64,000 nucleotides of DNA from the NCBI GenBank assembly GCA_021299375.1, contig JAJTGR010000021.1, forward strand, positions 1-64,000. Direction: 5' to 3'. The translations under genes were made by a program, and so were the position numbers. Origin of the DNA: Gemmatimonadota bacterium (GTDB lineage Bacteria > Gemmatimonadota > Gemmatimonadetes > Gemmatimonadales > Gemmatimonadaceae). Under the pieces are notes generated by a model. That model worked only from the letters and a program-made list of their open reading frames with translations. It made no database searches and was not told the origin of the DNA. Positions 1 through 64,000 of the stretch are shown in pieces (position 1 is the stretch's first letter; every line of letters begins with the position of its first letter).

Positions 1-9
1 GAACAGCGC

Positions 10-167
10 ACACGGAGGGCACCGAGGAACGTGGGGGCACCGCGTACACGGAGGGCGCCGAGCAACGTGAGGGCACCGCGTACACGGAGGGCGCGGAGCA
101 CGATAAGGGCACCGAGACCGCACCTGCGGTCCTCCGTGCCCTCACTGTGCTCGGTGCCCTCCGTGTG
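10..167. repeat. Tandem plus inverted repeat element, copy A (hairpin-forming)
   Basis: Three head-to-tail 36-nt units begin at 10, 46 and 82, each starting ACACGGAGGGC and carrying a central GAGGGCACCG-like block. After a short GC loop (about 118-130) an inverted unit occupies 131-167, so the whole can fold into a long hairpin. The element lies 27 nt beyond the stop of the S9 peptidase gene (minus strand), where it may act in transcript termination. A related copy is at 17254-17341. Translated, the units give HTEGTED-like or SVPSV-like peptides, a signature I associate with repeats in many environmental genomes; that association is from memory. The array may continue left of the window. Confidence 0.85.
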
Positions 168-193
168 GGCGATCTCGGCAACAGTACCAGCAG

Positions 194-2866
194 TTAAGGA
201 ACGATGGCCGCCCTGGACGCCTCGACCTTGCCGCCCTGCTTCACGTGCACGTCCATCCACGCGACCCACCGTGCCCAGAGGTCGAGGTCGCTGGCATAGG
301 TCGCCACCGAGTGGTCCTCGTACGGGTACATGTACAGCGCGGCGGGTTTGCCGAGTCCCTGCAAGGCCGCAAAGAGCCGAGTGGAGGACATGGGCGCGGT
401 GCCGGTGTTTTGGTCCTCCCACGCATGATACAGGAGCAGGGCCCCCGCGATCTTGTCGGCCCGCAGGAACGGCGACATGTCGAGGTACGTCTCCCGGGCC
501 TGGAAGAAGTTGCGGCGTTCGCTCTGGAAGCCGAACGGGGTGAGCGTGCGGTTGTACATGCCGTCGCCCGCAATGCCGGCCTTGAAGTTGGGCATGAGCG
601 TCATGGCGTTGACGGTGCTGAAGGCGCCGTAGCTGTGCCCGCCGATGCCCATCTTGTCGCGGTCCACGAACCCGCTGTCCACCACGGCATCCAGCACGGC
701 ATCGAGGTTCTCCTCGAGGTCGCGCGTGTAGTTGTCGTTCATGCGCCCGGCGTCGCCGTAGATGGGGATATCGGGCTGAATGAAGGCATAGCCCTGCGAC
801 ACCCACAGCTGCATGCTGGACGCCGGACGCGCCGACGGTACGGTCGGGAAGGCGTTGATGTTTACGCTCTGTCTCGACTGCTCGTACTGGGCCAGCGTGC
901 TGTACTCGCGCGGGTAGAACCAGATGATGCCCGGCAGCCGCTGCCCGGGCTTCCAGTCGCGGGGCAGCGTGACCTCGACCCAGTACCTGGTGCCGTCGCG
1001 CGGGCGGGTGACCTGAAAGCGCTTGAACTGCGCCTGGCTCACCTCGGGGCCCACGTCCACGTTCTTCGTCAGCTGCTTCGCGTCGGTGGTGCCCGCCGTG
1101 TGCAGCCAGGCGTCGGTGATGGTCGTGCGATTTTCGCGCGTCACGATGAACTGCTGCAGGTCGGCATCGAGTGCGGCGACGAATTCCTCGTAGACGTCGG
1201 CCGGCGAATCCATGATCCGCGTGCGGGTCTTCGTGGTGATATCCAGACGATCGAGCCAGGGGCGCGGGGCCTGCGTGGCCCACCTGGCCCCCGGTGCGCG
1301 GGTGCCGGACAGCGCCACCTGCTTGCCGTCGGTGCCGAGCAGGATGTAGCTGGCACTGTTCACGCGCCGCGCGATCAGGGTGCCCTGCATGGAGTCGGCG
1401 GTGGCCCGCGCCGCCGCAAGCGCGCCGCCGCCACCGAATCCGCCCGGCGGAGCGGGCAGCGCCACGTTGCGCCCAAGGTTCCAGCGTTCGGCGGGATTCT
1501 TCACGCGCACGGCGATCACGGCGCCGCTGTCGCTCACGAACATGGTGCTGCTGTCGAGGCTGAAGGCCACGTTGGACAGCTGCGGGCCACCTTGATAGAG
1601 CACCGTGGTGTCGTTGGGGCCGAAGGGCGCGCGCCAGAGTACGAGCTGGGCGCGTGGCGCCTGCACGCGGATGGGCGCATTCGCCGACGGCCGATTCGCG
1701 GGCCCGCCTTCGTTGCCGCTGCGGCCGTTGGTGGGCGGCGTGGGCTGGGCGGCGGCGGGCACGTTCTGGAGGTACAGCAGCCCCGGGCCGATGGGGTTCC
1801 ACTGCAGGCTGCGCTTGCCGGTGTCGCTGGTCGCGACCTGGCCGTTCGGGGCGCCGCCGCCCGGACCGGTGGCTTCGCGCAGCGCGATCACCGAGAGGGT
1901 GCTGACCAGGGCGCCGCTGTTGGTCCACAGCTCCTGTACGCCTCCGAAGCTGGAGACCGGCACGAGGTATGAGAATGGCTCAAGCATGCGCGTGACCCGC
2001 AGGTATGCACCATCGTGCGAGGCATCGACGGCCCGGATCATCGTGGGCGCGCCCACCGCCCGCACCGCGCGCGTCCGCACATCGACGAGCGCAAGCTGGC
2101 CGCTGGTGTGGTACTTCAGCAGGTCCTTGTCGTGCGGGTCCTGAAGCAGCGAGAAGTGCACCGGCTGGGGCACGGCGCGCGACTCCGTGAGGCGCACCTG
2201 CGGGCCGTCCTCGATGCCGCCGTCACCATGCGTCGGTTCGGGACCGCGACCGGTGGGCACGAACACGGCCACCACGAAGCGGCCGTCGGCGGTGAAGTCG
2301 AGTTCTGTGACCAACGTGGCCAGTAGCGGGCGCTCGCTCAGGCGCACCGACCGGCCGGTGGCCACATCGGCCAGGTACACGTAGCTCGCCGACGGAAAGT
2401 TGGCGATGTACGCGATGTGTGTGCTGCGTGGCGACCACACCGGCGAGGACAACGACGCGCCGGCAGGCACCTGCAGCGCGCGTTCGGTGCCCGTGCGCGG
2501 ATTAACGACCGTGAGGCCGGTACGTGTACTGGTGGTGAGGCTCCGGGCGCGATTGGCGCGGGTATCGATCTGCAGGCCACCCAGCCAGATGTGCGGCGCG
2601 CCGTAGGCCCGGATGTCGCCGCGGTCGGCGCCGGTGGGGCGCAGGAACCAGCGCCCGTCGGGGCTCTGGTTGGTGAAGGAGATGTCGACGCGAGGCGCCA
2701 TGATCATCCGCTCCAGATTCGCCGGCGGCTTGACGAAGCGCTCGGTACGGAGGATCTGCTGCGGATCCCAGCCGGGCGCGGCCGGGGCGGCATTCTGGGC
2801 GGACAGCGGGCTCGCGAGGCCGAGCGCACAGGGCAGGACGAGCAGGCGGGGGAACAGGCGGGACAT
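194..2866 (-). CDS. Exported S9 family (prolyl oligopeptidase-like) serine peptidase
   Basis: The 890-residue protein has a signal peptide (start MSRLFPRLL, cleavage near SAQ at about residue 24), a long N-terminal region expected to form a beta-propeller, and a C-terminal alpha/beta hydrolase domain. The nucleophile Ser is in GGHSYGAF (about residue 745), with the acid in WEDQN (about 818) and His in EDHSV (about 852), a complete catalytic triad in S9 order. S9 enzymes cleave peptides in the periplasm or outside the cell. An upstream in-frame start at 2959 would put 31 extra residues before the signal peptide and overlap the divergent gene, so 2866 was chosen. The propeller contains Pro/Gly-rich insertions around residues 380-440. 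Exact substrate is unknown. Confidence 0.9.
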   Translation of the reverse strand: MSRLFPRLLVLPCALGLASPLSAQNAAPAAPGWDPQQILRTERFVKPPANLERMIMAPRVDISFTNQSPDGRWFLRPTGADRGDIRAYGAPHIWLGGLQIDTRANRARSLTTSTRTGLTVVNPRTGTERALQVPAGASLSSPVWSPRSTHIAYIANFPSASYVYLADVATGRSVRLSERPLLATLVTELDFTADGRFVVAVFVPTGRGPEPTHGDGGIEDGPQVRLTESRAVPQPVHFSLLQDPHDKDLLKYHTSGQLALVDVRTRAVRAVGAPTMIRAVDASHDGAYLRVTRMLEPFSYLVPVSSFGGVQELWTNSGALVSTLSVIALREATGPGGGAPNGQVATSDTGKRSLQWNPIGPGLLYLQNVPAAAQPTPPTNGRSGNEGGPANRPSANAPIRVQAPRAQLVLWRAPFGPNDTTVLYQGGPQLSNVAFSLDSSTMFVSDSGAVIAVRVKNPAERWNLGRNVALPAPPGGFGGGGALAAARATADSMQGTLIARRVNSASYILLGTDGKQVALSGTRAPGARWATQAPRPWLDRLDITTKTRTRIMDSPADVYEEFVAALDADLQQFIVTRENRTTITDAWLHTAGTTDAKQLTKNVDVGPEVSQAQFKRFQVTRPRDGTRYWVEVTLPRDWKPGQRLPGIIWFYPREYSTLAQYEQSRQSVNINAFPTVPSARPASSMQLWVSQGYAFIQPDIPIYGDAGRMNDNYTRDLEENLDAVLDAVVDSGFVDRDKMGIGGHSYGAFSTVNAMTLMPNFKAGIAGDGMYNRTLTPFGFQSERRNFFQARETYLDMSPFLRADKIAGALLLYHAWEDQNTGTAPMSSTRLFAALQGLGKPAALYMYPYEDHSVATYASDLDLWARWVAWMDVHVKQGGKVEASRAAIVP

Positions 2867-2957
2867 GCGGGCTCCAAGGGAAGGGGCGTCGCCCAAGATA
2901 CGCGGGAGATGGGCGCCATGTTCGGCGGACCGCCGACTTTGCGGATAGGATATGGGC

Positions 2958-3797
2958 ATGGATCGCCGTCAATTCCTTGCCTCGGCCGCTGCCGCCCTTG
3001 CCAGCCGCCATCTCGCCCCGGACCGGGCGCCCGCCGCCGGCCAGCTCGATCGCATCGGCATCGAGCTGTACGCCGTGCGCAAGGCCATGCGCGAGAGCCC
3101 CGAACGAACGCTCGCGGCGCTCGCCGCCATCGGCTACACCGACGTGGAGCTGCTCTGGAGCTTCCAGAACTTCGGGCAGAGCATCAAGGAGGTGAAGGCG
3201 AGCCTCAAGGCCACGGGGCTCAAGGCTCCCTCGGCGCACATGGCCCCCGAGACCATTCTCACCGAATGGGAGCGGCGGTGTGCCGAGGCGAAGGACCTCG
3301 GCATGACCTATCTCACAGCGCCCAGCCTGCCGGCCGAGGCGAACAAGAGCATCGATGTGGTGAAGCTGTGGGCCACGCGCTTCAACAACGCTGGTGAGGT
3401 GGCCCGCCGGTACGGGCTCTGGCTCGCGCTGCACAATGAGCCCAATCACGAGAAGCCGATCATGGGACAGAAGCCCATGGAGGTGTTCCTCGCCGAGACG
3501 GACCCCAAGCTGGTGCGCTTCCAGTTGGACGTGGGCAACATGCTCATGGGCGGCGGCGACCCGATGGCGTTCCTGCAGCGCTACCGCGAGCGCTGCTGGA
3601 GTTTCCACCTCAAGAACGTGGTGGCCGACCGCACCAAGGACACGGAGCTGGCCAAGGGCACGTTCGACGTGCGGGCGTTTCTGGCGGCGGTACCGCAACT
3701 CGACAAGAAGCCGTGCTTCGTGGAACAGGAGGGGAGTGGCGACGAGCTGGCGAGCGCGCGCGAGAACTTCGCGTATCTGCGCGGGCTGCGCTGGTAA
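2958..3797 (+). CDS. Sugar phosphate isomerase/epimerase family protein, Tat-type signal
   Basis: This 279-residue protein begins MDRRQFLASAAAALASRH, a twin-arginine type signal, followed by a xylose isomerase-like TIM barrel. Family-like segments are visible: IGIELYAVR near the start, LHNEPNHE in the middle and FQLDVGNM followed by SFHLKNVV, whose Asp/His/Glu residues usually bind a divalent metal. The second of two close ATGs is preferred because AGGA sits 7 nt upstream of it. It is divergent from the S9 peptidase, with only about 90 nt between starts. Exported members are common in this type of genome, but their sugar or sugar-acid substrates are generally unknown. Confidence 0.85.
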   Translation: MDRRQFLASAAAALASRHLAPDRAPAAGQLDRIGIELYAVRKAMRESPERTLAALAAIGYTDVELLWSFQNFGQSIKEVKASLKATGLKAPSAHMAPETILTEWERRCAEAKDLGMTYLTAPSLPAEANKSIDVVKLWATRFNNAGEVARRYGLWLALHNEPNHEKPIMGQKPMEVFLAETDPKLVRFQLDVGNMLMGGGDPMAFLQRYRERCWSFHLKNVVADRTKDTELAKGTFDVRAFLAAVPQLDKKPCFVEQEGSGDELASARENFAYLRGLRW

Positions 3798-3799
3798 GT

Positions 3800-3835
3800 T
3801 CGCGGTGGCTCCGCGAGGAAAGCGCCTCCGGGCGC
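3800..3835. terminator. Two tandem short hairpins between convergent genes
   Basis: TCGCGG/CCGCGA (3800-3816, loop TGGCT) is followed by GCGCC/GGCGC with a TCCG tetraloop (3822-3835). They lie between convergent stops at 3797 and 3864. There is no T-tract, so a terminator role is plausible but unproven. Confidence 0.45.
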
Positions 3836-3863
3836 AGCCGGCCAGACGCCCGCGTGCGCGCGC

Positions 3864-5456
3864 CTACCAGTCGGTCGGCTTGTAGTCCTTGAGGAACCTG
3901 CCCCACACGTGGGTGCCGGTGTTGATCCCGTCGATGATGGGGTCCACGATGCGGGCGGCGCCGTCGACGATGTCGAGTGGCGGGTGGAAGCGGTGCTCCT
4001 CCACCTTGCGGGCGGCGATGTGCACCGGATCCTCGTCGGTCACCCAGCCGGTGTCCACAGCGTTCATGTGAATGCCGTCGGTCTCGTAATCCGCCGCACT
4101 CGTGCGCGTCATCATGTTGAGCGCCGCCTTGGCCATGTTGGTGTGCGGGTGGCGCGTCGTCTTGAACTTGCGGTAGAACTGCCCCTCCACCGCGCTCACG
4201 TTCACGATGTGCTTGTCGCGCTCCGGCGTGCGCAGCATGAGCGGCTTGAGGCGCGCGTTGAGCAGGAACGGCGCGATGGCGTTCACCAGCTGGACCTCCA
4301 GCAGTTCCACGCTTGGGACTTCGTGCATGAGCAGACGCCACGAGTTGCGCTCGCGCAGGTCCACCTGCTGCAGGTCCTGGTCCAGACGGCCTTCGGGGAA
4401 GAGCTGCGACTGGTCCTGATACTCCTCGGCCAGCAGCGCCACCTGCGACAGCTCGGCGGCATGCGTGATGCCCGCCACCTCGGACAGGGCGCGGGGCAGC
4501 GTGGCCGGCGTGATCATCTCGTCTTCACGCGACACGCCCGCTTCGGGGAGCAGGTGATAGCCGCGCACGCCTTCGTACGCGCCGAGCAGTTTGCGGGCCT
4601 GCTCGGGCATGGCGCTGAGCGACGCCCGCTCGAGGTCCATCATGTGCTTGTAGAAGTCGGGCGGACGCCGGACCGTCTGACAGGCATTGTTGACGATGAA
4701 GTCGAGGCGGTCGTGCGTCTCCATGAGGTGATGGCAGAACGCCTCCACGCTCGGCGTGTGACGCAGGTCGAGCCCGTAGATCTCCAGGCGGTGCTTCCAC
4801 TGCTCGAAATCGGGCTCGCTCGCGTAGCGCTGGGCCGAATCACGCGGAAAGCGCGTGGTTACGATCAGGTGTGCCCCCGCCCGCAGCAGCTTGATGCCGG
4901 CCTGATACCCAATCTTCACGCGGCCGCCGGTGAGCAGGGCGGTCCGACCGCTCAGGTCGGCCAGCTCGGTGCGCTTGCGGTAGTTGAACTCGGCGCAGGT
5001 GGGGCAGAGCTGGTCGTAGAAGTGGTGGATCACCGTGAACTGCTGCTTGCACACGTAGCAGTGCTGCGGCTCGAGCGCCTCGCGGAACTCCACCTCGTCC
5101 ACCGTCTCCTGCGCGTCGGAGCCTGGTGGCAGGTAGTTGGGGGTGGTGAACACCGTCTGCCGGCGCAGCCGGCGGATGCCGGTCTCCTGCAACTGGTTCT
5201 CCGCCTCCTGCAGCTTCACGGTACGCTCGGCCTTCTTCTGGCGCTTGGTGGCCTTGACCATCTGACGGCGCAGAATGGCATCGGGTCGCGACACCTCGCC
5301 CGCCGCCTTGAGCAGGCGGGTGCGCTGCTCCTCGGGGATGTCGAGCAGATGGGCGCGATCGCTGGCCAGCTTCTCCAGCAAGGCGGTGGCGGCGGCGATC
5401 TGCGCGTCGAGCGACGCAGTCTCGAGCGACGGGGTGTCCTTCGGCGTTTCCGACAT
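3864..5456 (-). CDS. SDR-like oxidoreductase with Cys4 finger and non-canonical active site
   Basis: The 530-residue protein has an N-terminal helical, charged part, then CYVC (about 131-134) and CPTC (about 150-153), which look like a zinc finger, then a Rossmann domain. The cofactor loop reads TGGRVKIG (about 174) and the NNAC motif of short-chain dehydrogenases follows. The catalytic region has VNVSAVEG and later TNMAKAAL: Ser and Lys are present, but the residue four before Lys is Thr rather than Tyr, and about five residues are inserted between Ser and Lys. At 530 residues it is about twice a standard SDR. Function is unknown; it may be a binding or non-classical enzyme. It is convergent with the isomerase-like gene. 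AAGGG precedes the ATG. Confidence 0.75.
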   Translation of the reverse strand: MSETPKDTPSLETASLDAQIAAATALLEKLASDRAHLLDIPEEQRTRLLKAAGEVSRPDAILRRQMVKATKRQKKAERTVKLQEAENQLQETGIRRLRRQTVFTTPNYLPPGSDAQETVDEVEFREALEPQHCYVCKQQFTVIHHFYDQLCPTCAEFNYRKRTELADLSGRTALLTGGRVKIGYQAGIKLLRAGAHLIVTTRFPRDSAQRYASEPDFEQWKHRLEIYGLDLRHTPSVEAFCHHLMETHDRLDFIVNNACQTVRRPPDFYKHMMDLERASLSAMPEQARKLLGAYEGVRGYHLLPEAGVSREDEMITPATLPRALSEVAGITHAAELSQVALLAEEYQDQSQLFPEGRLDQDLQQVDLRERNSWRLLMHEVPSVELLEVQLVNAIAPFLLNARLKPLMLRTPERDKHIVNVSAVEGQFYRKFKTTRHPHTNMAKAALNMMTRTSAADYETDGIHMNAVDTGWVTDEDPVHIAARKVEEHRFHPPLDIVDGAARIVDPIIDGINTGTHVWGRFLKDYKPTDW

Positions 5457-5538
5457 ACCCTTGAAAGGTAATCGGTCCGGTCCGGAACACCGGCAGCGCG
5501 AGGGCTACCGCGGCCGCGCCGCGCCGGCGCCCATGGCA

Positions 5539-5865
5539 TCAGCTATGTGACGGATCTTCGTCGTGGAACGCCGATCCCGGATGGCGCGGGAGCCGCCAGT
5601 AGTACCAATGCCGCTCGCGGTCCCAGCCCTCGGCCTCGGCGTTGTCTTCGCCCCAGACGCACGATCCGGAAGGAAACGACGCGGCGCGGAATCGGAGGTC
5701 GAGGGCCGCGAGGACACCGTGCTGTGCATGCGCGTCGTTGATGACCCGCAGGGCATGCCGCACGTCGAGATCGTTCAGGTAGTCGTCGAACGTGAGCGCA
5801 TAGCCGCGCTCGACCTCGTCAACGGTGCGTGCCCACTGCGCGAGCCGCTCCATCACGTCAGTCAT
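5539..5865 (-). CDS. Small acidic protein, candidate immunity partner of the upstream toxin-like gene
   Basis: The 108-residue soluble protein has no signal peptide or membrane segment. It contains YLNDLDVRHAL near residue 30, LDLRFRAAS near 55, and an aromatic stretch HWYYWRLP near 85. It starts 8 nt after the stop of the nuclease-like gene, so the two are almost certainly cotranscribed. A small, acidic, cytoplasmic product directly behind a toxin-like ORF is the usual arrangement for an immunity protein. I recall similar small proteins next to the same toxin domain in polymorphic-toxin loci, but I could not search. Alternative: an unrelated conserved hypothetical protein. Confidence 0.55.
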   Translation of the reverse strand: MTDVMERLAQWARTVDEVERGYALTFDDYLNDLDVRHALRVINDAHAQHGVLAALDLRFRAASFPSGSCVWGEDNAEAEGWDRERHWYYWRLPRHPGSAFHDEDPSHS

Positions 5866-5873
5866 CGCCGAGG

Positions 5874-6371
5874 TCAGCTGTGCGGGGCGCGACGGGCCTG
5901 CCGACGGAAATACGCCTCACCGTCGTTGGGCTTGAAGAACGTGCGAATGGTGCCGTCCGGGTCGGCGGCGAGGAAGGCCCCGGTGCGCCGGTCGAAGCGT
6001 GACACCACGCCATCGATGCCGCGCACGATCTCCAGGACATCCCCGCCGACCGGGGCATCGCGGAGCGTCCGGGCCAGCGCCAGGTACTCCGCGGCCGACG
6101 CCGCGCCGAACTCGGCGCCGTGCCGGGCGAAGTGGTCGTCGAGCCGCTCGCCCGTGCGGAAGCCGCGCGGATTACCCGGCGCCGCCAGTGCGACCGACGT
6201 CGCGGCGGTGGTGGGCGGCGCCGTTGTCGTCCGGGTGATCGCGGGAGGCGCGGCGGCGGTTGGCGTCGATCCCCGGTCGGCCGGTGGCTCCTGGCGGGGA
6301 CTGCAGAGGAGCCAGGTGCCGAGGATCAGGCACGCGATGGCGAGCAGGAAGGAACGAAGCGCGCGGTTCAT
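5874..6371 (-). CDS. Membrane-anchored BECR-type nuclease (polymorphic-toxin-like) domain protein
   Basis: The 165-residue protein has an N-terminal hydrophobic segment (about residues 7-24, signal anchor or uncleaved signal), a Pro/Thr/Ala-rich linker (about 28-68), and a C-terminal domain of about 95 residues. That domain carries LDDHFARHGAEFGA (His80, His84), SAAEYLALA, and DGTIRTFFKP (Arg143, Thr144, Lys147) followed by AYF. This series matches C-terminal toxin domains of the barnase/EndoU/colicin-E5/RelE-like fold found at the ends of RHS, CDI and T7SS proteins. Here the domain is not attached to a large carrier. The next gene is a candidate immunity factor. It could instead be an exported housekeeping RNase. 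Confidence 0.6.
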   Translation of the reverse strand: MNRALRSFLLAIACLILGTWLLCSPRQEPPADRGSTPTAAAPPAITRTTTAPPTTAATSVALAAPGNPRGFRTGERLDDHFARHGAEFGAASAAEYLALARTLRDAPVGGDVLEIVRGIDGVVSRFDRRTGAFLAADPDGTIRTFFKPNDGEAYFRRQARRAPHS

Positions 6372-6485
6372 GCCCGTAGGCTACGACCGCCGTTCCCGCC
6401 GCACAACATCCCGCCGGGGCGTTCTGGCGGCCGCCGTTCGACCCAGCCGTTCGACGGCGCTGTGAGTGCGCGACATATTCCCCGC

Positions 6486-7349
6486 ATGGACGTCGTTGCC
6501 GAACTGCTGTCACTGCTCGAGCTCGAGAAGCTCGAGGTCAACATCTACCGGGGCCGTAACCGGGACCTCGGCACGGGCCGGGTCTTCGGCGGGCAGGTCT
6601 TCGCCCAGGCCCTCGTGGCCGCTCGCCGCACGGTGGACGAGGCCCGCGAGGCCCACTCGGTGCATGGGTACTTTCTGCGCCCCGGTGATCTCAAGGCGCC
6701 GATCGTGTTCTTCGTCGATCGCCCGCGCGATGGCGGGACGTTCACCAGCCGGCGTGTCACCGCCATCCAGCACGGCGAGGCGATCTTTCACCTGTCGGCG
6801 TCGTTCCATGTCGCCGAGGAGGGGCTCGATCACCAGCTCCCCATGCCTGAGGTGGCCGACCCCGACAGCATCAAGCCGGAGCTGGAGCAGATCCGCGAGC
6901 ACACGGCGATCCTGCCGCCGGAGCTGCGCACGGTGCTGACGCAGGACCGGCCCATCGACTTCCGGTCGCCGCATTCACACCTGCCCGGCGGGTCGCACTC
7001 GGTGGAGCCGGAGCGCTACGTGTGGTTTCGTGTCATCGATCGGTTGCCGGATGATCTCATCCTGCACCAGGCGATTCTCGCGTACGCGTCGGACTACGGC
7101 TTCCTGCCGACGGCGCTTCGTCCGCACGGGGTTCGGTACGGCGATCCGCGGCTGTTCCTCGCGTCGCTCGACCACACGCTGTGGATGCACCGGCCGTTCC
7201 GGGCCGACGAGTGGCTGCTGTATGTGATGGACAGCCCGTCAGCGGCAGGGGCGCGTGGCTTCGTGCGGGGACAGATCTTCACGCGGTCGGGCGTGCTGGT
7301 GGCGAGCGTGGCGCAGGAAGGGTTGCTGCGCCTCAAGGATCCGCGCTGA
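6486..7349 (+). CDS. tesB: Acyl-CoA thioesterase II
   Basis: The 287-residue protein has the double-hotdog layout of TesB. The first hotdog includes GRVFGGQVFAQAL and HSVHGYFLRPGD; the second has YASDYGFLPTALRPHG, which holds the catalytic Asp equivalent, and GQIFTRSGVLVASVAQEG with the Gln of the Asp/Thr/Gln triad. It hydrolyses acyl-CoA to free acid and CoA in the cytoplasm. The length fits E. coli TesB (286 residues). The start MDVVAELLSLLELEKLE is typical of the family; a longer frame upstream lacks family character. The YdeI-like gene follows after 14 nt in the same direction. Confidence 0.93.
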   Translation: MDVVAELLSLLELEKLEVNIYRGRNRDLGTGRVFGGQVFAQALVAARRTVDEAREAHSVHGYFLRPGDLKAPIVFFVDRPRDGGTFTSRRVTAIQHGEAIFHLSASFHVAEEGLDHQLPMPEVADPDSIKPELEQIREHTAILPPELRTVLTQDRPIDFRSPHSHLPGGSHSVEPERYVWFRVIDRLPDDLILHQAILAYASDYGFLPTALRPHGVRYGDPRLFLASLDHTLWMHRPFRADEWLLYVMDSPSAAGARGFVRGQIFTRSGVLVASVAQEGLLRLKDPR

Positions 7350-7363
7350 GGGAGCCGCCGGTC

Positions 7364-7963
7364 ATGGGAACCCGGGATCCCCGCGTCGAGGCGTACATCG
7401 CCAAAACGGCGATTTTTGCGCAGCCGATTCTCTCCCACCTGCGCGACATCGTACACGCGGCGTGTCCGGAGGCGGAGGAGACGATGAAGTGGAGCATGCC
7501 CTTCTTTGTGTACCGTGGCTCGCCGCTGTGCAACATGGCCGCGCACAAGGCACACGCGTCGTTCGGGTTCTGGCTGGGGGCGCAGGTGCTCGGCGATGCG
7601 GCTGCCGAGGAGGCGATGGGGCAGTTCGGCCGCCTCACCCGCGTGAAAGATCTGCCGGACAAGAGGCTGCTGACCCGGTACATCCGGAAGGCGATGGCGT
7701 TGACCGATGCCGGTGTGAAGCTGGCCCGCTCCAGCGCGGCGGCCGCAGCGCCGGTTTCCGTGCCCCCGGCGCTGGCGCGTGCGCTCGCGGTCGCGCCCGA
7801 GGTACAGGCCCGGTTCGACGCCCTGAGTCCGTCACACCGGCGCGAATACTGCGCGTGGATTGCCGGAGCCAGGAAGGCCGAGACGGTGGAACGCCGCGTA
7901 GCCACGGCCATGGAGCTGATCGCCGAGGGGAAATCGCAGAACTCGAAGTACGAGGCGAAATAG
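7364..7963 (+). CDS. YdeI/OmdA and DUF1801-like protein
   Basis: The 199-residue protein has a DUF1801-like N-terminal half (DPRVEAYIAKT, CPEAEETMKWSMPFFVYRG, with an iron-chaperone-like fold in relatives) and a C-terminal OmdA-like segment (FDALSPSHRREYCAWIAGARKAETVERRV). This composition is that of YdeI family proteins, linked in the literature to bacteriocin or antimicrobial peptide resistance, although the molecular role is unclear. GGAG precedes the ATG by about 10 nt, and the gene is probably cotranscribed with tesB. The stop is 33 nt from the convergent hydrolase gene. Confidence 0.85.
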   Translation: MGTRDPRVEAYIAKTAIFAQPILSHLRDIVHAACPEAEETMKWSMPFFVYRGSPLCNMAAHKAHASFGFWLGAQVLGDAAAEEAMGQFGRLTRVKDLPDKRLLTRYIRKAMALTDAGVKLARSSAAAAAPVSVPPALARALAVAPEVQARFDALSPSHRREYCAWIAGARKAETVERRVATAMELIAEGKSQNSKYEAK

Positions 7964-7996
7964 CCGGCGTGGTGGTCGCGCGCCGTGCGGTCGTGC

Positions 7997-8998
7997 TCAG
8001 TGCCGCTGTACGAACCGCACAATGTGATCGCGCAGCGACGCCGTCTGGCTCGGGGCCACGATGCGGCCGGCAATTACGTGGCCGTCCTCACCGGAGGCGG
8101 GCGTGACGCGCACCTGCGCCGGCCGCACGGGCGACGCGGCGGCGACGGCGGCGAGCCACGTGTCGGTGCGTGCGGCGTCCACCACCTGATCGTCCGGGTT
8201 GTAGAGCACGAGCGTCGGCACGTCGTAGCCACCGAGCGGGCGGTCGCGCACATACTCCACCAGCGCCTGCATGGGAAACAGGGCGCGCGACGGATAGCGC
8301 ACGGTCCAGAAGCGCGCCTGCTCCTCGTTGCGCGGGGTCCACTCGCGCGAGGGAATGACGTGCGGCAGCACCACCTCGGCCCACGGCCACGTGAGCACGG
8401 TCGCGGCCTTGTCCCTGGGGCCGAAGTTCGGGGAGATGAGCACGAGGGTGTGCAGGCCGACCCGTTCAGCGGAAGGCTGCGTGGCAAGCCACACCCCCAG
8501 CGTGCCGCCGGTGGAGGTGCCGATCACCAGCACGGAGTCGCCGAGCTGTCGGCCGATGTCGAGCGCGCGTCGCGCATCACGCAGCCAGTCTCCGGCGGTC
8601 ACGTGGCCGAGCGAGTCGCCCGGGAGACCGTGACCGCGCAGCCGCGTCTCGAACAGGTTGGCGCCGAGTCGTCGCGCGACGTCTTCGGAGAGCGGCGCCG
8701 TCTCCTGCCGGGTGGCGGAGAAGCCGTGCAGGTACACTACGCTCCACGCGGTACGGGCGGGGGCACTGTCACCCGCCGCGAAAACGAGGCGGGCGGCGAC
8801 GGCGGTGTCGGCTACCCCCGCGTCGCGCTCTCCGGCGGCAAGCCAGGCGGGCAGTGCGCGGAGATCGGCCGGCGGTGGTGCCATGACGAGACGCGCGTCG
8901 GCCTCCTGCACGCGTGCGCGCGGGCCGAGCAAGCCCACCGCCAGCAGGGCAACGATCGGGAGGAGCAGACGGGACCGCCGACGCGATATCCGAGGCAT
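7997..8998 (-). CDS. Exported or membrane-anchored alpha/beta hydrolase
   Basis: The 333-residue protein has a basic N-terminus and one hydrophobic segment (about residues 10-25), then an alpha/beta hydrolase domain. VVYLHGFSATRQE forms the oxyanion-loop region. The nucleophile Ser is in VIGTSTGGTLG; the acid is probably in LYNPDDQVVDA and the His in EDGHVIAGR. It follows the BNR-TlpA gene by 81 nt on the same strand and might be the last gene of that transcript. Sequence alone does not reveal the substrate; carboxylesterase or lipase-like activity is the default guess. Confidence 0.82.
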   Translation of the reverse strand: MPRISRRRSRLLLPIVALLAVGLLGPRARVQEADARLVMAPPPADLRALPAWLAAGERDAGVADTAVAARLVFAAGDSAPARTAWSVVYLHGFSATRQETAPLSEDVARRLGANLFETRLRGHGLPGDSLGHVTAGDWLRDARRALDIGRQLGDSVLVIGTSTGGTLGVWLATQPSAERVGLHTLVLISPNFGPRDKAATVLTWPWAEVVLPHVIPSREWTPRNEEQARFWTVRYPSRALFPMQALVEYVRDRPLGGYDVPTLVLYNPDDQVVDAARTDTWLAAVAAASPVRPAQVRVTPASGEDGHVIAGRIVAPSQTASLRDHIVRFVQRH

Positions 8999-9079
8999 GC
9001 CGTGAAGCTATGGCCTGGACCGGAGAAGGGGCGGGCGCACCTGCCGTCCGCACCCGATTCTCCGGTGATCACGGGTGTG

Positions 9080-11071
9080 TCAGCGACCCGCCAGTTGCCG
9101 ATCGAGCTCCAGGCGCACCGTGTCGAGCGCCCCATGGATATTGCCGGCCACCTTCCACACCACGTGCCCCTGCCGATCGATGAGGTACGTCTCGGGGACA
9201 CCGACCACACTGAAGCGTCGCTGAATGTCGCCGGCCGGATCGTGGGCGATGGCGAAGCCGAGCCGTTCGCGCTGCGCGAAGCGCACGACCTTCTGCGGGT
9301 CGCCCTGATCCACGCTGACGCCGATCACCCGCAAACCGCGCGGCGCATACTGGGCATGCAACTGCTCGAGATCGGCCATTTCTTCGCGGCACGACGTGCA
9401 CCAGGTGGCCCACACGTTCAGCAGCGTGAGGGAGTCGGGCGACACCACGGGCACCGAGGAGCCCGCTCCCCTCCCGGCGACGAGATGCGCCGTGAAGGCC
9501 GGTGCCGCGTCGCCAACTTGCAGCGGTCGGAACGCCTCGTCGTTCACGGCCGCGGCCGTTTCACCCGTTCCGAGCCGGCCGCGCCGCACGAGCACCTGCG
9601 TGTTGCCCACGCGTGGCAGCGGCATCACGGCGTTCGGGTCGCGCATGTTCGGCCGAGCCTCGGCGGAGGCGGTGGCAGCGTCCGGTGCCTGTTCGCTCCA
9701 CGCGATGGTGAGGGTCGCGGCTTCGGGGGACACCGACAGCACCGGAAACGAGGCCGCGCGCGACGGGTCGCTGACCAGGCTCGGGGCGCTGAAGGTTGCG
9801 CCGCCGTCCGTCGAGGTGCGCAACACCACCTGCGGCACACGCTTCGTGCCGTCATCCCAGGTCGTGAACACCGTGCGGCCACGCACCGCGAGTTGCACAT
9901 GCGCGGGCTGCGATGCGTCGGCGACCCCGAGCGGCAGCGCCGGTGTGAACGTGCTGGCCCGGTCACGCGACTGGGCGTAGAACACGCCGGCGGCGCCGGG
10001 TTTGCCGGTCCACCACGCCGCGTGGAGCGTTCCGGCGGAATCCACCGCGAGCGACGGCCCCGCATGCGGGCACCCGTCGAAGACCCAGTCGTCGGCATGC
10101 ACCCGCACCGGCGTGCCCCAGCTGGCGCCGCGGTCGTCGCTGCGGGCCACCACGATGTCGCGAATAGTGCGACGCGCACCGGAGGCGCCGTGTGCCGCAT
10201 GCGCATCAGCGCCGGGCTTGGCGGGCTCCGGCGCGAAGGCGGTGGTGTCCGCGATCACGGCCCGCCATGCCAGATAGACGCGTCCAGCGGCATCGGCGGC
10301 GATGGCGGTGCGGCAGCAGGGGCACGCTTCGGTGAGTGGGGTGTTCATCGGCACCACGCGCACATTGCGCGCCCAGGTCACACCGCCGTCCACCGAGTGG
10401 GTGGTGTATACCGCCGACTTCCCGGCCCGACCATCGAGCCAGGCCACGTGGAACGTGCCGTCAGGGGCGCCATGCAGCGCATGGAAGTTGTGCGACCCGA
10501 AGTGTTCATCGAGGCCCTTGGTGGTGTCGTCGGTGACCGTTACGGGGGCACTCCACGAGGCGCCGCCGTCGTCGCTGCGCACGAAGCGGAGGGCGCTGGC
10601 CGGAAAGCGGCGGCCGGGCACCAGCTTACCCACCACGTAGAGCGCTCCGAGGGTCAGCTGTCCGTTGGGACGCGAGACCCAGGCGAGCTTGGGTGGGGCC
10701 TCGCCGTGCGGCTCGATGGGGCCGAGCGGATCGGTGAGGACCCGCTGCAGCCCCTCGGCAGGCGACGCGCCGTCGCGGGTCACCAGGAGGTGCAGCCGAC
10801 CGTCGGTGCCGCCGTCCGGCGCCGATACCCAGGCCGTGGCGTGTCGGCCATCTGGCGCGAGGGCCAGAATGGGCGCGGCGCCGACCTGCGACACGGCGGA
10901 GAGCACATGGGCGCTGTCGAACGTCACGACCGCCGCCGTCGTGGTCGCGGCGTCGCCCGTGGTCGCTCCCGCCGGGGCGTCACCGCCACGACAGGCGAGC
11001 AGCACGCCGCCCACCGCGAGCAGCGGCGTGGCGGCGCGGCGACGCGCCCGCTGGATGATGAACGCCGTCAT
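9080..11071 (-). CDS. Lipoprotein: BNR/Asp-box (sialidase-like) repeats fused to TlpA-type thioredoxin
   Basis: The 663-residue protein starts with a lipoprotein signal (LLAVGGVLLAC, Cys27 or so). Residues about 60-500 hold Asp-box repeats, for example RSDDGGASW, SVDGGVTW, RSDDRGASW and STDGGATF, typical of sialidase-like propellers. Within the propeller is an unusual CPCC motif (about 248-251). Residues about 520-663 form a TlpA/ResA-like thioredoxin domain with WATWCTSC (active-site CxxC near 557-560) and cis-Pro in VGVPETYL. Such domains act as thiol reductants in the periplasm. The start codon lies 1 nt after the stop of the TonB receptor gene, so they are one operon. The fusion suggests handling of a thiol-bound ligand or metal. 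Confidence 0.85.
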   Translation of the reverse strand: MTAFIIQRARRRAATPLLAVGGVLLACRGGDAPAGATTGDAATTTAAVVTFDSAHVLSAVSQVGAAPILALAPDGRHATAWVSAPDGGTDGRLHLLVTRDGASPAEGLQRVLTDPLGPIEPHGEAPPKLAWVSRPNGQLTLGALYVVGKLVPGRRFPASALRFVRSDDGGASWSAPVTVTDDTTKGLDEHFGSHNFHALHGAPDGTFHVAWLDGRAGKSAVYTTHSVDGGVTWARNVRVVPMNTPLTEACPCCRTAIAADAAGRVYLAWRAVIADTTAFAPEPAKPGADAHAAHGASGARRTIRDIVVARSDDRGASWGTPVRVHADDWVFDGCPHAGPSLAVDSAGTLHAAWWTGKPGAAGVFYAQSRDRASTFTPALPLGVADASQPAHVQLAVRGRTVFTTWDDGTKRVPQVVLRTSTDGGATFSAPSLVSDPSRAASFPVLSVSPEAATLTIAWSEQAPDAATASAEARPNMRDPNAVMPLPRVGNTQVLVRRGRLGTGETAAAVNDEAFRPLQVGDAAPAFTAHLVAGRGAGSSVPVVSPDSLTLLNVWATWCTSCREEMADLEQLHAQYAPRGLRVIGVSVDQGDPQKVVRFAQRERLGFAIAHDPAGDIQRRFSVVGVPETYLIDRQGHVVWKVAGNIHGALDTVRLELDRQLAGR

Positions 11072-11072
11072 G

Positions 11073-13415
11073 TCAGCGCCCTCCCGTGGACATCGTGACG
11101 CCGGCGTTCACCACGCGCCCGGCCCCGGGGAAGTAGAACCGTCCATTCCCACTATTGGTGGCGATGGCGGCGACGAAACGCCGATCGAGCAGATTCTCCA
11201 CGTTCACGAAGAGCGAGGCCCGTGACGCCCCGGTACGCGCGCCGCGGGTCTCCGGCAGCGCGTAGGTGAGCGTGGCGTGTGCCAGACCGTAACCCGGCAC
11301 CGCGCCGAAGGCGACCGGCACAACGCGCGGCGGCGCGCCAGTCTGCGTGACCTGCGTGAAGATCGTGCCCCGCACCGTGTTGGCATTGTCCACGTAGGTT
11401 CGACCCTGCGCCTCGCCCCAGAGCGAGATGCCGAGCGACGACGTCGGGCGCAGGCGCACCTCGGCGGCCACGCGCTGCTCCGGGACGCCGGGAATGCGCT
11501 TGCCCGCGTAGTTGGCAGGCACGGACTGCCCACGGTCGTTGATCTCGGTGCCGGTGAATTGCGTCATCACATACCGGGCGTAGGTGTACGAGGTCACGAC
11601 ATCCATCCAGGGTGCCACCAACGTCGTCGCACTCAGCTCGAGGCCGGTTCGTCGCGTGCGTCCCACGTTCTCGAAGATCGTGCGCGGAAACTGCACGCCC
11701 GGAATGACCACGGTGCGCGACAGGAACTCACCCGTCACGTTCGTGCGGTAGACGGCCACGTCGAGCAGGACACGGCTGGCCAGCAGCGCCTTGGCTCCCA
11801 CTTCGTAGTTCACGAGCGTGGACGGGCGCAGCGCGGTGTTGAGCCCCTGAATGGTGTCCGGGCTCGCGGTGAGCTCGCTGTTGGTGGGGACTTCGAAGCC
11901 GCGGGCCACGCTGGTGTACACACTGACGCCGGGCTTCACGTCATAGCGCAGCGCCATGCGCGGCGAGACCTGATCGAAGGACTGGTTCACCGACAGGGTG
12001 GGCCGCACCCGGTCTTCGATGTCGTAGGTGACGCGGTCGTAGCGGGCGCCGGCGGTGAGCGTGGCCTTGCCGCGGGTGATGTCGGCGCTCGTGTACGTGC
12101 CCAACCCGGGCAAGGTGATGAACTGATTGGTGCAGGGCACCGAGACGATGTTGCGCACCCGATCATTCACGCAGGGCGTGCTGCGTCCCTGCGTACCTCC
12201 CACGTTGGTCCACTGGCGGGAGTCGCCGTACCAGCGGTCGACATCGAGCCCGGTGTTGAGGCGCACCTGCAGCGCGCCGGGCGCCTTGAAGCCGATGGCG
12301 TGCCGCAGTCCACCCTGCACACGATGCGTGTTCTGGTCCACCACCCGGAAGATGGGGTGATCGATGCTGCGCGCGGTGCCGAAGGCAAAGGCCTCGACGG
12401 TACCGAAGCGGGCACCAAGGCCTTGCGAGGCGCGGGCCCCGAACCGCCAGCGCTGCTCGCGCCGCGCGTAGGCGCCGGTCACGTTGAGCGGATCGGCGCT
12501 CCACGGCTCGGTGCGCCAGGCGCCATCGGTGAGGGATCCCGGGATCTGCATGTCGAGGTCACTGTACGAGACGTCGAGGCCGACACGGGTGGCCGTGGCC
12601 GCGGGCGCGGGGGCGCCGTCCACCTGTCGCGTGTAATTGAGCCGCAGGTTGGCCCGGTTCATGGCATTGCGATTCTGCACGCGCATGCCGTTTATGCGTG
12701 TCCCACTGGCCTGCAGGTAGGCATCGAAGGCTCCGCGGGCGCCGCCGGCCGCGAGATCCACGCGGCGCAGGTTCACGCTGTCGAAGCCGAAGCCGCCGCC
12801 GGTCATACGCACCGACAGCCCCTGCAGTTCACGGCCGCTGCGCGTGATCACGTTGACCACACCACCGGACGCCGCGCCGCCGTACATGGCGCTGCCCGGG
12901 CCGCGGACGATCTCGATGGAGCGCGCGGCGCCGAGGTCGAGCTGGTCGAGGCGTGTCTGGCCATCGGGTTCGGTGATGGGCACGCCGTCGAGCAGGATGC
13001 CCACGCCGCGCACGCCGAATCCACCGCGGGCGCCACTGCCACGAATGGAAAGGCGCACGTCATCGCCGCCGAACAGGTTGCCCGCGATCACGCCGGGCAC
13101 GGTCCGCAGCGCCTCGCTCAGCGAGACCTGGCTGGTACGACCGATCGTGGTCGTATCCACGACCGTGACCGAAACGGGCAGGGTGCGCAACTCGCGCGCA
13201 TCACGAGTGGCGGTGGTGACGACCGGATTGAGCGCGCGGGCGCGCGCGGTGGAGTCGGCGCGCAGGCTGTCGGCCCGCGAGGAGGCCGGGCGTGTGCCCT
13301 GCGCGGGCAGCGGAGCGACGGGAACGCTGAAAGCGAGCACGAGAGCCGTCGCCGGCGCGCACGATGCCACGCGCGTCCAGGCGAGCCCCCGCGCCACGAG
13401 TGGCGGGAACGACAT
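11073..13415 (-). CDS. TonB-dependent outer-membrane receptor
   Basis: The protein of about 780 residues has a signal peptide (cleavage near PAQ), then a plug domain (SVTVVDTTTIGR, LRTVPGVIAGNLFGGDDVRLSIRG written in shortened form, EIVRGPGSAMYGG, GGVVNVITRSG) and a long beta-barrel ending in a typical aromatic/hydrophobic-rich strand (NAGVTMS). Such receptors import siderophores, cobalamin, metals or sugars using TonB energy. The start MSFPPLVARG at 13415 gives a sensible signal peptide; an upstream start at 13505 is possible. It lies between the His/Cys-rich secreted protein and the BNR-TlpA lipoprotein, which favours a metal or metal-complex ligand. That ligand assignment is inference. Confidence 0.88.
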   Translation of the reverse strand: MSFPPLVARGLAWTRVASCAPATALVLAFSVPVAPLPAQGTRPASSRADSLRADSTARARALNPVVTTATRDARELRTLPVSVTVVDTTTIGRTSQVSLSEALRTVPGVIAGNLFGGDDVRLSIRGSGARGGFGVRGVGILLDGVPITEPDGQTRLDQLDLGAARSIEIVRGPGSAMYGGAASGGVVNVITRSGRELQGLSVRMTGGGFGFDSVNLRRVDLAAGGARGAFDAYLQASGTRINGMRVQNRNAMNRANLRLNYTRQVDGAPAPAATATRVGLDVSYSDLDMQIPGSLTDGAWRTEPWSADPLNVTGAYARREQRWRFGARASQGLGARFGTVEAFAFGTARSIDHPIFRVVDQNTHRVQGGLRHAIGFKAPGALQVRLNTGLDVDRWYGDSRQWTNVGGTQGRSTPCVNDRVRNIVSVPCTNQFITLPGLGTYTSADITRGKATLTAGARYDRVTYDIEDRVRPTLSVNQSFDQVSPRMALRYDVKPGVSVYTSVARGFEVPTNSELTASPDTIQGLNTALRPSTLVNYEVGAKALLASRVLLDVAVYRTNVTGEFLSRTVVIPGVQFPRTIFENVGRTRRTGLELSATTLVAPWMDVVTSYTYARYVMTQFTGTEINDRGQSVPANYAGKRIPGVPEQRVAAEVRLRPTSSLGISLWGEAQGRTYVDNANTVRGTIFTQVTQTGAPPRVVPVAFGAVPGYGLAHATLTYALPETRGARTGASRASLFVNVENLLDRRFVAAIATNSGNGRFYFPGAGRVVNAGVTMSTGGR

Positions 13416-13580
13416 GGATGAGTCCAGTGATGGGATGTGGACCGCGGGGGGCGCACCATCGGCCGCACACAGCACGAGGGCCAGGCGACGTTGACGGGCG
13501 CGCACTGCCGCCGCGGAAATCGAGGAACGTTCGATGACGACCGACGCGCCTCAGGCCCGACCGCAGTCGGGCGGAGGCGT

Positions 13581-14033
13581 TCAGGCCTCGAACATCACTG
13601 GCGGGGCCGTGGAAAACGGCAGGACATGATCGGCCCACTCGGCCACCACCGTGTAGGACGGCCGGCCGGGTGGTACCACGGTGAGACGAATGACCGCCTC
13701 GAGGGCGAAGGCCTCGTGGCCATCGAGGGCGTCCAGCGAGACGGGGCAGCAGTGCCCGATGCAATGGCACTCGCCGTCGCCGGAACCATGGTCGTGTGAC
13801 GGCGGCGCGGCCTCATGCGACGCCGTGTGCGTGGCCGTGTGCGTGGCCTCGTGTGACCAGTGCGCCGCATGCTCTGCGGACGCGTCGTCGGGCGGGGCGG
13901 CGGCCAGCGCTACCGTCGGAACGTCCCCAGCCCCGGCGTTGCAGGCATGGAACACCCCGGCGTCGCTCTGCACGAGCGACAGCCACGCGCCCATGAAGAG
14001 CGCGACCCAGCGGGTGAACCGGGACTTCCGCAT
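13581..14033 (-). CDS. Secreted His/Cys-rich protein (DUF2946-like), putative metal binder
   Basis: The 150-residue protein has an N-terminal hydrophobic signal (about residues 9-25), a His-rich middle (about 54-82, with many AH, TH and SH pairs), and a CHCIGHCCP cluster near residue 90. It ends with HVLPFSTAPP, a tail I recall from small periplasmic copper-related proteins. No enzymatic domain is visible. Its position 165 nt upstream of the TonB receptor on the same strand suggests co-regulation and a role in metal delivery or sensing at the cell envelope. Specific metal is unknown. Confidence 0.65.
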   Translation of the reverse strand: MRKSRFTRWVALFMGAWLSLVQSDAGVFHACNAGAGDVPTVALAAAPPDDASAEHAAHWSHEATHTATHTASHEAAPPSHDHGSGDGECHCIGHCCPVSLDALDGHEAFALEAVIRLTVVPPGRPSYTVVAEWADHVLPFSTAPPVMFEA

Positions 14034-14133
14034 CTCGAAATCCTAACCGGCGCGCGGGCCAACGGGCAGGGGAGGTCGATTCGGCTCCCCGCCTGCGACT
14101 CTCCGTGCCGTACGGTCGCGGTCTCGTGTGCGT

Positions 14134-14149
14134 TGTCCGACGCCGGACA
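14134..14149. terminator. Short hairpin downstream of tldE-like gene
   Basis: TGTCCG/CGGACA with an ACGC loop lies 13 nt past the stop of the TldE-like gene. No T-tract follows, so this is a weak terminator candidate. Confidence 0.3.
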
Positions 14150-14161
14150 CGGTGTGCTGCG

Positions 14162-15565
14162 TCACACCGCGTCCGACAGGCTCGTGAAATTGAAGTCGCG
14201 CACCTTGATGGGAGGCATGGCCAGGCCAGGGCCCCCTTCGCCACCCGCGGTGCGCACGCTCTTGCCGATCCCTTCGACGTTGTTGAGCATGAACAGCGGC
14301 GAGTCGTTGAAGCGGAAGTTCTTGATCGACCGCGCGATCTTTCCGTTTTCGACAAGAAAGGTGCCGTCGCGGGTGAGCCCGGTGTACATGAGCGTGCGCG
14401 CATCGAGCGGGCGCAGGTACCACAGGCGCGTCACGAGCACGCCGCGCGTGGTGCTGGCGATCATCGAGTCGAGCGTGTCGGGGCCGTCGGCCATGCGCAG
14501 CCCGGCGGTGCCGCCGGTAGGGGTCTTGCCCTGCTTCCCCGCCCAGAACCGGTTGTAGGCCAACTGGTTCAATACGCCGCCCTGCACCCACGTCTGCCGC
14601 GTCAGCGGCAACCCTTCGCCGTCGAAGGGTGAGGCGAGGATGAGGGGATCGGCGGGATCGGAGTAGAGCGTGACCCGCTCGTCGACGATCTTCTCGCCCA
14701 GCTTCGTACCGCCCGGCTTGGAGAACGCCGACCGGCCCTCGTCGGCGGCGCGCGCCTGGAACGCGTTGCCCATGAGGCTCACCAGATTCGCGGTGGCCTC
14801 CGGCTCGAAGATCACGGTGTACCGTCCCGGCTCCAGCCCCACCGGAGTGCGCGACCGGCGCGCCTTCTCGATGGCCCGGTCGGCGACACTCCGGAAGTCC
14901 AGTCGGGCCCAGTCGGTATCCTCGGCGCCCACCCACCCCGACCCGGTGCCGTCGTTGGTGCGCGCGGTGAGGGTGTAGTTGGCGGTGGTGCCGCGATGAT
15001 AGGCGAACAACCCGGCGTTGGTGCCGATGGCCGTGGCCGACGCATTGCAGATGATGAACCCGGCGACGGTGAGTTCGCCGCCGGCGCGGGCGGGGGCCAG
15101 TGCCGTGAGCGCGGCCCTGGCGCGATCGTCGGCGGTGAGATCGGCGGTGGCATCACTCCAGGCATCGACGCGGCCGTACTGCTGCGCGCCGAGCTCGCCG
15201 AGATACTCGGGGTCCTCGGGAGCGAGGCGGGCGATCGCTTCCGACTGCTGCACGGCGCGACGCAGTCCTTCGTCGCTACGGTCGTTGGTCACCACGCTCG
15301 CCTTCCGCTTGCCGAAGACACTCTGCACGCGAATGGTGGTGTTGGTGGTCACGCCGCTCGTGCTGAGCTGGTTGTCGGCGAAGCGCAGGTTGGTTTCGCG
15401 ACTGCTGGTCACGCTCACGCGGACCGCATCGGCGGTGCTCAGCTTCACGGCCCGTTCCACGAGCGCCTGCGCGTCCTCGCGCGAGAGCACACTGGCGGCG
15501 GCGCGGGGCGAGCGCCCGATGGCGAACAGCGACCTGGGCGCGTCGGGCGATTGGTGGTGGCTCAC
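14162..15565 (-). CDS. TldE/PmbA family protein (metallopeptidase partner subunit)
   Basis: The 467-residue protein has the TldD/PmbA fold: N-terminal LVERAVKLSTADAVRVSV and FADNQLSTSGVTTNTTIRV, and C-terminal segments such as ALNQLAYNRFWAGK and GTAGLRMADGPDTLDSMI. It lacks an HExxxH motif, as expected for the TldE subunit, which pairs with TldD to make the active protease. The GTG start overlaps the TldD stop by 4 nt, so translation is coupled. Unlike its partner it has no signal peptide. In other bacteria the complex matures ribosomal peptides such as microcin B17 and degrades unfolded peptides. Confidence 0.87.
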   Translation of the reverse strand: MSHHQSPDAPRSLFAIGRSPRAAASVLSREDAQALVERAVKLSTADAVRVSVTSSRETNLRFADNQLSTSGVTTNTTIRVQSVFGKRKASVVTNDRSDEGLRRAVQQSEAIARLAPEDPEYLGELGAQQYGRVDAWSDATADLTADDRARAALTALAPARAGGELTVAGFIICNASATAIGTNAGLFAYHRGTTANYTLTARTNDGTGSGWVGAEDTDWARLDFRSVADRAIEKARRSRTPVGLEPGRYTVIFEPEATANLVSLMGNAFQARAADEGRSAFSKPGGTKLGEKIVDERVTLYSDPADPLILASPFDGEGLPLTRQTWVQGGVLNQLAYNRFWAGKQGKTPTGGTAGLRMADGPDTLDSMIASTTRGVLVTRLWYLRPLDARTLMYTGLTRDGTFLVENGKIARSIKNFRFNDSPLFMLNNVEGIGKSVRTAGGEGGPGLAMPPIKVRDFNFTSLSDAV

Positions 15566-17178
15566 AGCGCGCGCCCCGTGTTGATGATGTTCGCATTCCT
15601 GAAGCGGGCCGGCGGACAGCCGTGACTCACCGCGTTGCTCTGGCCGGGCTGCCCCTTGCCGTCGTTGAAGGTGCCGCCGTGCATGTAGCTCTTCTTGCCG
15701 CCGAGCATGTCGAGTGTGTTCCAGAAGTCCGGCGTGCGCATCTGGTAGGCGGCGTCCTTCACCTGGCCCACGATCTTGCCCTTGCGGATTTCGTAGCAGA
15801 GCTGGGCGCCGAACTGCGCGTTGTAGCGCTGCTGATCAATGGAGTACGACGCGCGACCGATCATGGCGATGCCCTTGTCGGTCGCGGCGATGAGATCATC
15901 CCAGCCGATGTCCTGGTCGCCCGGCTGCAGCGACACGTTGGGCATGCGCAGGAACGCCACGTCGGCCCAGCTCTGCGCGTACGAACAGCCGTGGGAGCGC
16001 ACGGGCTTGCCCGTCTTCGCGTAGTACTCGCGCAACCACGGCGCCTGCTCGCGGTTGGTCTGGTAGTCCACGAAGATGCCGTCCTTGACGATGTGGAAGT
16101 CCTCCGGCACCACGCCGTCGTCGTCGTAGCCGATGGTAGCGAGGGCGCCCGTTTCGCTGCGGTTGCCCACGAGGTTCATCATCGGCGGGCCGAGCTTGAG
16201 CGAACCCAGCACCTTCTGCGGCGGGGCGATGAAGCTGGTGCCGGCGTAGTTGGCTTCGTAGCCCATCGCGCGATCGAGCTCGGTGGGATGAGCCAGCGAC
16301 TCGTGGATGTTGAGGAACAGCTGCGACGGATGCAGGATGAGGTCGTAGCGCCCCGGCTCCACGGGCTTGGCGGTGAGCTTCTCGGCGGCTTCGGCGGCCC
16401 ACACCTTGGCGTTGGTCACGATGTCGGCTTCGAGCACGTACTCCCAGCCGCGGCCGGCCGGCTGCACCACCTCGGGGCCCCGCACGGCGGTCCCGCTGCG
16501 ATCGGGGGCCACGGCGGTACAGCTCATGGTGACCCAGCTGCGCACGTAGTCCTGCGTGGTGACGGTGCCGTCGGTGTTGGCGTAGTTGCGCTCTTCCTTC
16601 ACGAACGACAGGCCGCTGTTCACGAAGCGCACGTTGGGCACCGTGAGCGCCGCAGCATTGGCGCGCAGCAGCAGATCGGCCTTCTCCTCGATGGCGATCG
16701 TGAACGGGTCGACGGTGTAGCTCGAGCGCCACGTCTTGTCGGCCTGGGCGGGCGCGGGGGCGAGTTCCACGCGCCGGTCGCGCGCGAGCCCATTGGCCTT
16801 CGCGATCGCCACCGCCTCCTGCGCCGCGAGGCCGACCCCGGTCTTGGTGAGCTCCTGCGTGGCGGCGAAGCCCCAGCAGCCGTCCACCAGCACGCGCACG
16901 CCACAGCCCATGGTATCGGCGTCCACGACATCGGTGACCTGCTTCTCGCGCGTCTGCACGCTGTTGTTGCGGTTGCGCGAGATGCGGACGTCGGCCCACG
17001 AGGCGCCCGCCCGTTTGGCGGCGTCGAGTGCCTCCATCATCAGCTCGCGCGTGGCGGGGTCCGTGTAGAGGGCCGGGAGCGGCGCCGGGGCGGGGAAGGC
17101 CTGCAGAAGGCGGGGGCCGACGGCGAGGGCGCCAAGCGCCGCGCCGCCGGTGGCGAGAAAATCGCGACGGGTGGTCAT
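15562..17178 (-). CDS. tldD: TldD family zinc metallopeptidase with Tat signal
   Basis: The 538-residue protein starts MTTRRDFLATGGAALGAL, a clear twin-arginine signal. The TldD zinc motif HESLAH (HExxxH, about residues 291-296) is intact. Other family features are CGVRVLVDGCWGFAATQE near 110-130 and the Gly-rich C-terminus HGGTFNDGKGQPGQS. TldD is the catalytic subunit of a heterodimeric peptidase whose active chamber admits only unfolded chains. Export by Tat is notable because the E. coli enzyme is cytoplasmic. The downstream TldE gene overlaps by 4 nt and has no signal of its own. Confidence 0.92.
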   Translation of the reverse strand: MTTRRDFLATGGAALGALAVGPRLLQAFPAPAPLPALYTDPATRELMMEALDAAKRAGASWADVRISRNRNNSVQTREKQVTDVVDADTMGCGVRVLVDGCWGFAATQELTKTGVGLAAQEAVAIAKANGLARDRRVELAPAPAQADKTWRSSYTVDPFTIAIEEKADLLLRANAAALTVPNVRFVNSGLSFVKEERNYANTDGTVTTQDYVRSWVTMSCTAVAPDRSGTAVRGPEVVQPAGRGWEYVLEADIVTNAKVWAAEAAEKLTAKPVEPGRYDLILHPSQLFLNIHESLAHPTELDRAMGYEANYAGTSFIAPPQKVLGSLKLGPPMMNLVGNRSETGALATIGYDDDGVVPEDFHIVKDGIFVDYQTNREQAPWLREYYAKTGKPVRSHGCSYAQSWADVAFLRMPNVSLQPGDQDIGWDDLIAATDKGIAMIGRASYSIDQQRYNAQFGAQLCYEIRKGKIVGQVKDAAYQMRTPDFWNTLDMLGGKKSYMHGGTFNDGKGQPGQSNAVSHGCPPARFRNANIINTGRAL

Positions 17179-17253
17179 ATGCGGAGTTTACGTCGACGCG
17201 CAGCGGTCCGTTCGAACACCTTCGTCTCTCTGCGGGCGGACGGCAATACAGCC

Positions 17254-17341
17254 CACACGGAGGGCACCGAGGACGGTGAGGGCATTGAGGACCTGCTTGG
17301 GCCCCCTCCGTGCCCTCACCGTCCTCCGCGCCCTCCGTGTG
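17254..17341. repeat. Inverted repeat element, copy B of the CACGGAGGGC family
   Basis: A 37-nt arm starting CACACGGAGGGCACC (17254-17290) is followed by a loop of about 14 nt and an inverted arm (17305-17341) matching at about 33 of 37 positions. It is the same unit as in the element at 10-167. It sits 35 nt beyond the stop of the dienelactone hydrolase gene, again just 3' of a minus-strand gene, so it could form a terminator-like hairpin. Confidence 0.88.
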
Positions 17342-17375
17342 AGCTGTTCAAGGTCGACCAGCCCGAGCGAGCGCC

Positions 17376-18236
17376 TTACTTCAGGTTCGCCTTGAAGAAG
17401 CCCAGCGTCTTCGTCCACGCATCCTCGGCCGCCGCCTTGTCGTACGCCTGCCCGCTCGGGTTGGCGAAGGCGTGTTTGGCGTTGGCGTAGACGTTGATCG
17501 TGACGGCCTGTCCAGCCTTCTTGATCGTCGATTCCATCGCGCGCACGCTGTCGAGCGGGATGCCGGTGTCCTTGCCGCCGAACAGGCCGAGGACGGGCGC
17601 CTTGAGGCGGGCGATGTCCTGCGCGTTGGTGATGGGCGCGCCGTAGTAGATCACCACCGCGTTGACGCTGGTCCCGGCGGCGAGGCCGGTGCGCAGCGAC
17701 CAGTGCCCGCCGAAGCAGTAGCCCACCGTACCCACCGCGGTGGCGCCGTTGGCCAGCAGGTAGCGCACCGCCATGGCCACGTTCTCCTCGCCAGCGGCGA
17801 TGTTGCGCATACCGGCCTGGTACAGCGTCATGGCGGCGTCGGGCGTGGTGGCCACCTGACCGCCAAACAGGTCGACGGCCAGCACGGCGTAGCCTTCGCC
17901 GGCGAAGCGATCGGCCATGGCCTTGATGTTGTCGTTGAGCCCCCACCACTCGTGGACCATGACCACGGCCGGACCACCGCGGTAGTAGGCGGGCTTGGTG
18001 AGGTAGCCCGTGATCTGCTGGCCGCCGATGGTGGCGTAGACGACCGACTCGCCGGTGACGGCCATGCGCGGGGCGACGAGCGCCGCGGGTGACGCCGACG
18101 GGGTTTCAGCCGCGTGCTCGCGGTGCATGGCAGCGGCGTAGTCGGGCTGGACCGGCTTGTGCTGCTGCGCCGACAGCGACGGCATCGCCAAGACCGTGGC
18201 CGCCAGGGCGGCCGGAAGACGAAGCGACAGGGACAT
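17376..18236 (-). CDS. Exported dienelactone hydrolase family protein
   Basis: The 286-residue protein has a signal peptide (cleavage near SAQ, residue 24) and a DLH alpha/beta hydrolase domain. The oxyanion segment VVMVHEWWGLNDNIK, the nucleophile elbow VGYCFGGHW (Cys nucleophile, typical of the family), the acid in FGGKDTGIPLD and the His in ANAKHAFANP are all present. Dienelactone hydrolases open lactone or ester rings, but many family members have other ester substrates. Periplasmic location is predicted. It is on the same strand as tldD, yet about 200 nt and the hairpin repeat separate them. Confidence 0.9.
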   Translation of the reverse strand: MSLSLRLPAALAATVLAMPSLSAQQHKPVQPDYAAAMHREHAAETPSASPAALVAPRMAVTGESVVYATIGGQQITGYLTKPAYYRGGPAVVMVHEWWGLNDNIKAMADRFAGEGYAVLAVDLFGGQVATTPDAAMTLYQAGMRNIAAGEENVAMAVRYLLANGATAVGTVGYCFGGHWSLRTGLAAGTSVNAVVIYYGAPITNAQDIARLKAPVLGLFGGKDTGIPLDSVRAMESTIKKAGQAVTINVYANAKHAFANPSGQAYDKAAAEDAWTKTLGFFKANLK

Positions 18237-18358
18237 GGTCAGCGGGGCTCAGGAGTCGGAACGTGCTGTAGCGGTCGTGTGCTGCGCGTCGCGCACACAA
18301 GAACCTACTGAGGCGACGCGTTCCCGGCGCTGCAGGGCTTTGCGGACCGGCGCAACGG

Positions 18359-19435
18359 TCAGAGCAGCCGCGCCATGCGCACGCAAGGCACCGCGACCCC
18401 ATCGGCGAGGGTGACCGCCACCTCCTCGTGCGGCGCGAAGCCCAGCGCCCGGTAGAGCGGGACCCCGGGGAGGGTGGCCATCAGCTCCACGCGGGTGAAG
18501 CCGGCCCGGCGCGCCTCGTGGGCCACGAGCACGAACAGGCGCTGCCCGAGCCCGCGGCGCGCGTACGACGGGTGCACGAAGAAGGCGCGAATACGAGCCG
18601 GCATCACCGACGGATCGACCGGGGTGTCGGTGCCGGACTTGTGCTGGTCGCCGCCAAAGAGCGTCTGCCGCCCGCTCCAGCCACCGCAGGCCACGGGGTG
18701 TCCGTCGGCCTCGAGCACGAAATAGGTGCCGTCGTCCACCAATTGCGTGTCGACGCCGAACATGTGGCGCATGGCGCTCTCGATCTGCTGCGGCGTGTAC
18801 ACGGCGGTGCTGAGCCCGCGCACGGAGGCGTCGATGAGGGCGTTGAGCGCGGGAATGTCATCGCGTCGTGCAAGCCGGGCCGTGGGTTCGGCGCCCAGCT
18901 GCTCGGCGAGGGTGAGCCCCTCGGGCCACGGGCCGAAGCCCGCGTCGGCGTTGATGTGGCCGGCGTCGCCGAGGTCTACCACGCGGCTGCCCCAGGCCTT
19001 GGCCCACGCGGCCGCCGTTTCGAAGGCCACATATTCATCCGAGCGACTGGCGACCACCACCGACGGAAACGGCAGCGCCGCCGTGGGCACCGGCGCAAAG
19101 CCCGTTGGCCCCGCGGGATACGATGGGCCGAGCGGATCGGAGGGCGCGACGAGCAGGGCACCGCGCACACGCAGGAGCTGCGCAAGCGATGCTGACTGCA
19201 CCCAGTGCGCCACCAGCAGGCACGCCGTGCTGTGGGCGACGAGCACCACCGGCGCTCGTGCGGTGGTGATGGCGGCATCGAGGGTGGCCACCCATTCGGC
19301 ACAGACCGGTGCGGCCCAGTCCCGCTGGCGCACCCGCGTGGCGTGCGACGGGCCGAGCGTGCGTTCCCAATGGCTCTGCCAGTGGTCGGGGCCGGAGTCG
19401 TAGAGGCCGGGGAGCAGCAGAACGCGCGGGCGCAC
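18359..19435 (-). CDS. Fusion: RBBP9/YdeN-type serine hydrolase + GNAT acetyltransferase
   Basis: The N-terminal half (about 180 residues) matches RBBP9-type hydrolases: RPRVLLLPGLYDSGPDHWQ at the start, Ser in LVAHSTACLL, Asp in SRSDEYVAFE, His in GDAGHINADAGFGPWPEG. The C-terminal half (about 165 residues) is a GNAT domain, with IRAFFVHPSYARRGLGQ as the acetyl-CoA-binding motif A and VPLYRALGFAPHE as the final part. Both halves look intact. The GTG at 19435 fits the family start best; a GTG at 19516 would add 27 residues of Ser/Arg-rich sequence. These domains are normally separate proteins, so the fusion suggests coupled de-acylation and acetylation of one substrate. Confidence 0.85.
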   Translation of the reverse strand: MRPRVLLLPGLYDSGPDHWQSHWERTLGPSHATRVRQRDWAAPVCAEWVATLDAAITTARAPVVLVAHSTACLLVAHWVQSASLAQLLRVRGALLVAPSDPLGPSYPAGPTGFAPVPTAALPFPSVVVASRSDEYVAFETAAAWAKAWGSRVVDLGDAGHINADAGFGPWPEGLTLAEQLGAEPTARLARRDDIPALNALIDASVRGLSTAVYTPQQIESAMRHMFGVDTQLVDDGTYFVLEADGHPVACGGWSGRQTLFGGDQHKSGTDTPVDPSVMPARIRAFFVHPSYARRGLGQRLFVLVAHEARRAGFTRVELMATLPGVPLYRALGFAPHEEVAVTLADGVAVPCVRMARLL

Positions 19436-19556
19436 AGAAGCTGGAATAGACGATGGTATGCTGGAGGCGATCGTACCCGAGCGGCGACTGGAGGGCTGGA
19501 CACGGCATCGTGTCACGCCAGCGCCGCGCCTGTCAATGCCGACCGATTCACCGGGT

Positions 19557-20123
19557 TCACCGCACGATCACGCCCACCTCGTCGACCCGAAATCGCCCGC
19601 CCGGTTCGAACAGCTGTCGATACAGAATCGTCGGTCTGCCCGCGCGGAGCGTTGCGGCGAGCGCGCCGTCTTCGATCGTCAGTTCGATATGCTCGCGTGC
19701 GCGCCGAGCCGTCGCGCGCACCGGAACGTCGCACTCCAACACCGGTTGATCTGCGTCCTGGCACCGATAGAGCCGGCTGGCGCGCAGCACGGCCCGTTCA
19801 TCCACAGCCGCAATCGCCGAATCCGGTCGGAGGACCAGCGTAACCGGAGTCGCGCCATCGAATGTCATCTTCCACGCGTAGAACCCGCGGATTGGAGGCT
19901 CGGGCCTCCGCATCCCAAAGTAGGTCGGAAGGAGCATCACCCGGATTCGCTCCCGCCAGACTTCGGTTTCTCGATCATAGTCCGGAACGGAGATCCTCGG
20001 ATGATACAATCCGCTCGTACGGATTTGTGCGTCCACCGTACACGGGGCGACCACCACGAGCGCCAGCGCCGCACCAAGGATTCGACACATTCCGCCGTGA
20101 CTGGGAACCTGTGCGATGCTCAC
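19557..20123 (-). CDS. Secreted protein of unknown function
   Basis: The 188-residue protein has a signal-like N-terminus (MCRILGAALALVVVAPCTVDAQ from residue 12) and a mature part of about 150 residues rich in beta-strand-forming sequence, without a recognised motif. The GTG start at 20123 overlaps the upstream stop by 4 nt, so translation is coupled to the larger gene; an ATG at 20090 is an alternative that places the signal peptide at the very N-terminus. Two Cys (in YRCQDADQPVLECDV) could form a disulfide in the periplasm. I do not recognise the family. Confidence 0.65.
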   Translation of the reverse strand: MSIAQVPSHGGMCRILGAALALVVVAPCTVDAQIRTSGLYHPRISVPDYDRETEVWRERIRVMLLPTYFGMRRPEPPIRGFYAWKMTFDGATPVTLVLRPDSAIAAVDERAVLRASRLYRCQDADQPVLECDVPVRATARRAREHIELTIEDGALAATLRAGRPTILYRQLFEPGGRFRVDEVGVIVR

Positions 20124-22297
20124 GGTAGCAGCGTGATCGTGGCGCGTTGTACCGAACTGCGCCCATCCCGTCGTCGCATCTCGACTTCGATGGTGTAGGA
20201 CCCCGGCCGCAGTTGACCCACGTCCAGCGCCACGGCGCGCATCTGTGCGGGAATGGGTCCCGCGAGCGTGCTCTGGCCGTCACGCCGCTCGTGGTCGTTC
20301 CAGCGGACCTCGACCCCCTCCGTCGGATCGTCGAGCAGTCGCAGCCGATTGCCAAGCTCTCGTAACGCTCCCGCCTTCTCGGTGGGCACGACGCGCAGCG
20401 CCACCTGCGCACTGTCGGCGGCCGACACGTTGTAGCTCTCCCAATACACCGTGAGTCGACGGTCTTCCGCCGCGAGCGTGCGCGTTGGCCGCAGATTGCG
20501 AAGGACCGTGTCGGTAGGCGCCAGCAGAAGGCCGGGATCCAACGTCGAGAGCAGCGCAATCTCCGACATCGCCGGTTCGTCGGCGGCCAAGGCCGACAAG
20601 GGCTGCGGTGCCGCGTACCCGAACCGCGTGCGCGCATCCAGCGGTGTCGTTGCGGGGCCGGCCGCTTCTATGGCCAACAGTGTTGCCCCACCGGCCAGGC
20701 GCCCGCGCAGGCGCACCGTATCACCGCCGGCGGCCCACTGCCGATCCAGTGAGTCGACCTTGTCCGGGCCGTTGGAGGCCAGCAGCATGACGTCGAACCG
20801 CTCAGATGACCGAAGCTGCGCCGGGTGGCTGAGCGTGAGTGCGCTGACCACCTCCACGAACGACTGGCGGCGAACCGTGATGGTCTGTCCGTCCGGCAGG
20901 GCGACAAGGCGTCGTGCCGGCTTGAAGTGCTCGGCTGGCCATTGGGTGGCGGAGGGGTGGCCGGTGCTGTCCTCTGCCGCGAGCTGCCAGTCGCCTGGAA
21001 CTGCGCGGAACGGGTCGGTGACCGCTCGCCAGGTGGGTACGGTGTGCGCGCGGTCGAGGGCATACTCGAAGGAGGTGTAGGGCGGGGTCTGTACGCCGCG
21101 CAATTCCTCCTGAACGTACCGGTCGTGTTCCCTGTCTCCGGACCTGCCAAGCCATGTCCGATAGGTCGGCCAACCGTACCGTACGATCATCGCCGCGACA
21201 CTCTCGCCACCTCGGGCCCGGTCGAAGACCAGTCGTTCATCCTGAGCGGTCGTGAGCCGAAGGGCGATCTCTGTGCGTCGGGCATCATGCTCCGCCCTTC
21301 GCGCATTCCCGGGGTCACGCCACAACGGATCCGCGAGCCACCAGCGCCGCTCGGCCATGACGATCCGTTGCCCACAACCGATCGTCCGGTAGGGCTCTTG
21401 CTCCGTGGGCGTAAGCAACTCCACCACATCGTCCCACTGACAGCGCGCACTGTCCGACATGGCGCGCCGCATCACGGTAAAGGCGGAGTCGGCGCTCACG
21501 ATGGCCCCGGCACGGGTGTGGACGAGGCCCGCAAGCGCCGCACACCATGCCGCCGCTGCCCGGCATGTTGCCGCAGCCTCGAGCGCGTGCGGCACATCCA
21601 GCGCCTCGAGATGAAACCGCACGGACTGGCCGGCAAGCCACGCGTCCTGCGGCGCCAGGCGGTACGCGGAGTCGAGCACGGACAGCAGCCGCGCTCGTTT
21701 CGCGGCAATACCGGCTCGGTAGGCAGGACGGAGCGCCAGGTCACGCCACACCGATTCGTCGTCGGCTTCGATCAGGGATGGGGTCACCATCCAGCGCGGG
21801 CACCACGTATGTCCGACGATTCTGCGATCAATGATGACCTGATTGGGTGCGAGAGACGTTGGATTGAAGTTCCAGCGCTGCCGAAAGACCGGGTCCCAGT
21901 AGTCCGAATGGCAATGGACGGTGAAGAAGCGTTGGCGGTAAACCTCCTGCGGAATGCGCAGGCGGCGATACTCCTCGCTGTCCCGCCATGCGCGCTGCCA
22001 CGCTGCCTGAAACTCGCTCACCGCCAGCGCGAGCCGTTCTCGGCCGACCGGAACGGTGGACGGTTGGGCCGCGGCGCGCGTGCCTGCTGCAAGAGAGAGT
22101 GCACACACGAGCACGCCCCGTACCGTGGACGATAGGCCGCCTGACGCTTGTTGGCGGTCCGCTGGTGCCGGTCCATCAGAGCCGAGAGTGCTGCGCAGCT
22201 CAGTCTCGGTCACGGGACGCTCAGCGTAACGCTGCAAGCGCCGCGATACGCAAATCGAGAACGCGCGGCCGGGGCACGCCCGCAGAGACCTGCCCAT
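20120..22297 (-). CDS. Large secreted protein of unknown function (WWLADPLW family)
   Basis: The protein is about 725 residues from the ATG chosen here; GTG starts exist at 22345 and 22213. A hydrophobic signal-like segment ending TRAAAQ lies about 75 residues in, so the true start may be further downstream. The middle third is Ala-rich and helical, like TPR repeats (YRLAPQDAWLAGQSVRFHLEALD), with several Cys. Then comes ERRWWLADPLWRDPGNARRAEHD and RYGWPTYRTWLG, which I recall as marks of lineage-specific hypothetical proteins. The C-terminus resembles beta-sandwich domains (GSYTIEVEMRRRDG). It forms a coupled pair with the downstream small secreted protein. Confidence 0.7.
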   Translation of the reverse strand: MGRSLRACPGRAFSICVSRRLQRYAERPVTETELRSTLGSDGPAPADRQQASGGLSSTVRGVLVCALSLAAGTRAAAQPSTVPVGRERLALAVSEFQAAWQRAWRDSEEYRRLRIPQEVYRQRFFTVHCHSDYWDPVFRQRWNFNPTSLAPNQVIIDRRIVGHTWCPRWMVTPSLIEADDESVWRDLALRPAYRAGIAAKRARLLSVLDSAYRLAPQDAWLAGQSVRFHLEALDVPHALEAAATCRAAAAWCAALAGLVHTRAGAIVSADSAFTVMRRAMSDSARCQWDDVVELLTPTEQEPYRTIGCGQRIVMAERRWWLADPLWRDPGNARRAEHDARRTEIALRLTTAQDERLVFDRARGGESVAAMIVRYGWPTYRTWLGRSGDREHDRYVQEELRGVQTPPYTSFEYALDRAHTVPTWRAVTDPFRAVPGDWQLAAEDSTGHPSATQWPAEHFKPARRLVALPDGQTITVRRQSFVEVVSALTLSHPAQLRSSERFDVMLLASNGPDKVDSLDRQWAAGGDTVRLRGRLAGGATLLAIEAAGPATTPLDARTRFGYAAPQPLSALAADEPAMSEIALLSTLDPGLLLAPTDTVLRNLRPTRTLAAEDRRLTVYWESYNVSAADSAQVALRVVPTEKAGALRELGNRLRLLDDPTEGVEVRWNDHERRDGQSTLAGPIPAQMRAVALDVGQLRPGSYTIEVEMRRRDGRSSVQRATITLLP

Positions 22298-22577
22298 CTC
22301 GAAGGACTTCCGTGGGGTGCCGGGCGATCCGACTTTGGAACGCACGCTTTGTGATTTCGATCATGAGAATACCTCACTCCGGCTGCGAATTGCGGCCGAC
22401 GCGTCATCTCCAAACGGACATTCTCCGATCGGTGACTCAGTGAGGGTGTGCCCAGGAATCGGCATCGTCAATGCCCAGTTTCGCCGTGCCTGACCGGGGA
22501 GCCCGCTCAGGGCCCGCTTCACGTACGACAGGGTAGCGCCTGGCCGCGGCGCCGTCTCGTCCCGGTCGCACTCCCGT
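22298..22577. other. Intergenic region without recognised gene
   Basis: About 280 nt between the start of the large secreted protein gene and the stop of the dehydratase gene. It is slightly less GC-rich than its surroundings and should contain the promoter of the 22297 gene. A weak hairpin GCGCC/GGCGC lies near 22536-22552. I see no RNA gene or convincing small ORF. Confidence 0.4.
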
Positions 22578-23570
22578 TCACGCGCCGCCCACCGCCCGCG
22601 CCAGCAACTGCGGATCGATGTTGCCGCCGGTCACCACCACCAGCGTCGTCCGCTCAGCCGTCTCGACCCGCCCCGACAGCAGCGCCGCCAACGCTGCCGC
22701 GCCGCCCGGCTCGACGACCAGCTTGAGTTCGCGCACCGCGAACGCAATCGCCCGCAACACGTCGTCGTCGGTGACGCGCAAGCCGCGCCCGACGCGCGGC
22801 TGGTTGATGGCAAAGGTGAACTCACCCGGGATGTCGGTCACGATCGCATCGCAGATGGAGCGTTTCCCCGGCTCGTTCGGCACGCGGTACCCGAGTTCGA
22901 GCGACCGCGCCATGTCGTCGAACTCGGCGGGCTCGCAGGGGTGCACCGTGGTGCCGGGTGACACGGCTTCAGCGGCGAGGGCACACCCTGCGGTCAGCCC
23001 GCCGCCGCCGCAGCACACCAGCAGCGTGTCGGGCTGGGCGCCAAGCGACGCCGCCTGCGCAAAAGCCTCCAGGGCGAGGGTGCCCTGGCCGGCCACCACG
23101 TGCGGATCCTCGAAGGGCGGCACCACCGTCGACCCGCGCTCGGCCGCAATCGCCCCGCCAATGGCCACCCGGTCCTCGGTGTAGCGGTCGTACAGCACCA
23201 CCTCGGCGCCGAAGGCCCGTGTGCGCTCGATCTTGAGCGCGGGGGCATCCTTGGGCATCACGATCACCGAGCGCATGCCCAGCAGCGTGGCGCTGTAGGC
23301 CACCGCCTGCGCGTGATTGCCCGACGAATACGCCACCACGCCGCGCGTGCGTTCCTCGGGCGTGAGCTGCAGAAGGCGGTTCAGCGCGCCCCGCAGCTTG
23401 AAGGATCCGGTGTGCTGCAGCACTTCAGCCTTGAGCAGCACTCGCCCGCCGGCGGCGGCGTCGAGCGCCGGCGACGTGAGCAGCGGGGTGACGGCAGCGT
23501 ACGGGGCGATGCGCGCGGCGGCGGCGCGGATCTCGGCGATGGTGGGCGCGATCAGGGAGGTGTCGGGCAT
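22578..23570 (-). CDS. Threonine/serine dehydratase, catabolic type (PLP)
   Basis: The 330-residue protein is a fold-type II PLP enzyme. The PLP-binding Lys is in TGSFKLRGALN, the substrate loop is SSGNHAQAVA, and the phosphate-binding glycine-rich loop is CCGGGGLTAG. It converts threonine or serine to 2-oxobutyrate or pyruvate plus ammonia. It lacks the C-terminal ACT domain of biosynthetic IlvA, so it is of the catabolic or serine-racemase-like type. The start MPDTSLIAPT fits the family; the longer open frame upstream is not family-like. It is divergent from the DUF5916 gene, 93 nt between starts. Confidence 0.9.
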   Translation of the reverse strand: MPDTSLIAPTIAEIRAAAARIAPYAAVTPLLTSPALDAAAGGRVLLKAEVLQHTGSFKLRGALNRLLQLTPEERTRGVVAYSSGNHAQAVAYSATLLGMRSVIVMPKDAPALKIERTRAFGAEVVLYDRYTEDRVAIGGAIAAERGSTVVPPFEDPHVVAGQGTLALEAFAQAASLGAQPDTLLVCCGGGGLTAGCALAAEAVSPGTTVHPCEPAEFDDMARSLELGYRVPNEPGKRSICDAIVTDIPGEFTFAINQPRVGRGLRVTDDDVLRAIAFAVRELKLVVEPGGAAALAALLSGRVETAERTTLVVVTGGNIDPQLLARAVGGA

Positions 23571-23663
23571 GCACAAGTATCCCGCGCGGGCCCCGATGGG
23601 GGAAGACACACCGCGGCCGGACCCGCCTATCAGCATTTCGTCCTGCCGCGCCGTAACCCATCG

Positions 23664-25865
23664 ATGCTGCTTTCTCCCTCCAAACGGCGCCGATGTGCGA
23701 CCGTGTCGGCGCTGGCGCTTGGCGTCGCCGTCGCCATGCCCGCGGCGTCGCTGCACGCCCAGCCGGACTTCCGGGTGTACCGCACCACGCGGTCCATTAC
23801 CCTCGACGGACGGTTCACGGAGCCCGATTGGGCCAGGGCCGACTCCATCACCGATTTCCGTCAGCGCGACCCGCAGGAGGGCGCGCCGGGCACCGAACGC
23901 ACCGTGGTGCGTGTGCTCGCCACCCCGACGGGGATGGCCATAGGTTGGTGGTGCTACGACACGGACGCGGCGCGCATTGTGCGATCGCAACTGCGCCGCG
24001 ATGCCGAGCTCCGGTCCGACGACTATGTGTCACTGGCCATCGACGGGCTGCACGACAAGCGCAGCGGCTTCTACTTCCGCGCGAACGCCAATGGCGCCCT
24101 CTGGGACGGTGAGCATGTCGATGCGGAAACCGGCAACGAAAGCTGGGACGGCGTCTGGGATGTACGGACGCAGGTCACCGAGGCAGGCTATTTCATCGAG
24201 ATGCTCATCCCGTGGGCCACGCTGCGCTATGCCGAAGGCGACAGCCTGATGGGGATGAACTTCCGGCGCTTCATGCCGCGCAAGAACGAAGAGGTGCTCT
24301 GGCGCGCGTGGAAGCGCACCGAGGGCTTCCGCTTTCTGGAGCGGGAGGGGATCGTAGGCGCCCTCGACGGGCTGCCGCGCCGGCCGCGCATCGAGGCGCG
24401 CCCGTATGTGTCGGGGGAATCGCGCCTGCCCGAGCGGACGTTCTTTGCCGTGCGGGGCGACAGCGTGCTCGCGCGCTCGGTGAGCGACGCGAACATCGGC
24501 CTCGACATCAAGGCGCCCATCACCAACACCATCACCGCGGACGTCACGTTCAACCCGGACTTCGCGCAGGCCGAGGTGGACCGGCAGATCGTGAACCTCA
24601 CGCGGTTCCCGCTCTTCTTTCCCGAACAGCGGGCCTTCTTTACCGAAGGCTCGGCGGTGTTCGACTTCGGCCGGCCACAACAGGCGCAGATGTTCTATTC
24701 GCGCCGCATCGGGCTGGGGGCCAACGGCACGCCGGTGACGATTCCCTTTGGCGTGCGCATGCAGGGGCGCGCCGGTGACCGGCAGGTGGGGTTCCTCGCC
24801 GCCAGGACGTCGGGTGATGAGAACACGACGAATGCCGTGCTGCGCGTGAAGCAGGACCTGCTTGGGCGCGGCTATGTGGGGGCCATGGGCACCTTCGCGG
24901 GACAGACGGGCCAGCCCGCCGCCACCACCGGCGGGGTGGACTTCTCGTTACCCTACGTCGTGCAGGGTGGCCAGAATCTGGTGGTGCAGGGGAACGCGGC
25001 CTGGAGTCGGGATTCGGCGGGTGGCGCGGTGGGCGGTCACTACCGGCTGGTGGTGGACTACCCGAACGACAACGCCGACATCGTCGTGCGCTACGATCGC
25101 ATCGATGCGGCCTACGATCCGGCGCTGGGGTTCGTGCAGCAACGCGGCATTCACCGGCTGGGTGGCAATACGCAACTCACGCCGCGGCCGGCGCGCCGCA
25201 GCGCCATCCGCCGCTACGAGTTCAACCTGCTGGGCTACGACCTCGTCTGGGGCCTTGGCGGTGGCCTGGACAACGCCTCCTTCAGCCTCAAGCCCCTGGG
25301 GTTGCAGTTCCAGACGGGGGATCGGTTCGAGATCAATGTCCGCCGGCGCTTCGATGCACCGGATCGCGCCTTCTCGCTGTTCCCCGGGGCGGTGGTGGAT
25401 GCCGGACAGTACTGGTGGAGTCGCGGCGAGATGCAGTTCAACAGCGCCGAGGCGCGCGCCGTGCGGGTGTCGTTGAACGCGAGCACGGGGGCGTTCTACG
25501 ATGGCCGCTCCACCGAGGTCAGCGGCAGCATCCGATTGCGCCGGTCGCCGCACATGCTGGCGACCGTCGACCTGTCGCGCTCGGCGGTATCCCTCGCCGC
25601 AGCGCGGTTCACCGCCAACACGGTTCGCGTGCGCAGCGACTACGCCTTCAATCCCCGGTTGAACGCGACGCTCTTTGTGCAGTGGGACAACCAGTCGAAT
25701 CGGGCGTCCACGAATGCCCGCGTGCGGTGGACGGTGAAGCCGGGGAGCGACTTGTTCGTGGTGTGGAACAGCAGTTGGCCCACCGGCCTCGACCGACCGA
25801 TTCCGTGGGCACGCCCGTCGCGTGGCGGGCTCGTCGCGAAGTACGTGTACTTCTTCCGGCAATAG
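23664..25865 (+). CDS. DUF5916 domain outer-membrane protein with CBM9-like N-terminus
   Basis: The 733-residue protein has a signal peptide ending SLHAQ, then a CBM9/DOMON-like domain (ITLDGRFTEPDWARA, SDDYVSLAIDGLHDKRSGFYF) and a DUF5916 region (LIPWATLRYAEG, MGMNFRRFMPRKNEE, FNPDFAQAEVDRQIVNLTRFPLFFPEQR in shortened form). The C-terminal 350 residues have alternating strand patterns and end with an aromatic, KYVYFFRQ, typical of an outer-membrane beta-barrel. These proteins are abundant in Bacteroidota and Gemmatimonadota; function is not established. No catalytic residues can be assigned. Confidence 0.88.
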   Translation: MLLSPSKRRRCATVSALALGVAVAMPAASLHAQPDFRVYRTTRSITLDGRFTEPDWARADSITDFRQRDPQEGAPGTERTVVRVLATPTGMAIGWWCYDTDAARIVRSQLRRDAELRSDDYVSLAIDGLHDKRSGFYFRANANGALWDGEHVDAETGNESWDGVWDVRTQVTEAGYFIEMLIPWATLRYAEGDSLMGMNFRRFMPRKNEEVLWRAWKRTEGFRFLEREGIVGALDGLPRRPRIEARPYVSGESRLPERTFFAVRGDSVLARSVSDANIGLDIKAPITNTITADVTFNPDFAQAEVDRQIVNLTRFPLFFPEQRAFFTEGSAVFDFGRPQQAQMFYSRRIGLGANGTPVTIPFGVRMQGRAGDRQVGFLAARTSGDENTTNAVLRVKQDLLGRGYVGAMGTFAGQTGQPAATTGGVDFSLPYVVQGGQNLVVQGNAAWSRDSAGGAVGGHYRLVVDYPNDNADIVVRYDRIDAAYDPALGFVQQRGIHRLGGNTQLTPRPARRSAIRRYEFNLLGYDLVWGLGGGLDNASFSLKPLGLQFQTGDRFEINVRRRFDAPDRAFSLFPGAVVDAGQYWWSRGEMQFNSAEARAVRVSLNASTGAFYDGRSTEVSGSIRLRRSPHMLATVDLSRSAVSLAAARFTANTVRVRSDYAFNPRLNATLFVQWDNQSNRASTNARVRWTVKPGSDLFVVWNSSWPTGLDRPIPWARPSRGGLVAKYVYFFRQ

Positions 25866-26001
25866 TGCGGGTCGCCGCTACGCTGCGGTCCATGTTTTCC
25901 TGACGCCGTCGCCGGGCGAATTCCGGATGTGCGGCGTGGCGTGGCGTCGCATGCTACCGACACACCCAGCACACCGCGCCACTGATGGCGCAGGAGGAGT
26001 C

Positions 26002-26451
26002 ATGTCAACGCTCATCCGGCGGACCCCCAGCCCGATTTCGACCGACGATCCGTTCACGGGGCTGGTGCGCCGCATGTTCAACGAGCCGATCTTCACACCG
26101 GCGATGATGTCCGGCACGTGGGTCCCGGCCGTCGAGGTCTCCGAGACCAACGAGGCCATGCTGCTGACGGCCGAACTCCCGGGGATCGAGGAGAAGGCGA
26201 TCAAGATCAGCATCGATAACAACGTGCTCACCATCGCCGGCGAGAAGGAGGAGGAGCGGTCCGACGCTCCGCCCGCCAAGAACTACTACCTCACGGAGCG
26301 GTTCTACGGGGCGTTCCAGCGGTCGTTCGCCCTGCCGCGCACCGTCGACACCGAGCGCGTGGAGGCGGAGTTCGAGAAGGGCATCCTCAAGATCACACTC
26401 CCGAAACTGCCGCAGGCGAAGGGCAAGGTGATCGAGGTGCAGGCAAAGTAA
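26002..26451 (+). CDS. Small heat shock protein, Hsp20/alpha-crystallin family
   Basis: The 149-residue protein has a short variable N-terminus, an alpha-crystallin domain from VPAVEVSETNEAMLLTAELPG to the GILKITLPK motif, and a short C-terminal tail (KVIEVQAK). Small heat shock proteins form oligomers that hold unfolding proteins in the cytoplasm. The start is well supported by an exact AGGAGGAG ribosome binding site at 25992-25999. No CIRCE element is seen in the 136-nt upstream region. The cyanophycinase-like gene follows after 60 nt. Confidence 0.95.
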   Translation: MSTLIRRTPSPISTDDPFTGLVRRMFNEPIFTPAMMSGTWVPAVEVSETNEAMLLTAELPGIEEKAIKISIDNNVLTIAGEKEEERSDAPPAKNYYLTERFYGAFQRSFALPRTVDTERVEAEFEKGILKITLPKLPQAKGKVIEVQAK

Positions 26452-26511
26452 GCAGGTCGCCGCGCGGGGAACGCCGTGTAGATTCAGAGGGTCTTTCACT
26501 CAAGGATCGTC

Positions 26512-27468
26512 ATGGTCGCGCGTTGTTCCTCGCCTGGTGGCATTGCGGTGATCGCAGGGCGGCTGGTCGCACGGCGTGTGCGGCCAGCTGTTCTGGCGTG
26601 TGTGGTACTCCCGGCCGCCGTCTCGCTGTATACTGCGGTCGCTTTCGCGCAGGCGGGACCGGCGGGTGCTCCCCGCGGGACGCTCTTCATCGTCGGCGGG
26701 GGAACGCAGCCCCCGGCACTGGTCGAGGAGTTCGTGCAGCGGGCTGGAGGGCGGGGCCGTGCGAAGATCGTGGTGTTCGCGCAGGCGAGCGCGAGTGGCG
26801 AGCGCAGTGGCGAGGCCAAGGCCCGGGATCTTCAGGCGCTGGGCGCGGAGGCCCGGGCCCTGTGGATCGACCGGCGACAGGCGGATCTCGACTCCGTGGT
26901 GCGACTGCTCGATGGCGTCACCGGCATCTGGTTTGGTGGCGGTGACCAGAACCGGCTGACGGCGGTGCTGCGCGGCACCAAAGTCGAACAGGCCATTCGG
27001 GCGCGATACCTGCACGGCGCTGTGGTGGGCGGTACGTCGGCCGGGGCGGCCGTGATTTCCACGCCAATGATCACGGGTGAAGAGTTGGGGGCGCGGCGCG
27101 ACACGACCGAAGCGTGGACGCGGGTCGCCCGAGGTTCGGTACAGGTGGACAGCGGTTTCGCGCTGCTGACCACCGCCGTCGTCGATCAGCACTTCCTCCG
27201 CCGCAAGCGGCACAACCGGCTGTTGAGTCTGGTGCTCGCGGACGCCCCCTACCTCGGCGTCGGCATCGACGAGGGTACGGCGCTCATCGTGGAGCCGGAC
27301 GGCCTCTGGCGCATCGCGGGGGCGAGCGCCGCGCTGGTGGTTGATGCGCGTGACGCCCAGCGTACCGATGCCTCCGCACCGGTGCTTGGGGCAGCGGGGG
27401 TGCGGCTGCACCTGCTGCCGGCGGGGGCTACCTTCGATCCGCGGACGGGGCGGGTGACGTTGCGATAG
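26512..27468 (+). CDS. Cyanophycinase-like exopeptidase, S51 family, exported
   Basis: The 318-residue protein has a signal peptide (cleavage near AFAQ, about residue 47) and an S51 domain: TLFIVGGGTQPPALVEEF, GIWFGGGDQNRL, and the nucleophile Ser in VGGTSAGAAV. Cyanophycinases cut beta-Asp-Arg dipeptides from cyanophycin; other S51 members cleave aspartyl peptides. Export means it acts outside the cytoplasm on external substrate. No cyanophycin synthetase is present in the window. AAGGA precedes the ATG. Confidence 0.9.
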   Translation: MVARCSSPGGIAVIAGRLVARRVRPAVLACVVLPAAVSLYTAVAFAQAGPAGAPRGTLFIVGGGTQPPALVEEFVQRAGGRGRAKIVVFAQASASGERSGEAKARDLQALGAEARALWIDRRQADLDSVVRLLDGVTGIWFGGGDQNRLTAVLRGTKVEQAIRARYLHGAVVGGTSAGAAVISTPMITGEELGARRDTTEAWTRVARGSVQVDSGFALLTTAVVDQHFLRRKRHNRLLSLVLADAPYLGVGIDEGTALIVEPDGLWRIAGASAALVVDARDAQRTDASAPVLGAAGVRLHLLPAGATFDPRTGRVTLR

Positions 27469-27681
27469 TGCGGCAATCGGAAGCGCGGCGCGTGGCTGTC
27501 CGGGCGCCGCCTTGCGTGCCGTGGGGGCCGCCGGTGCGCGGCCACGATCACCTGCGGGATCGGGACGGGATCGCGCGTCGCGTGCGACCGCCGGGCGGAT
27601 CATCCGCTCGTCGTGCTTGGGTTCGTGCCTGATGCCCGTCGACAGGTAAGCGCGACGTCGCCCTGATGGGAGTCGAGGCGG

Positions 27682-28587
27682 CTAGCCCGCCGTCTGCGTG
27701 TGCAGCACACGCGCCCCGGACGGCAGCGCCAGCATCACGGCTGCCCTGGGTGGCGCCGCCACGAAGCAGGTGGCACCGCTGCCGCTCATCATTCCGATGG
27801 CCGGCACCCCCGCATCCCGGAGCGAGCCGGCACAGCCCCGCACGATTGGCAGCACCGTGCGCACGCCCTCGTGCAGTTCGGCCACCACGCACTCGAAGTC
27901 ATTGGCGGCGAGCGCCGCGATCGACGCCCAACTGCCGAAGGCGTCGCCCGGATACGCATACGCGCGCACCGTGTCGCCGCGCGCGTCGCGGGCGCGCGCG
28001 AACGCCCCATACGCGGCGCCGGTGTTCACGCCCAGGTCGAACACGACGAGCGTCACCTCCATGCAGGGAAGTGGCGGCAACGGCAACAATCGGTCGCCGC
28101 GCCCCCAGGCCCACGCCAACGCGTGATCCGTCACGAGAAACGGGACGTCGGCGCCGAGCGTCCCGGCGATCTCGAGCAGGCGCGGCAGTCCAAGCGGGGT
28201 CGGGCACAGCGCTTCCAGCGCACGCAACACCGCAGCGGCGTCGGCGCTGCCACCGCCAAGACCCCCGCCCACGGGGATGTGCTTCTCGATGTCGATCTGC
28301 CAGCCGGTACGCCATCCGGCAGCCGTGGTGTAGCACTCGGCCGCTCGCCACGCCAGGTTGTGCTCCACGGGGCCAAGGCCGGTGGTGGGCATCATCGGGC
28401 CGTGGCAGCTGAGGTGCGATGGTGCCTCGCTCACAGTCACGCGGACGACATCGTGCAGGGCAAGGCGCTGGAACAGGGTCTCGATGCCGTGGTATCCCGA
28501 CGCTTCCCGGGCGAGGATGCGCAGCAGGAAGTTGACCTTGGCGTGCGCGCGTTCCGTGCGCACGGCGGGGGAGTCCGAAGGACGCAT
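27682..28587 (-). CDS. ispE: 4-diphosphocytidyl-2-C-methyl-D-erythritol kinase
   Basis: The 301-residue GHMP kinase phosphorylates CDP-methylerythritol in the MEP isoprenoid pathway. AHAKVNFLLRILAREASGYH near the N-terminus and the ATP loop PVGGGLGGGSADAAA are diagnostic, and the C-terminal GSGATCFVA motif completes the GHMP set. The ATG at 28587 lies 7 nt after the stop of the flippase-like gene, so the two are probably cotranscribed; a TTG at 28653 is a less likely start. Confidence 0.95.
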   Translation of the reverse strand: MRPSDSPAVRTERAHAKVNFLLRILAREASGYHGIETLFQRLALHDVVRVTVSEAPSHLSCHGPMMPTTGLGPVEHNLAWRAAECYTTAAGWRTGWQIDIEKHIPVGGGLGGGSADAAAVLRALEALCPTPLGLPRLLEIAGTLGADVPFLVTDHALAWAWGRGDRLLPLPPLPCMEVTLVVFDLGVNTGAAYGAFARARDARGDTVRAYAYPGDAFGSWASIAALAANDFECVVAELHEGVRTVLPIVRGCAGSLRDAGVPAIGMMSGSGATCFVAAPPRAAVMLALPSGARVLHTQTAG

Positions 28588-28594
28588 GCGAGGA

Positions 28595-29620
28595 TCAGGA
28601 AGATGACGTCGGAGCGCGCTGGGCGCCGCGGACTGAGTCGACACTGAGGCCAAGTCGGGCGAAGTACACGGCTCCGATGACCGTGATCGGAATGAAACTG
28701 AGCAGGTGGTAGCTGAGCGCCCAGCTCACCGCAAGGTCCTTGGGCACGCCGTACACCGAGAGGCCGACCGTGGCTGCGACCTCGAACACCCCGAAGAACC
28801 CTGGGGAACTCGGGACGGCGACACCGATGGCCAGGACACCCTGCAGGAAGAAAGCGGCACTCAAGGGCGCGTCGATGCCAATGGCGAGGAACCCGAGGTA
28901 GAGCGCCAGGGCGTGGGTGCCCCAATGCAGCACCGTCCAGAGAAGGACGGCCATGAAACGCCGAGTATCGGTGAGTACGGCGAGACTGCCCACCCCCAGT
29001 TCGACAAAACCCACCAGCGGATCCTGATAGCGCGGCGCAAACCGGCGCGCGATGAGGCGCACGAGCCCCACGATGCGTTGGGGCTGCAGCACCACGACAT
29101 AGCAGGCGACGAGGGCGCCGATGACGAGCCCGACACCACCGGTCGCCAGTTCGCCGAGTGTTCGGCCAGCTATGTCGACGTTGCTCGGGAACCGGGGGTC
29201 GAGCAGTGCCGCGAACATCATGGCGAACACCACCAGCGCGTCGAAGATGCGGTCCACCGCCAGCGAGCCGAGGGCCGTGGTGAGCGCCACCCGGGGCACC
29301 TCCCGCGACAGGGCGAAAGCGCGTGCGAACTCGCCGGCCCGCAGCGGAACGACGTTGTTCATCATCACGCCGATCGCGGTGCCCCGCCACAGCGGTCCGA
29401 GGGGGACCGGACCGACGACCGGCTCCAGGATCGGCAGCCACTTGCGGGCGCGTATGGGAACGATGGCCGTCGCCACCAGGGTACAGGCGGCGAGCAGGGG
29501 GAGGCTCGCGGACCGCACCACCTGCCACAGTTGGTCCAGCGCGACGTCGCGCAGGGTCCACCAGAGCAGGGCCCCGCTGAGCACGAAGCCGAGCAGGGAC
29601 TTCCAATGCCGAGTCAGCAC
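28595..29620 (-). CDS. Flippase-like membrane protein (UPF0104/AglD, LPG synthase transmembrane type)
   Basis: The 341-residue protein has about eight hydrophobic segments and the family motifs NNVVPLRAGEFARAFAL and AVPSSPGFFGVFEVA. Members are the membrane half of lysyl-phosphatidylglycerol synthase and are thought to move or modify lipids or glycolipids. No cytosolic aminoacyl-transfer domain is present, so it is not a full MprF. The GTG start directly precedes a charged residue and the first membrane span (LLGFVLSGALLWWTLRD). It is followed by ispE after 7 nt. Confidence 0.87.
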   Translation of the reverse strand: MLTRHWKSLLGFVLSGALLWWTLRDVALDQLWQVVRSASLPLLAACTLVATAIVPIRARKWLPILEPVVGPVPLGPLWRGTAIGVMMNNVVPLRAGEFARAFALSREVPRVALTTALGSLAVDRIFDALVVFAMMFAALLDPRFPSNVDIAGRTLGELATGGVGLVIGALVACYVVVLQPQRIVGLVRLIARRFAPRYQDPLVGFVELGVGSLAVLTDTRRFMAVLLWTVLHWGTHALALYLGFLAIGIDAPLSAAFFLQGVLAIGVAVPSSPGFFGVFEVAATVGLSVYGVPKDLAVSWALSYHLLSFIPITVIGAVYFARLGLSVDSVRGAQRAPTSSS

Positions 29621-29632
29621 CGAACCGCGGTG

Positions 29633-29647
29633 CCGGCCTGGGGCCGG
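29633..29647. terminator. Short hairpin between Hpt-like and flippase-like genes
   Basis: CCGGCC/GGCCGG with a 3-nt loop lies 8 nt after the stop of the Hpt-like gene and just before the next start. It has no T-tract and may be fortuitous in this GC-rich DNA. Confidence 0.3.
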
Positions 29648-29654
29648 TGCGGCG

Positions 29655-30788
29655 TCACGCGGTCCCTACGAGGTCGAGCAGGTCGCTCAGTTCCTCGAAG
29701 AGGGCGGTGACGGCCGGGTCGGCCAGCGTGCCGCGTTGCCAGTGTCCCTTGAGCAGGTCGCGCACTTCACGGGCCCGGGCAACGGCGGCGCGACCACGGT
29801 ACAGCATCGATTCAATCGGGACAGCGGCGGACCCGTGCCCGGACAGGGCGCTGGGGTCGATCTCGGCGGCCGGCGGGCTGGCCGTCATTTCCGGATGCGG
29901 CGTGGCTGGTGTCGCCGTCTGCGGCGCGACCGCAGCCGGCACGGCGGCGAGGGTCGGCGTGGACGCGCCGGGCCAGGTCAGGTTGACTTGCTTGACCTGC
30001 TGGGCGAGCTGCTGATCACTCAACTCCCGATCCATGAGGAGTCGGGCGAAGGCCTGCACCCCCACCCGCTCGCTCGTAGCGGCCAGAGGGGCGCGCGCCA
30101 TCTTGGTGGCCACCGTAGCGATGCTTGACGCGCCGTAGCTCTCGGCCACATCGGCGAGGCCGAGGAGGGCACGACGCAGGCCGTCGGCAATGGCCAGCTG
30201 AGAGGAGCCTGCTGGACTCGTCACGAGCGCGGCCGACTCCCGCGCCACGCCGTCCGCGCCCGCGGCGATATCGAGGCGGAAGCGCTGGGCCAGCGTCATC
30301 GGCGGCGCCGGATTGCGCTGGAGGATGGCGGGCATGCCGTCGTCGGGGAAGAACCGCGAGATGGGGGTGACCTGACTGGCTGGCGACTCCGCCGGCGCGG
30401 TGCTGGCAATGTAGCCTGCGGCCACAGCGGCCAACGCCACCGACTGTGTCCGGCTGCGTCGCTGCTCGGCGTCGCTCCACGCCGGGGCCAGCGCCACGAG
30501 GGCCCGCAACTCGGCGAGGGCCGCGCGCACCGCGAGGTGCAGGCGTTGATCCCAGCGCAGTTCCTGGTCGCGCAGCCCGGTCGCGATGCGCTCGACGGTG
30601 GAGGCGAAGTCCCCGAGGCCGTCGAGACGGGTCATGGACGCACTGCCGCGCAGGGCCCGAGCATGGGTCAGGAAGGACGCCGCGTCCGGCGGCCCTTGGT
30701 CACCGCCGGCCAGCAGAACGTCGAGGCGGTCGAGGTACTCCGTCGCTTCCTTTTGGAAGAACTCGATCAGGGCTGGGGGAGCACTCAT
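29655..30788 (-). CDS. Hpt-domain-like signalling protein lacking the canonical phospho-His
   Basis: The 377-residue protein begins MSAPPALIEFFQKEATEYLDRLD, like the Hpt domain of chemotaxis kinases. The place of the active HxLKG motif reads FLTHARALRGSASM: the phospho-accepting His is Arg, although a His occurs two residues earlier. The middle contains further helical regions (GLADVAESYGASSIATVA) that resemble a second degenerate Hpt, then a Pro/Thr/Ala-rich linker (about residues 280-320) and a helical tail. It lies between pdxJ and the flippase gene. A scaffold or sequestering role in signalling is possible; the function is not known. Confidence 0.65.
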   Translation of the reverse strand: MSAPPALIEFFQKEATEYLDRLDVLLAGGDQGPPDAASFLTHARALRGSASMTRLDGLGDFASTVERIATGLRDQELRWDQRLHLAVRAALAELRALVALAPAWSDAEQRRSRTQSVALAAVAAGYIASTAPAESPASQVTPISRFFPDDGMPAILQRNPAPPMTLAQRFRLDIAAGADGVARESAALVTSPAGSSQLAIADGLRRALLGLADVAESYGASSIATVATKMARAPLAATSERVGVQAFARLLMDRELSDQQLAQQVKQVNLTWPGASTPTLAAVPAAVAPQTATPATPHPEMTASPPAAEIDPSALSGHGSAAVPIESMLYRGRAAVARAREVRDLLKGHWQRGTLADPAVTALFEELSDLLDLVGTA

Positions 30789-30862
30789 GCGCGGTCGCAA
30801 CGGGCTGAAGGGGACAGGGTGCCGGGAGGTGAACGGCGTGAGGTGGCAGGTGAAGGCGCCGA

Positions 30863-31606
30863 TCAGTACCGGTGGGCGGCGCGCGCCTCGTCCATGGCGG
30901 AGCGGACCTCCCGCACGGCAGCGTCCAGACCGACAAAGATGGCGCGTCCGATGATGGCGTGCCCGATGTTGAGCTCCTCGATCTCGGGGATGGCGGCCAC
31001 CGGCCTCACATTGTCCACGGACAGCCCATGTCCAGCGTGGACCGCCAAGCCCAGCGACGCCCCGAGTTGCGCCGCATCCCGCAAGGCCCGCAGCGTGGCC
31101 GGGTCGCTCGGGGCATGCGCATATCGGCCGGTGTGCAGCTCGATGGCGTCTGCCCCGACGGCCAGTGCCACCCGTACGGCTGCCGGATCGGGGTCGATGA
31201 ACAGACTGGTTCGCACGCCGCCCCGTTTCAGGCGAGCCACGGCGGACCGTACCGCGCCCTCGTGCCCGACCACGTCGAGGCCGCCCTCCGTGGTGACCTC
31301 CTCCCGGCGCTCGGGCACCAGCGTCACCTGCGGGGGGCGGAGTGTTTCGGCGAGGGCGAGCATTTCGTCGGTGAGGGCGCACTCGAGGTTCAGCACCGTC
31401 GATACGGCGGCCGCCAGACGATGGATGTCCTCGTCCTGAACGTGGCGGCGGTCCTCGCGCAGGTGGGCGGTAATGCCGTCGGCGCCGGCCCGCTCACAGA
31501 GCAGGGCCGCGGCCACGGGATCAGGTTCCCGGCTCCGGCGAGCCTGCCGCACGGTGGCGACATGATCGATGTTCACGTAGAGGCGCTGGTAGCGAAGCGA
31601 GGTCAC
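30863..31606 (-). CDS. pdxJ: Pyridoxine 5'-phosphate synthase
   Basis: The 247-residue TIM-barrel enzyme condenses 1-deoxyxylulose 5-phosphate with 3-amino-2-oxopropyl phosphate to give pyridoxine 5'-phosphate. Diagnostic segments are [15 protein letters not shown] at the N-terminus, [44 protein letters not shown] and AGHGLS. Length is normal. A GTG start is used, as no ATG precedes the conserved N-terminus. It is divergent from the small lipoprotein gene with 96 nt between starts. Confidence 0.95.
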
Positions 31607-31702
31607 TGGGGTATGCCGTTCCGGGTATCCGATCGAGAGATGGAAGGACTAACTTGCACACGATTCGCCGTGAAGGGTTCACACGCAAGACGGGAGGCTG
31701 CA

Positions 31703-32221
31703 GTGCACGCGGTCGTACGACGCAACGGATGGCGCGGGCTGCTGCTCGCCGGTGTACTGGTCCTGCCGCTGGCGGTGAGCGCCTGCGCCCGTCAGGTGGT
31801 GTCCACGCAGTCCTCGCTGCCCGGCGCCGCCGCGGCCCCGTCGGTGGTCGACAGCCCCTCGGCGATCGGGGCGTCCACCGGGCGTGGGGCTGTCGAGGCG
31901 TTCCTCAAGGCCGTGAACGCCCAGGATCTGCAGGCGATGTCCGGGCTCTGGGGCAACGCCAAGGGTCTCGCCCGCGACCAATTCAAGCGCGACGAGCTGG
32001 AAAAGCGTCTGATCGTCATGCAGTGTCTCATGCAGCACGACACGGCGACCTTTCCGGAGGAGCGCGGCCGGCTCCAGACGGGCGGCCGGCAGGAGTTCCT
32101 GGTGGAACTGAAGAAGGGCAAGGTCGCCGCCCGCACGACCATCATGACCGTCACCGGCCCGGACGGGCGCTGGCTGGTCGAGGATGTCGATGTGACCAGG
32201 CTGAAGGACTTCTGCAGCTGA
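31703..32221 (+). CDS. Small lipoprotein of unknown function (NTF2/SnoaL-like size)
   Basis: The 172-residue protein has a lipoprotein signal (LLLAGVLVLPLAVSAC, Cys about residue 25), then a Ser/Ala-rich linker and a compact domain of about 110 residues. GRGAVEAFLKAVNAQDLQAMSGLWG and the C-terminal GPDGRWLVEDVDVTRLKDFCS have the pattern of NTF2/SnoaL-like folds, which bind ligands or catalyse small reactions. The GTG start is chosen because GGAGG stands at 31692-31696. It is convergent with the epimerase gene. Confidence 0.7.
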   Translation: MHAVVRRNGWRGLLLAGVLVLPLAVSACARQVVSTQSSLPGAAAAPSVVDSPSAIGASTGRGAVEAFLKAVNAQDLQAMSGLWGNAKGLARDQFKRDELEKRLIVMQCLMQHDTATFPEERGRLQTGGRQEFLVELKKGKVAARTTIMTVTGPDGRWLVEDVDVTRLKDFCS

Positions 32222-32255
32222 CCATCGGCCTGGTGGGAACTGGCCACGGTCCCGA

Positions 32256-32666
32256 CTAGTATTCAGACAATTCGACAAGCACCCCGCCGGTGCTTTTCGG
32301 GTGCAGGAAGGCGATACGCTTGCCCTCGGCTCCCAGGCGGGGGACTTCGTCGATGAGCCGAAGGCCTGCGTCGCGGCATCGCTGGAGCATGCCATCGAGG
32401 TCGTCCACGGCAAAACAGACGTGATGAATGCCGGGGCCGCGCTTGGCGACGTACTTGCCGATGGGGGACTCCTCATCGGTGGCGTGCAGGAGCTCGACCA
32501 GCGACTCACCGGAAGCAAGGCCGACGATGGCCGCACCATCGGCATCGTTCAGCGGCACCTCGGGCAGCTCCAGCACGTCTCGCATGAAGGGCAGCAACTC
32601 GTCGATGGCTCGCACGGCAATCCCGATATGGGCAATACGCGTGCCTCGGCGAACGAAATCGGTCAT
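32256..32666 (-). CDS. mce: Methylmalonyl-CoA epimerase
   Basis: The 136-residue VOC-fold protein interconverts (R)- and (S)-methylmalonyl-CoA in propionate and odd-chain or branched amino acid metabolism. It shows RIAHIGIAVRAIDELLPF with the first metal His, PGIHHVCFAVDDLD with the second, and the final VLVELSE with the Glu ligand. Length is normal. No methylmalonyl-CoA mutase is in the window. It is divergent from trxA. Confidence 0.92.
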   Translation of the reverse strand: MTDFVRRGTRIAHIGIAVRAIDELLPFMRDVLELPEVPLNDADGAAIVGLASGESLVELLHATDEESPIGKYVAKRGPGIHHVCFAVDDLDGMLQRCRDAGLRLIDEVPRLGAEGKRIAFLHPKSTGGVLVELSEY

Positions 32667-32776
32667 GGCGGTCTTTGTCGGTCAGGTAGAAGGAACGCCG
32701 GATCCACGCAACTTAATCTCAGCGACGGGCCGGGGCGCCGCACAGGGCGTCGCCGATCGTCCCCATGGAGCACACG

Positions 32777-33100
32777 ATGGCCAACGCAGTGGAAGTGAAG
32801 GACGAGACGTTCGCAACCGAGATCGAGGGGCATCAGGGGCTGGCGGTCGTCGATTTCTGGGCGACGTGGTGTGCGCCCTGCCGCATGATTGCGCCGATCG
32901 TGGAGCAGTTGGCCACGGACTACGCCGGCAAGGCGAAGGTCGCCAAGCTCGACGTCGACAACAACCAGAAGACGGCCGCGCGCTTCAACGTCCGCTCCAT
33001 CCCGACCATCCTGTTTTTCAAGGATGGCAAGCTGGTCGACCAGGTGGTCGGTGCCGTACCCCGGCCGGCGCTCGAGGCGAAGTTCAAGGAGCACGCCTGA
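32777..33100 (+). CDS. trxA: Thioredoxin
   Basis: The 107-residue protein is a canonical thioredoxin with WATWCAPCRM (active-site Cys pair near 32-35) and cis-Pro in VRSIPTILFF. It reduces disulfides in the cytoplasm. The second of two near ATGs is chosen because GGAG lies 6 nt before it. It is the first gene of a tight co-directional run; rsmI begins 14 nt after its stop. Confidence 0.97.
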   Translation: MANAVEVKDETFATEIEGHQGLAVVDFWATWCAPCRMIAPIVEQLATDYAGKAKVAKLDVDNNQKTAARFNVRSIPTILFFKDGKLVDQVVGAVPRPALEAKFKEHA

Positions 33101-33114
33101 CTGCAGCCGGCGAG

Positions 33115-34014
33115 GTGTCCGGCGCGACCGGTGCCGCGGGGCTGCCCTCGGTACTGGCCCGCCAGGCATCGACGCTCTGGCCCCAGGCCGCGACGCCTGG
33201 GGCCTTGCACGTGGTCAGCACCCCGATCGGTCACCTCGGCGATGTCACCCTGCGCGCCCTGGCGGTGCTGCAGCAGGTGGCGGTGATTTGCTGTGAGGAC
33301 ACCCGGCATGCCCGGCCATTGCTCGATCGCTTCGGCATCGCCACCGCGACCCTTGCTCTGCACGAACACAATGAGGCGAGCGTCACCCCGCGGCTCCTCG
33401 ACCGGCTGCGCGCCGGCGAGGCGCTGGCGCTGATCAGCGACGCCGGCACCCCGCTGGTCTCCGATCCGGGCGCCCGCCTCGTCGCTGCCGCTGTCGCCGC
33501 CGGCCTTCGCGTCGTTCCCGTTCCCGGCGCCTCGGCCACCCTGGCCGCCCTGGTGGCGTCGGGTTTGGCGCCTCACCCGTTCACCATGCTCGGTTTCCTC
33601 GAGCGCAAGGGAAAGGCGCGCGAGAATCAGCTGGCACTGGCCACCAAGTCGCCGCATGCCGTCGTGCTCTTCGAGTCGCCGAACCGTCTGGTGCAGACGC
33701 TCCGGGACATCGCGGGGCTCGCAGGAACGCGGCGCGCGGTCGCCGTGGCCCGCGAGTTGACCAAACATTTCGAGGAGGTCCGTCGCGGAACGCTCGAGGA
33801 GGTCGCCGCGTATTACGAGGGCACTCCTCCCCGGGGAGAGATCGTGATCGTCCTCGCGGGCGCCACGGCCGCGGAGCTCACGGAAGACGGCCTGCAGGCC
33901 ACCGCCGACGCCCTGCGCGCCGAAGGCTTCCGTCCCCGCGACATTGTCCGCATGCTCATGGATGAACACGGCGCCAGCCGCAACCTCGCGTATCGCCTCG
34001 CCCACGACACCTGA
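33115..34014 (+). CDS. rsmI: 16S rRNA (cytidine1402-2'-O)-methyltransferase
   Basis: The 299-residue SAM-dependent enzyme methylates the ribose of C1402 in 16S rRNA. LHVVSTPIGHLGDVTLRAL, CCEDTRHARPLLDRFGI, LISDAGTPLVSDPGARLV, PVPGASATLAALVASGL and ARELTKHFEEV are the tetrapyrrole-methylase-like family motifs. The GTG start is the first in frame after the trxA stop; the part before LHVV is about 25 residues of low-complexity sequence, so a later start is possible. DUF4159 follows by 11 nt. Confidence 0.94.
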   Translation: MSGATGAAGLPSVLARQASTLWPQAATPGALHVVSTPIGHLGDVTLRALAVLQQVAVICCEDTRHARPLLDRFGIATATLALHEHNEASVTPRLLDRLRAGEALALISDAGTPLVSDPGARLVAAAVAAGLRVVPVPGASATLAALVASGLAPHPFTMLGFLERKGKARENQLALATKSPHAVVLFESPNRLVQTLRDIAGLAGTRRAVAVARELTKHFEEVRRGTLEEVAAYYEGTPPRGEIVIVLAGATAAELTEDGLQATADALRAEGFRPRDIVRMLMDEHGASRNLAYRLAHDT

Positions 34015-34025
34015 TCCCGATCTCC

Positions 34026-34757
34026 ATGCGGTTGCTCACGCAGCGCTTCGTTCGTGCCGCCGTGCTTGCTGCGTGCCTCGTGCTTCCGCCGGGACTCATG
34101 GCCGCCCGTCCGACCGCTGCGGTCACCGCCGCGGCGGCACCGACCGGGCCGGGGCGGCTCGCGATCGCCCGGCTGCAGTACGATGGGGGCGGGGACTGGT
34201 ACGCCAACCCGTCCAGCCTGCCCAATCTCATCACGGCGATCGCCACCCGGACCTCGTTGCCCATCGAGCGCGTCGAGGCCAAGGTGAAGCTCACCGACTC
34301 GGCGCTCTTCGACTTCCCGTTCCTGCACGCCACGGGCCACGGGGAGATCAAGCTCAGCGACGTGGAGATCCGACGCCTGCGCGAGTACCTCACCCGCGGC
34401 GGCTTCCTGCACGCCGATGACAACTACGGGTTCGACGAGAGTTTCCGTCGGGAAATCGCCCGGGTCTTTCCCGACCGGCCGCTCGTCGAGGTGCCGTATG
34501 CGCACCCCATTTATCATCTCGTGTACGACGTGCCCAGCGGGCCGCCCAAGATCCACGAGCACGACGGCAAACCGGCCAAGGGCTTCGGCATTTTCATCGG
34601 CAATCGCCTCGCGGTGTACTACACCTACTCGGCCGACCTCGGCAATGGATGGGAAGACGTGGGCACCTACCCCGATCCGCCCACCTTGCACGAACAGGCG
34701 CTGCGTCTCGGGGTGAATCTCTTCAGTTACGCGATCACCAGTCGGGTGACGCCGTGA
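34026..34757 (+). CDS. DUF4159 domain exported protein
   Basis: The 243-residue protein has a signal peptide (cleavage near residues 22-26) and the DUF4159 pattern: LAIARLQYDGGGDWYANPSSL, FDFPFLHATGHGEIKLSDVE, LREYLTRGGFLHADDNYGFD and HPIYHLVYDVPSGPPKIHEHD in parts. The fold is related to class I glutamine amidotransferases, but no clear catalytic Cys is present. In other genomes DUF4159 genes accompany MoxR/DUF58/BatA clusters; here the partner is DUF4175, 34 nt downstream. A role in envelope structure is inferred only from context. Confidence 0.85.
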   Translation: MRLLTQRFVRAAVLAACLVLPPGLMAARPTAAVTAAAAPTGPGRLAIARLQYDGGGDWYANPSSLPNLITAIATRTSLPIERVEAKVKLTDSALFDFPFLHATGHGEIKLSDVEIRRLREYLTRGGFLHADDNYGFDESFRREIARVFPDRPLVEVPYAHPIYHLVYDVPSGPPKIHEHDGKPAKGFGIFIGNRLAVYYTYSADLGNGWEDVGTYPDPPTLHEQALRLGVNLFSYAITSRVTP

Positions 34758-34791
34758 TGATGGCGATCCTTCTGCATCGGAGTGCACACGC

Positions 34792-37700
34792 ATGACGGCA
34801 CCCGCGGTCCGCTTGCCGGCGTCGGCGTCCGCGCTCGACCAGCGTCTGGCGCGCGAACAGGGTGCCTTGCAGGCTCGGTCGACCGCGGGCGCCGTGCTGG
34901 CGGCAGTCGCGGCCCTGGCCGCCGTGTTGGCGCTGGCGGCGCTGGTGCTCAGCGCTGGCCGCTGGATGGCCTGGCCGCGGGCCGTACCATTCGTGGCCTG
35001 GGCGCTGGCCGGAGGCGGCGCGGTGATGGTGGCGCGCTGGCGCCGGCGCCGCGATGCCGAGGTGCTCACGGTGCCGTCGCTGGCGGGGGCCATCGAGCGG
35101 GAACAGCAGCTGCGAGCGGGCTCCCTGCGTGGTGCGCTCGAAGTGGCCGCGAGTGGTCCGTTGGGGGCTAGGGCCGCCCACGACATCGCACTGCGTCTGG
35201 CGCCAGGGGTGCTGGCCCCTCAGGTGGCGGGGCGCCTGCGGCGCGACGTCGCGGTATCCGGTGTGCTGGCAACGGCAGCGGTCGCCGCGCTGGTTCTCAC
35301 GGCGCGCCTGGCGCCGGACGGCTTTGCCGCCATGCGCCACCCGGTACGCGCCTGGCAGGGGACGCTCTTGCCGGCCCTCGCGTTCGAGACGGTTCCGGCT
35401 TCGGTGCCGCGTGGCATGCCGGTGACGCTGCGCCTCATCGCCACGGGGCGCTCGGCGGTGGTTGTCTCCCGCCGGGCCGTGGGCGAAGCGTGGCAGGACA
35501 CCGTGCTGTCCGTGCCCGCCTCGGGCATGGCGTCGCTCGCCCTCGGGCCGGTTCGTGCGCTCACGATGGTGCGCGTCAGCGACGGCCGCGCTCCCGAGCT
35601 CTCGGCATCGCTCGTGGTCGAGGATCGCGGGTGGATCGGCGACGTGAGCCTGCGGGCGCTGTATCCGGCGTATCTCGCCCGCACCGATGAAGCGCTCGAG
35701 GCGGTGCCGCCCCTGCGTGTGCCGCGGGGAACACGCGTGCAGGTCCGGGTGATGTTGCGCGGGGGTGCGCGCGATGCCCTGCTGACCAACGGGCGCGACA
35801 CGGTCACACTCACGAATGGTGAGCCGATGACGGGCGGCGCGGTCGCGGCCGTCGGGCTATTGCCGATCGACCGCGACGGCACGTGGCGCTGGCACGCCGA
35901 TGCCACGCCACGCGCCGACGGTGCCGTGTTGCCGCCCGAACTGCCGGACGCGCTGCCGTTCACGATCATCCCCGACCTCGCGCCCGACGTCGAGATCGTG
36001 GCGCCGGCGACGGACACGGCAATCGGCCAGGCCGGCGTCGTGCCCATTCTCATCGACGCCAGCGACGATCATGGCGTGGCGCGCGTGCAGCTCTCGGTAT
36101 GGCATGAAGCGAACGGTGGCGACGGTCGTGTGCCGCGCGAGCGGATCGACGTTGCCGCCCCGGCAACGCCGCTGTTCGAGGGCGGTGCGACCATTGCCCT
36201 CGATGGCCGCGGCCTCGAGCCTGGCGACAAACTGCACGTCACGGCCATCGCCACTGACGATTCGCCGTGGGCGCAGCAGGCGACCAGCGCCGAGATCGTG
36301 CTGCGTGTGCCCACGCTGGCCGAGCAGCGGTCGATGGCGCGCTCGCTGGCCGACTCGCTCGCGGCGCGCGCGGCGCAGTTGGCCCAGCAGGAGCGACGGC
36401 TCCAGCAGAACACCAGCGATGCCTCGCGCAGCCGTGAACTCAAGAGCGGCAACGCCAACGAGCCGCAGTCGGGTGGCGCCAAGAGCGATGGCAGCAAGAG
36501 CCAGTCGATGTCGTTCACGGCCGCCGAGAAGGCCAAACAGCTGGCCAAGGACCAGCAGCAGCTCGGCGCCAAGGTGGACTCACTCCGGATGAGCGCGAAG
36601 GATCTGGAGTCGCGCCTCAAGAACGCCAACGCGCTCGACACCGCGCTCGCCTCGCGCATGCGTGACATCCAGAAGATGCTGCGCGATGCCATGACGCCGG
36701 AAATGCAGAAGCAGCTCGAGGCGCTCAACAAGAGTACGGAGCGCCTCAGTGGTACCGAGGCGCAGCAGTCCATGCAGCAGCTGGCCGAGCAGCAGAAGCA
36801 GATGCGCGAGCAGCTCGAAAAGAGCGCCGAGATGCTCAAGCGGGCGGCGCTCGAAGGCGCCATGCAGACCTTGCGTGACGATGCGAAGGAGCTGGCGAAG
36901 GACCAGAAGCAGTTGGCCGACCGCCTCGACGGGCAGAAGCGCGACGGGACGTCGGGTAAACCCGGCGAAGCGCGTGAGGGCGGGGAGCCGCGCCCGTCGC
37001 AGGACCCGAAGGCGCTGGCCGACCGCTCGCGCGACCTCGAGCGGGAGATCCAGTCGCTCGCCAAGCGCCTCGAGGAGGCCGGCGCCAAACCAGGGGCCTC
37101 TCGGACGCGCGAGGCGCAGCCGCTCGCCAAGCAGGCGGCCGACGCCATGACGCAGGCCGCGAAAGCCGCCGCGCGCGAGGCGCAAGAGCCGGCGCAGCAG
37201 CCGGCGCAGCAGCCGGCGCAGCGCGAAGCCCAGCAGAATGCCCAGCGCGAGGCTCAGCCGGGTGCTCAGCAGCAGGGCAAGCAGGATCCCCGCCAGCAGG
37301 GCTCCCAGAGTGCCCAGCAAGGTGCCCCGCAGCAGGGGCAGCAGGGCGCCCAGCAGCAGGGCCAGCGCGGGGCGCAGCAACAGGGACAGCAGGGCAACCA
37401 GGCGGGCGGCCAGCAGGGCGGTCAGCCGCAGGGGCCGCAGGGGGCGCCGCCGCAGGGTGGGCAGGGCAATCCATCCGAACAGGCGCGGCAGGCCGCCGAC
37501 GCCATGGACAAGGCGGCGCAGCAGCTGGCCCAGGCGCGTGACGCGCAGGTCGATGCCTGGAAGGGCGAACTCTCGGACCAGCTCGACAAGTCCATCAACG
37601 AGACCATGCAGCTGGCGCGGCAGCAGGCCGACCTCGAGAAGAAGATGCGCCAGCAGGGTGCGCAGGGTGCCCCCGGTATGCAGGGCGAGCAGAGCGCCCT

Positions 37701-38502
37701 GCAGCAGGGGGTCCAGCAGGCCGCCGAACGGCTCGAGAAGGCGGGGCGTGAATCGTCGCTGCTGTCGCAGCGCTCGCAGAAGGCCATGGGTGAGGCGCAG
37801 CGGCGCGTGTCGCAGGCGACGCAGGCGATGCAGCAGTCCGGGCAGCCGGGCGGCAGTGAGCAGGCCCAGAACGCCATGAATGATGCGACCGAGGCGCTCA
37901 ACCAGGCCTTGAGCTCTCTGGTGCGCGATCGTGAGCGCGTGAACGGCGCGCAATCGGCGTCAGGCTTTACCGAGATGATGGAGCAGCTCAAGCAGCTGGC
38001 GCAGCAGCAGGGCCAACTCAACAGCCAGATGCAGGGGCTCAACCTGATGCCCGGCGGTGCCAAGGGCGACCAGGCGCAGCAGCAGGCACGCGTGCTGGCC
38101 AAGCAGCAGCGCGAGGTGGCCCGTACGCTGACCGACGTCTCCGATGCCGATCAGACGGGGCGCACTGATGCGCTGGCGAAGGAGGCGCAGCAGCTTGCCC
38201 AGCAGATGGAGCGCGGCGGGCTCGACCCCAACGTGGCGGCGCGGCAGCAAGCCCTCTACCGGCGCCTGCTGGATGCGGGGCGCTTCCTCGAGCAGGACGA
38301 GCGCGATGATCAGGGCCCGCGCGAGGCCAAGGCGGCGAGCGGCAACGGCGCTGCCGGTCGCGTCGATGGCCCGCAGTCGGGCAAGGCGGGGAGCAGGTAT
38401 GCGCCGCCCACGTGGAACGACCTGCGCGGGCTTGGCCCGGATGAGCGCCGGCTCGTGATCGAGTACTTCCGCCGACTCAACGGCTCGACGCCCCCGTCAT
38501 GA
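34792..38502 (+). CDS. DUF4175 family membrane protein with long coiled coil and Gln/Gly-rich tract
   Basis: The 1236-residue protein has two or three N-terminal membrane segments (about 34-55, 64-82 and 153-172), then beta-rich, Ig-like regions (about 190-500), then a very long charged and Gln-rich coiled coil (about 520-780). A Gln/Gly/Pro-rich collagen-like tract follows (about 797-896), and then more coiled coil up to a conserved C-terminus (TWNDLRGLGPDERRLVIEYFRRL). This matches DUF4175 proteins, which are large envelope proteins of unknown function. The stop overlaps the next start by 4 nt. Confidence 0.88.
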   Translation: MTAPAVRLPASASALDQRLAREQGALQARSTAGAVLAAVAALAAVLALAALVLSAGRWMAWPRAVPFVAWALAGGGAVMVARWRRRRDAEVLTVPSLAGAIEREQQLRAGSLRGALEVAASGPLGARAAHDIALRLAPGVLAPQVAGRLRRDVAVSGVLATAAVAALVLTARLAPDGFAAMRHPVRAWQGTLLPALAFETVPASVPRGMPVTLRLIATGRSAVVVSRRAVGEAWQDTVLSVPASGMASLALGPVRALTMVRVSDGRAPELSASLVVEDRGWIGDVSLRALYPAYLARTDEALEAVPPLRVPRGTRVQVRVMLRGGARDALLTNGRDTVTLTNGEPMTGGAVAAVGLLPIDRDGTWRWHADATPRADGAVLPPELPDALPFTIIPDLAPDVEIVAPATDTAIGQAGVVPILIDASDDHGVARVQLSVWHEANGGDGRVPRERIDVAAPATPLFEGGATIALDGRGLEPGDKLHVTAIATDDSPWAQQATSAEIVLRVPTLAEQRSMARSLADSLAARAAQLAQQERRLQQNTSDASRSRELKSGNANEPQSGGAKSDGSKSQSMSFTAAEKAKQLAKDQQQLGAKVDSLRMSAKDLESRLKNANALDTALASRMRDIQKMLRDAMTPEMQKQLEALNKSTERLSGTEAQQSMQQLAEQQKQMREQLEKSAEMLKRAALEGAMQTLRDDAKELAKDQKQLADRLDGQKRDGTSGKPGEAREGGEPRPSQDPKALADRSRDLEREIQSLAKRLEEAGAKPGASRTREAQPLAKQAADAMTQAAKAAAREAQEPAQQPAQQPAQREAQQNAQREAQPGAQQQGKQDPRQQGSQSAQQGAPQQGQQGAQQQGQRGAQQQGQQGNQAGGQQGGQPQGPQGAPPQGGQGNPSEQARQAADAMDKAAQQLAQARDAQVDAWKGELSDQLDKSINETMQLARQQADLEKKMRQQGAQGAPGMQGEQSALQQGVQQAAERLEKAGRESSLLSQRSQKAMGEAQRRVSQATQAMQQSGQPGGSEQAQNAMNDATEALNQALSSLVRDRERVNGAQSASGFTEMMEQLKQLAQQQGQLNSQMQGLNLMPGGAKGDQAQQQARVLAKQQREVARTLTDVSDADQTGRTDALAKEAQQLAQQMERGGLDPNVAARQQALYRRLLDAGRFLEQDERDDQGPREAKAASGNGAAGRVDGPQSGKAGSRYAPPTWNDLRGLGPDERRLVIEYFRRLNGSTPPS
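37185..37480 (+). repeat. Low-complexity CAGCAG/CAGGGC tract inside the DUF4175 gene
   Basis: About 300 nt of imperfect repeats, mainly CAGCAGGGCCAG-like and GCGCAGCAGCCG-like units, encoding alternating QQG, AQQ and PQG. The reading frame stays open. Length polymorphism between strains would be expected. Confidence 0.85.
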
Positions 38503-40235
38503 CCAATCGCTGGCGCAGGGGCCTGTGGCGCGGGTGGTGGGCGATCAGCGTGGGGGTCCATGCCGGCACGGCGGCGGCCTCAGCCCGGGCGCAGGGGGCC
38601 GGCGGTGACGCGCTGCAGCGCGCCATGGAGGCCGAGGACGCCAGCGATCGCGCACGCGCGGCGGCGGCCTACAAGGACGTCCTGCAGCAGGCCCTCGTGG
38701 TGGGCAGCACCGATGGCAACCGCATCGCCATCGCGCTGCTCGGGCTCGAGCGTGTGTGGGCGGAGGCCGGCGCGCTCGACTCGATGGTGCCAGTGGCGCG
38801 ACGGGTGCTGCAACTCCGCCCGACCGATCCCACGGCCCATACCGTGCATCTCCGCACCCTCGTCACCCTGGGGCGCGACGATGAGGCCCGCGCGGCCTTT
38901 ACCATGTGGCGCCGTGTGACCGGCACGGACGGGGCGCCCTATCGCGAATATGCACGGCTGCTGATGCAGCAGGGGCGCGCGCTCGCCGCTGACAGTCTGC
39001 TGTCCGACGCGGCGCGGTTGCTGGGCGCCGGGGGCGCGCTGTCCGGCGAAACGGCACAGCTGCACGTCTCGCTGGGGCGCTGGCAGGCGGCGGCGCTCGC
39101 CTTCCGTGACGCTCTCCAGGACCAGCCCTGGCTCGAGACGGCCGCGCTGTTCGGACTGCAGCGGGCTCCCGTGGCCGCCCGCGATTCCATTCGGGGCGTC
39201 TTGCTCGCCGATCCACCGCGCCTGCTGCCGCGCCGCCTGCTCGCGTCCCTCGAGTTCGCCTGGAGCGAACCGCGGCGCGCGTGGCAGGCCATCGCGACGC
39301 TGCCGGCGGACGATTCGGCCACCGCGTCATGGCGCACCTTCGGCGAGCGCGCTGAGATGAACGAGTCGTGGCTGGTGGCTCGTGACGCGTGGACCGCCGT
39401 GTTCGAGCGGACGAATGACCTCGAGTCGCAGCGGCGGGCCGCCGAAGCGGCGCTGCGGGCTGGTGATGCCGCCGGTGCCCTCGCGCTGCTGGCGCGTCGC
39501 AGCAAGGGCGGCGACGACGCCGCGCGCCGCCGGGCGCTGCTGCCCATCGAAATCGCGGCGCTGGGCGAGGTGGGCCGCGTGGCCGACGCCCAGCGCGCCC
39601 TCGACGCCGAGCGGGCGCGGCTTGACGACGGTACGCGTGCCGCCCTTGCCCGTCCGCTCGTCGGTGCCTGGCTGCGCGCCGGCGATCTGGCGCGCGCCAA
39701 GGTGGCCATGGACGGCACCGACCTGGCGGACGACGACGAGATTGCCGGGGCGCTGGCGCTGTACGAAGGCGACCTCGTGACGGCGCGCAAGCGCCTCGTG
39801 CGCGCCGCCACGCAGCGGCCCGAACTCGTCGACGCCTTGGGCATCCTGGCCCGTACGCGCCTCGACCAGTCACTCGGGATCGGTCAGGCATTCCAACTGC
39901 TCGCCAAACGGGACTCGGCGGGGGCGGCCGCACGGTTCACGCGGTTGGCCGATTCCGTGGGGACGGCGGCGCCGGCGTTGCTGGCACAGGCGGCGCGGCT
40001 GTCGTCCGCGACGGCAGCGATGCCGCTCTGGGCGCGCATCGTGCAGGACCATGCCAAGAGCCCGGAAGCGCCGGAATCGCTGCTGGCATGGGCCCGTGTG
40101 CTGCGTGACCGCGGTGACACGGCCGGCGCCATGGCTCGGCTCGAACAGCTGCTCATCGGGTACAGCGACAGCGCGCTCGCTCCACAGGCACGGCGCGAAC
40201 TGGAGCGGCTCAAGGGGACGGTGCCGCCTCGCTGA
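38499..40235 (+). CDS. Exported TPR-like repeat protein
   Basis: The 578-residue protein has a signal peptide (about residues 1-32) and helical Ala-rich repeats throughout, for example RAAAAYKDVLQQALVVG, LRTLVTLGRDDEARAAFTMW and GDTAGAMARLEQLLIGYSDSALAPQARRE in parts, typical of TPR or Sel1-like superhelices used for protein contacts. No enzymatic motif is visible. Its start codon overlaps the stop of the DUF4175 gene (ATGA), so the two products are made in a coupled way and probably act together in the periplasm. Confidence 0.82.
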   Translation: MTNRWRRGLWRGWWAISVGVHAGTAAASARAQGAGGDALQRAMEAEDASDRARAAAAYKDVLQQALVVGSTDGNRIAIALLGLERVWAEAGALDSMVPVARRVLQLRPTDPTAHTVHLRTLVTLGRDDEARAAFTMWRRVTGTDGAPYREYARLLMQQGRALAADSLLSDAARLLGAGGALSGETAQLHVSLGRWQAAALAFRDALQDQPWLETAALFGLQRAPVAARDSIRGVLLADPPRLLPRRLLASLEFAWSEPRRAWQAIATLPADDSATASWRTFGERAEMNESWLVARDAWTAVFERTNDLESQRRAAEAALRAGDAAGALALLARRSKGGDDAARRRALLPIEIAALGEVGRVADAQRALDAERARLDDGTRAALARPLVGAWLRAGDLARAKVAMDGTDLADDDEIAGALALYEGDLVTARKRLVRAATQRPELVDALGILARTRLDQSLGIGQAFQLLAKRDSAGAAARFTRLADSVGTAAPALLAQAARLSSATAAMPLWARIVQDHAKSPEAPESLLAWARVLRDRGDTAGAMARLEQLLIGYSDSALAPQARRELERLKGTVPPR

Positions 40236-40260
40236 GGGGGCTCCGGAGTACATTACGAGT

Positions 40261-41529
40261 ATGGGTCTGCGACGCACCTTCGCCGTTGGTCTCCTGCTCC
40301 TGCTGGGCGCCACGCGCCCTGCCGCGGCGCAGCACCTGCTGCTCCCGATGGACGACGGGCAGCGCAATCACCTCAAGGCCTATGGCGTCACCTATCAGGC
40401 ACTGAAGAACGGCCAGAAGGCCGAGTGGCTGCTCAACTATCGTGGCGGCGCGTTCCTGCTGCCCGACGTGGCGGACCTGCGCAGGCGGGCCGCGCTCGAC
40501 GGCGTGACCGTGGAGCCGCTCACGGATGCTGATGTCGCGGCGGCCCGGGCCGAGATCGCCGGCGGCAACATGGATGCGGTCGTGCTCGAGCGGGCGCCGA
40601 AGATCGCGATCTACCGGCCGGTGGACCAGCCACCCTGGGACGACGCGGTGACGCTGGCCCTCACCTATGCCGGCATCGAGTTCACCTCGGTGTGGGACGA
40701 CGCCGTGCTCAAGGGCGACCTCGCCAAATTCGACTGGGTGCACCTGCACCACGAGGACTTCACGGGGCAGTACAACAAGCTGTACCTCGCCTATCGTGAC
40801 GCGCCGTGGTTCGTGGCCCAGCGTGAGCGCGATCTCTCGACCGGGCGGCAGTTCGGCAAGGCCGACGTGCCGGCGCTCAAGAAGGCCGTGGCCGATGGCA
40901 TCCGCGGGTTCGTGGATCGCGGCGGATTCCTCTTCGCCATGTGCGGGGCGACGGAGTCGCTCGATTTGTCGATCGCGGCCTTGCTCGTGGATATCGCGGG
41001 CCCCTTTTCCGACGGTACGCCGCCGGCTCCCGATGCCGATGCGAAGCTCGACTGGACGCGCACACTGGCTTTCACCGGCGCGCACATCGAACCGTCGCCC
41101 TACGTGAACGCCCTGAGCGACATCGACGGGCATCAGGTGAACGTGCCGTCGCGCCGGCAACCGCTTGGTGCGTTCTCGCTGTTTGGTTTCTCGGCCAAGC
41201 TCGATCCCGTGGCCACCATGCTCGTGCAGAACCACCGCACCGTGGTACCCGATTTCTACGGCGTGACCACCAGCTTCAATCGCGCCATCGTGAAGCCCGG
41301 CGTGACCGTCCTCGCTCAGGAAGAGGGGGCGCCGTGGTCGAAGTACCTGCACGGCGACTACGGCAAGGGCTCGTGGACGTTCCTTGGCGGGCACGACCCG
41401 GAGGATCCGCAGCACGCCATCGGCAGTCCGCCGACGGATCTGTCGCTGCACCCGACCTCGCCCGGCTATCGCCTGATCCTCAACAACGTGCTCTTCCCGG
41501 CCGCCAAGAAGAAGCCGCGCAAGACGTGA
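40261..41529 (+). CDS. Secreted class I glutamine-amidotransferase-like protein
   Basis: The 422-residue protein has a signal peptide ending AAAQ. Strong features are LLLPMDDGQRNHLKAYGV near the N-terminus, FDWVHLHHEDFTGQYNK, and RGFVDRGGFLFAMCGATESLDLS, where Cys sits in a strand-turn-helix like a GATase1 nucleophile elbow. Homologues are labelled asparagine synthetase B in databases as I recall, but there is no asparagine synthetase domain, so that name should not be carried over. It starts 25 nt after the TPR gene and belongs to the same run as DUF4159, which has a related fold. Confidence 0.75.
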   Translation: MGLRRTFAVGLLLLLGATRPAAAQHLLLPMDDGQRNHLKAYGVTYQALKNGQKAEWLLNYRGGAFLLPDVADLRRRAALDGVTVEPLTDADVAAARAEIAGGNMDAVVLERAPKIAIYRPVDQPPWDDAVTLALTYAGIEFTSVWDDAVLKGDLAKFDWVHLHHEDFTGQYNKLYLAYRDAPWFVAQRERDLSTGRQFGKADVPALKKAVADGIRGFVDRGGFLFAMCGATESLDLSIAALLVDIAGPFSDGTPPAPDADAKLDWTRTLAFTGAHIEPSPYVNALSDIDGHQVNVPSRRQPLGAFSLFGFSAKLDPVATMLVQNHRTVVPDFYGVTTSFNRAIVKPGVTVLAQEEGAPWSKYLHGDYGKGSWTFLGGHDPEDPQHAIGSPPTDLSLHPTSPGYRLILNNVLFPAAKKKPRKT

Positions 41530-41551
41530 GGCGCTGGTGGACACGCCAGTA

Positions 41552-44065
41552 ATGGGAGAGGCGCGCCTCGCCAGGGCCGCGGCCAGCGCCATTCGCACCC
41601 AGATCCGCCTTCACGGTGGCAACGAAGTCTGCTTCGTGTGCACCGTGGACGACGACGGGACCATCCTCACGGCCCGCAAGGTGGCCGCGGGGGACGTGCG
41701 CAGTGTGCTGGCGTTGCCGGGCGTGGCCGACCGTGGCGAGCTGCTGCTCCACAACCATCCGTCGGGGGACCTCACGCCGAGCGACGCGGACATGGAGGTG
41801 GCCTACCGGGTGCACGGCAACGGCGTGGGGTTCGCCATCGTCGACAACGACGCGACGCGTGTGTACGTGGTCACCGAGGTGCCTCGAGGCCGGGTGATCG
41901 TCGCCGTGGACCCGGACACGGTGGACGTGGCGCTCGGCCCCTATGGACTCATTGCCCAGGCCATGCGGCAGGTGCACGGGGCGCGCGATTACGAGGATCG
42001 CCCGAGCCAGCGAGCCATGGCCGCGGCGGTCACGGCCACCTTCAACGAAGGCGGCGTGGCGCTGCTCGAGGCCGGCACGGGCGTGGGCAAGTCGCTCGGT
42101 TACCTCGTGCCGGCGCTCCGCTGGGCCGCCGCCAACGGCGAGCGCACGATCGTCTCCACCAACACCATCACGCTGCAGGAGCAGCTGGTAGCCAAGGACC
42201 TGCCGTTCCTGCAGCGCGCGCTCACCGACCAACCGGTGCGCTTTGCGCTGCTCAAGGGGTGGCGCAACTACCTGTGCCTGTACCGGCTCGAGCAGGCGCA
42301 GGGGGCCGGTGCGGCCCTGTTCGAGGACAACGCCACGGAGGCGGTGGCCAAGATCGCCGAGTGGGCCGAGCGCACCACGGATGGGTCACTGGCCGATCTG
42401 CCAACGGCGCCCCGGCCCGACATCTGGGATGAAGTCTCGGCGGAGCCGGATCTGTGCGGGCGGCTCAAGTGCCACTTCTACGACCAGTGCTTCCTGTTCA
42501 AGGCGCGCAAGGACGCGGCGGCGGCGGACGTCGTGGTGGTGAATCACCACCTGCTGCTGTCCGACGTGGCCGTACGCCGTGAGGTGCAGAACTGGGACGA
42601 TGCGGCGGTGCTGCCGGCCTACAAACGCCTCGTGATCGATGAAGGGCACCATCTGGAAGATGCGGCGGCGTCACACCTGGGCAGCTCGATCACGCGCCGG
42701 GCGCTGTCGCGGCTCTTCAGCCGTCTCGAGAAGCGCGGCAAGGGGCTGCTGCCGGCGCTGGCCACGCGCCTCGGCGCCTCGCGTGATCTGCTCAGCGTGG
42801 CCAGCCTCGACCTGGTACGCGAGCGGCTGTTCTCGAGTGCGGTCACGGCGCGTGATCGGGTGCAGCTGCTCTTCGAGCTGCTGGCCGCCGTGCTCGAGAT
42901 GCACGGGGCGCCGGTGATGCGCCTGGGAGCCGACTTCCAGCAGCACGAGCTCTGGCGGAGTGGTATCGACGGCACGCTGCACGAGCTGCTCACCGAAATC
43001 GATGCGCTGGCCGTGGGGCTCAAGGTGGTACGTGATCGGCTCGAAAGCGACGAGAAGCGGAGCGAGGAGCTGGCGCCGCTGCTCAACGAAGTGCGAGCCG
43101 TGATCCGGCGGCTGCAGCATGCCGGCGACGCTCTGGCCAAGGCGCTCATGCCACCCGCCGACGGCCCTGCGGTGGTGCGCTGGATGGAGTTTCAGGGCAA
43201 GCCGGCCGCGCCCGATCGGAACCTGGCGGTGCACTGCGTGCCGCTCGACCTCGCGCCGGTGCTGCGCGAGGACCTGTTCGAGCGGGTGGACACGGCCGTG
43301 ATCACGAGTGCCACGCTTTCCACGGACGGCGGCTTCGGCTTTCTCGAGCAGCGACTCGGCATCGACGAAGCGAAGCGCACAAAGCGGTCGGCCGTCTTCC
43401 CGTCGCCATTCGACTATCCGCGCCAGGCGCTGCTGGTGGTGCCGACCGACCTGCCGGCGCCCAACGCAGACGCGCGCGAGCATTTCGCCAGCGTGGCGCG
43501 GCAGTTGCGCGACCTCATGACCGCCAGCGATGGCGGCCTGTTCGCGCTGTTTACCAGTCATCGCGATGTGCGCGAGATGGCCGACTGGCTGCGGGGACCT
43601 GGCGGTGGCACCGGCTGGCCGCTGCTCGTGCACGGCGAAGAGCCGCGCGACGTGCTGCTGCAACGCTTCCGCGATTCGGGACGCGCCGTGCTGCTGGGTA
43701 CGGCCACCTTCTGGGAAGGCGTGGACGTGCCGGGGAGTGCGCTGCGCGGCCTGCTCATTGCCAAGCTGCCGTTCCGCGTGCCCACGGAGCCCATGGTGGC
43801 TGCGCAGTGCGAAGCCATCGACGCGCGCGGGGGCAACAGCTTTGCCGAGTTCCAGCTGCCGCACGCGTCGTTGCGACTCAAGCAGGGCTTCGGCCGCCTG
43901 ATTCGCACGGGTACGGATGCTGGCGTGGTGGTGCTGAGCGACCCGCGTCTGGTGACCAAGCGCTATGGACGGGCATTGCTGGAGGCGCTGCCACCGGCGC
44001 GGCGGGTGATCGGCCCCTGGGGCGAGGTACGGGACGAGGTGTCACGATTCTATCGGCGCGAGTGA
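41552..44065 (+). CDS. DinG-type DNA helicase with N-terminal RadC-like JAB domain
   Basis: The 837-residue protein starts with about 120 residues of JAB/MPN fold: LLLHNHPSGDLTPSDADME (about 63-81) is the RadC-type metal motif HxHPSGD...D. The rest is an XPD/DinG superfamily 2 helicase. Walker A is EAGTGVGKS (about 173), the DEAH box is IDEGHHLED (about 360), and four Cys (NYLC near 240; DLCGRLKCHFYDQC near 300-313) fit the iron-sulphur cluster. Helicase motifs V-VI appear in ATFWEGVDVPG and QGFGRLIR. DinG unwinds damaged DNA and R-loops. The JAB domain could bind or cut a partner. A GTG at 41537 is an alternative start. Confidence 0.9.
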   Translation: MGEARLARAAASAIRTQIRLHGGNEVCFVCTVDDDGTILTARKVAAGDVRSVLALPGVADRGELLLHNHPSGDLTPSDADMEVAYRVHGNGVGFAIVDNDATRVYVVTEVPRGRVIVAVDPDTVDVALGPYGLIAQAMRQVHGARDYEDRPSQRAMAAAVTATFNEGGVALLEAGTGVGKSLGYLVPALRWAAANGERTIVSTNTITLQEQLVAKDLPFLQRALTDQPVRFALLKGWRNYLCLYRLEQAQGAGAALFEDNATEAVAKIAEWAERTTDGSLADLPTAPRPDIWDEVSAEPDLCGRLKCHFYDQCFLFKARKDAAAADVVVVNHHLLLSDVAVRREVQNWDDAAVLPAYKRLVIDEGHHLEDAAASHLGSSITRRALSRLFSRLEKRGKGLLPALATRLGASRDLLSVASLDLVRERLFSSAVTARDRVQLLFELLAAVLEMHGAPVMRLGADFQQHELWRSGIDGTLHELLTEIDALAVGLKVVRDRLESDEKRSEELAPLLNEVRAVIRRLQHAGDALAKALMPPADGPAVVRWMEFQGKPAAPDRNLAVHCVPLDLAPVLREDLFERVDTAVITSATLSTDGGFGFLEQRLGIDEAKRTKRSAVFPSPFDYPRQALLVVPTDLPAPNADAREHFASVARQLRDLMTASDGGLFALFTSHRDVREMADWLRGPGGGTGWPLLVHGEEPRDVLLQRFRDSGRAVLLGTATFWEGVDVPGSALRGLLIAKLPFRVPTEPMVAAQCEAIDARGGNSFAEFQLPHASLRLKQGFGRLIRTGTDAGVVVLSDPRLVTKRYGRALLEALPPARRVIGPWGEVRDEVSRFYRRE

Positions 44066-44141
44066 GCGCCGCGGTCCCACGAGACGGCCACGGGTTGTCT
44101 GGGCGCCGCCTTCGCCGCCAATTACCCCACGTTCGTATCGC

Positions 44142-44816
44142 ATGAAGCACCCGACTCCTCCACCGACCACTCCGACGGGGTGGTTCACCCCATCCGCCAT
44201 GCGCACCCCCTCCAAGATCGTCTGCGTCGGCCGCAACTACGTCGCCCACGCCCGCGAGATGGGCAACGACGTGCCCAAGGAACCGTTGCTCTTCCTCAAG
44301 CCATCCTCGGCGATCATTCGCGAGGGAGAGGCCATCGTGCTGCACCCGGTCTCCACCCACATCGAGTTCGAGGGGGAGATCGCGGTGGTCATCGGCACAC
44401 GGCTCAGCCGGGCGGCGTCGGAGGATGAGGCGCGGGCGGCCATCGGGGGCGTGGTGGCACTCAACGACGTCACGGCCCGCGACCTCCAGCGCAACGACGG
44501 GCAGTGGGCCCGTGCCAAGGGGATGGACACCTTCTGCCCTGTTGGCGTGCCGGCCCCGGCACCCATCGACTTCGATGCCATTGAACTGGTGACGCGCGTG
44601 AACGGTGAGGTGGTGCAGCACGCGATGGGCGCGGACATGGTCTTCAAGATCCCATTCCTGCTGCACTACATCTCGCAGTATCTCACACTGGAGCCGGGGG
44701 ACCTGGTGGCCACCGGCACCCCGGCCGGTACGCGCGCCATTCATCCCGGCGACGTGGTCGAGGTGGAACTGCGGGGGCTGAGTCGGGTGTCTAATCCGGT
44801 GGTCGCCGGCTCCTGA
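44142..44816 (+). CDS. Fumarylacetoacetate hydrolase (FAH) family protein
   Basis: The 224-residue protein has the FAH core: KIVCVGRNYVAHAREMG, EPLLFLKPSSAII, the metal-binding Glu pair in HIEFEGEIAVVIG, NDVTARDLQ, KGMDTFCPVG, and TGTPAGTRAIHPGD. Members hydrolyse or decarboxylate diketo acids such as acylpyruvates; the substrate here cannot be fixed. The first ATG is used; a second at 44199 would remove 19 Pro-rich residues. It follows the helicase gene by 76 nt. Confidence 0.92.
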   Translation: MKHPTPPPTTPTGWFTPSAMRTPSKIVCVGRNYVAHAREMGNDVPKEPLLFLKPSSAIIREGEAIVLHPVSTHIEFEGEIAVVIGTRLSRAASEDEARAAIGGVVALNDVTARDLQRNDGQWARAKGMDTFCPVGVPAPAPIDFDAIELVTRVNGEVVQHAMGADMVFKIPFLLHYISQYLTLEPGDLVATGTPAGTRAIHPGDVVEVELRGLSRVSNPVVAGS

Positions 44817-44852
44817 GGGCGAATCCCGCGCTCGCCTGAGTATCTTTCGCCC

Positions 44853-45896
44853 ATGCCCCGCCCCCTTCCTCCCACGCCGCCCGCGGGCCGCGACAACGAT
44901 GCCCGCTCGGGCAGCGGCGGGAATGCGCGTCGCCGACCGGAGCGCGGGGCGCTCGGGAAGAAGCTCGTCGGGCTGCCCAAGGCGGAACAGCGCTCGCCCC
45001 GGGCGCTTGCGGTTGCGGTGGGGTTGCACCTCGCGGTGGGGGCCGTGCTTGTGCAGGTGTTGACGTTCGGGCACGGCATGCCCGCCTGGTTCGATTTCGG
45101 CGGCCCCGAGCGAGCGGTCGAGGAGCGGCTGACGTACGTGTCGCCAACCCCGGCGCCACCGGAGCCCCCGCGGACTACCGCCACCGAGGCGCCAAGGCGT
45201 TCGCGGCCATCCGCGGTGCCGGCGACGCCCCCCGCGCCACCGGAGGCCCTGCCGTCCGGTGTCCCGGCCGGAGCGCCGCCGGCGGCGGTGCCGCGCGACA
45301 CCGGCAGCGGTGGGGCGCGGGCCAATGGCGTGGGGGCGCTCGATCCCAACGTGCGCGGCGTACGGCCGGGCTACACCGACGAACGCGTCTGGCGGGGGCC
45401 GGTCGGTGCTTCCGGCGGGGCCGGTGGCACGGGCACGGGTGACCGCGCCGACAACATCGGCGAGATCATGCGCGGAGCGCTCATGGCGGCGCAGGATTCG
45501 GTCGACTCGCTGGCGCGGGTGCGGGGAGACTACGGCCGCCAGCCCGGCGACTGGACCAAGACCGACAAGAACGGCGGCAAGTGGGGGTGGGACCAGCAGG
45601 GTATCCGCCTCGGCAAGGTCATGATTCCCAATGCGCTGCTGGGGCTCCTGCCGCTCAATGCCGGCACGGCCGCTTCGATGTCGGCCAATCCGACCGCCAT
45701 GAGCCGCGAGGCGCGGCTCTCGCAGTCTCGAGCCGACATCATGCGCATGTCCGAACGCGGCATGGGTGAAGCCGAGTTCAAGCGCGTCGTGAAGGAGATG
45801 GACGCCCGGCGCGACACCGAGCGCCGCGAACGGCTGCGGGCGCCCAGCGCCAGCGTCGCCGCCCCCGTCAAGTCGAGCGACAAGGGCGGCAACTAG
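44853..45896 (+). CDS. TonB-like single-pass membrane protein without TonB C-terminal domain
   Basis: The 347-residue protein has a basic cytoplasmic N-terminus, one membrane segment (about 51-71, ALAVAVGLHLAVGAVLVQVL), a Pro/Ala-rich region (about 90-150), a Gly-rich part, and a charged helical C-terminus. The topology is that of TonB or TolA, but I find no TonB domain. GDWTKTDKNGGKWGWDQQGIRLGKVMIPNALLGLLPLN in parts is the most distinctive conserved-looking stretch. Function is unknown; an envelope-spanning role is a guess. It is convergent with gltX, 14 nt between stops. Confidence 0.65.
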   Translation: MPRPLPPTPPAGRDNDARSGSGGNARRRPERGALGKKLVGLPKAEQRSPRALAVAVGLHLAVGAVLVQVLTFGHGMPAWFDFGGPERAVEERLTYVSPTPAPPEPPRTTATEAPRRSRPSAVPATPPAPPEALPSGVPAGAPPAAVPRDTGSGGARANGVGALDPNVRGVRPGYTDERVWRGPVGASGGAGGTGTGDRADNIGEIMRGALMAAQDSVDSLARVRGDYGRQPGDWTKTDKNGGKWGWDQQGIRLGKVMIPNALLGLLPLNAGTAASMSANPTAMSREARLSQSRADIMRMSERGMGEAEFKRVVKEMDARRDTERRERLRAPSASVAAPVKSSDKGGN

Positions 45897-45910
45897 CGAG
45901 ACCGGGTGGG

Positions 45911-47374
45911 CTACACCGCCTGTCGCAGATACGACACCGCGGCGCCGATGCGCGCCAGCGAGCGCTCGCGCCCCACGTAGAGCAGCACATCAAAGATCCC
46001 GGGGCTCACGGTGAGCCCCGTGAGCGCCACGCGCAGCGGCTGAAAGATCTTGCCGCCCGAAATGCCGCGCTCCTCCGCCAGCTTGCGCAGCCCTTCCTCC
46101 ATGGCCGCCGGTTCCCACACGTCGAGGCTGGCCAGCCGGTCGTGCGTGGCCGCGAGAATGTCGGAGGTCGTCCCGGCATCACGCCACTGCTTGGTGACCG
46201 CGTCCGGGTCGTACTCCACCGCATCCACGAAGAACGGGCGCGCCTGGGCCACGATCTCATCGGTGAGCCGGGCGCGAATGCGCAGCAGCTCCAGCACGCC
46301 GCAGAACCAGGTGTGACGCGCCTCGAGATCAGCCACGGTGGCCAACCCCGCGCGCTCGATCAGCGGCGCGACGACGGTCGCCAACTCGTCAATGGGGATG
46401 AGCGCCAGATGCTGCCCGTTCATCCACTCGAGCTTCTTCGGATCGAACACGGCGGCCTTCTTGTGCAGGCCGTCCACGCTGAACCGGGCGATGAGCTCGG
46501 GCATCGTCATGACTTCCGTGTCGTCGCCCGGTGACCAGCCAAGCAGCGCCAGAAAGTTGAGCATCGCCTGCGGAAGCAGGCCCTGATGCTGGTAGTCACC
46601 GACGGCTGTCGCTCCGTGGCGCTTCGACAGCTTCTTGCCGTCGGTGCCGTGGATCATGGGGACGTGCGCGAACTCCGGCACCTCGGCCCCGAGCGCCCGA
46701 TAGAGCAGGATCTGCTTGGGCGTATTGGAGATGTGGTCATCGCCGCGCATGACAAGCGTGATGCCCATGGCGATGTCGTCGGACACAACGGCCATGTTGT
46801 ACACGGGAGTCCCGTCGGAGCGGAGGATGACGAAGTCCTCGATGTCCTTGTTGGGGAACGCGATGCGCTCGTGGACGAGGTCGTACCACTCGGTGTGCCC
46901 CTCGGGCACCTTGAAGCGGATGGCATAGGGTTCACCGCGCGCCAGTTTCTCGGCGGTCTCCTCAGGGCTCAGCTCGGCGAGTCCCCGGTCGAATCGGAAG
47001 GTCTCTCCGCGCGCCTCGGCCTCCGCTCGCCGTTGCTCCATCTCGGCGGGCGGCGTGAAGTCCCGATAGGCCGCGCCCGAGCCCAGGAGCCGGTGCGCGT
47101 CGGCGTAATGCCGGGCCACATTGGCTCCCTGGTAGACGACGTCCTCGTCCCACGATAGTCCCAGCCACTCGAGCCCGTCGAAGATGGCACGGGTGCTTTC
47201 GTCCGTGCTTCGCTGACGGTCGGTGTCTTCGACGCGCAGCAGGAAGTCGCCGTCGTACTTCTTCGCGTACAGCCAGTTGTACAGGGCCGTACGGGCACCG
47301 CCTACGTGGAGGAATCCCGTGGGGGAGGGGGCGAAGCGCACGCGGGGGCGCGTCGCGGGAGACGCAGACGACAT
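45911..47374 (-). CDS. gltX: Glutamyl-tRNA synthetase
   Basis: The 487-residue class I synthetase charges tRNA-Glu. The HIGH-type motif is in RFAPSPTGFLHVGGARTAL, GDDHISNTPKQILLYRALG is the typical following segment, and KMSKS appears as GKKLSKRHGA. The C-terminal anticodon-binding part is all-helical. Start ATG at 47374 precedes RPRVRFAPSPTG as expected; the longer open frame upstream covers the tRNA gene and is not coding. It lies downstream of tRNA-Ser(GCU), separated by that gene's terminator. Confidence 0.96.
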   Translation of the reverse strand: MSSASPATRPRVRFAPSPTGFLHVGGARTALYNWLYAKKYDGDFLLRVEDTDRQRSTDESTRAIFDGLEWLGLSWDEDVVYQGANVARHYADAHRLLGSGAAYRDFTPPAEMEQRRAEAEARGETFRFDRGLAELSPEETAEKLARGEPYAIRFKVPEGHTEWYDLVHERIAFPNKDIEDFVILRSDGTPVYNMAVVSDDIAMGITLVMRGDDHISNTPKQILLYRALGAEVPEFAHVPMIHGTDGKKLSKRHGATAVGDYQHQGLLPQAMLNFLALLGWSPGDDTEVMTMPELIARFSVDGLHKKAAVFDPKKLEWMNGQHLALIPIDELATVVAPLIERAGLATVADLEARHTWFCGVLELLRIRARLTDEIVAQARPFFVDAVEYDPDAVTKQWRDAGTTSDILAATHDRLASLDVWEPAAMEEGLRKLAEERGISGGKIFQPLRVALTGLTVSPGIFDVLLYVGRERSLARIGAAVSYLRQAV

Positions 47375-47425
47375 ATGTGCCACAGTCCGGGTACCGGAGA
47401 TAGCCGAAACAACTGGACAAACAAA

Positions 47426-47457
47426 CGCGGGCCCGCCGAGGAACCGGCGGACCCGCG
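47426..47457 (-). terminator. Rho-independent terminator of tRNA-Ser(GCU)
   Basis: On the minus strand a 13-position stem with one C/A mismatch and an AGGAAC-type 6-nt loop is followed by TTTGTTTGT (47417-47425). It starts 4 nt past the tRNA 3' end. This is the clearest intrinsic terminator in the window. Confidence 0.85.
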
Positions 47458-47460
47458 GCA

Positions 47461-47550
47461 CGGAGAGAGCGGGATTCGAACCCGCGATAGGGGTTGACCC
47501 CCTATGCCGGTTTAGCAAACCGGTGCCTTCAGCCTCTCGGCCATCTCTCC
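47461..47550 (-). tRNA. tRNA-Ser (anticodon GCU)
   Basis: The 90-nt gene has a 7-bp acceptor stem (GGAGAGA/TCTCTCC) with discriminator G, an anticodon stem CCGGT/ACCGG closing loop TTGCTAA, a long variable arm (type II, as in Ser) and the T-loop GGTTCGAATCC. CCA is not encoded. It reads AGC/AGU codons. Confidence 0.96.
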
Positions 47551-47810
47551 TCGACTTCACGACACCGGAACTTGCTGCCACACCGCTATGTGCCCGGATC
47601 GCGCCGCCTTGGTCCGCACCAGCTCGGCGGAAGCCACGACAGGCTGAGAATGTAGTGTGGGGCGCCGCGCTGTCGCAATGGCGGCCTCGCCTGTCAGGCA
47701 TTCCCGCTCGCGCCGGTGCCGCCCTGACCGGAGATTGACGCGGAGCGCGACGCGTCCGAGCGGGTAACACGACCGGACGCCTGCCTCTTGACCTCCTGGA
47801 GACGAACGCC

Positions 47811-48314
47811 ATGACCAGCAACGAACTGCACACCCGTCATCGTACCCGTGTCGACCTGCCCGAAAACACGCGCGCGGCGATGGGCTTGATCCTCAACGAA
47901 CGGTTGGCCGACTTCCTCGACCTCGAGCGGCAGGCGAAGCAGGCCCATTGGAACGTGCGGGGGCCACACTTCCAACCGCTGCACGAGCTGTTCGACGCCG
48001 TGGCCACGCTCGCCGTCGGCTGGGCGGACGACCTTGCCGAGCGCGCCGTGCAGCTGGGTGTGGTCGCTGAGGGCACCGTGCAGGCCGTGGCCGAGCGGAG
48101 CGAACTGCCTCGTTGCCCCACCAACGTGGAGCACTCCCACGAGTGGGTGCACATCATCGCCGAAGCGCTCGCCTTCTGCGCCAATGCCGCCCGGGCCGAC
48201 ATCAAGGAGGCGGTCGCGGCCGAGGACGACATCACGGCTGATCTGCTCACGCGCATCACCGGGGAGGCGGACAAGCAGCTCTGGTTCGTCGAGGCGCACC
48301 TCGACGAGCGCTAG
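47811..48314 (+). CDS. dps: Dps family DNA-protection / ferritin-like protein
   Basis: The 167-residue protein has the Dps four-helix bundle. The intersubunit ferroxidase residues are all present with exact family spacing: His46 (QAHWNVRG), His58 (HELFD), Asp73 and Glu77 (WADDLAER). Dps oxidises and stores iron with hydrogen peroxide and shields DNA under stress. TGGAG lies about 12 nt before the ATG. It is divergent from tRNA-Ser(GCU), with 260 nt between that hold its promoter. The stop codon lies inside a palindrome. Confidence 0.93.
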   Translation: MTSNELHTRHRTRVDLPENTRAAMGLILNERLADFLDLERQAKQAHWNVRGPHFQPLHELFDAVATLAVGWADDLAERAVQLGVVAEGTVQAVAERSELPRCPTNVEHSHEWVHIIAEALAFCANAARADIKEAVAAEDDITADLLTRITGEADKQLWFVEAHLDER

Positions 48315-48335
48315 CGCTCGGGACGCTGGCGCGCC

Positions 48336-48348
<13 letters not shown>
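48305..48348. terminator. Two palindromes at convergent gene ends
   Basis: A perfect 16-nt palindrome CGAGCGCTAGCGCTCG (48305-48320) contains the dps stop codon. It is followed by GCTGGCGCGC/GCGCGCCAGC (48325-48348, 10 bp stem, CTCA loop) whose loop holds the M28 peptidase stop. A bidirectional terminator is likely, without a T-tract. Confidence 0.6.
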
Positions 48349-50060
<1,712 letters not shown>

Positions 50061-50125
50061 TCCCCTATGCTGGACGTCGTGCAGCACACTGTCCAGCCGG
50101 TGGGCCTCGCTGGTCGGACTGTGCC

Positions 50126-51187
50126 CTACCAGTCGAGGCGCCAGATCCGGCCGTTGGCCCCCACCACCCACGCGGTGCGGCCGCTGGCCGAGACGCCCGT
50201 GGTGACGCGGTCGGTGATGGTCGTCCAACTGCGGGCCTCGTCGAGCGTGAAGAAGGCACCGCCATAGCCGGCGGCCACGGCGACCTCGCGCCCCGCCGCC
50301 GGCACCCAGGCGACGCCCGCCAGTGCCCCGGGCAGCGGCGGACGCGCTCGCACGTCCCAGGTGCGACCACCGTCGGTGGTGAGCCCCACCACGGCCCGCG
50401 ACGTGTCGGTGCGCAGCCGGTTGATGTCGGCGGCGACCACGAGGCCGCGGGTGCCGTCCACGAACGACAGGCCGGTGAGCCCGGCGGCGATGCCACGGGT
50501 GAGCGGCGTGTTCTCCACGCTCCACGTGCGGCCGGCGTCGCGGCTGCGAAAGAGTCGGGCGCCGGGGGCGCCGGTGGCCACGTACACCGTCTTGGCGTCA
50601 CCATGGCCGACACAGAGGCCACTGGCGGCGAAGGCGCCTTCCTTGGCGAGTGGTGCTGGCACGGTCGACGGGGCGAGCAGCCGCCAGCGGCGGCCACCGT
50701 CGTCGGTGCGGAGCAGGTTGGTTCGCCCGTGCGAGGCATCCCCGAAGGCCACGCCCTCGGCGCGCGAGCCGAACGAGAGGCAATCGTAGAACGCGGCCGT
50801 GTCCGGGTTGAGGAACTGCAACGCCCACGTGGTACCGCCGTCGGTGGTGCGGTAGATGCGCGACTTGGCGCCGTTGCCAGCCGACAGAATCCACGCCGTG
50901 TCGGCGCCCAGCGCGTGCACGTCTCGGAACTCGAGCGAGTCGCCGGCGGGGGTGACGCGGCGCTCCCACGTGGTGCCGCCGTCCACCGTGCGCAGCACGA
51001 TGCCGCCGTGTCCGGATGCCCAGACGACTGTACTGCTCGCGGCATGTACCGCCTGCAGCAGTGGCGTCACACCACTGGTCAGTTCGGTGATCCGCGGGGC
51101 ACCCTGCGCGGTGCCGGACACGGCAATCGCCACCGTGCAGACGGCGGCGATCACGATCGCCTGACGGGCACAGAGACAAATGGACAT
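50126..51187 (-). CDS. Exported YCF48/BNR-repeat beta-propeller protein
   Basis: The 353-residue protein has a signal peptide (cleavage near TAQG, about 25) and repeated Asp-box-like units: RTVDGGTTWERR, RTTDGGTTWALQ, RTDDGGRRWRLL, RSRDAGRTWSVE and TTDGGRTWDVR, typical of a YCF48-like propeller. No catalytic residue can be assigned. The ATG lies only 2 nt after the 3' end of tRNA-Ser(UGA) on the same strand, leaving no space for a separate ribosome binding site. It is probably cotranscribed with the tRNA. Confidence 0.85.
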   Translation of the reverse strand: MSICLCARQAIVIAAVCTVAIAVSGTAQGAPRITELTSGVTPLLQAVHAASSTVVWASGHGGIVLRTVDGGTTWERRVTPAGDSLEFRDVHALGADTAWILSAGNGAKSRIYRTTDGGTTWALQFLNPDTAAFYDCLSFGSRAEGVAFGDASHGRTNLLRTDDGGRRWRLLAPSTVPAPLAKEGAFAASGLCVGHGDAKTVYVATGAPGARLFRSRDAGRTWSVENTPLTRGIAAGLTGLSFVDGTRGLVVAADINRLRTDTSRAVVGLTTDGGRTWDVRARPPLPGALAGVAWVPAAGREVAVAAGYGGAFFTLDEARSWTTITDRVTTGVSASGRTAWVVGANGRIWRLDW

Positions 51188-51189
51188 AG

Positions 51190-51276
51190 CGGGGGGAGTG
51201 GGATTCGAACCCACGGTACCGTTACCGGTACGCCGGTTTTCAAGACCGGAGCCATAAACCACTCGACCATCCCCCC
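51190..51276 (-). tRNA. tRNA-Ser (anticodon UGA)
   Basis: The 87-nt gene has a 7-bp acceptor stem (GGGGGGA/TCCCCCC), discriminator G, anticodon stem CCGGT/ACCGG with loop CTTGAAA, a long type II variable arm and T-loop GGTTCGAATCC. CCA is not encoded. It reads UCA and related codons. The next start codon on this strand begins 2 nt downstream. Confidence 0.96.
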
Positions 51277-51666
51277 AGGCGACAGCCGCCGGGGCCAGCG
51301 GCCCTTCGCGACGACGATCGTCGGTCGGAAATGTAGTCCGCCGCCCGCATCGATTGAAGCGGCGCCGATGGCGCGCGCGGCACAGGACAATCGACGGCCG
51401 CTCGTGAACGCCGTCGTCGGCACGCCATCTCGCCGTGCACCTGTTCGCCGGTCACGCGATCGGTGGTGGAGAGGCTCGGCGACCGCTGCGCACCAGCGTC
51501 GAGGTGAACGTCAAGACACCGCTCGAGCGGAACGGCCACCACGAAACGGCGGGCACCTGCTTCCCCATTGGCAGCGGCCTGGCCTGCGGGATTCTCCCTC
51601 AGGGAACGCCGGCACGGGCCCCGCCGTCGGATTGGCGGGCTGGGCCACGAGCCTGTACGATTGGGT
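51277..51666. other. Divergent intergenic region without recognised gene
   Basis: About 390 nt between tRNA-Ser(UGA), read leftward, and the DgcN-like gene, read rightward. It should hold both promoters. No ORF here looks like a protein, and I see no strong hairpin or RNA family signature. Confidence 0.4.
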
Positions 51667-52677
51667 ATGCCCGAACTCAGAAAGCCCTACCTGCTGTATC
51701 TCGGCGACTGCCAGCAGCCAACCGACGCCAAGACCGCGTATGGGCTGCGCGACTGGTGCCCGGACAACGTACTCGGCGAATGGAGTCTGCCCTCGGCGAC
51801 GGTCCGTATCGGCTTGCCGCGCTTGTCGCCCGCCGACGCGGCCGCCCGGGGGGCCGGCAGTCTGGTGATCGGCATTGCCTCGGTGGGCGGCCAGGTCCCC
51901 GACCGCTGGATCCCCGATCTCGAGGCGGCAATCGCTGCCGGCCTCGACGTGGTGAGCGGGATGCACACCCGGCTCACGTCATTCCCGACGCTGGTGGCGG
52001 CCGCGAAGCGCCACGGGGTGCGATTGGTGGATGTGCGCCACAGCGACCAGGTTTTTCCGGCGGGGACCGGCCGGAAGCGTTCCGGCCTTCGCATTGCCAC
52101 CGTCGGCACCGACTGTGCCTTGGGCAAGAAGTACACGGCGCTGGCGCTGACGAATGCGCTGCATGCACGCGGCGCGAAGGCGACCTTCCGAGCGACGGGG
52201 CAGACCGGCATCATGATCGCCGGCAGCGGCATCGCGATTGATGCGGTCATCGCCGACTTCATTGCGGGGGCCGCGGAGGTGCTGTCGCCGGACAACGACC
52301 CGGATCACTTCGATGTGATCGAAGGGCAGGGTTCGCTCTTTCACCCGGCCTATGCGGGGGTCACGCTGGGGCTGCTCCACGGTTCGCAGCCCGACTGGAT
52401 CGTGCTGTGCCACGACCCGACGCGCACAACCATCGAGTACCGGCCGGACTTCCCCATCCCGCCACTGTCCGAAGCGGTCGCCCAATACCTGCAAGCGGCC
52501 CGGATCACCAATCGAGCGGTACGGCTGGCCGGGGTGAGCATCAACTCCTCGTCGCTGTCGGACAACGAATGGGCCGCGTATCGCACCCGGGTGAGTGAGG
52601 AGCTGGGGGTTCCCGTCTGCGACCCGCTGCGTGGCGGGCTCGATCCGATCGTTTCCGTGGTGCTCGGTGTATCATGA
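51667..52677 (+). CDS. DUF1611 family protein (DgcN-like N-acetyltransferase)
   Basis: The 336-residue protein has a Rossmann-like N-terminal domain (PYLLYLGDCQQPTDAKTAYGL, GIASVGGQVPDRWIPDLEAA) and a C-terminal P-loop-like domain (ATVGTDCALGKKYTALAL, FDVIEGQGSLFHPAY). This is DUF1611. Characterised relatives (DgcN) acetylate D-glutamate or D-glutamine as the first step of D-amino acid use. The usual partner, an enolase-family dehydrogenase/racemase DgcA, is not in the window, so the substrate is uncertain. BI-1 follows after 28 nt. Confidence 0.82.
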   Translation: MPELRKPYLLYLGDCQQPTDAKTAYGLRDWCPDNVLGEWSLPSATVRIGLPRLSPADAAARGAGSLVIGIASVGGQVPDRWIPDLEAAIAAGLDVVSGMHTRLTSFPTLVAAAKRHGVRLVDVRHSDQVFPAGTGRKRSGLRIATVGTDCALGKKYTALALTNALHARGAKATFRATGQTGIMIAGSGIAIDAVIADFIAGAAEVLSPDNDPDHFDVIEGQGSLFHPAYAGVTLGLLHGSQPDWIVLCHDPTRTTIEYRPDFPIPPLSEAVAQYLQAARITNRAVRLAGVSINSSSLSDNEWAAYRTRVSEELGVPVCDPLRGGLDPIVSVVLGVS

Positions 52678-52705
52678 AGGGTCGACTCCAACCCCTTTGA
52701 CAGCC

Positions 52706-53455
52706 ATGCGCAGCAACAATCCCGTTCTTTCGCGTTTCGCCGAGACGGCCCGTGGTACGTTTGGCATGACGGGCACCGCGTCCATGACCGTGGCGGGTAC
52801 CGCCGGCAAGGCGGCCGTCCTGCTGGCCGTGCTGGCGTTCTCGGCCGCCCTGACCTGGTCGCAGGTGGCCGCGGGCCGCACCGACCTGGTGTTTCCGGCG
52901 ATGCTGGTGGGTGGCATCGGCGGGTTCATCCTCGCGCTCATCACCGCATTCCGCCCGCAGAGTGCGCGCTGGACCGCGCCCATCTATGCGTCGCTCGAGG
53001 GGATCTTCCTTGGGGCCATCTCCGCGCTCTACAACCTGCGGTTCGCCGGGTTGCCGCAGCAGGCGGTCCTGCTCACGATCGGCGTGGCGGCGGGCGTGTT
53101 TCTGCTCTATCGCTTCCGGGTGCTCCGCGCCACGGAAGGGTTCAAGCGCATGATGGTGGCGTCGATGATGGGTATCGGCCTGTTCTACCTCGGGTCGCTG
53201 GTCCTGTCGCTGTTCGGCGTGAACATCGGCTACTTCACCTCGTCCGGGCCGCTCGCGATCGGCGTGAACCTGGCGATTGCCGGGGTGGCGGCGCTCAACC
53301 TGGTGCTGGACTTCGATCGCATCGAGGAGGGCGTTCGCCTGGGCGCGCCCAAGGCCATGGAGTGGTTTGCGGCCTTCGGGCTCATGGTCACGCTGATCTG
53401 GCTGTATCTGGAGCTGTTGCGGCTGCTGTCACGGTTGCAGGGGCGACGGGACTGA
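52706..53455 (+). CDS. Bax inhibitor-1/YccA family integral membrane protein
   Basis: The 249-residue protein has about seven transmembrane segments, including SLEGIFLGAISALYNL, which carries the BI-1 family signature, and a C-terminal segment with LNLVLDFDRIEEGV (conserved Asp pair of the calcium-leak pore). Bacterial members are thought to be pH-sensitive ion leaks or to act with membrane proteases. The start MRSNNPVLSRF precedes a short soluble N-terminus. It is convergent with the Skp-like gene, with a terminator between. Confidence 0.9.
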   Translation: MRSNNPVLSRFAETARGTFGMTGTASMTVAGTAGKAAVLLAVLAFSAALTWSQVAAGRTDLVFPAMLVGGIGGFILALITAFRPQSARWTAPIYASLEGIFLGAISALYNLRFAGLPQQAVLLTIGVAAGVFLLYRFRVLRATEGFKRMMVASMMGIGLFYLGSLVLSLFGVNIGYFTSSGPLAIGVNLAIAGVAALNLVLDFDRIEEGVRLGAPKAMEWFAAFGLMVTLIWLYLELLRLLSRLQGRRD

Positions 53456-53492
53456 GGAGACGGCGCCGGACGTTCTGCACTCCCGAGCAAAA

Positions 53493-53534
53493 GGGGGAGG
53501 GGATCAGGGAAGACCTTCCTGAGACCCTCCCCCC
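53493..53534. terminator. Terminator between BI-1 and Skp-like genes
   Basis: A GGGGGAGGG...CCCTCCCCC stem (about 17 bp with one mismatch, about 8-nt loop) lies between convergent stops. On the minus strand it is followed by TTTT (complement of AAAA at 53489-53492), so it best terminates the Skp-like gene; it may act in both directions. Confidence 0.8.
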
Positions 53535-53541
53535 TGATGCC

Positions 53542-53592
53542 TCGGGGGGCTGCCGTGACCTACTTTGGCCACCCCGCCCGCGACACGGCCGG
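53542..53592 (-). repeat. Shared 3'-end segment, copy 1 (Skp-like gene)
   Basis: This 51-nt segment matches 54989-55039 at 47 of 51 positions. It contains the last 10 codons (PAVSRAGWPK), the TAG stop and 18 nt beyond. The two host genes are otherwise unrelated. Confidence 0.9.
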
Positions 53593-54168
53593 CCGTGACG
53601 CCCGCAACTGCCGCAGCACGGCGCTGGTGATGTCCACCCGCGCGTCGGCATCGACGACGGCGCCCTCGACCGCGAGATCGAGCACGAGGTCATAGCGCTG
53701 CTGCCGGCGCACCTCCCGCACGGCGTCTCGCACACGCTCGCGCATGGGGGCCTGGAGCTCACCGTGTCGGCGCAGGATGACCTGGTCGAGATTTGCCACC
53801 ATCTCCTCCACGAGCAGTTCCTTGGCCCGAAGGTGCAGCACCGTCGCCTCGCGCTGGCGCGGCGACAGCACCTGTTCGACGCGCGTGAATTCGTCGAGGG
53901 CCGCACGCAGGGAGTCTGTCGCGGCCGCCAGCATGGTACGGGCCTTGGTCTGTTCCAGCGCGAACTCCGACTCGGCGGCAGCACGTTCAGGCAAGGAGTC
54001 GAACACGACCCGTGAGTCGAAGACGGCGATGCGCATGGGCGGCGCCGACGGTGGCCGACGTTGTGCACTGGCCTCGGTTGCGACGAGGAAGGCCGCACAC
54101 GCCGCGAACGTCGTGTGACGGCGTGACCAGCCCGATGCGAGGCGCCGCCTCTCGGGTCGTGGCGTCAT
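53560..54168 (-). CDS. Skp/OmpH-like periplasmic chaperone family protein
   Basis: The 202-residue protein has a signal peptide ending ASAQ (about residue 36) and the OmpH pattern: MRIAVFDSRVVFDSLPERAAAE, then a long charged coiled-coil arm (about 65-150) and a C-terminal strand-helix part (YDLVLDLAVEGAVVDADARVDI). Skp holds unfolded outer-membrane proteins. The start overlaps the stop of the PH-like gene by 4 nt. The last ten residues PAVSRAGWPK are almost identical to the C-terminus of the hydrolase at 55007-56242. Confidence 0.8.
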   Translation of the reverse strand: MTPRPERRRLASGWSRRHTTFAACAAFLVATEASAQRRPPSAPPMRIAVFDSRVVFDSLPERAAAESEFALEQTKARTMLAAATDSLRAALDEFTRVEQVLSPRQREATVLHLRAKELLVEEMVANLDQVILRRHGELQAPMRERVRDAVREVRRQQRYDLVLDLAVEGAVVDADARVDITSAVLRQLRASRPAVSRAGWPK

Positions 54169-54638
54169 GAGACCTCCCCCAGCGGCAGCGGCCGCTGCTG
54201 CGGTCGACGGGCTGCCAGCTGCACGACGGCGCGTGAGAGGGCGACGAATCGCGTCGCGCTTTCCTGGTCATTCCCGTGAAGGACGTACCCCCGACCCAGC
54301 GTTTCCAATCGAACGACCGCGAGGTCGTCGTGGCACAACGCATCGATGCGCCGCACCTTGCTGGCCGGTATCCAGTGCACGCGCGCGCGCAGCCGGTCAG
54401 CATCCTCGTCGATGAGGGAGGCGGCGAGGATTCCCTCGTTGGCGACGACCCACACGGGTAGCCCGTCTCGCGTCCGACGGCCTCGTGTATGGGCGAGGAT
54501 GTGCGATCCGCGGGGCATCCAGATCTCGAGCGCCTCGCGCTCGGTCTCGGTGAGCGGGCTCTCTCGGCGCGGCACATCGCGAGCGGGCGACGAGAGGCGC
54601 AGGCGCCCACGCCAGAGGGTGTTCGATTGGTCCGACAT
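54165..54638 (-). CDS. Cytoplasmic protein of unknown function (possible PH-like domain)
   Basis: The 157-residue protein has no signal peptide. The central part (GSHILAHTRGRRTRDGLPVWVVANEGILAAS in parts, then ARVHWIPASKVRRIDA, DLAVVRLETLGRGYVLHG) has the strand pattern of bacterial PH-like (YcxB/YdcG-type) folds. The start MSDQSNTLW is chosen for GGAG 8 nt upstream; a start at 54692 is less likely. Translation is coupled to the Skp-like gene. Function unknown. Confidence 0.65.
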   Translation of the reverse strand: MSDQSNTLWRGRLRLSSPARDVPRRESPLTETEREALEIWMPRGSHILAHTRGRRTRDGLPVWVVANEGILAASLIDEDADRLRARVHWIPASKVRRIDALCHDDLAVVRLETLGRGYVLHGNDQESATRFVALSRAVVQLAARRPQQRPLPLGEVS

Positions 54639-54728
54639 CGGCGGCACTCCAGGTGAGGGCCGCGAGGCTCGTGCAAGTCGACACGAGGGCACGAGATCTC
54701 ACGGCACAGGGTGCGGTGGTCTCGCGCA

Positions 54729-54853
54729 GTACCACACGGTGACGTGTGGTACGCGGCCGACCGGAGGCGACTGCCTCGTCTTGACGATCGGCCACTCCCG
54801 CGGGCCTCGCGGGTGGCTACTCCCCATCGAATGGTGCACCGCAGTCCGCGGTG
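54729..54853. other. Cluster of three perfect hairpins in a gene-free stretch
   Basis: GTACCACAC/GTGTGGTAC (54729-54752, 9 bp, loop GGTGAC), CCCGCG/CGCGGG (54797-54813, 5-nt loop) and CACCGC/GCGGTG (54837-54853, 5-nt loop) lie in the 368-nt gap 54639-55006. They could form a structured leader of the 54638 gene, an operator, or processing sites. A G9 run is at 54949-54957. Confidence 0.5.
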
Positions 54854-54988
54854 ACCCTTGAATGATCGGACAGGTGGACGGGTGCGCGCAACGGATTCAC
54901 GGATCGATTGTTTCACCGTGATGCATTGAGTGGGGCTATGGAACGCGCGGGGGGGGGCGGGGTGGCGAGTTCCTCGGACCCCAAGGCA

Positions 54989-55039
54989 TCGGGGGGCTGC
55001 CGTGCCCTACTTCGGCCACCCCGCCTGCGACACTGCCGG
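54989..55039 (-). repeat. Shared 3'-end segment, copy 2 (hydrolase gene)
   Basis: Matches 53542-53592 at 47 of 51 positions and contains codons for PAVSQAGWPK, the TAG stop and 18 nt beyond. Confidence 0.9.
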
Positions 55040-56242
55040 CATGATCCGCAGCGCATTCTGGTAGTACACCTTCTTCAGCACCGTGTCGGGCAGATCGATG
55101 CCGTAGAGCTTCCAGAAGGCATGGTAGTCGCGGTAGTAATCGAAGTAATCGTCGCGCGTTTCGAGCACGCGCCAGTAGTACGGGTACTCCTCGGGCTGGA
55201 AGCTGTCCTTTCCGAAAAGGATGCGGTCCTGATACTTCACGAAGAAGTCGTGAGCCGCGCGCGGCTGGCGCCCGATGTCGTACAGGATTGCCCCCATTTC
55301 CCCGAGCACATTCGGCATCTCGTCGAACATCTTCCCCAACCGCCCCAGATCGTTGGCGTGCCAGCCGAGGTGTGCAGCCACGAAGGTCGTCTTCGGGTTC
55401 GCGCGGAACAGGCTGTCGCGTTCGTTCATGAGCTGCTCGAAGCTCGGAAAGCGATCCTGCGGATAGCGACGCTCGGGGAACAGCGACTGCTCGAGCCAGC
55501 GCTCGTTGGTGTAGTCGACGGCGCGGAAGAACTCCTGTGGATCGGCCGTGTGGATGAAGACGGGCAGCTTGAGGCGCGCCGCGGCCTCCCACACCGGCTT
55601 GAGTTCGGGGTCGTTGAGCGTGAGGCGTGCGCCGTCGGCCTTTTTCTGGGACAGGCCGAAGCCTTTGCCGACCTCGCCGATGCCGACCGCTCCGGCCTTC
55701 ACGTCGGCCTCCAGCTGCGCCACGGCCTTATCGGACCAACCGGGTGTGCCGACCCCATTGAAGTTGATGCCGGTGAGGAAGCGTACCCGGTCCTTCATCG
55801 TGGGTGAGCTGTTCACGAGGTTCACACCCTGCACGAGCCGGTCGCCGGACACGTTGCCCGCCACGATCATGAGGCGCACGTTGAGCGAATCGAGCGTCGG
55901 GCCGAAGCGTGCGAGGGCGTCGGCGCTCCCGATCTGTGCCGCGCCAGGGTGGCCGTGGAAGTCGACCACCGGGAATTTCGCCTTCCAGCGCAGGCCGGTG
56001 GCGGGCACCTTGAGCGTCGACTTGGGGCGATAGTCCACGATGCTTGGCACCGGCCCTTCGGGCGCGAGGCAGGTGCGCGGCCGGATCTCGGTCGTACCCG
56101 GTGGGCACTCCTCACCGGGCTTGATCTGGGTGCCCCCGCGGAACCCCTGCGCCAAGACGCGCGCCGGCGAGGCAACGGTCAGCAGGGAGACCGTACAGGC
56201 GGTGACGACAAGAACGGCGGACAGACGAAGCGATCGGCGCAC
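55007..56242 (-). CDS. Exported amidohydrolase-type metal-dependent hydrolase
   Basis: The 411-residue protein has a signal peptide (cleavage near VLAQ, about 31) and a TIM barrel of the amidohydrolase 2 (ACMSD-like) class. Metal ligands are visible: HxH in VDFHGHPG, His in VFIHTADP, His in VAAHLGWH, and Asp in LFGKDSF. GVGEVGKGFG-like sequence (GAVGIGEVGKGFG) precedes the central His. Substrate is unknown; relatives hydrolyse or decarboxylate small carboxylates. The GTG start has GGAG 8 nt upstream. The C-terminal 10 residues and following 18 nt are shared with the Skp-like gene. Confidence 0.87.
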   Translation of the reverse strand: MRRSLRLSAVLVVTACTVSLLTVASPARVLAQGFRGGTQIKPGEECPPGTTEIRPRTCLAPEGPVPSIVDYRPKSTLKVPATGLRWKAKFPVVDFHGHPGAAQIGSADALARFGPTLDSLNVRLMIVAGNVSGDRLVQGVNLVNSSPTMKDRVRFLTGINFNGVGTPGWSDKAVAQLEADVKAGAVGIGEVGKGFGLSQKKADGARLTLNDPELKPVWEAAARLKLPVFIHTADPQEFFRAVDYTNERWLEQSLFPERRYPQDRFPSFEQLMNERDSLFRANPKTTFVAAHLGWHANDLGRLGKMFDEMPNVLGEMGAILYDIGRQPRAAHDFFVKYQDRILFGKDSFQPEEYPYYWRVLETRDDYFDYYRDYHAFWKLYGIDLPDTVLKKVYYQNALRIMPAVSQAGWPK

Positions 56243-56375
56243 GGGCAACTCCGGCGGGGTGAAGAAGGACGGACCTGCAAATTGACGCGGCCGACTGATC
56301 GGCGACAGGCAGCCGACGTCGACGACATCCGGTTCCGGACGGGCCGCCACGGAGCGCCTCGACCGCATGACATCG

Positions 56376-57587
56376 CTACGGGGCAGGCACGAAAGGCGTT
56401 CGCGGTCCCCGCCGCAGCACGCGCGGCAGGCGCGTGTCGAACCGGCTGTCCCAGGTGCCAGCCAGTGAGTCTCCCTGCAGGCGCCCGCTGAAGAGGGCTG
56501 CCGTATCGGCGCTCGAGCGCGTCGCGAGCACGGCCAGTCGCAGGTTGTCCCCTTGGAGCGTCCCGAGGACGAACTGCTCGGGAGCGCTGCGACGCCCGCT
56601 GACGGACGCGACGGAGGGGCCCGCCGCGTCAATCCAGAGCTCGAGCGTGACCGGCTGCCCGTCGGCCGTGGTCCCGCGCCATGCTGCATCGAGGGGGGCG
56701 CGGTCGCGGTCGGTGACCGTAACCTCGCGCCGCACGAGCCCCACCATGCTGCCGAAGAGTCCGAGGCCGCCGCGGACGCTGCTGATGAGGCCTGTGCCGC
56801 CGAACGGATCGTTCCCCGAGCGGTTGTAGTCGTAGAAGTTGCGGTCGACCGCCACCACGCTCACCACCTGACGAAATCCGGGCAGCCACACCGACGGCAG
56901 CCCGTCGGCCAGAAAGTTGCGCAGTGACCCGGACAGCGCGAAGCGCGTGCTATCGGAAAACAGCGCCCAGGGGCCGAACGGCGTCTCGACGCGCACGGCG
57001 TAGGTGCGGGCGCCGGACACCGGAGTCCACGTGAGCTGCAGGGTGTCGCGGTCTCGCGCGAACGCCACGGGGGTCGCCTGAGTCCCGCCGCCGGGCGTCC
57101 ACGCGAGAGGCGCCCCAGGCACCTGGGTCTCGCCCGTCACCTCGCGGCCGTCGGCGGTCCGCACACGGAGCCGATAGCGCGTGCCTGGGCGGATGGCGAG
57201 CGCGTGCGCTGGCACGACGTACCGTCCCGTACCACGTCCCGACACGCGCGTCTCCTCGGCACTCACGCCGTTGGTGTCCGCGTCGGTGAGGAGCCGGACC
57301 GAGGCGCCGGAGAGCGGCTCGCCGCCGGCCGAACGGATGGGGTCGAGCGGGTCGAAGCGCACGGTGGAGTCGATGCGTACGCGCCCGGTGAGCGACGACT
57401 CCACGAGGATCACCTGTTCATCGGCATCGGCATTGAGCACGGCATGCACCACCACCTGCGGCGCGGGCGGTGCGACGTTGACGGCGTCGAGTTCGCAGCC
57501 GCTCAGCAGCACGCCCACGAGAATCGTGGCGGTGACGCGCGACGGCAGGCGCCACGCATCGGGTGTCGCAGCGCGCCGGGTCACCAT
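56376..57587 (-). CDS. DUF4249-like lipoprotein paired with TonB receptor
   Basis: The 403-residue protein has a lipoprotein signal (ILVGVLLSGCEL, Cys about 31) and beta-rich Ig/fibronectin-like sequence: QVVVHAVLNADADEQVILVE, LSGASVRLLTDAD, GTRYRLRVRTADGREVTGET and WTPVSGARTYAVRVET. The pattern fits DUF4249 proteins, which sit beside TonB receptors in Bacteroidota. The start overlaps the receptor stop by 7 nt, so the products are made together. It probably caps or assists the receptor at the outer membrane. Ligand unknown. Confidence 0.75.
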   Translation of the reverse strand: MVTRRAATPDAWRLPSRVTATILVGVLLSGCELDAVNVAPPAPQVVVHAVLNADADEQVILVESSLTGRVRIDSTVRFDPLDPIRSAGGEPLSGASVRLLTDADTNGVSAEETRVSGRGTGRYVVPAHALAIRPGTRYRLRVRTADGREVTGETQVPGAPLAWTPGGGTQATPVAFARDRDTLQLTWTPVSGARTYAVRVETPFGPWALFSDSTRFALSGSLRNFLADGLPSVWLPGFRQVVSVVAVDRNFYDYNRSGNDPFGGTGLISSVRGGLGLFGSMVGLVRREVTVTDRDRAPLDAAWRGTTADGQPVTLELWIDAAGPSVASVSGRRSAPEQFVLGTLQGDNLRLAVLATRSSADTAALFSGRLQGDSLAGTWDSRFDTRLPRVLRRGPRTPFVPAP

Positions 57588-59866
57588 GAGACTGTCACGC
57601 CGACGGTGGGCAACAGCGGGAACTGCGAGAACGCCGTACGGGTGGGTGGGTTGGCTGCATAGTCGAACACGTACGTGAACACGTTGCGCGCGTTGTAGGC
57701 GTTGATGAGCGACAGGTAAGGCGCCCATGTGCGGCGCCCCGGCCGCGCATAGGTGGCGCTGAGGTCGAGCCGCTGTACCAGTGGAAAGCGGGCCGCGTTG
57801 CGTACACCGCCGATGGGCTCGCGCGACACCGGGAGGTTGCCGGTGCTGAAGCTGTTGGTGAGCGGATCGTAGCGGCGTCGCACGAGTTGCCCCACCACAT
57901 CGGTGTACGGCGTCCCGGTGCCCACCCCGAGTCGCACCCCGTAGCTGAGACGCCCACCCGGTCGGAACGACGTCACCACATTGAGGTTGTGTCGCCGGTC
58001 CTGCACCGGGGCGAAGCGCCCGTCCGGTCCCTCACGCCAGCTCACCGCGTACGAATACGCAATCCACCCCGACAGCCGCTCGCGCTCGAGTTGCCGCACC
58101 AGCAGGTCGGCGCCATAGGAGCGCCCGGTGGTGACGATGAACTCGTCGCCCTGCACATCGGGATCGTTGAAGAGGTTCGAGGACGGCAGGCGGTCGTACG
58201 TCTTGAGCCACGTTTCGACCCGTACGAAGCGCGAGCGGGTGAGCCAGCGTTCGGCGCCCGTGCTTACCTGCCAGGACCGAGCCACGGGGGTGCTGCGGTT
58301 GCTCACCAGCCAGAAGTCGAACACGCGCACCGGCGCCTGCTCGTTGCGCAGCGCCGGCGTCCACTGCGTGGTCTGCCCGGCGGCCAGCGTGAAGGCGAGA
58401 TCCGGGGTGGCGAACCACTTGAGCGACGCGCGCGGTGAGAGCCCCTGCCAGCCCGTCCCGGTGACCGTTTCACCTCGTACGCCGGCCCGCGCCGTCACCC
58501 GCGAGGCGCGCACCGTGTGGTCCACATACACGCTCGCCGCGCTGGGCCGCAGCGCCAGCCCGAGGATGCCCGGTGTGCCAGCGGCATCGGCGTCCACATC
58601 GAAGCGCATGCGGTACGCCGACCATTCGTAGCCGACGAGCGTTTCGTGGCGACCGCGCCACCGTGCCACCTCACCCCAGGCGCGCGTCTCATTGAGATTG
58701 TTGACGAAACGCAGCGTGCCCGACCCGAGGTCGAGCGTGGTGCCAAAGCCTGTGAGCGACAACCGCTGCATGACGCGCGCCGAATCGCCGCCGAGCGGTC
58801 GTGCGAGCGGTTGGGTGAAAGCAAGGCCCAGCAGCGAATTGCCCCAGTCGAAGCGCAGGCGCCCACCACCGGCCTGCGTCGAGTCGCCGAATGCGGCGAG
58901 GGACGCGTCGAGCACGTCGCGCCCCCAGTAGCCGGTGGCGCTCAGCGTTCCGCCCCCCGGCAGCTGGTGCCGCACGTGCGCCTGCAGGTCGGTGAAGGCG
59001 TACGGCAGCTGGTTGTCGGTGAAGAGCGCCACGAACCGGTCGGCGTAGGTCCGTCGCGCCGCCACGTTCCAGCTGGTGGCGCCGCGAACCGTCCCGCCCA
59101 ACGCCACCGTGCTGGCCAGCAGCGACACCCCCACCGACCCGTGCACCCCACGGCGCGCCTCGGCCTTGGGCACCACGTTCAGTACGCTCGACAGTCGCGT
59201 GCCGTACCGCGCCGGGAAGCCCCCGGGCAGGAGTTCGAACTCCCCCACGGTTTCGTCAATGAACGTGCCGAACAGACCACCGAGGTGAAACGGGTTGTAG
59301 ATCGGGAACCCGTCGAGCAGCACGAGGTTCTGGTCGCTTTCGCCGCCGCGGACATTGTAGCCGGCGGTGAAGTCGTTGGTGGCCACCACGCCCGGGAGCA
59401 GCTGCACCACCCGCAGCACGTCGGGCTCGCCGATGACGGGGACGCGCTTGATCGTCTCACCGCGTACGCTCACCACGCCCGGACTGCCAGAGAGGCGAAA
59501 CTGCTCGCGTTCGGCCGCCTCCGCGGCCACCGTCACGGCCGTCAGCTGCGTGGTGCTGGGCGAGAGCGCGACGTCAAGGGTGGTCGGGGTACCGGCGCGC
59601 ACGTCGACCTCGCGCGTGACCGGCGTGTATCCCACGCGCGCAAACACGATCGTGGCGCGTGCGGCCGGCAGCCCAGTCAGCACGTAGCGCCCGTCCTCAC
59701 CGCTCAAGGTCCCGGTGCGGGTTCCGCGCAGCACGACCGAGACGGCCGCCACCGGATCGCGCGTGGTGGCGTCTACGACCCGGCCGCGCAGCTCCCCAAC
59801 AGAATCGGGGCGCGCGGCCGGTGGCTGGCCCACGGCCAGCAGCATCAGCACGGTTGTCCAACTCAT
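57581..59866 (-). CDS. TonB-dependent receptor with carboxypeptidase-regulatory-like N-terminal domain
   Basis: The 761-residue protein has a short signal peptide, a carboxypeptidase D regulatory-like domain (ELRGRVVDATTRDPVAAVSVVLRG, GEDGRYVLTGLP), a plug (RVVQLLPGVVATNDFTAGYNVRGG in parts, DGFPIYNPFHLGG, LLPGGFPARYG) and a barrel ending with TVGVTVSW. The terminal aromatic is typical of outer-membrane insertion. The architecture is Bacteroidota/Gemmatimonadota SusC-like in its N-terminal domain but of normal receptor length. The following lipoprotein gene overlaps its end. Confidence 0.92.
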   Translation of the reverse strand: MSWTTVLMLLAVGQPPAARPDSVGELRGRVVDATTRDPVAAVSVVLRGTRTGTLSGEDGRYVLTGLPAARATIVFARVGYTPVTREVDVRAGTPTTLDVALSPSTTQLTAVTVAAEAAEREQFRLSGSPGVVSVRGETIKRVPVIGEPDVLRVVQLLPGVVATNDFTAGYNVRGGESDQNLVLLDGFPIYNPFHLGGLFGTFIDETVGEFELLPGGFPARYGTRLSSVLNVVPKAEARRGVHGSVGVSLLASTVALGGTVRGATSWNVAARRTYADRFVALFTDNQLPYAFTDLQAHVRHQLPGGGTLSATGYWGRDVLDASLAAFGDSTQAGGGRLRFDWGNSLLGLAFTQPLARPLGGDSARVMQRLSLTGFGTTLDLGSGTLRFVNNLNETRAWGEVARWRGRHETLVGYEWSAYRMRFDVDADAAGTPGILGLALRPSAASVYVDHTVRASRVTARAGVRGETVTGTGWQGLSPRASLKWFATPDLAFTLAAGQTTQWTPALRNEQAPVRVFDFWLVSNRSTPVARSWQVSTGAERWLTRSRFVRVETWLKTYDRLPSSNLFNDPDVQGDEFIVTTGRSYGADLLVRQLERERLSGWIAYSYAVSWREGPDGRFAPVQDRRHNLNVVTSFRPGGRLSYGVRLGVGTGTPYTDVVGQLVRRRYDPLTNSFSTGNLPVSREPIGGVRNAARFPLVQRLDLSATYARPGRRTWAPYLSLINAYNARNVFTYVFDYAANPPTRTAFSQFPLLPTVGVTVSW

Positions 59867-59908
59867 GTCGTCGTGAACGCGTCGCGACGTCGGCGGGTTC
59901 GTGCGGCG

Positions 59909-62239
59909 TTACTTGTTGCTGGGGGGCACGAGCAGTTGCTGGGCGGCCGTGTCGGCGCCCGGTTCCACCGGCAACTGCGGCATGCGATCGAATCCGAAGA
60001 TCCGGTCCCGTCGCATGGCCTTGGCGATAGAACGCGACTGCTGGTACACCGAGTCCGAGATCGCCATGCGCCCCGACTGCGCGAGTGCCTCGGCCAGCGT
60101 CACGCCGCTGATGACGTAGAGGTCGGGGATGCCGACGGAGGCATCGTCCACCCAGCCGTCACGCGCCGCGAGCGACTTGGTCGCCGTGAAGACGCTGTTC
60201 CAGAGCTCGTACGAGCGCTTGGTGTCGACGAGCCCCTCGCCTTGAATGAGCACCAGGTCGCCACCAGGCACCTGCGGCGTGGGCATGAGCCGCTTGGCCA
60301 TGCCCTGGGTGACCACATAGCGCTCCAGGCCGAGTTCGTACGGATAGCCGCCCGCGGTACGGCTGAAGTAGATCGGGCGTCCCGGGAAGGCATCGCGGAT
60401 CATGAAGTAGACCAACTGGTCGGACTTCATGAGCTGCGGCAGTCGCGGCTGGGCGATGAGCTCGCCCTGCTGGAACGCCGCGTTCTCCGGCGTCTGGATG
60501 GCCAGTGGCATGGCATCGGCCTCCTCGAACGTCATCTGCACCGGCGGCCCGGAGGGCTTGGTCCACGTGCCGCCCTTGTAGATGGCGGGCCCCTTGTCGG
60601 CATCGTACGCGCGCACGGGATTGCGCAGCAGTTGGCGCACGTACCAGTCGGTGTTGAGCAACGAGGTGTTGGCGACGATCACATCCTGCCGGATGCCCTC
60701 GACCTCCTGCGCATACCAGAGCGGAAAGGTGTCGTTGTCCCCGACGGTGATGAGGATGCCGTACGGCTCGACCGAGTTGAGCAGGTCGCGCGCAAAGTCG
60801 GTGGTGTCGGTCTGGCCGGCACGGGACGCCTGCGTCCAGTTGCCGAAGAGCGGGATGAACGCCACCGCCAGCAGCGGCGAGGCCATCGCGAAGCTGCGGG
60901 TGCGCGGCTCCACCACCGTGTCGCGACCCAGCTTCACCTCGTCGGCGCCGAACAGCGTGGCGACCGTCTCCCAGAGATAGAACAGACCGAGGGCTGCCCA
61001 GACGCTGAGCGCCGAGAAGCTCCACAGGTAGAAGTAGTCGCGGTCACGCACTTCGCGCGGGACCGAATCGCCCAACTCCGGCGCCTGCGAGTGCCCGTAC
61101 TTGAAGTTGAGGTAGAAGATCAGCCCCAACGTCATCGTGAAGACGAGTGGCCCGAAGAACCAGAAGCTGCGTCGGTCCTTCTGGAAATGCATCCAGCCGC
61201 CGAGAATGACCAGGATGAAATAGAAGACGGCGAGGCCGTTCTGCAGACCCGGGTTCTCGGTGTAGGCGTCACGCAGCCACTGCCACTTGAAGTACAGCCA
61301 GTACATGCCGAGCTGCGCCGAGAAGGGCGCCTGGCGCTCGGAGAGTTCCGGCTTGCCGTACTGGCCGCGATTGAAATTGTACATGAACCGGTCGTACGTG
61401 AGCTGGCTGAAGGTGCAGTTCATCTTCAGCTCGGTTACGCAGCCGGTGGGTTCGCCTTCGTTGATGGCGGGGAAGTGTGCGGCGCGAATGGGCTGGGTGG
61501 CGAACGGCGTGAGGCCGAACACGAGCGCGGCGGCGCAGGCCACCAGCAGCTTCCAGCGCAGCAGCGTCTGCGGCCGGCGGATGAGGACCGCCACACCCAC
61601 GGCCGGCGCCGCGAGCATGCCGGCCATGTGGTTGGTGTAGCCGAGGCCCAGCAGGTACGCCACCAGCACCAGCAGGCGGTCGGCCAGCGGGCCTTCCGGA
61701 TCATCGCACCAGCGCACCGTCAGCCAGCAGATCACGGCCAGACCAACCAGCGACACCGTGTACACCTTCTCGTTCACGACCGACTGGTTCCACACGGTGA
61801 ACGCGGTGGCGCCGATGAGCACCGCGAGCGAGCCCCCCACGATGCGCTGCCAGCGGCGCGGCATCCACTGCACCAGCACACGTTCGGTGACCAGGAACCA
61901 GAACATCGCCGACGCCGCGCTCGAGAGGGCGGCCAGCACGTTGATGCGCATGGCCACCGTGGGCGCGATCGGGAGGATGGCGAACACCCGGCCGATGAGC
62001 ACGAAGAACGGGTTCCCCGGCGGATGCGGGATACCCAGGACATAGGCGGCCGCGATGTACTCGCTGGTGTCCCACATGGACGTCGTGGGGGCGAGGGTGA
62101 CCAGATAGAGCAGCAAGGTCACCAGCCCCGCCACGGCGGCGGCCAGATAGGACGGACGGTAGTCGAGGTCGGCAGCCTCAGCGCGGGTCGCGCTGGAGAG
62201 GCGGGCCGAGGTCGCGGGAGCGGTCGCTGCGACGGTCAT
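59909..62239 (-). CDS. DUF2723 family polytopic membrane protein (glycosyltransferase-like)
   Basis: The 776-residue protein has about 11-12 transmembrane segments in the first 500 residues and a soluble C-terminal domain of about 270. DTSEYIAAAYVLGIPHPPGNPFF is the DUF2723 signature, resembling the GT-C (protein O-mannosyltransferase) active-site loop with acidic residues (WDTSE). NDTFPLWYAQEVEGIRQDV in the C-terminal part is also typical. Related enzymes transfer sugars from lipid carriers to proteins at the membrane; activity for DUF2723 is not established here. A 42-nt gap separates its stop from the TonB receptor start. Confidence 0.88.
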   Translation of the reverse strand: MTVAATAPATSARLSSATRAEAADLDYRPSYLAAAVAGLVTLLLYLVTLAPTTSMWDTSEYIAAAYVLGIPHPPGNPFFVLIGRVFAILPIAPTVAMRINVLAALSSAASAMFWFLVTERVLVQWMPRRWQRIVGGSLAVLIGATAFTVWNQSVVNEKVYTVSLVGLAVICWLTVRWCDDPEGPLADRLLVLVAYLLGLGYTNHMAGMLAAPAVGVAVLIRRPQTLLRWKLLVACAAALVFGLTPFATQPIRAAHFPAINEGEPTGCVTELKMNCTFSQLTYDRFMYNFNRGQYGKPELSERQAPFSAQLGMYWLYFKWQWLRDAYTENPGLQNGLAVFYFILVILGGWMHFQKDRRSFWFFGPLVFTMTLGLIFYLNFKYGHSQAPELGDSVPREVRDRDYFYLWSFSALSVWAALGLFYLWETVATLFGADEVKLGRDTVVEPRTRSFAMASPLLAVAFIPLFGNWTQASRAGQTDTTDFARDLLNSVEPYGILITVGDNDTFPLWYAQEVEGIRQDVIVANTSLLNTDWYVRQLLRNPVRAYDADKGPAIYKGGTWTKPSGPPVQMTFEEADAMPLAIQTPENAAFQQGELIAQPRLPQLMKSDQLVYFMIRDAFPGRPIYFSRTAGGYPYELGLERYVVTQGMAKRLMPTPQVPGGDLVLIQGEGLVDTKRSYELWNSVFTATKSLAARDGWVDDASVGIPDLYVISGVTLAEALAQSGRMAISDSVYQQSRSIAKAMRRDRIFGFDRMPQLPVEPGADTAAQQLLVPPSNK

Positions 62240-62420
62240 GGACAGGACGGAGGGTGTGGCGGCTCCGGGCCGGGGGACGGCTCGGAGGTTGGCAGAACGG
62301 ATGCAATCACCAAAGGTCGCAGGGTGGGCAGGGGGGCACAACCGCCCGCGGCGGGGATCCCTGGCGGTAGTTTACCCGGCGACCGCCTGAATGAGCCGCC
62401 TTCCCGACGCCTGGTTTGCC

Positions 62421-63671
62421 ATGCACACGCGCGACTTCGTCAAGACTCTCGGCGCCATAGCCGCCGGGGCGTTGTTTCCTCCCGGGACGCTGCGGGCGTG
62501 GAGCGCCCTTGCCCCCGAGGCCCTGGCGGCGCAGGACGACTTCTGGGGTACGCTGCGGACGCGCTATCGCCTGCCCACGGAGTTCATCCACCTCGAACAC
62601 GGCTACTACAGCCTGCAGGCCGAGCCCGTGCTGGAGCGGTTCGTCACCCATGTGCGCGACGTGAACCGCCTGAGTTCGCGTTACATGCGCACCGTGCAGG
62701 GGGAGAACAAGGCCCGCGTGCAGGCGCGTCTCGCTACGCTCGCCGGGTGTGCGCCCGAGGAGCTCATCATCACCCGCAACACCACCGAGTCGCTGGACAC
62801 GGTGATTTCAGGCTTCGACTGGAAGCCGGGTGACGAGGCGGTGATGGCCGTGCACGACTATGGCGCCATGCTCGACCAGTTCGCGCTCATGGCGCGGCGG
62901 TGGGGGGTGGTGAACCGTCGGGTGACGGTGCCGATCGATCCCACGACGGACGACGAGGTGGTGCAGGTGTACGCCGATGCCATCACGCCGAAGACCCGGC
63001 TGCTGATGGTGTGCCACATGATCAACATCACCGGCCACGTGCTGCCGGTGGCGAAGATCTGCGCCATGGCCCGCGCACGCGGCGTCCCGGTGTTGGTGGA
63101 TGGGGCACATGCCTTCGCCCAGCTGGACTTCCGCATCCCCGACCTGGGGTGCGACTACTACGGCGCGAGCCTGCACAAGTGGTTGGGCGCGCCGCTCGGC
63201 GCGGGCCTACTGTACGTGCGGCGTGACCGGGTGCGCGACCTGTGGCCGCTGTACGGCGATGAGGGGTTCGGCGCCGATGACATCCGCAAGCTCAATCACA
63301 CCGGCACCCACCCGGTGCACACGGACCTCGCCATCGAGGACGCCATCGCCTTCCACGAGGCAATTGGCATCGAGCGCAAGGAGGCGCGACTCCGTTGGCT
63401 GCAGCAGTACTGGACCACTCGGGTGCGCGACGTGCCGCGGGTACAGCTGTTCACGCCACGTGATCCGGCGCGCACGGGGGCCATCGCGAACGTGGGCATC
63501 GCCGGCATGAAGCCAGGGGACCTCGCCACGGCGCTGATGGAACGCTACCAGGTATTCACGGTGGCCATCGACACCGCTGGCGTGACGGGGGTCCGGGTGA
63601 CGCCGCAGCTGTTCACGACGACGACCGAGTTGGATGTGCTGGTGCGGGCGCTCCGGGAGATCGCGGGGTAG
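62421..63671 (+). CDS. Class V aminotransferase-fold PLP enzyme, exported
   Basis: The 416-residue protein has an N-terminal MHTRDFVKTLGAIAAGALF, a Tat-like signal with only one Arg of the pair. The PLP domain has TRNTTESLDTVISGF, DGAHAFAQLDFRIPDLGCD and the PLP Lys in ASLHKWLGAPLGAG, as in isopenicillin N epimerase-like or cysteine desulfurase-like enzymes. Substrate unknown. An upstream ATG at 62391 would add ten residues. It is divergent from DUF2723, about 180 nt between starts. Confidence 0.88.
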   Translation: MHTRDFVKTLGAIAAGALFPPGTLRAWSALAPEALAAQDDFWGTLRTRYRLPTEFIHLEHGYYSLQAEPVLERFVTHVRDVNRLSSRYMRTVQGENKARVQARLATLAGCAPEELIITRNTTESLDTVISGFDWKPGDEAVMAVHDYGAMLDQFALMARRWGVVNRRVTVPIDPTTDDEVVQVYADAITPKTRLLMVCHMINITGHVLPVAKICAMARARGVPVLVDGAHAFAQLDFRIPDLGCDYYGASLHKWLGAPLGAGLLYVRRDRVRDLWPLYGDEGFGADDIRKLNHTGTHPVHTDLAIEDAIAFHEAIGIERKEARLRWLQQYWTTRVRDVPRVQLFTPRDPARTGAIANVGIAGMKPGDLATALMERYQVFTVAIDTAGVTGVRVTPQLFTTTTELDVLVRALREIAG

Positions 63672-64000
63672 TTCCCGGGGATACGAGGTGATGTTGGGGA
63701 TGGGCCACCTTCTCAATCGGGAGTCCGCGCCTTGCGAGACAAGCTGTTTGGCACTACGAGTGTTGGGCTGGATCTGCAACGTGACGCTGGCCGGCTCGTG
63801 GCCCTCGTCGAGGATGCAGCCATCGCGCGCGGGGCTGCGGTTTCGGCGGTCATGTTTCACATGGCCGCCATCCGCAGCCTCCATACGGGCACGCCGCACG
63901 GCGAGATCGCGGCCATACAGTGCGTGGCGGCTCGCGTCCAGGACCGCAGCGGCACCGCTGGCTACCAGGCGGCGCACCTCGTGCCGGGCGCCATCAGGGT
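63672..64000 (+). other. Right-edge region with an unresolved open frame
   Basis: A plus-strand frame without stops runs from before a TTG at 63732 to the window end (LRDKLFGTTSVGLDLQRD...). The minus strand is also largely open, as usual for this GC content. I recognise no family in either and cannot call a gene; a partial CDS cut by the window edge is possible. Confidence 0.3.

Follow-up and report, generated by a model that had tools for sequence, protein, structure and literature searches.

An overlapping pair of TldD and TldE genes

The window analyzed here is a 64,000-nucleotide stretch of DNA from a Gemmatimonadota bacterium (contig JAJTGR010000021.1), and it carries two adjacent genes on the minus strand that encode proteins of the TldD/PmbA family. 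The TldD gene (P0001; 15562..17178) starts with an ATG at position 17178 and encodes a catalytic subunit of 538 amino acids that bears a predicted twin-arginine (Tat) signal, whereas its TldE/PmbA-type partner (P0002; 14162..15565) has a GTG start at 15565, a length of 467 amino acids, and no export signal. The TldD stop codon and the TldE start codon overlap by the four nucleotides GTGA (15562..15565, minus strand), as the original prediction had stated. This overlap is not peculiar to exported pairs, because it is common in both kinds of pair within the family (72 of 119 pairs of a Tat-signaled TldD with TldE, and 21 of 22 leaderless pairs).

All three PmbA_TldD domains of Pfam (PF01523, PF19290, and PF19289) are matched above their gathering scores in both proteins. 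An HExxxH metal site (HESLAH, residues 292–297; 16288..16305, minus strand) is present in the TldD sequence and absent from that of TldE. Both proteins score below the cut-offs of the NCBIfam equivalog models, with 49 bits against a cut-off of 513 for TldD (NF008006) and 42.5 bits against 438 for PmbA (NF008268). By the NCBIfam rule, the two are classed as members of the TldD/PmbA family and not as equivalents of the Escherichia coli pair. The nearest named relatives of the window TldD (94%–87% identity) lie on contigs titled Gemmatimonas, Gemmatimonadetes, or Gemmatimonadota. No gene flanking the pair recurs in at least two of seven other loci of the same kind with long flanks, and therefore gene context gives no hint of function.

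AF2 models of the two proteins, built from alignments without E. coli rows, have mean pLDDT values of 89.8 for TldD and 91.6 for TldE. The TldD model matches the TldD chains of 5nj5, 5njf, and 5njc best (Z 35.6–36.0), and its top match in the PDB is E. coli TldD (5nj5_C; Z 36.0, rmsd 3.0, 457 residues). For the TldE model, the best matches are the PmbA/TldE chains 1vl4_A (Z 38.4) and 6j6a_A (Z 38.0), and chains of this type range from 33.5 to 38.4, as opposed to 29.4–29.8 for TldD chains. By prediction, both subunits adopt the folds of the solved TldD and TldE proteins. Profile searches of the PDB, which gave 5nj5_A and 5nj5_B as best matches, were set aside and are not used, since their input alignments contained the E. 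coli proteins and such matches arise by construction. When the window proteins were searched singly against the PDB, the only matches were to PmbA/TldE-type chains.

N-termini of the two subunits

The N terminus of the window TldD reads MTTRRDFLATGGAALGALAVGPRLLQA... and its predicted signal peptide covers roughly residues 1–26 (17101..17178, minus strand, with an approximate end), with the arginine pair at residues 4–5. TIGR01409 (TAT_signal_seq) matches residues 2–32 with 21 bits, above the cut-off of 16.7. The frame above the ATG is open for three codons only (an open frame of 541 vs. 538 amino acids), so that a longer N terminus is impossible. Residues 1–33 have pLDDT values below 50 in the AF2 model. 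The genome to which the window belongs also contains a gene for TatC (212.6 bits; G000:C48).

For TldE, the GTG at 15565 is the earliest ATG, GTG, or TTG in the open frame. Inspection by eye found no hydrophobic stretch in the 80 codons above this GTG, and none of the four start codons in the N-terminal region yields, by our own rule, either a hydrophobic stretch or a Tat motif accompanied by an h-region. The claim of the original prediction that TldD has a Tat signal and its coupled TldE has none is confirmed by the TIGR01409 score and by signal prediction over all TldE starts, the check proposed there, in which no start gives an export signal.

Survey of TldD and TldE genes in the phylum

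Survey genes were collected by BLAST against 18 references (bit score >120) from 118 loci, 80 of which are named contigs, together with 52 loci, six plasmid stretches, and 20 further stretches. The survey yielded 188 TldD-type and 176 TldE-type genes; genes with an identical 120-residue end were removed, and near-duplicates are still included. A Tat signal was assigned to 151 TldD genes, a number obtained from 151 pattern matches by dropping L175 (M. ulcerans), which is a false match above the annotated start, and adding L164 by inspection. Among the 151 pattern matches, the arginine pair starts at residues 3–7 in 149 and phenylalanine occupies position RR+2 in 149. Signal ends resemble a lipobox in five, and the weakest h-region has a best 14-residue mean hydropathy of 0.23.

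By our own simple rule, an export signal is absent from all 163 TldEs whose 5′ end can be read; in the remaining 13 of the 176, the 5′ end is truncated or was not located by the script. Readable TldEs of the L166 group begin with M-[YF]TR and, inspected by eye, have no leader. At E ≤ 1, TIGR01409 matches 59 of 85 TldD representatives and none of 82 TldE representatives; two of the latter are weakly matched by TIGR03808 (TAT-translocated repetitive protein), with a best E value of 0.0026. A loose filter also produced Tat calls in TldEs, among the matches listed those of L021, L022, L025, L032, L038, L087, L095, L098, and L104. These calls were rejected because they are reads into the overlapping TldD or contain an arginine pair without a hydrophobic stretch, and no loose-filter call survived a re-scan of TldE starts limited to the vicinity of the TldD stop.

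Neighboring genes with TldD first comprise 119 pairs of a Tat-signaled TldD with a leaderless TldE and 22 pairs in which both are leaderless. The question raised by the original prediction, whether an exported TldD always pairs with a leaderless TldE, is thereby answered positively for 119 of 119 readable TldD-first pairs in this phylum. Most of the weak survey matches are a distinct TldD (HEAFGHLSEAD) that has no signal and is paired with a leaderless TldE. Such pairs are predicted to be the ordinary cytoplasmic arrangement, and their presence means that both kinds of TldD occur within the phylum. As judged from the genes, the TldD-only signal is confirmed as general in this phylum and is no local oddity.

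The dN/dS values are 0.07–0.25 for TldE and 0.07–0.18 for TldD (seven comparisons each), and purifying selection acts on TldE as it does on TldD. HExxxH is missing from 18 Tat-signaled TldD genes (20 by script, two of which are fragments), so export would also be retained in copies that are unable to be ordinary TldD proteases.

A TldE gene lies directly downstream from 121 of the 151 Tat-signaled TldDs. Another 17 have no next family gene and less than 1500 nt of downstream sequence, and six are followed by a second TldD, one of which (L147) is a frameshift-split TldD; tandems of the order TldD-TldD-TldE were seen in the survey. Seven have no next family gene although at least 1500 nt follow. 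Among these seven, five of the L166 type have TldE directly upstream, the TldE of L011 exists and was removed from the set as a duplicate, and the sole TldE neighboring L106:3950-5602 belongs to the preceding pair. The tandems and this last gene show that TldD sometimes outnumbers TldE.

Near-complete genomes

Every PF19289 match was classified in nine genomes, which are the window's own (95.9% complete) and eight others at 96%–100%. In the window's genome, six genes are matched and form three TldD–TldE pairs on contigs C14, C106 (the window), and C110. Each of the three TldDs has a Tat signal, none of the three TldEs does, and a leaderless TldD is absent. Across the nine genomes, a Tat signal is found in 29 of 29 TldD genes and in none of 28 TldE genes (29 matches, because a frameshift divides one TldE gene of G074), and no leaderless TldD occurs. 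HExxxH is present in 26 of these 29 TldDs, with two of the exceptions in G017 and one in G073. Given that none of the nine genomes has a leaderless TldD, a TldE retained in the cytoplasm would find no TldD partner there. We regard this absence as the strongest argument for the putative co-export.

The third metal ligand

The metal of E. coli TldD is held by His262, His267, and Cys454, and aspartate can stand in for the cysteine ligand, “e.g., in Gemmatimonas sp.” (PMC5810440). In 57 selected catalytic TldDs that were aligned, H292, E293, and H297 are invariant. From alignment and the published statement, Asp506 of the window TldD (15661..15663, minus strand) is the predicted third ligand, standing where E. 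coli has Cys454. The alignment between E. coli and window TldD is ambiguous by a few columns near Cys454; the assignment of the swap follows from the published statement and from a gap-free match to the closest leaderless relatives, which are actinobacterial (Nonomuraea and Mycobacterium), with FNDGKGQPGQ in place of FNCGKGQPGQ or INCGKAQPGQ. Possession of a cysteine ligand is therefore not defining for the whole TldD/PmbA family.

The third ligand is aspartate in 129 of 130 Tat-signaled TldDs with HExxxH and a readable site (128 plus L164). The exception, L140, resembles E. coli TldD and combines a Tat signal with a cysteine ligand. Among leaderless TldDs that contain HExxxH and whose start and ligand site can both be read, all 24 have cysteine (21 plus L175 and L178, with their annotated starts, and E. 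coli). Left out of these counts were L101, L091, L168, L095, L147, and L083 (aspartate, with a 5′ end that is missing or split), L139 and L176 (cysteine, with an unclear 5′ end), and L111 and L141 (unreadable site). In a tree of 45 rows, the Tat signal requires two changes and the ligand one; as far as the tree resolves, the main gain of the Tat signal and the ligand change share a branch (support for the Tat clade is 92/86). Since the swap is a single event in the tree that was kept afterward, it corroborates export and is no statistical correlation. Aspartate may have replaced an oxidizable thiol when the enzyme left the cytoplasm, and the swap is a natural test case for the thiol that TldD usually has.

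TldE contains 0.32 cysteines per 100 residues in Tat pairs (129 genes) and 0.61 in leaderless pairs (18 genes), values that ignore relatedness. Catalytic Tat-signaled TldDs are not poor in cysteine (0.75 vs. 0.60). For these two reasons, low TldE cysteine is not used as an argument.

An N-terminal tail in TldE

TldEs of the window family that belong to Tat pairs often have a tail of 10–30 residues ahead of the first helix, and this tail carries the motif P[RK]xL. An example is PRSLF at residues 10–14 of the window TldE (15524..15538, minus strand). Of 130 tails in groups E1, E14, and E110, 64 contain the motif (64 matches), compared with an expectation of 0.8 matches computed from the remainder of the same proteins. 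It occurs in none of six members of the E_L160 group and in none of 27 members of a comparison set, most of which start directly with the helix. This tail does not constitute a signal peptide. The motif is missing from Tat pairs in other parts of the phylum (for example, L147, L151, and L154), and thus it is not required for co-export. Our guess is that the tail could aid docking of the TldD/TldE pair.

A proposed route of export

The activity of E. coli TldD/E depends on the presence of both subunits; these form a stable complex, a hollow shell that encloses the TldD site, and TldE is metal-free (PMC5810440). The original prediction had called this pair an obligate heterodimer. That description stands for activity, which requires both proteins, and is too strict for assembly, since TldD and TldE each also homodimerize (PMC5810440). 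A TldD/E heterodimer is known from E. coli only; by analogy, one may form in the organism of the window.

We consider it probable that TldD/E folds in the cytoplasm and exits as a heterodimer, with TldE hitchhiking on TldD. The two proteins would be translated from one overlapping message and would assemble in the cytoplasm into a closed metalloprotease shell. Guided by the signal peptide of TldD alone, the completed heterodimer would then be exported by the Tat translocase, so that TldE rides along, and the exported enzyme would trim unfolded peptides as a periplasmic or membrane-associated chamber. Hitchhiking had been offered as a possibility in the original prediction; the uniformly leaderless TldEs of the 119 pairs, the lack of a signal in all 163 readable TldEs, and the nine genomes without a leaderless TldD argue for it, as something that we infer. 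The same holds for the heterodimer in this organism, its Tat dependence, and its periplasmic activity and substrate. Because the signal is confined to TldD in every readable pair and a leaderless TldD is lacking from the nine genomes, hitchhiking is the most economical reading. Co-export is also the account that most simply fits the overlapping genes, the purifying selection on both, and the absence of another TldD from the genomes checked.

TldD could instead act outside the cell as a homodimer, with TldE remaining cytoplasmic and either homodimerizing or binding some other protein. TldD homodimers exist, as noted above for E. coli, and an active one has been reported from Sulfolobus (as cited in PMC5810440), which means that TldD could work alone outside. 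Such an arrangement would also suit a TldE that is signal-free from any start and those Tat-signaled TldDs that lack a dedicated TldE (L106 and the tandems). We nevertheless judge it unlikely, given that E. coli TldE is metal-free and activity there needs both subunits (PMC5810440), that the nine genomes offer TldE no leaderless TldD, and that a conserved TldE directly follows most Tat-signaled TldDs.

Still less probable is a vestigial or unused arginine stretch on a complex that is cytoplasmic as in E. coli. The few weak h-regions, down to the lowest hydropathy given above, and the 26 of 85 TldD representatives that TIGR01409 does not match at E ≤ 1 would be expected if this were so. The nearly constant placement of the arginine pair and of the phenylalanine, the five lipobox-like ends, a metal ligand unlike that of leaderless relatives, and the lack of any such stretch in leaderless TldDs of the same phylum all speak against it. 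We give only a very slight chance to an independent exit of TldE, by unconventional secretion or lysis, followed by a meeting with TldD outside. This would require a second route for TldE, whereas Tat is known to carry preassembled complexes (PMC4273604).

Co-export of the heterodimer through TldD's signal remains our preferred reading. A more extended account would hold that this TldD/E branch has relocated outside the cytoplasm, exported by Tat in assembled form via TldD as a self-compartmentalized protease that trims peptides, with the change from cysteine to aspartate sparing the site from oxidation there, with P[RK]xL perhaps serving docking in part of the branch, and with three to four pairs in several genomes. 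Taken together, we place this account slightly below an even chance.

Comparison with known systems

Annotations of exported TldDs exist in other phyla. Among the titles and abstract openings listed for full-text searches of open-licence PMC articles, there was no report of an exported TldD or of a TldD Tat signal with a leaderless TldE, and no laboratory test of TldD/TldE co-export was found in the open-licence literature. The word “periplasm” occurs 0 times in PMC5810440. The enzyme is known and so is the principle of Tat hitchhiking; their combination appears in none of the titles and abstract openings listed.

E. coli TldD/E matures microcin B17 and acts on CcdA, and its general role is unclear (PMC5810440). 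Export of the branch described here, if real, would mean that peptides outside the cytoplasm are among its natural substrates. The E. coli pair (TldD with TldE, or PmbA; PDB 5NJ5) resembles the window pair in its three Pfam domains, its fold as predicted for the window proteins, the restriction of HExxxH to TldD, and its two-subunit logic. It differs in that the E. coli subunits are signal-free and their genes lie far apart, and in its third ligand (Cys454 vs. Asp506), at ∼20% identity.

A tblastn search of plasmids gave 15 records, and among six examined, five of five TldDs with a readable start are leaderless. A phage search for TldD relatives gave five records, and two scans of viral contigs revealed none. 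The pairs on Nonomuraea and Mycobacterium plasmids are like that of the window in having a TldD 42%–44% identical to the window or C14 TldD, the sequence HESIGHATE, and an adjacent TldE, but their TldDs have no signal peptide and carry cysteine at the Asp506 position.

The closest parallels for the proposed export are the E. coli hitchhikers HybOC and PaoABC, which pass the Tat system with one signal per complex and whose subunits are interdependent (PMC4273604). Like the window pair, they combine one Tat-signaled subunit with one or more signal-free partners, and in the window, too, the signal-free partner is encoded beside the signal-bearing subunit. HybOC and PaoABC are redox enzymes whose export has been shown experimentally (PMC4273604), whereas the window pair is a protease with a predicted export. 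If the proposal is correct, a protease joins the mostly redox enzymes that ride the Tat system preassembled.

TldD proteins that lack the catalytic motif

A group of TldD genes assigned to family f5 (loci L158-L163, L165, L173, and L198) encodes proteins that carry a Tat signal, while both the HExxxH metal site and the Asp predicted to serve as its third ligand are absent. These genes are mostly arranged in tandem and are followed by a single TldE gene. From their sequences, the family f5 proteins are predicted to be exported proteins other than ordinary metalloproteases. The 2.9-Mb genome G269 (loci L188-L194) yields 27 matches to PF19289, one of the PmbA_TldD domain profiles. Five TldDs examined from this genome likewise lack HExxxH, retain Tat signals, and adjoin a TldE gene. 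At L184 and L185, leaderless pairs of TldD-like and TldE-like proteins were observed in which neither member has HExxxH. These pairs are possibly noncatalytic cytoplasmic shells.

Exceptions in gene number and integrity

At L106, a Tat-TldD gene (3950-5602) lies after a TldD-TldE pair, and no TldE of its own was found in the ∼4 kb downstream. In genome G074, which is a single contig, an apparent frameshift splits the TldE (C1:3113262-3113958; L186, L211, and L224) of a pair resembling that on contig C110 of the window's genome. Either an error or a pseudogene could account for this frameshift.

Neighboring genes and relatives

Downstream from tldE in the window, Pfam searches reveal consecutive genes for a TonB-dependent receptor, a small His/Cys-rich protein, which itself has no Pfam match, and a BNR-plus-thioredoxin-like protein (9080-14033, minus strand). 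This row of three genes is perhaps metal related. Separately, a P[RK]xL motif recurs in the N-terminal tails of many TldEs paired with Tat-TldDs, and occurs in the window at 15524-15538.

An E. coli-like TldD at L140 (1429-2961) combines a Tat signal with a Cys ligand and adjoins a leaderless TldE. On the tree, its signal represents a separate, second gain. A phage match was also found: TldD residues 453-534 share 57% identity with a gene of Streptomyces phage Success (NC_073472.1:6519-6764) that is annotated as a metalloprotease.

Follow-up and report, generated by a model that had tools for sequence, protein, structure and literature searches.

A shared gene end in a Gemmatimonadota genome looks like a recent recombination scar next to a probable divergent manganese riboswitch

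Why should an amidohydrolase and a Skp-like chaperone end in nearly the same nucleotides? We followed up this question in a 64,000-nt stretch of DNA from a Gemmatimonadota bacterium (the window; its genome is G000 below). A preliminary description had reported near-identical 3′ ends for a Skp-like gene and a metal hydrolase gene, and had offered two possible causes: a gene end was copied through partial duplication or recombination, or a C-terminal tag and 3′ UTR element shared by both genes is under selection. The match is indeed present at that place with a spacing of 1447, and the two genes are unrelated as described, falling into different families (Amidohydro_2 and OmpH). The features involved are as follows.

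55007-56242, minus strand: amidohydrolase (Amidohydro_2, PF04909), by Pfam domain match
53560-54168, minus strand: OmpH2, a second OmpH/Skp-like chaperone paralogue (PF03938), by domain match and orthologue comparison
54979-55040, strand given as (.): repeat copy 1, covering the amidohydrolase 3′ end, TAG stop, and first part of the 3′ UTR
53532-53593, strand given as (.): repeat copy 2, an in-frame fusion to OmpH2 comprising the tail PAVSRAGWPK, stop, and start of the UTR

Our answer has two parts, and we consider it likely that both hold together: the repeat is a recombination scar, and a leader RNA lying between its copies is either a divergent Mn2+ (yybP-ykoY) riboswitch or an RNA closely related to that class.

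The direct repeat spans 62 nt on the same strand, with 54 of 62 positions identical (87%). Its 52-nt core, GCCGGC...CCCCCCGA, contains 4 mismatches, in agreement with the 47 of 51 nt given previously. Local alignment scored 46, whereas shuffled sequences reached 23 at most. A 35-nt core pattern in which two positions were left free had 2 exact matches in the window vs. 0 in 100 shuffles. Homology starts with GCCGGC ~10 codons 5′ of the stop and ends ~25 nt 3′ of it; this end is abrupt, with no alignment further downstream (p 0.12). The preliminary description had proposed a genome search for further copies of the block and further AGWPK proteins. Across the 4.48-Mb assembly we found no third copy, the next match being 18 nt long (E 0.02), and [A/G]GWPK followed by a stop ends only the amidohydrolase and OmpH2 genes. 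A dispersed (REP-like) repeat family was ruled out, as just two copies exist in the genome.

To which gene did the tail first belong? Most of 30 genus genomes have an amidohydrolase orthologue, with GWPK, GFPK, or a near variant at its C-terminus, and more distant orthologues share this ending. Ten of these 30 genomes carry OmpH2, and the tail was absent from all nine orthologues compared. These align with OmpH2 (202 residues) only to about residue 190-200, beyond which they have short basic tails of unrelated sequence, for example ARSPNGR, SAARK, and PVADARHR. The comparison of homologues therefore separates the two families, which do not both naturally end in AGWPK: the tail is conserved in amidohydrolase orthologues and absent from OmpH2 orthologues, which indicates copying from the amidohydrolase to OmpH2. 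Judging from the GWPK/GFPK ends of its orthologues, repeat copy 1 is the side of the tail's original owner; the OmpH2 tail PAVSRAGWPK is, by its absence from the nine orthologues, acquired. The segment that it replaced is, by the same alignments, an unconserved one, and OmpH2 would tolerate the tail because OmpH2 C-termini are variable. When the 3′ UTRs of relatives were compared with either repeat copy, nothing convincing emerged (40 comparisons, best p 0.03). Since no relative's 3′ UTR convincingly resembles either copy, the copying postdates the divergence of G000 from all species sampled. Thus, of the two causes originally offered, copying of a gene end gains support, with the amidohydrolase as donor and OmpH2 as recipient.

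How the copy arose can be considered from the neighboring genes and their order in relatives.

54165-54692, minus strand: orf175, first gene of the orf175-ompH2 operon, function unassigned, no Pfam match; an in-frame ATG at 54638 is the likelier start
52688-53455, plus strand: BI-1 gene (BaxI_1), ancestral downstream neighbor of the amidohydrolase
53488-53539, minus strand: strong hairpin, then CTTTTGC (z -2.9 for the fold of 53470-53562), likely the terminator between ompH2 and BI-1; not called by a consensus scan

In many relatives, the amidohydrolase lies directly next to the convergent BI-1 gene with no block between them. The orf175-ompH2 pair occupies this position in G000 and in two further genomes, G005 and G015, while several other species carry the pair elsewhere in the genome. 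Downstream of ompH2 in G000, the tail and stop are followed by ~100 nt with the strong hairpin and then BI-1, a layout resembling the usual amidohydrolase-BI-1 junction.

Taken together, the repeat looks like a recent recombination scar, an ordinary explanation. The usual genus order is amidohydrolase then BI-1, as relatives show, and the orf175-ompH2 block with its leader is found between them in G000, G005, and G015. In the G000 lineage alone, a junction would have formed at the microhomology GCCGGC, which is found at one side, where a shortened ompH2 that lacks the final codons was fused in frame to an additional copy of the amidohydrolase 3′ end, such that OmpH2 now has the tail and stop of the amidohydrolase. 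The block thus sits with a copy of the amidohydrolase tail on either side, and a dispensable OmpH2 C-terminus would have been replaced. While the structure of the scar is directly visible, for its mechanism we infer illegitimate recombination or template switching, with an allele carrying the block and one lacking it as possible partners. Homology-facilitated illegitimate recombination (PMC6382021 and works cited there) is known to link DNA segments that differ in allele or origin. It would resemble the present case in having short microhomology at one junction beside longer homology, although here the process is read from static sequence only. Non-homologous end joining was rejected as the mechanism, as no Ku gene was found. 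We also note a perfect 11-bp inverted repeat (54956-54966 / 55015-55025, GGCGGGGTGGC / GCCACCCCGCC) linking the tail of the amidohydrolase with the spacer behind it; its fold is not significant (z -0.4), and it might reflect past template switching or simply chance. Long palindromic repeats of the CTCTGCGCCTCTGCG type occur just 3′ of the amidohydrolase stop in several related species (L031, L033, L034, L036).

The main rival to a single-junction scar is a gene-conversion patch, in which the block was already in place, as in G005 and G015, and the end of ompH2 was later overwritten by short templated copying. We regard this as a serious possibility, if the less probable one. G005 and G015 do share the gene order with an unpatched ompH2 end, and their orf175 leader is homologous to that of G000. 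However, the spacer 3′ of ompH2 is not homologous between G000 and G005/G015, and trees of BI-1 and DUF2723 reject a clade of G000 with G005/G015, instead grouping G000 with G004, G001, and G022 at moderate support. The non-homologous spacer and the rejected clade suggest that the block was probably not simply inherited along with its surroundings. We found no homologue of this spacer that would decide the order of events. On the other side of the amidohydrolase, a TonB receptor gene and a DUF4249 gene (56376-59866) lie between it and DUF2723 only in G000, G005, and G015. Extra blocks therefore flank the amidohydrolase on both sides in these genomes, though they are not sister species.

The second of the causes originally offered, a shared C-terminal tag or 3′ UTR element under selection (as a localization tag, sRNA target, or mRNA stability element), fared poorly, and we think it very improbable. 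Reading frame, stop, and UTR are all retained at ~92%, as such an element would favor. Yet there are only two copies, no other protein in the genome ends in AGWPK, no OmpH2 orthologue carries the tail, and OmpH2 C-termini are unconserved. Moreover, UTRs are not conserved between species, the few differences between the copies occur in both coding and non-coding parts, and the 62-mer folds no better than shuffles, so that a hairpin function of its own was rejected. Site-specific integration of a mobile element at the amidohydrolase 3′ end, with the gene end restored, would fit a 1.4-kb segment bounded by direct repeats at a gene's 3′ end. But the segment holds only orf175 and ompH2, with no integrase, transposase, or terminal inverted repeats, and the ompH2 loci of six other genomes lack flanking repeats, so there is little reason to expect that an element of this kind was involved. 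Also very improbable is an assembly artefact joining two strains or loci at the repeat: the genome is a draft of 116 contigs, but the copies are not identical (8 of 62 positions differ), two further genomes show the same gene order, and a 6-nt junction microhomology is too short for an assembler join.

Returning to the scar as the preferred reading of the repeat, what does the block that it delimits carry? Between the two copies lies a leader RNA overlooked in the preliminary description.

54714-54831, minus strand: leader RNA with a Mn2+-riboswitch-like aptamer (54749-54831 matched by the core model) and 3′ switch strand GCGAGACC near 54720
54690-54727, minus strand: predicted downstream hairpin reusing the 3′ switch strand (fold of 54690-54835, z -4.5), a candidate expression platform by its predicted fold, with no U-run

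Across species, the orf175 leader shows good conservation. In a pattern search, the element was found upstream of all nine OmpH2 operons with upstream sequence, whatever their genome position. A covariance model built from five sequences, leaving out the window copy, recovered that copy (E 1e-13) as well as those of the other four genomes (E 1e-10 to 1e-14), far ahead of the next matches at E 0.02. Compensatory changes affect 11 of 24 pairs in a ten-sequence alignment and 21 of 24 in a 24-sequence alignment, and covariation in the latter is 0.78 vs. 0.22 when shuffled and ≤0.15 when slid; fitting the alignment to the model favors such pair counts, yet sliding gives far lower values. The top pair of helix P1 is G-C in 99 of 99 leaders, while its lower pairs are formed in 97/83/88% vs. 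57/66/75% with shuffled partners and covary. A downstream complement to the 3′ strand follows at 84 of 99 loci, with T-rich sequence next in 64 of these. The HtpX leader of G000 has its switch strand within a terminator-like hairpin ending in TTTTTT. Because the orf175 leader hairpin has no U-run, control there may instead be translational or Rho-dependent.

Leader searches were based on core models R1 to R3, and the third (R3) has matches in 80 of 395 Gemmatimonadota genomes from several families. Among 99 located copies, HtpX was the first recognizable gene downstream of 45 and TerC of 29. Another 10 copies precede orf175 or OmpH2, 7 a secreted protein, 4 an SPFH protein, and 1 a universal-stress-like protein. 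The remaining three were unclassified: one precedes a P-type cation ATPase, another a cation-efflux (CDF) transporter, and the locus of the third extends past the sequence stretch examined. The genome under study has three copies, before orf175-ompH2, a secreted protein (C36:16512), and HtpX (C108:13330).

We read the leader as a probable divergent form, or a close relative, of the Mn2+ (yybP-ykoY) riboswitch. Rfam family RF00080 scored leader copies at 13.6, 18.0, 10.3, 14.8, 32.3, and 21.7 bits, and no copy scanned reached the curated gathering threshold of 45 bits; the HtpX-type copy L271 gave no match. These matches appeared only in short-window scans, a scan over 4.5 kb having missed the leader. 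Because RF00080 recurs but always below its cut-off, the leader would appear to work like a Mn2+ riboswitch without being filed under this family. The likeness extends to several parts. The loop GGGGAGUAG aligns with the RF00080 consensus, and a combination of GGGAGUAG, CGUCA, and GAGAC located the element at 99 of 102 loci. The leader also has two G-C pairs at the top of the P1.1 switch helix, corresponding to G5/G6 with C95/C96 in the Lactococcus lactis riboswitch (PMC11087558), a hairpin with a CGUCA...AC internal loop, and a 3′ strand that would compete with a downstream terminator. By contrast, the internal loop (second docking loop) reads CGUCANNAC in 98 of 99 copies, where the RF00080 consensus is CAACAUAC, the two being alignable but not identical. 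Targets likewise show both sides: the Mn2+ homeostasis genes TerC, P-type ATPase, and CDF follow 29, 1, and 1 of the 99 copies, whereas HtpX is the main target, accompanied by Skp-like, SPFH, and secreted proteins.

In the known class, P1.1 is stabilized by Mn2+ and the terminator is thereby prevented (PMC11087558). If the leader behaves alike, Mn2+ would stabilize the P1 switch helix, keeping the 3′ strand out of the downstream terminator or sequestering hairpin, and the orf175-ompH2 operon would be on. Leader structure and targets are computed here, while ligand and direction of switching are carried over by analogy from the known class. The leader could instead sense another signal, such as a different metal or envelope stress. 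Envelope quality-control genes (HtpX, SPFH, Skp-like) among its targets, the divergent internal loop, and the sub-threshold scores would all accommodate this. Still, we consider it unlikely, given TerC, the P-type cation ATPase, and the CDF exporter among the targets, and a loop and GG/CC helix top as in the Mn2+ class. Our literature search found no paper on a manganese riboswitch in Gemmatimonadota, and a search for yybP-ykoY with htpX found only a study of TerC and secretion (PMC10550928).

In that study, HtpX, flotillin, and PrsA, a post-translocation chaperone, co-purified with the TerC proteins of Bacillus subtilis. The leader type described here precedes genes for TerC, HtpX, a Skp-like chaperone, and an SPFH protein. 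The Bacillus set is a physical association, whereas ours is a computed shared leader, mostly in different genomes. Even so, the match between leader-associated genes and the kinds of TerC partners suggests, from gene context only, a Mn2+-controlled set for metal export and envelope quality control. We lean, by a small measure, towards a broader reading: in Gemmatimonadota, a divergent and unannotated Mn2+ riboswitch class couples manganese export (TerC, CDF, P-type ATPase) with envelope quality control (HtpX, the Skp-like chaperone paralogue, and the SPFH protein), mirroring the TerC partners of Bacillus and including the orf175-ompH2 operon as a new riboswitch target.

The repeat is a clean example of a bacterial protein C-terminus being swapped via recombination, which is of modest interest. 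The leader RNA, not previously annotated, outweighs it as a finding. If our reading is true, the known range of the Mn2+ riboswitch would grow to include a phylum in which the Rfam threshold misses the examined copies, and HtpX and a Skp-like chaperone would join its targets. A shared Mn2+ switch would also make the idea of metal supply and secretion quality control as one system directly testable.

Among the proteins behind the leader RNA in several Gemmatimonas genomes is a secreted family of 254-276 aa (L252:1707-2534, loci L260-L265), which has no Pfam match and whose mature part begins near QQTVINAPSVDQT. Elsewhere in the window, a low-complexity repeat of the CCTCCGTGCCCTC type occurs as two 40-nt copies (88%) at 131-170 and 17305-17344.
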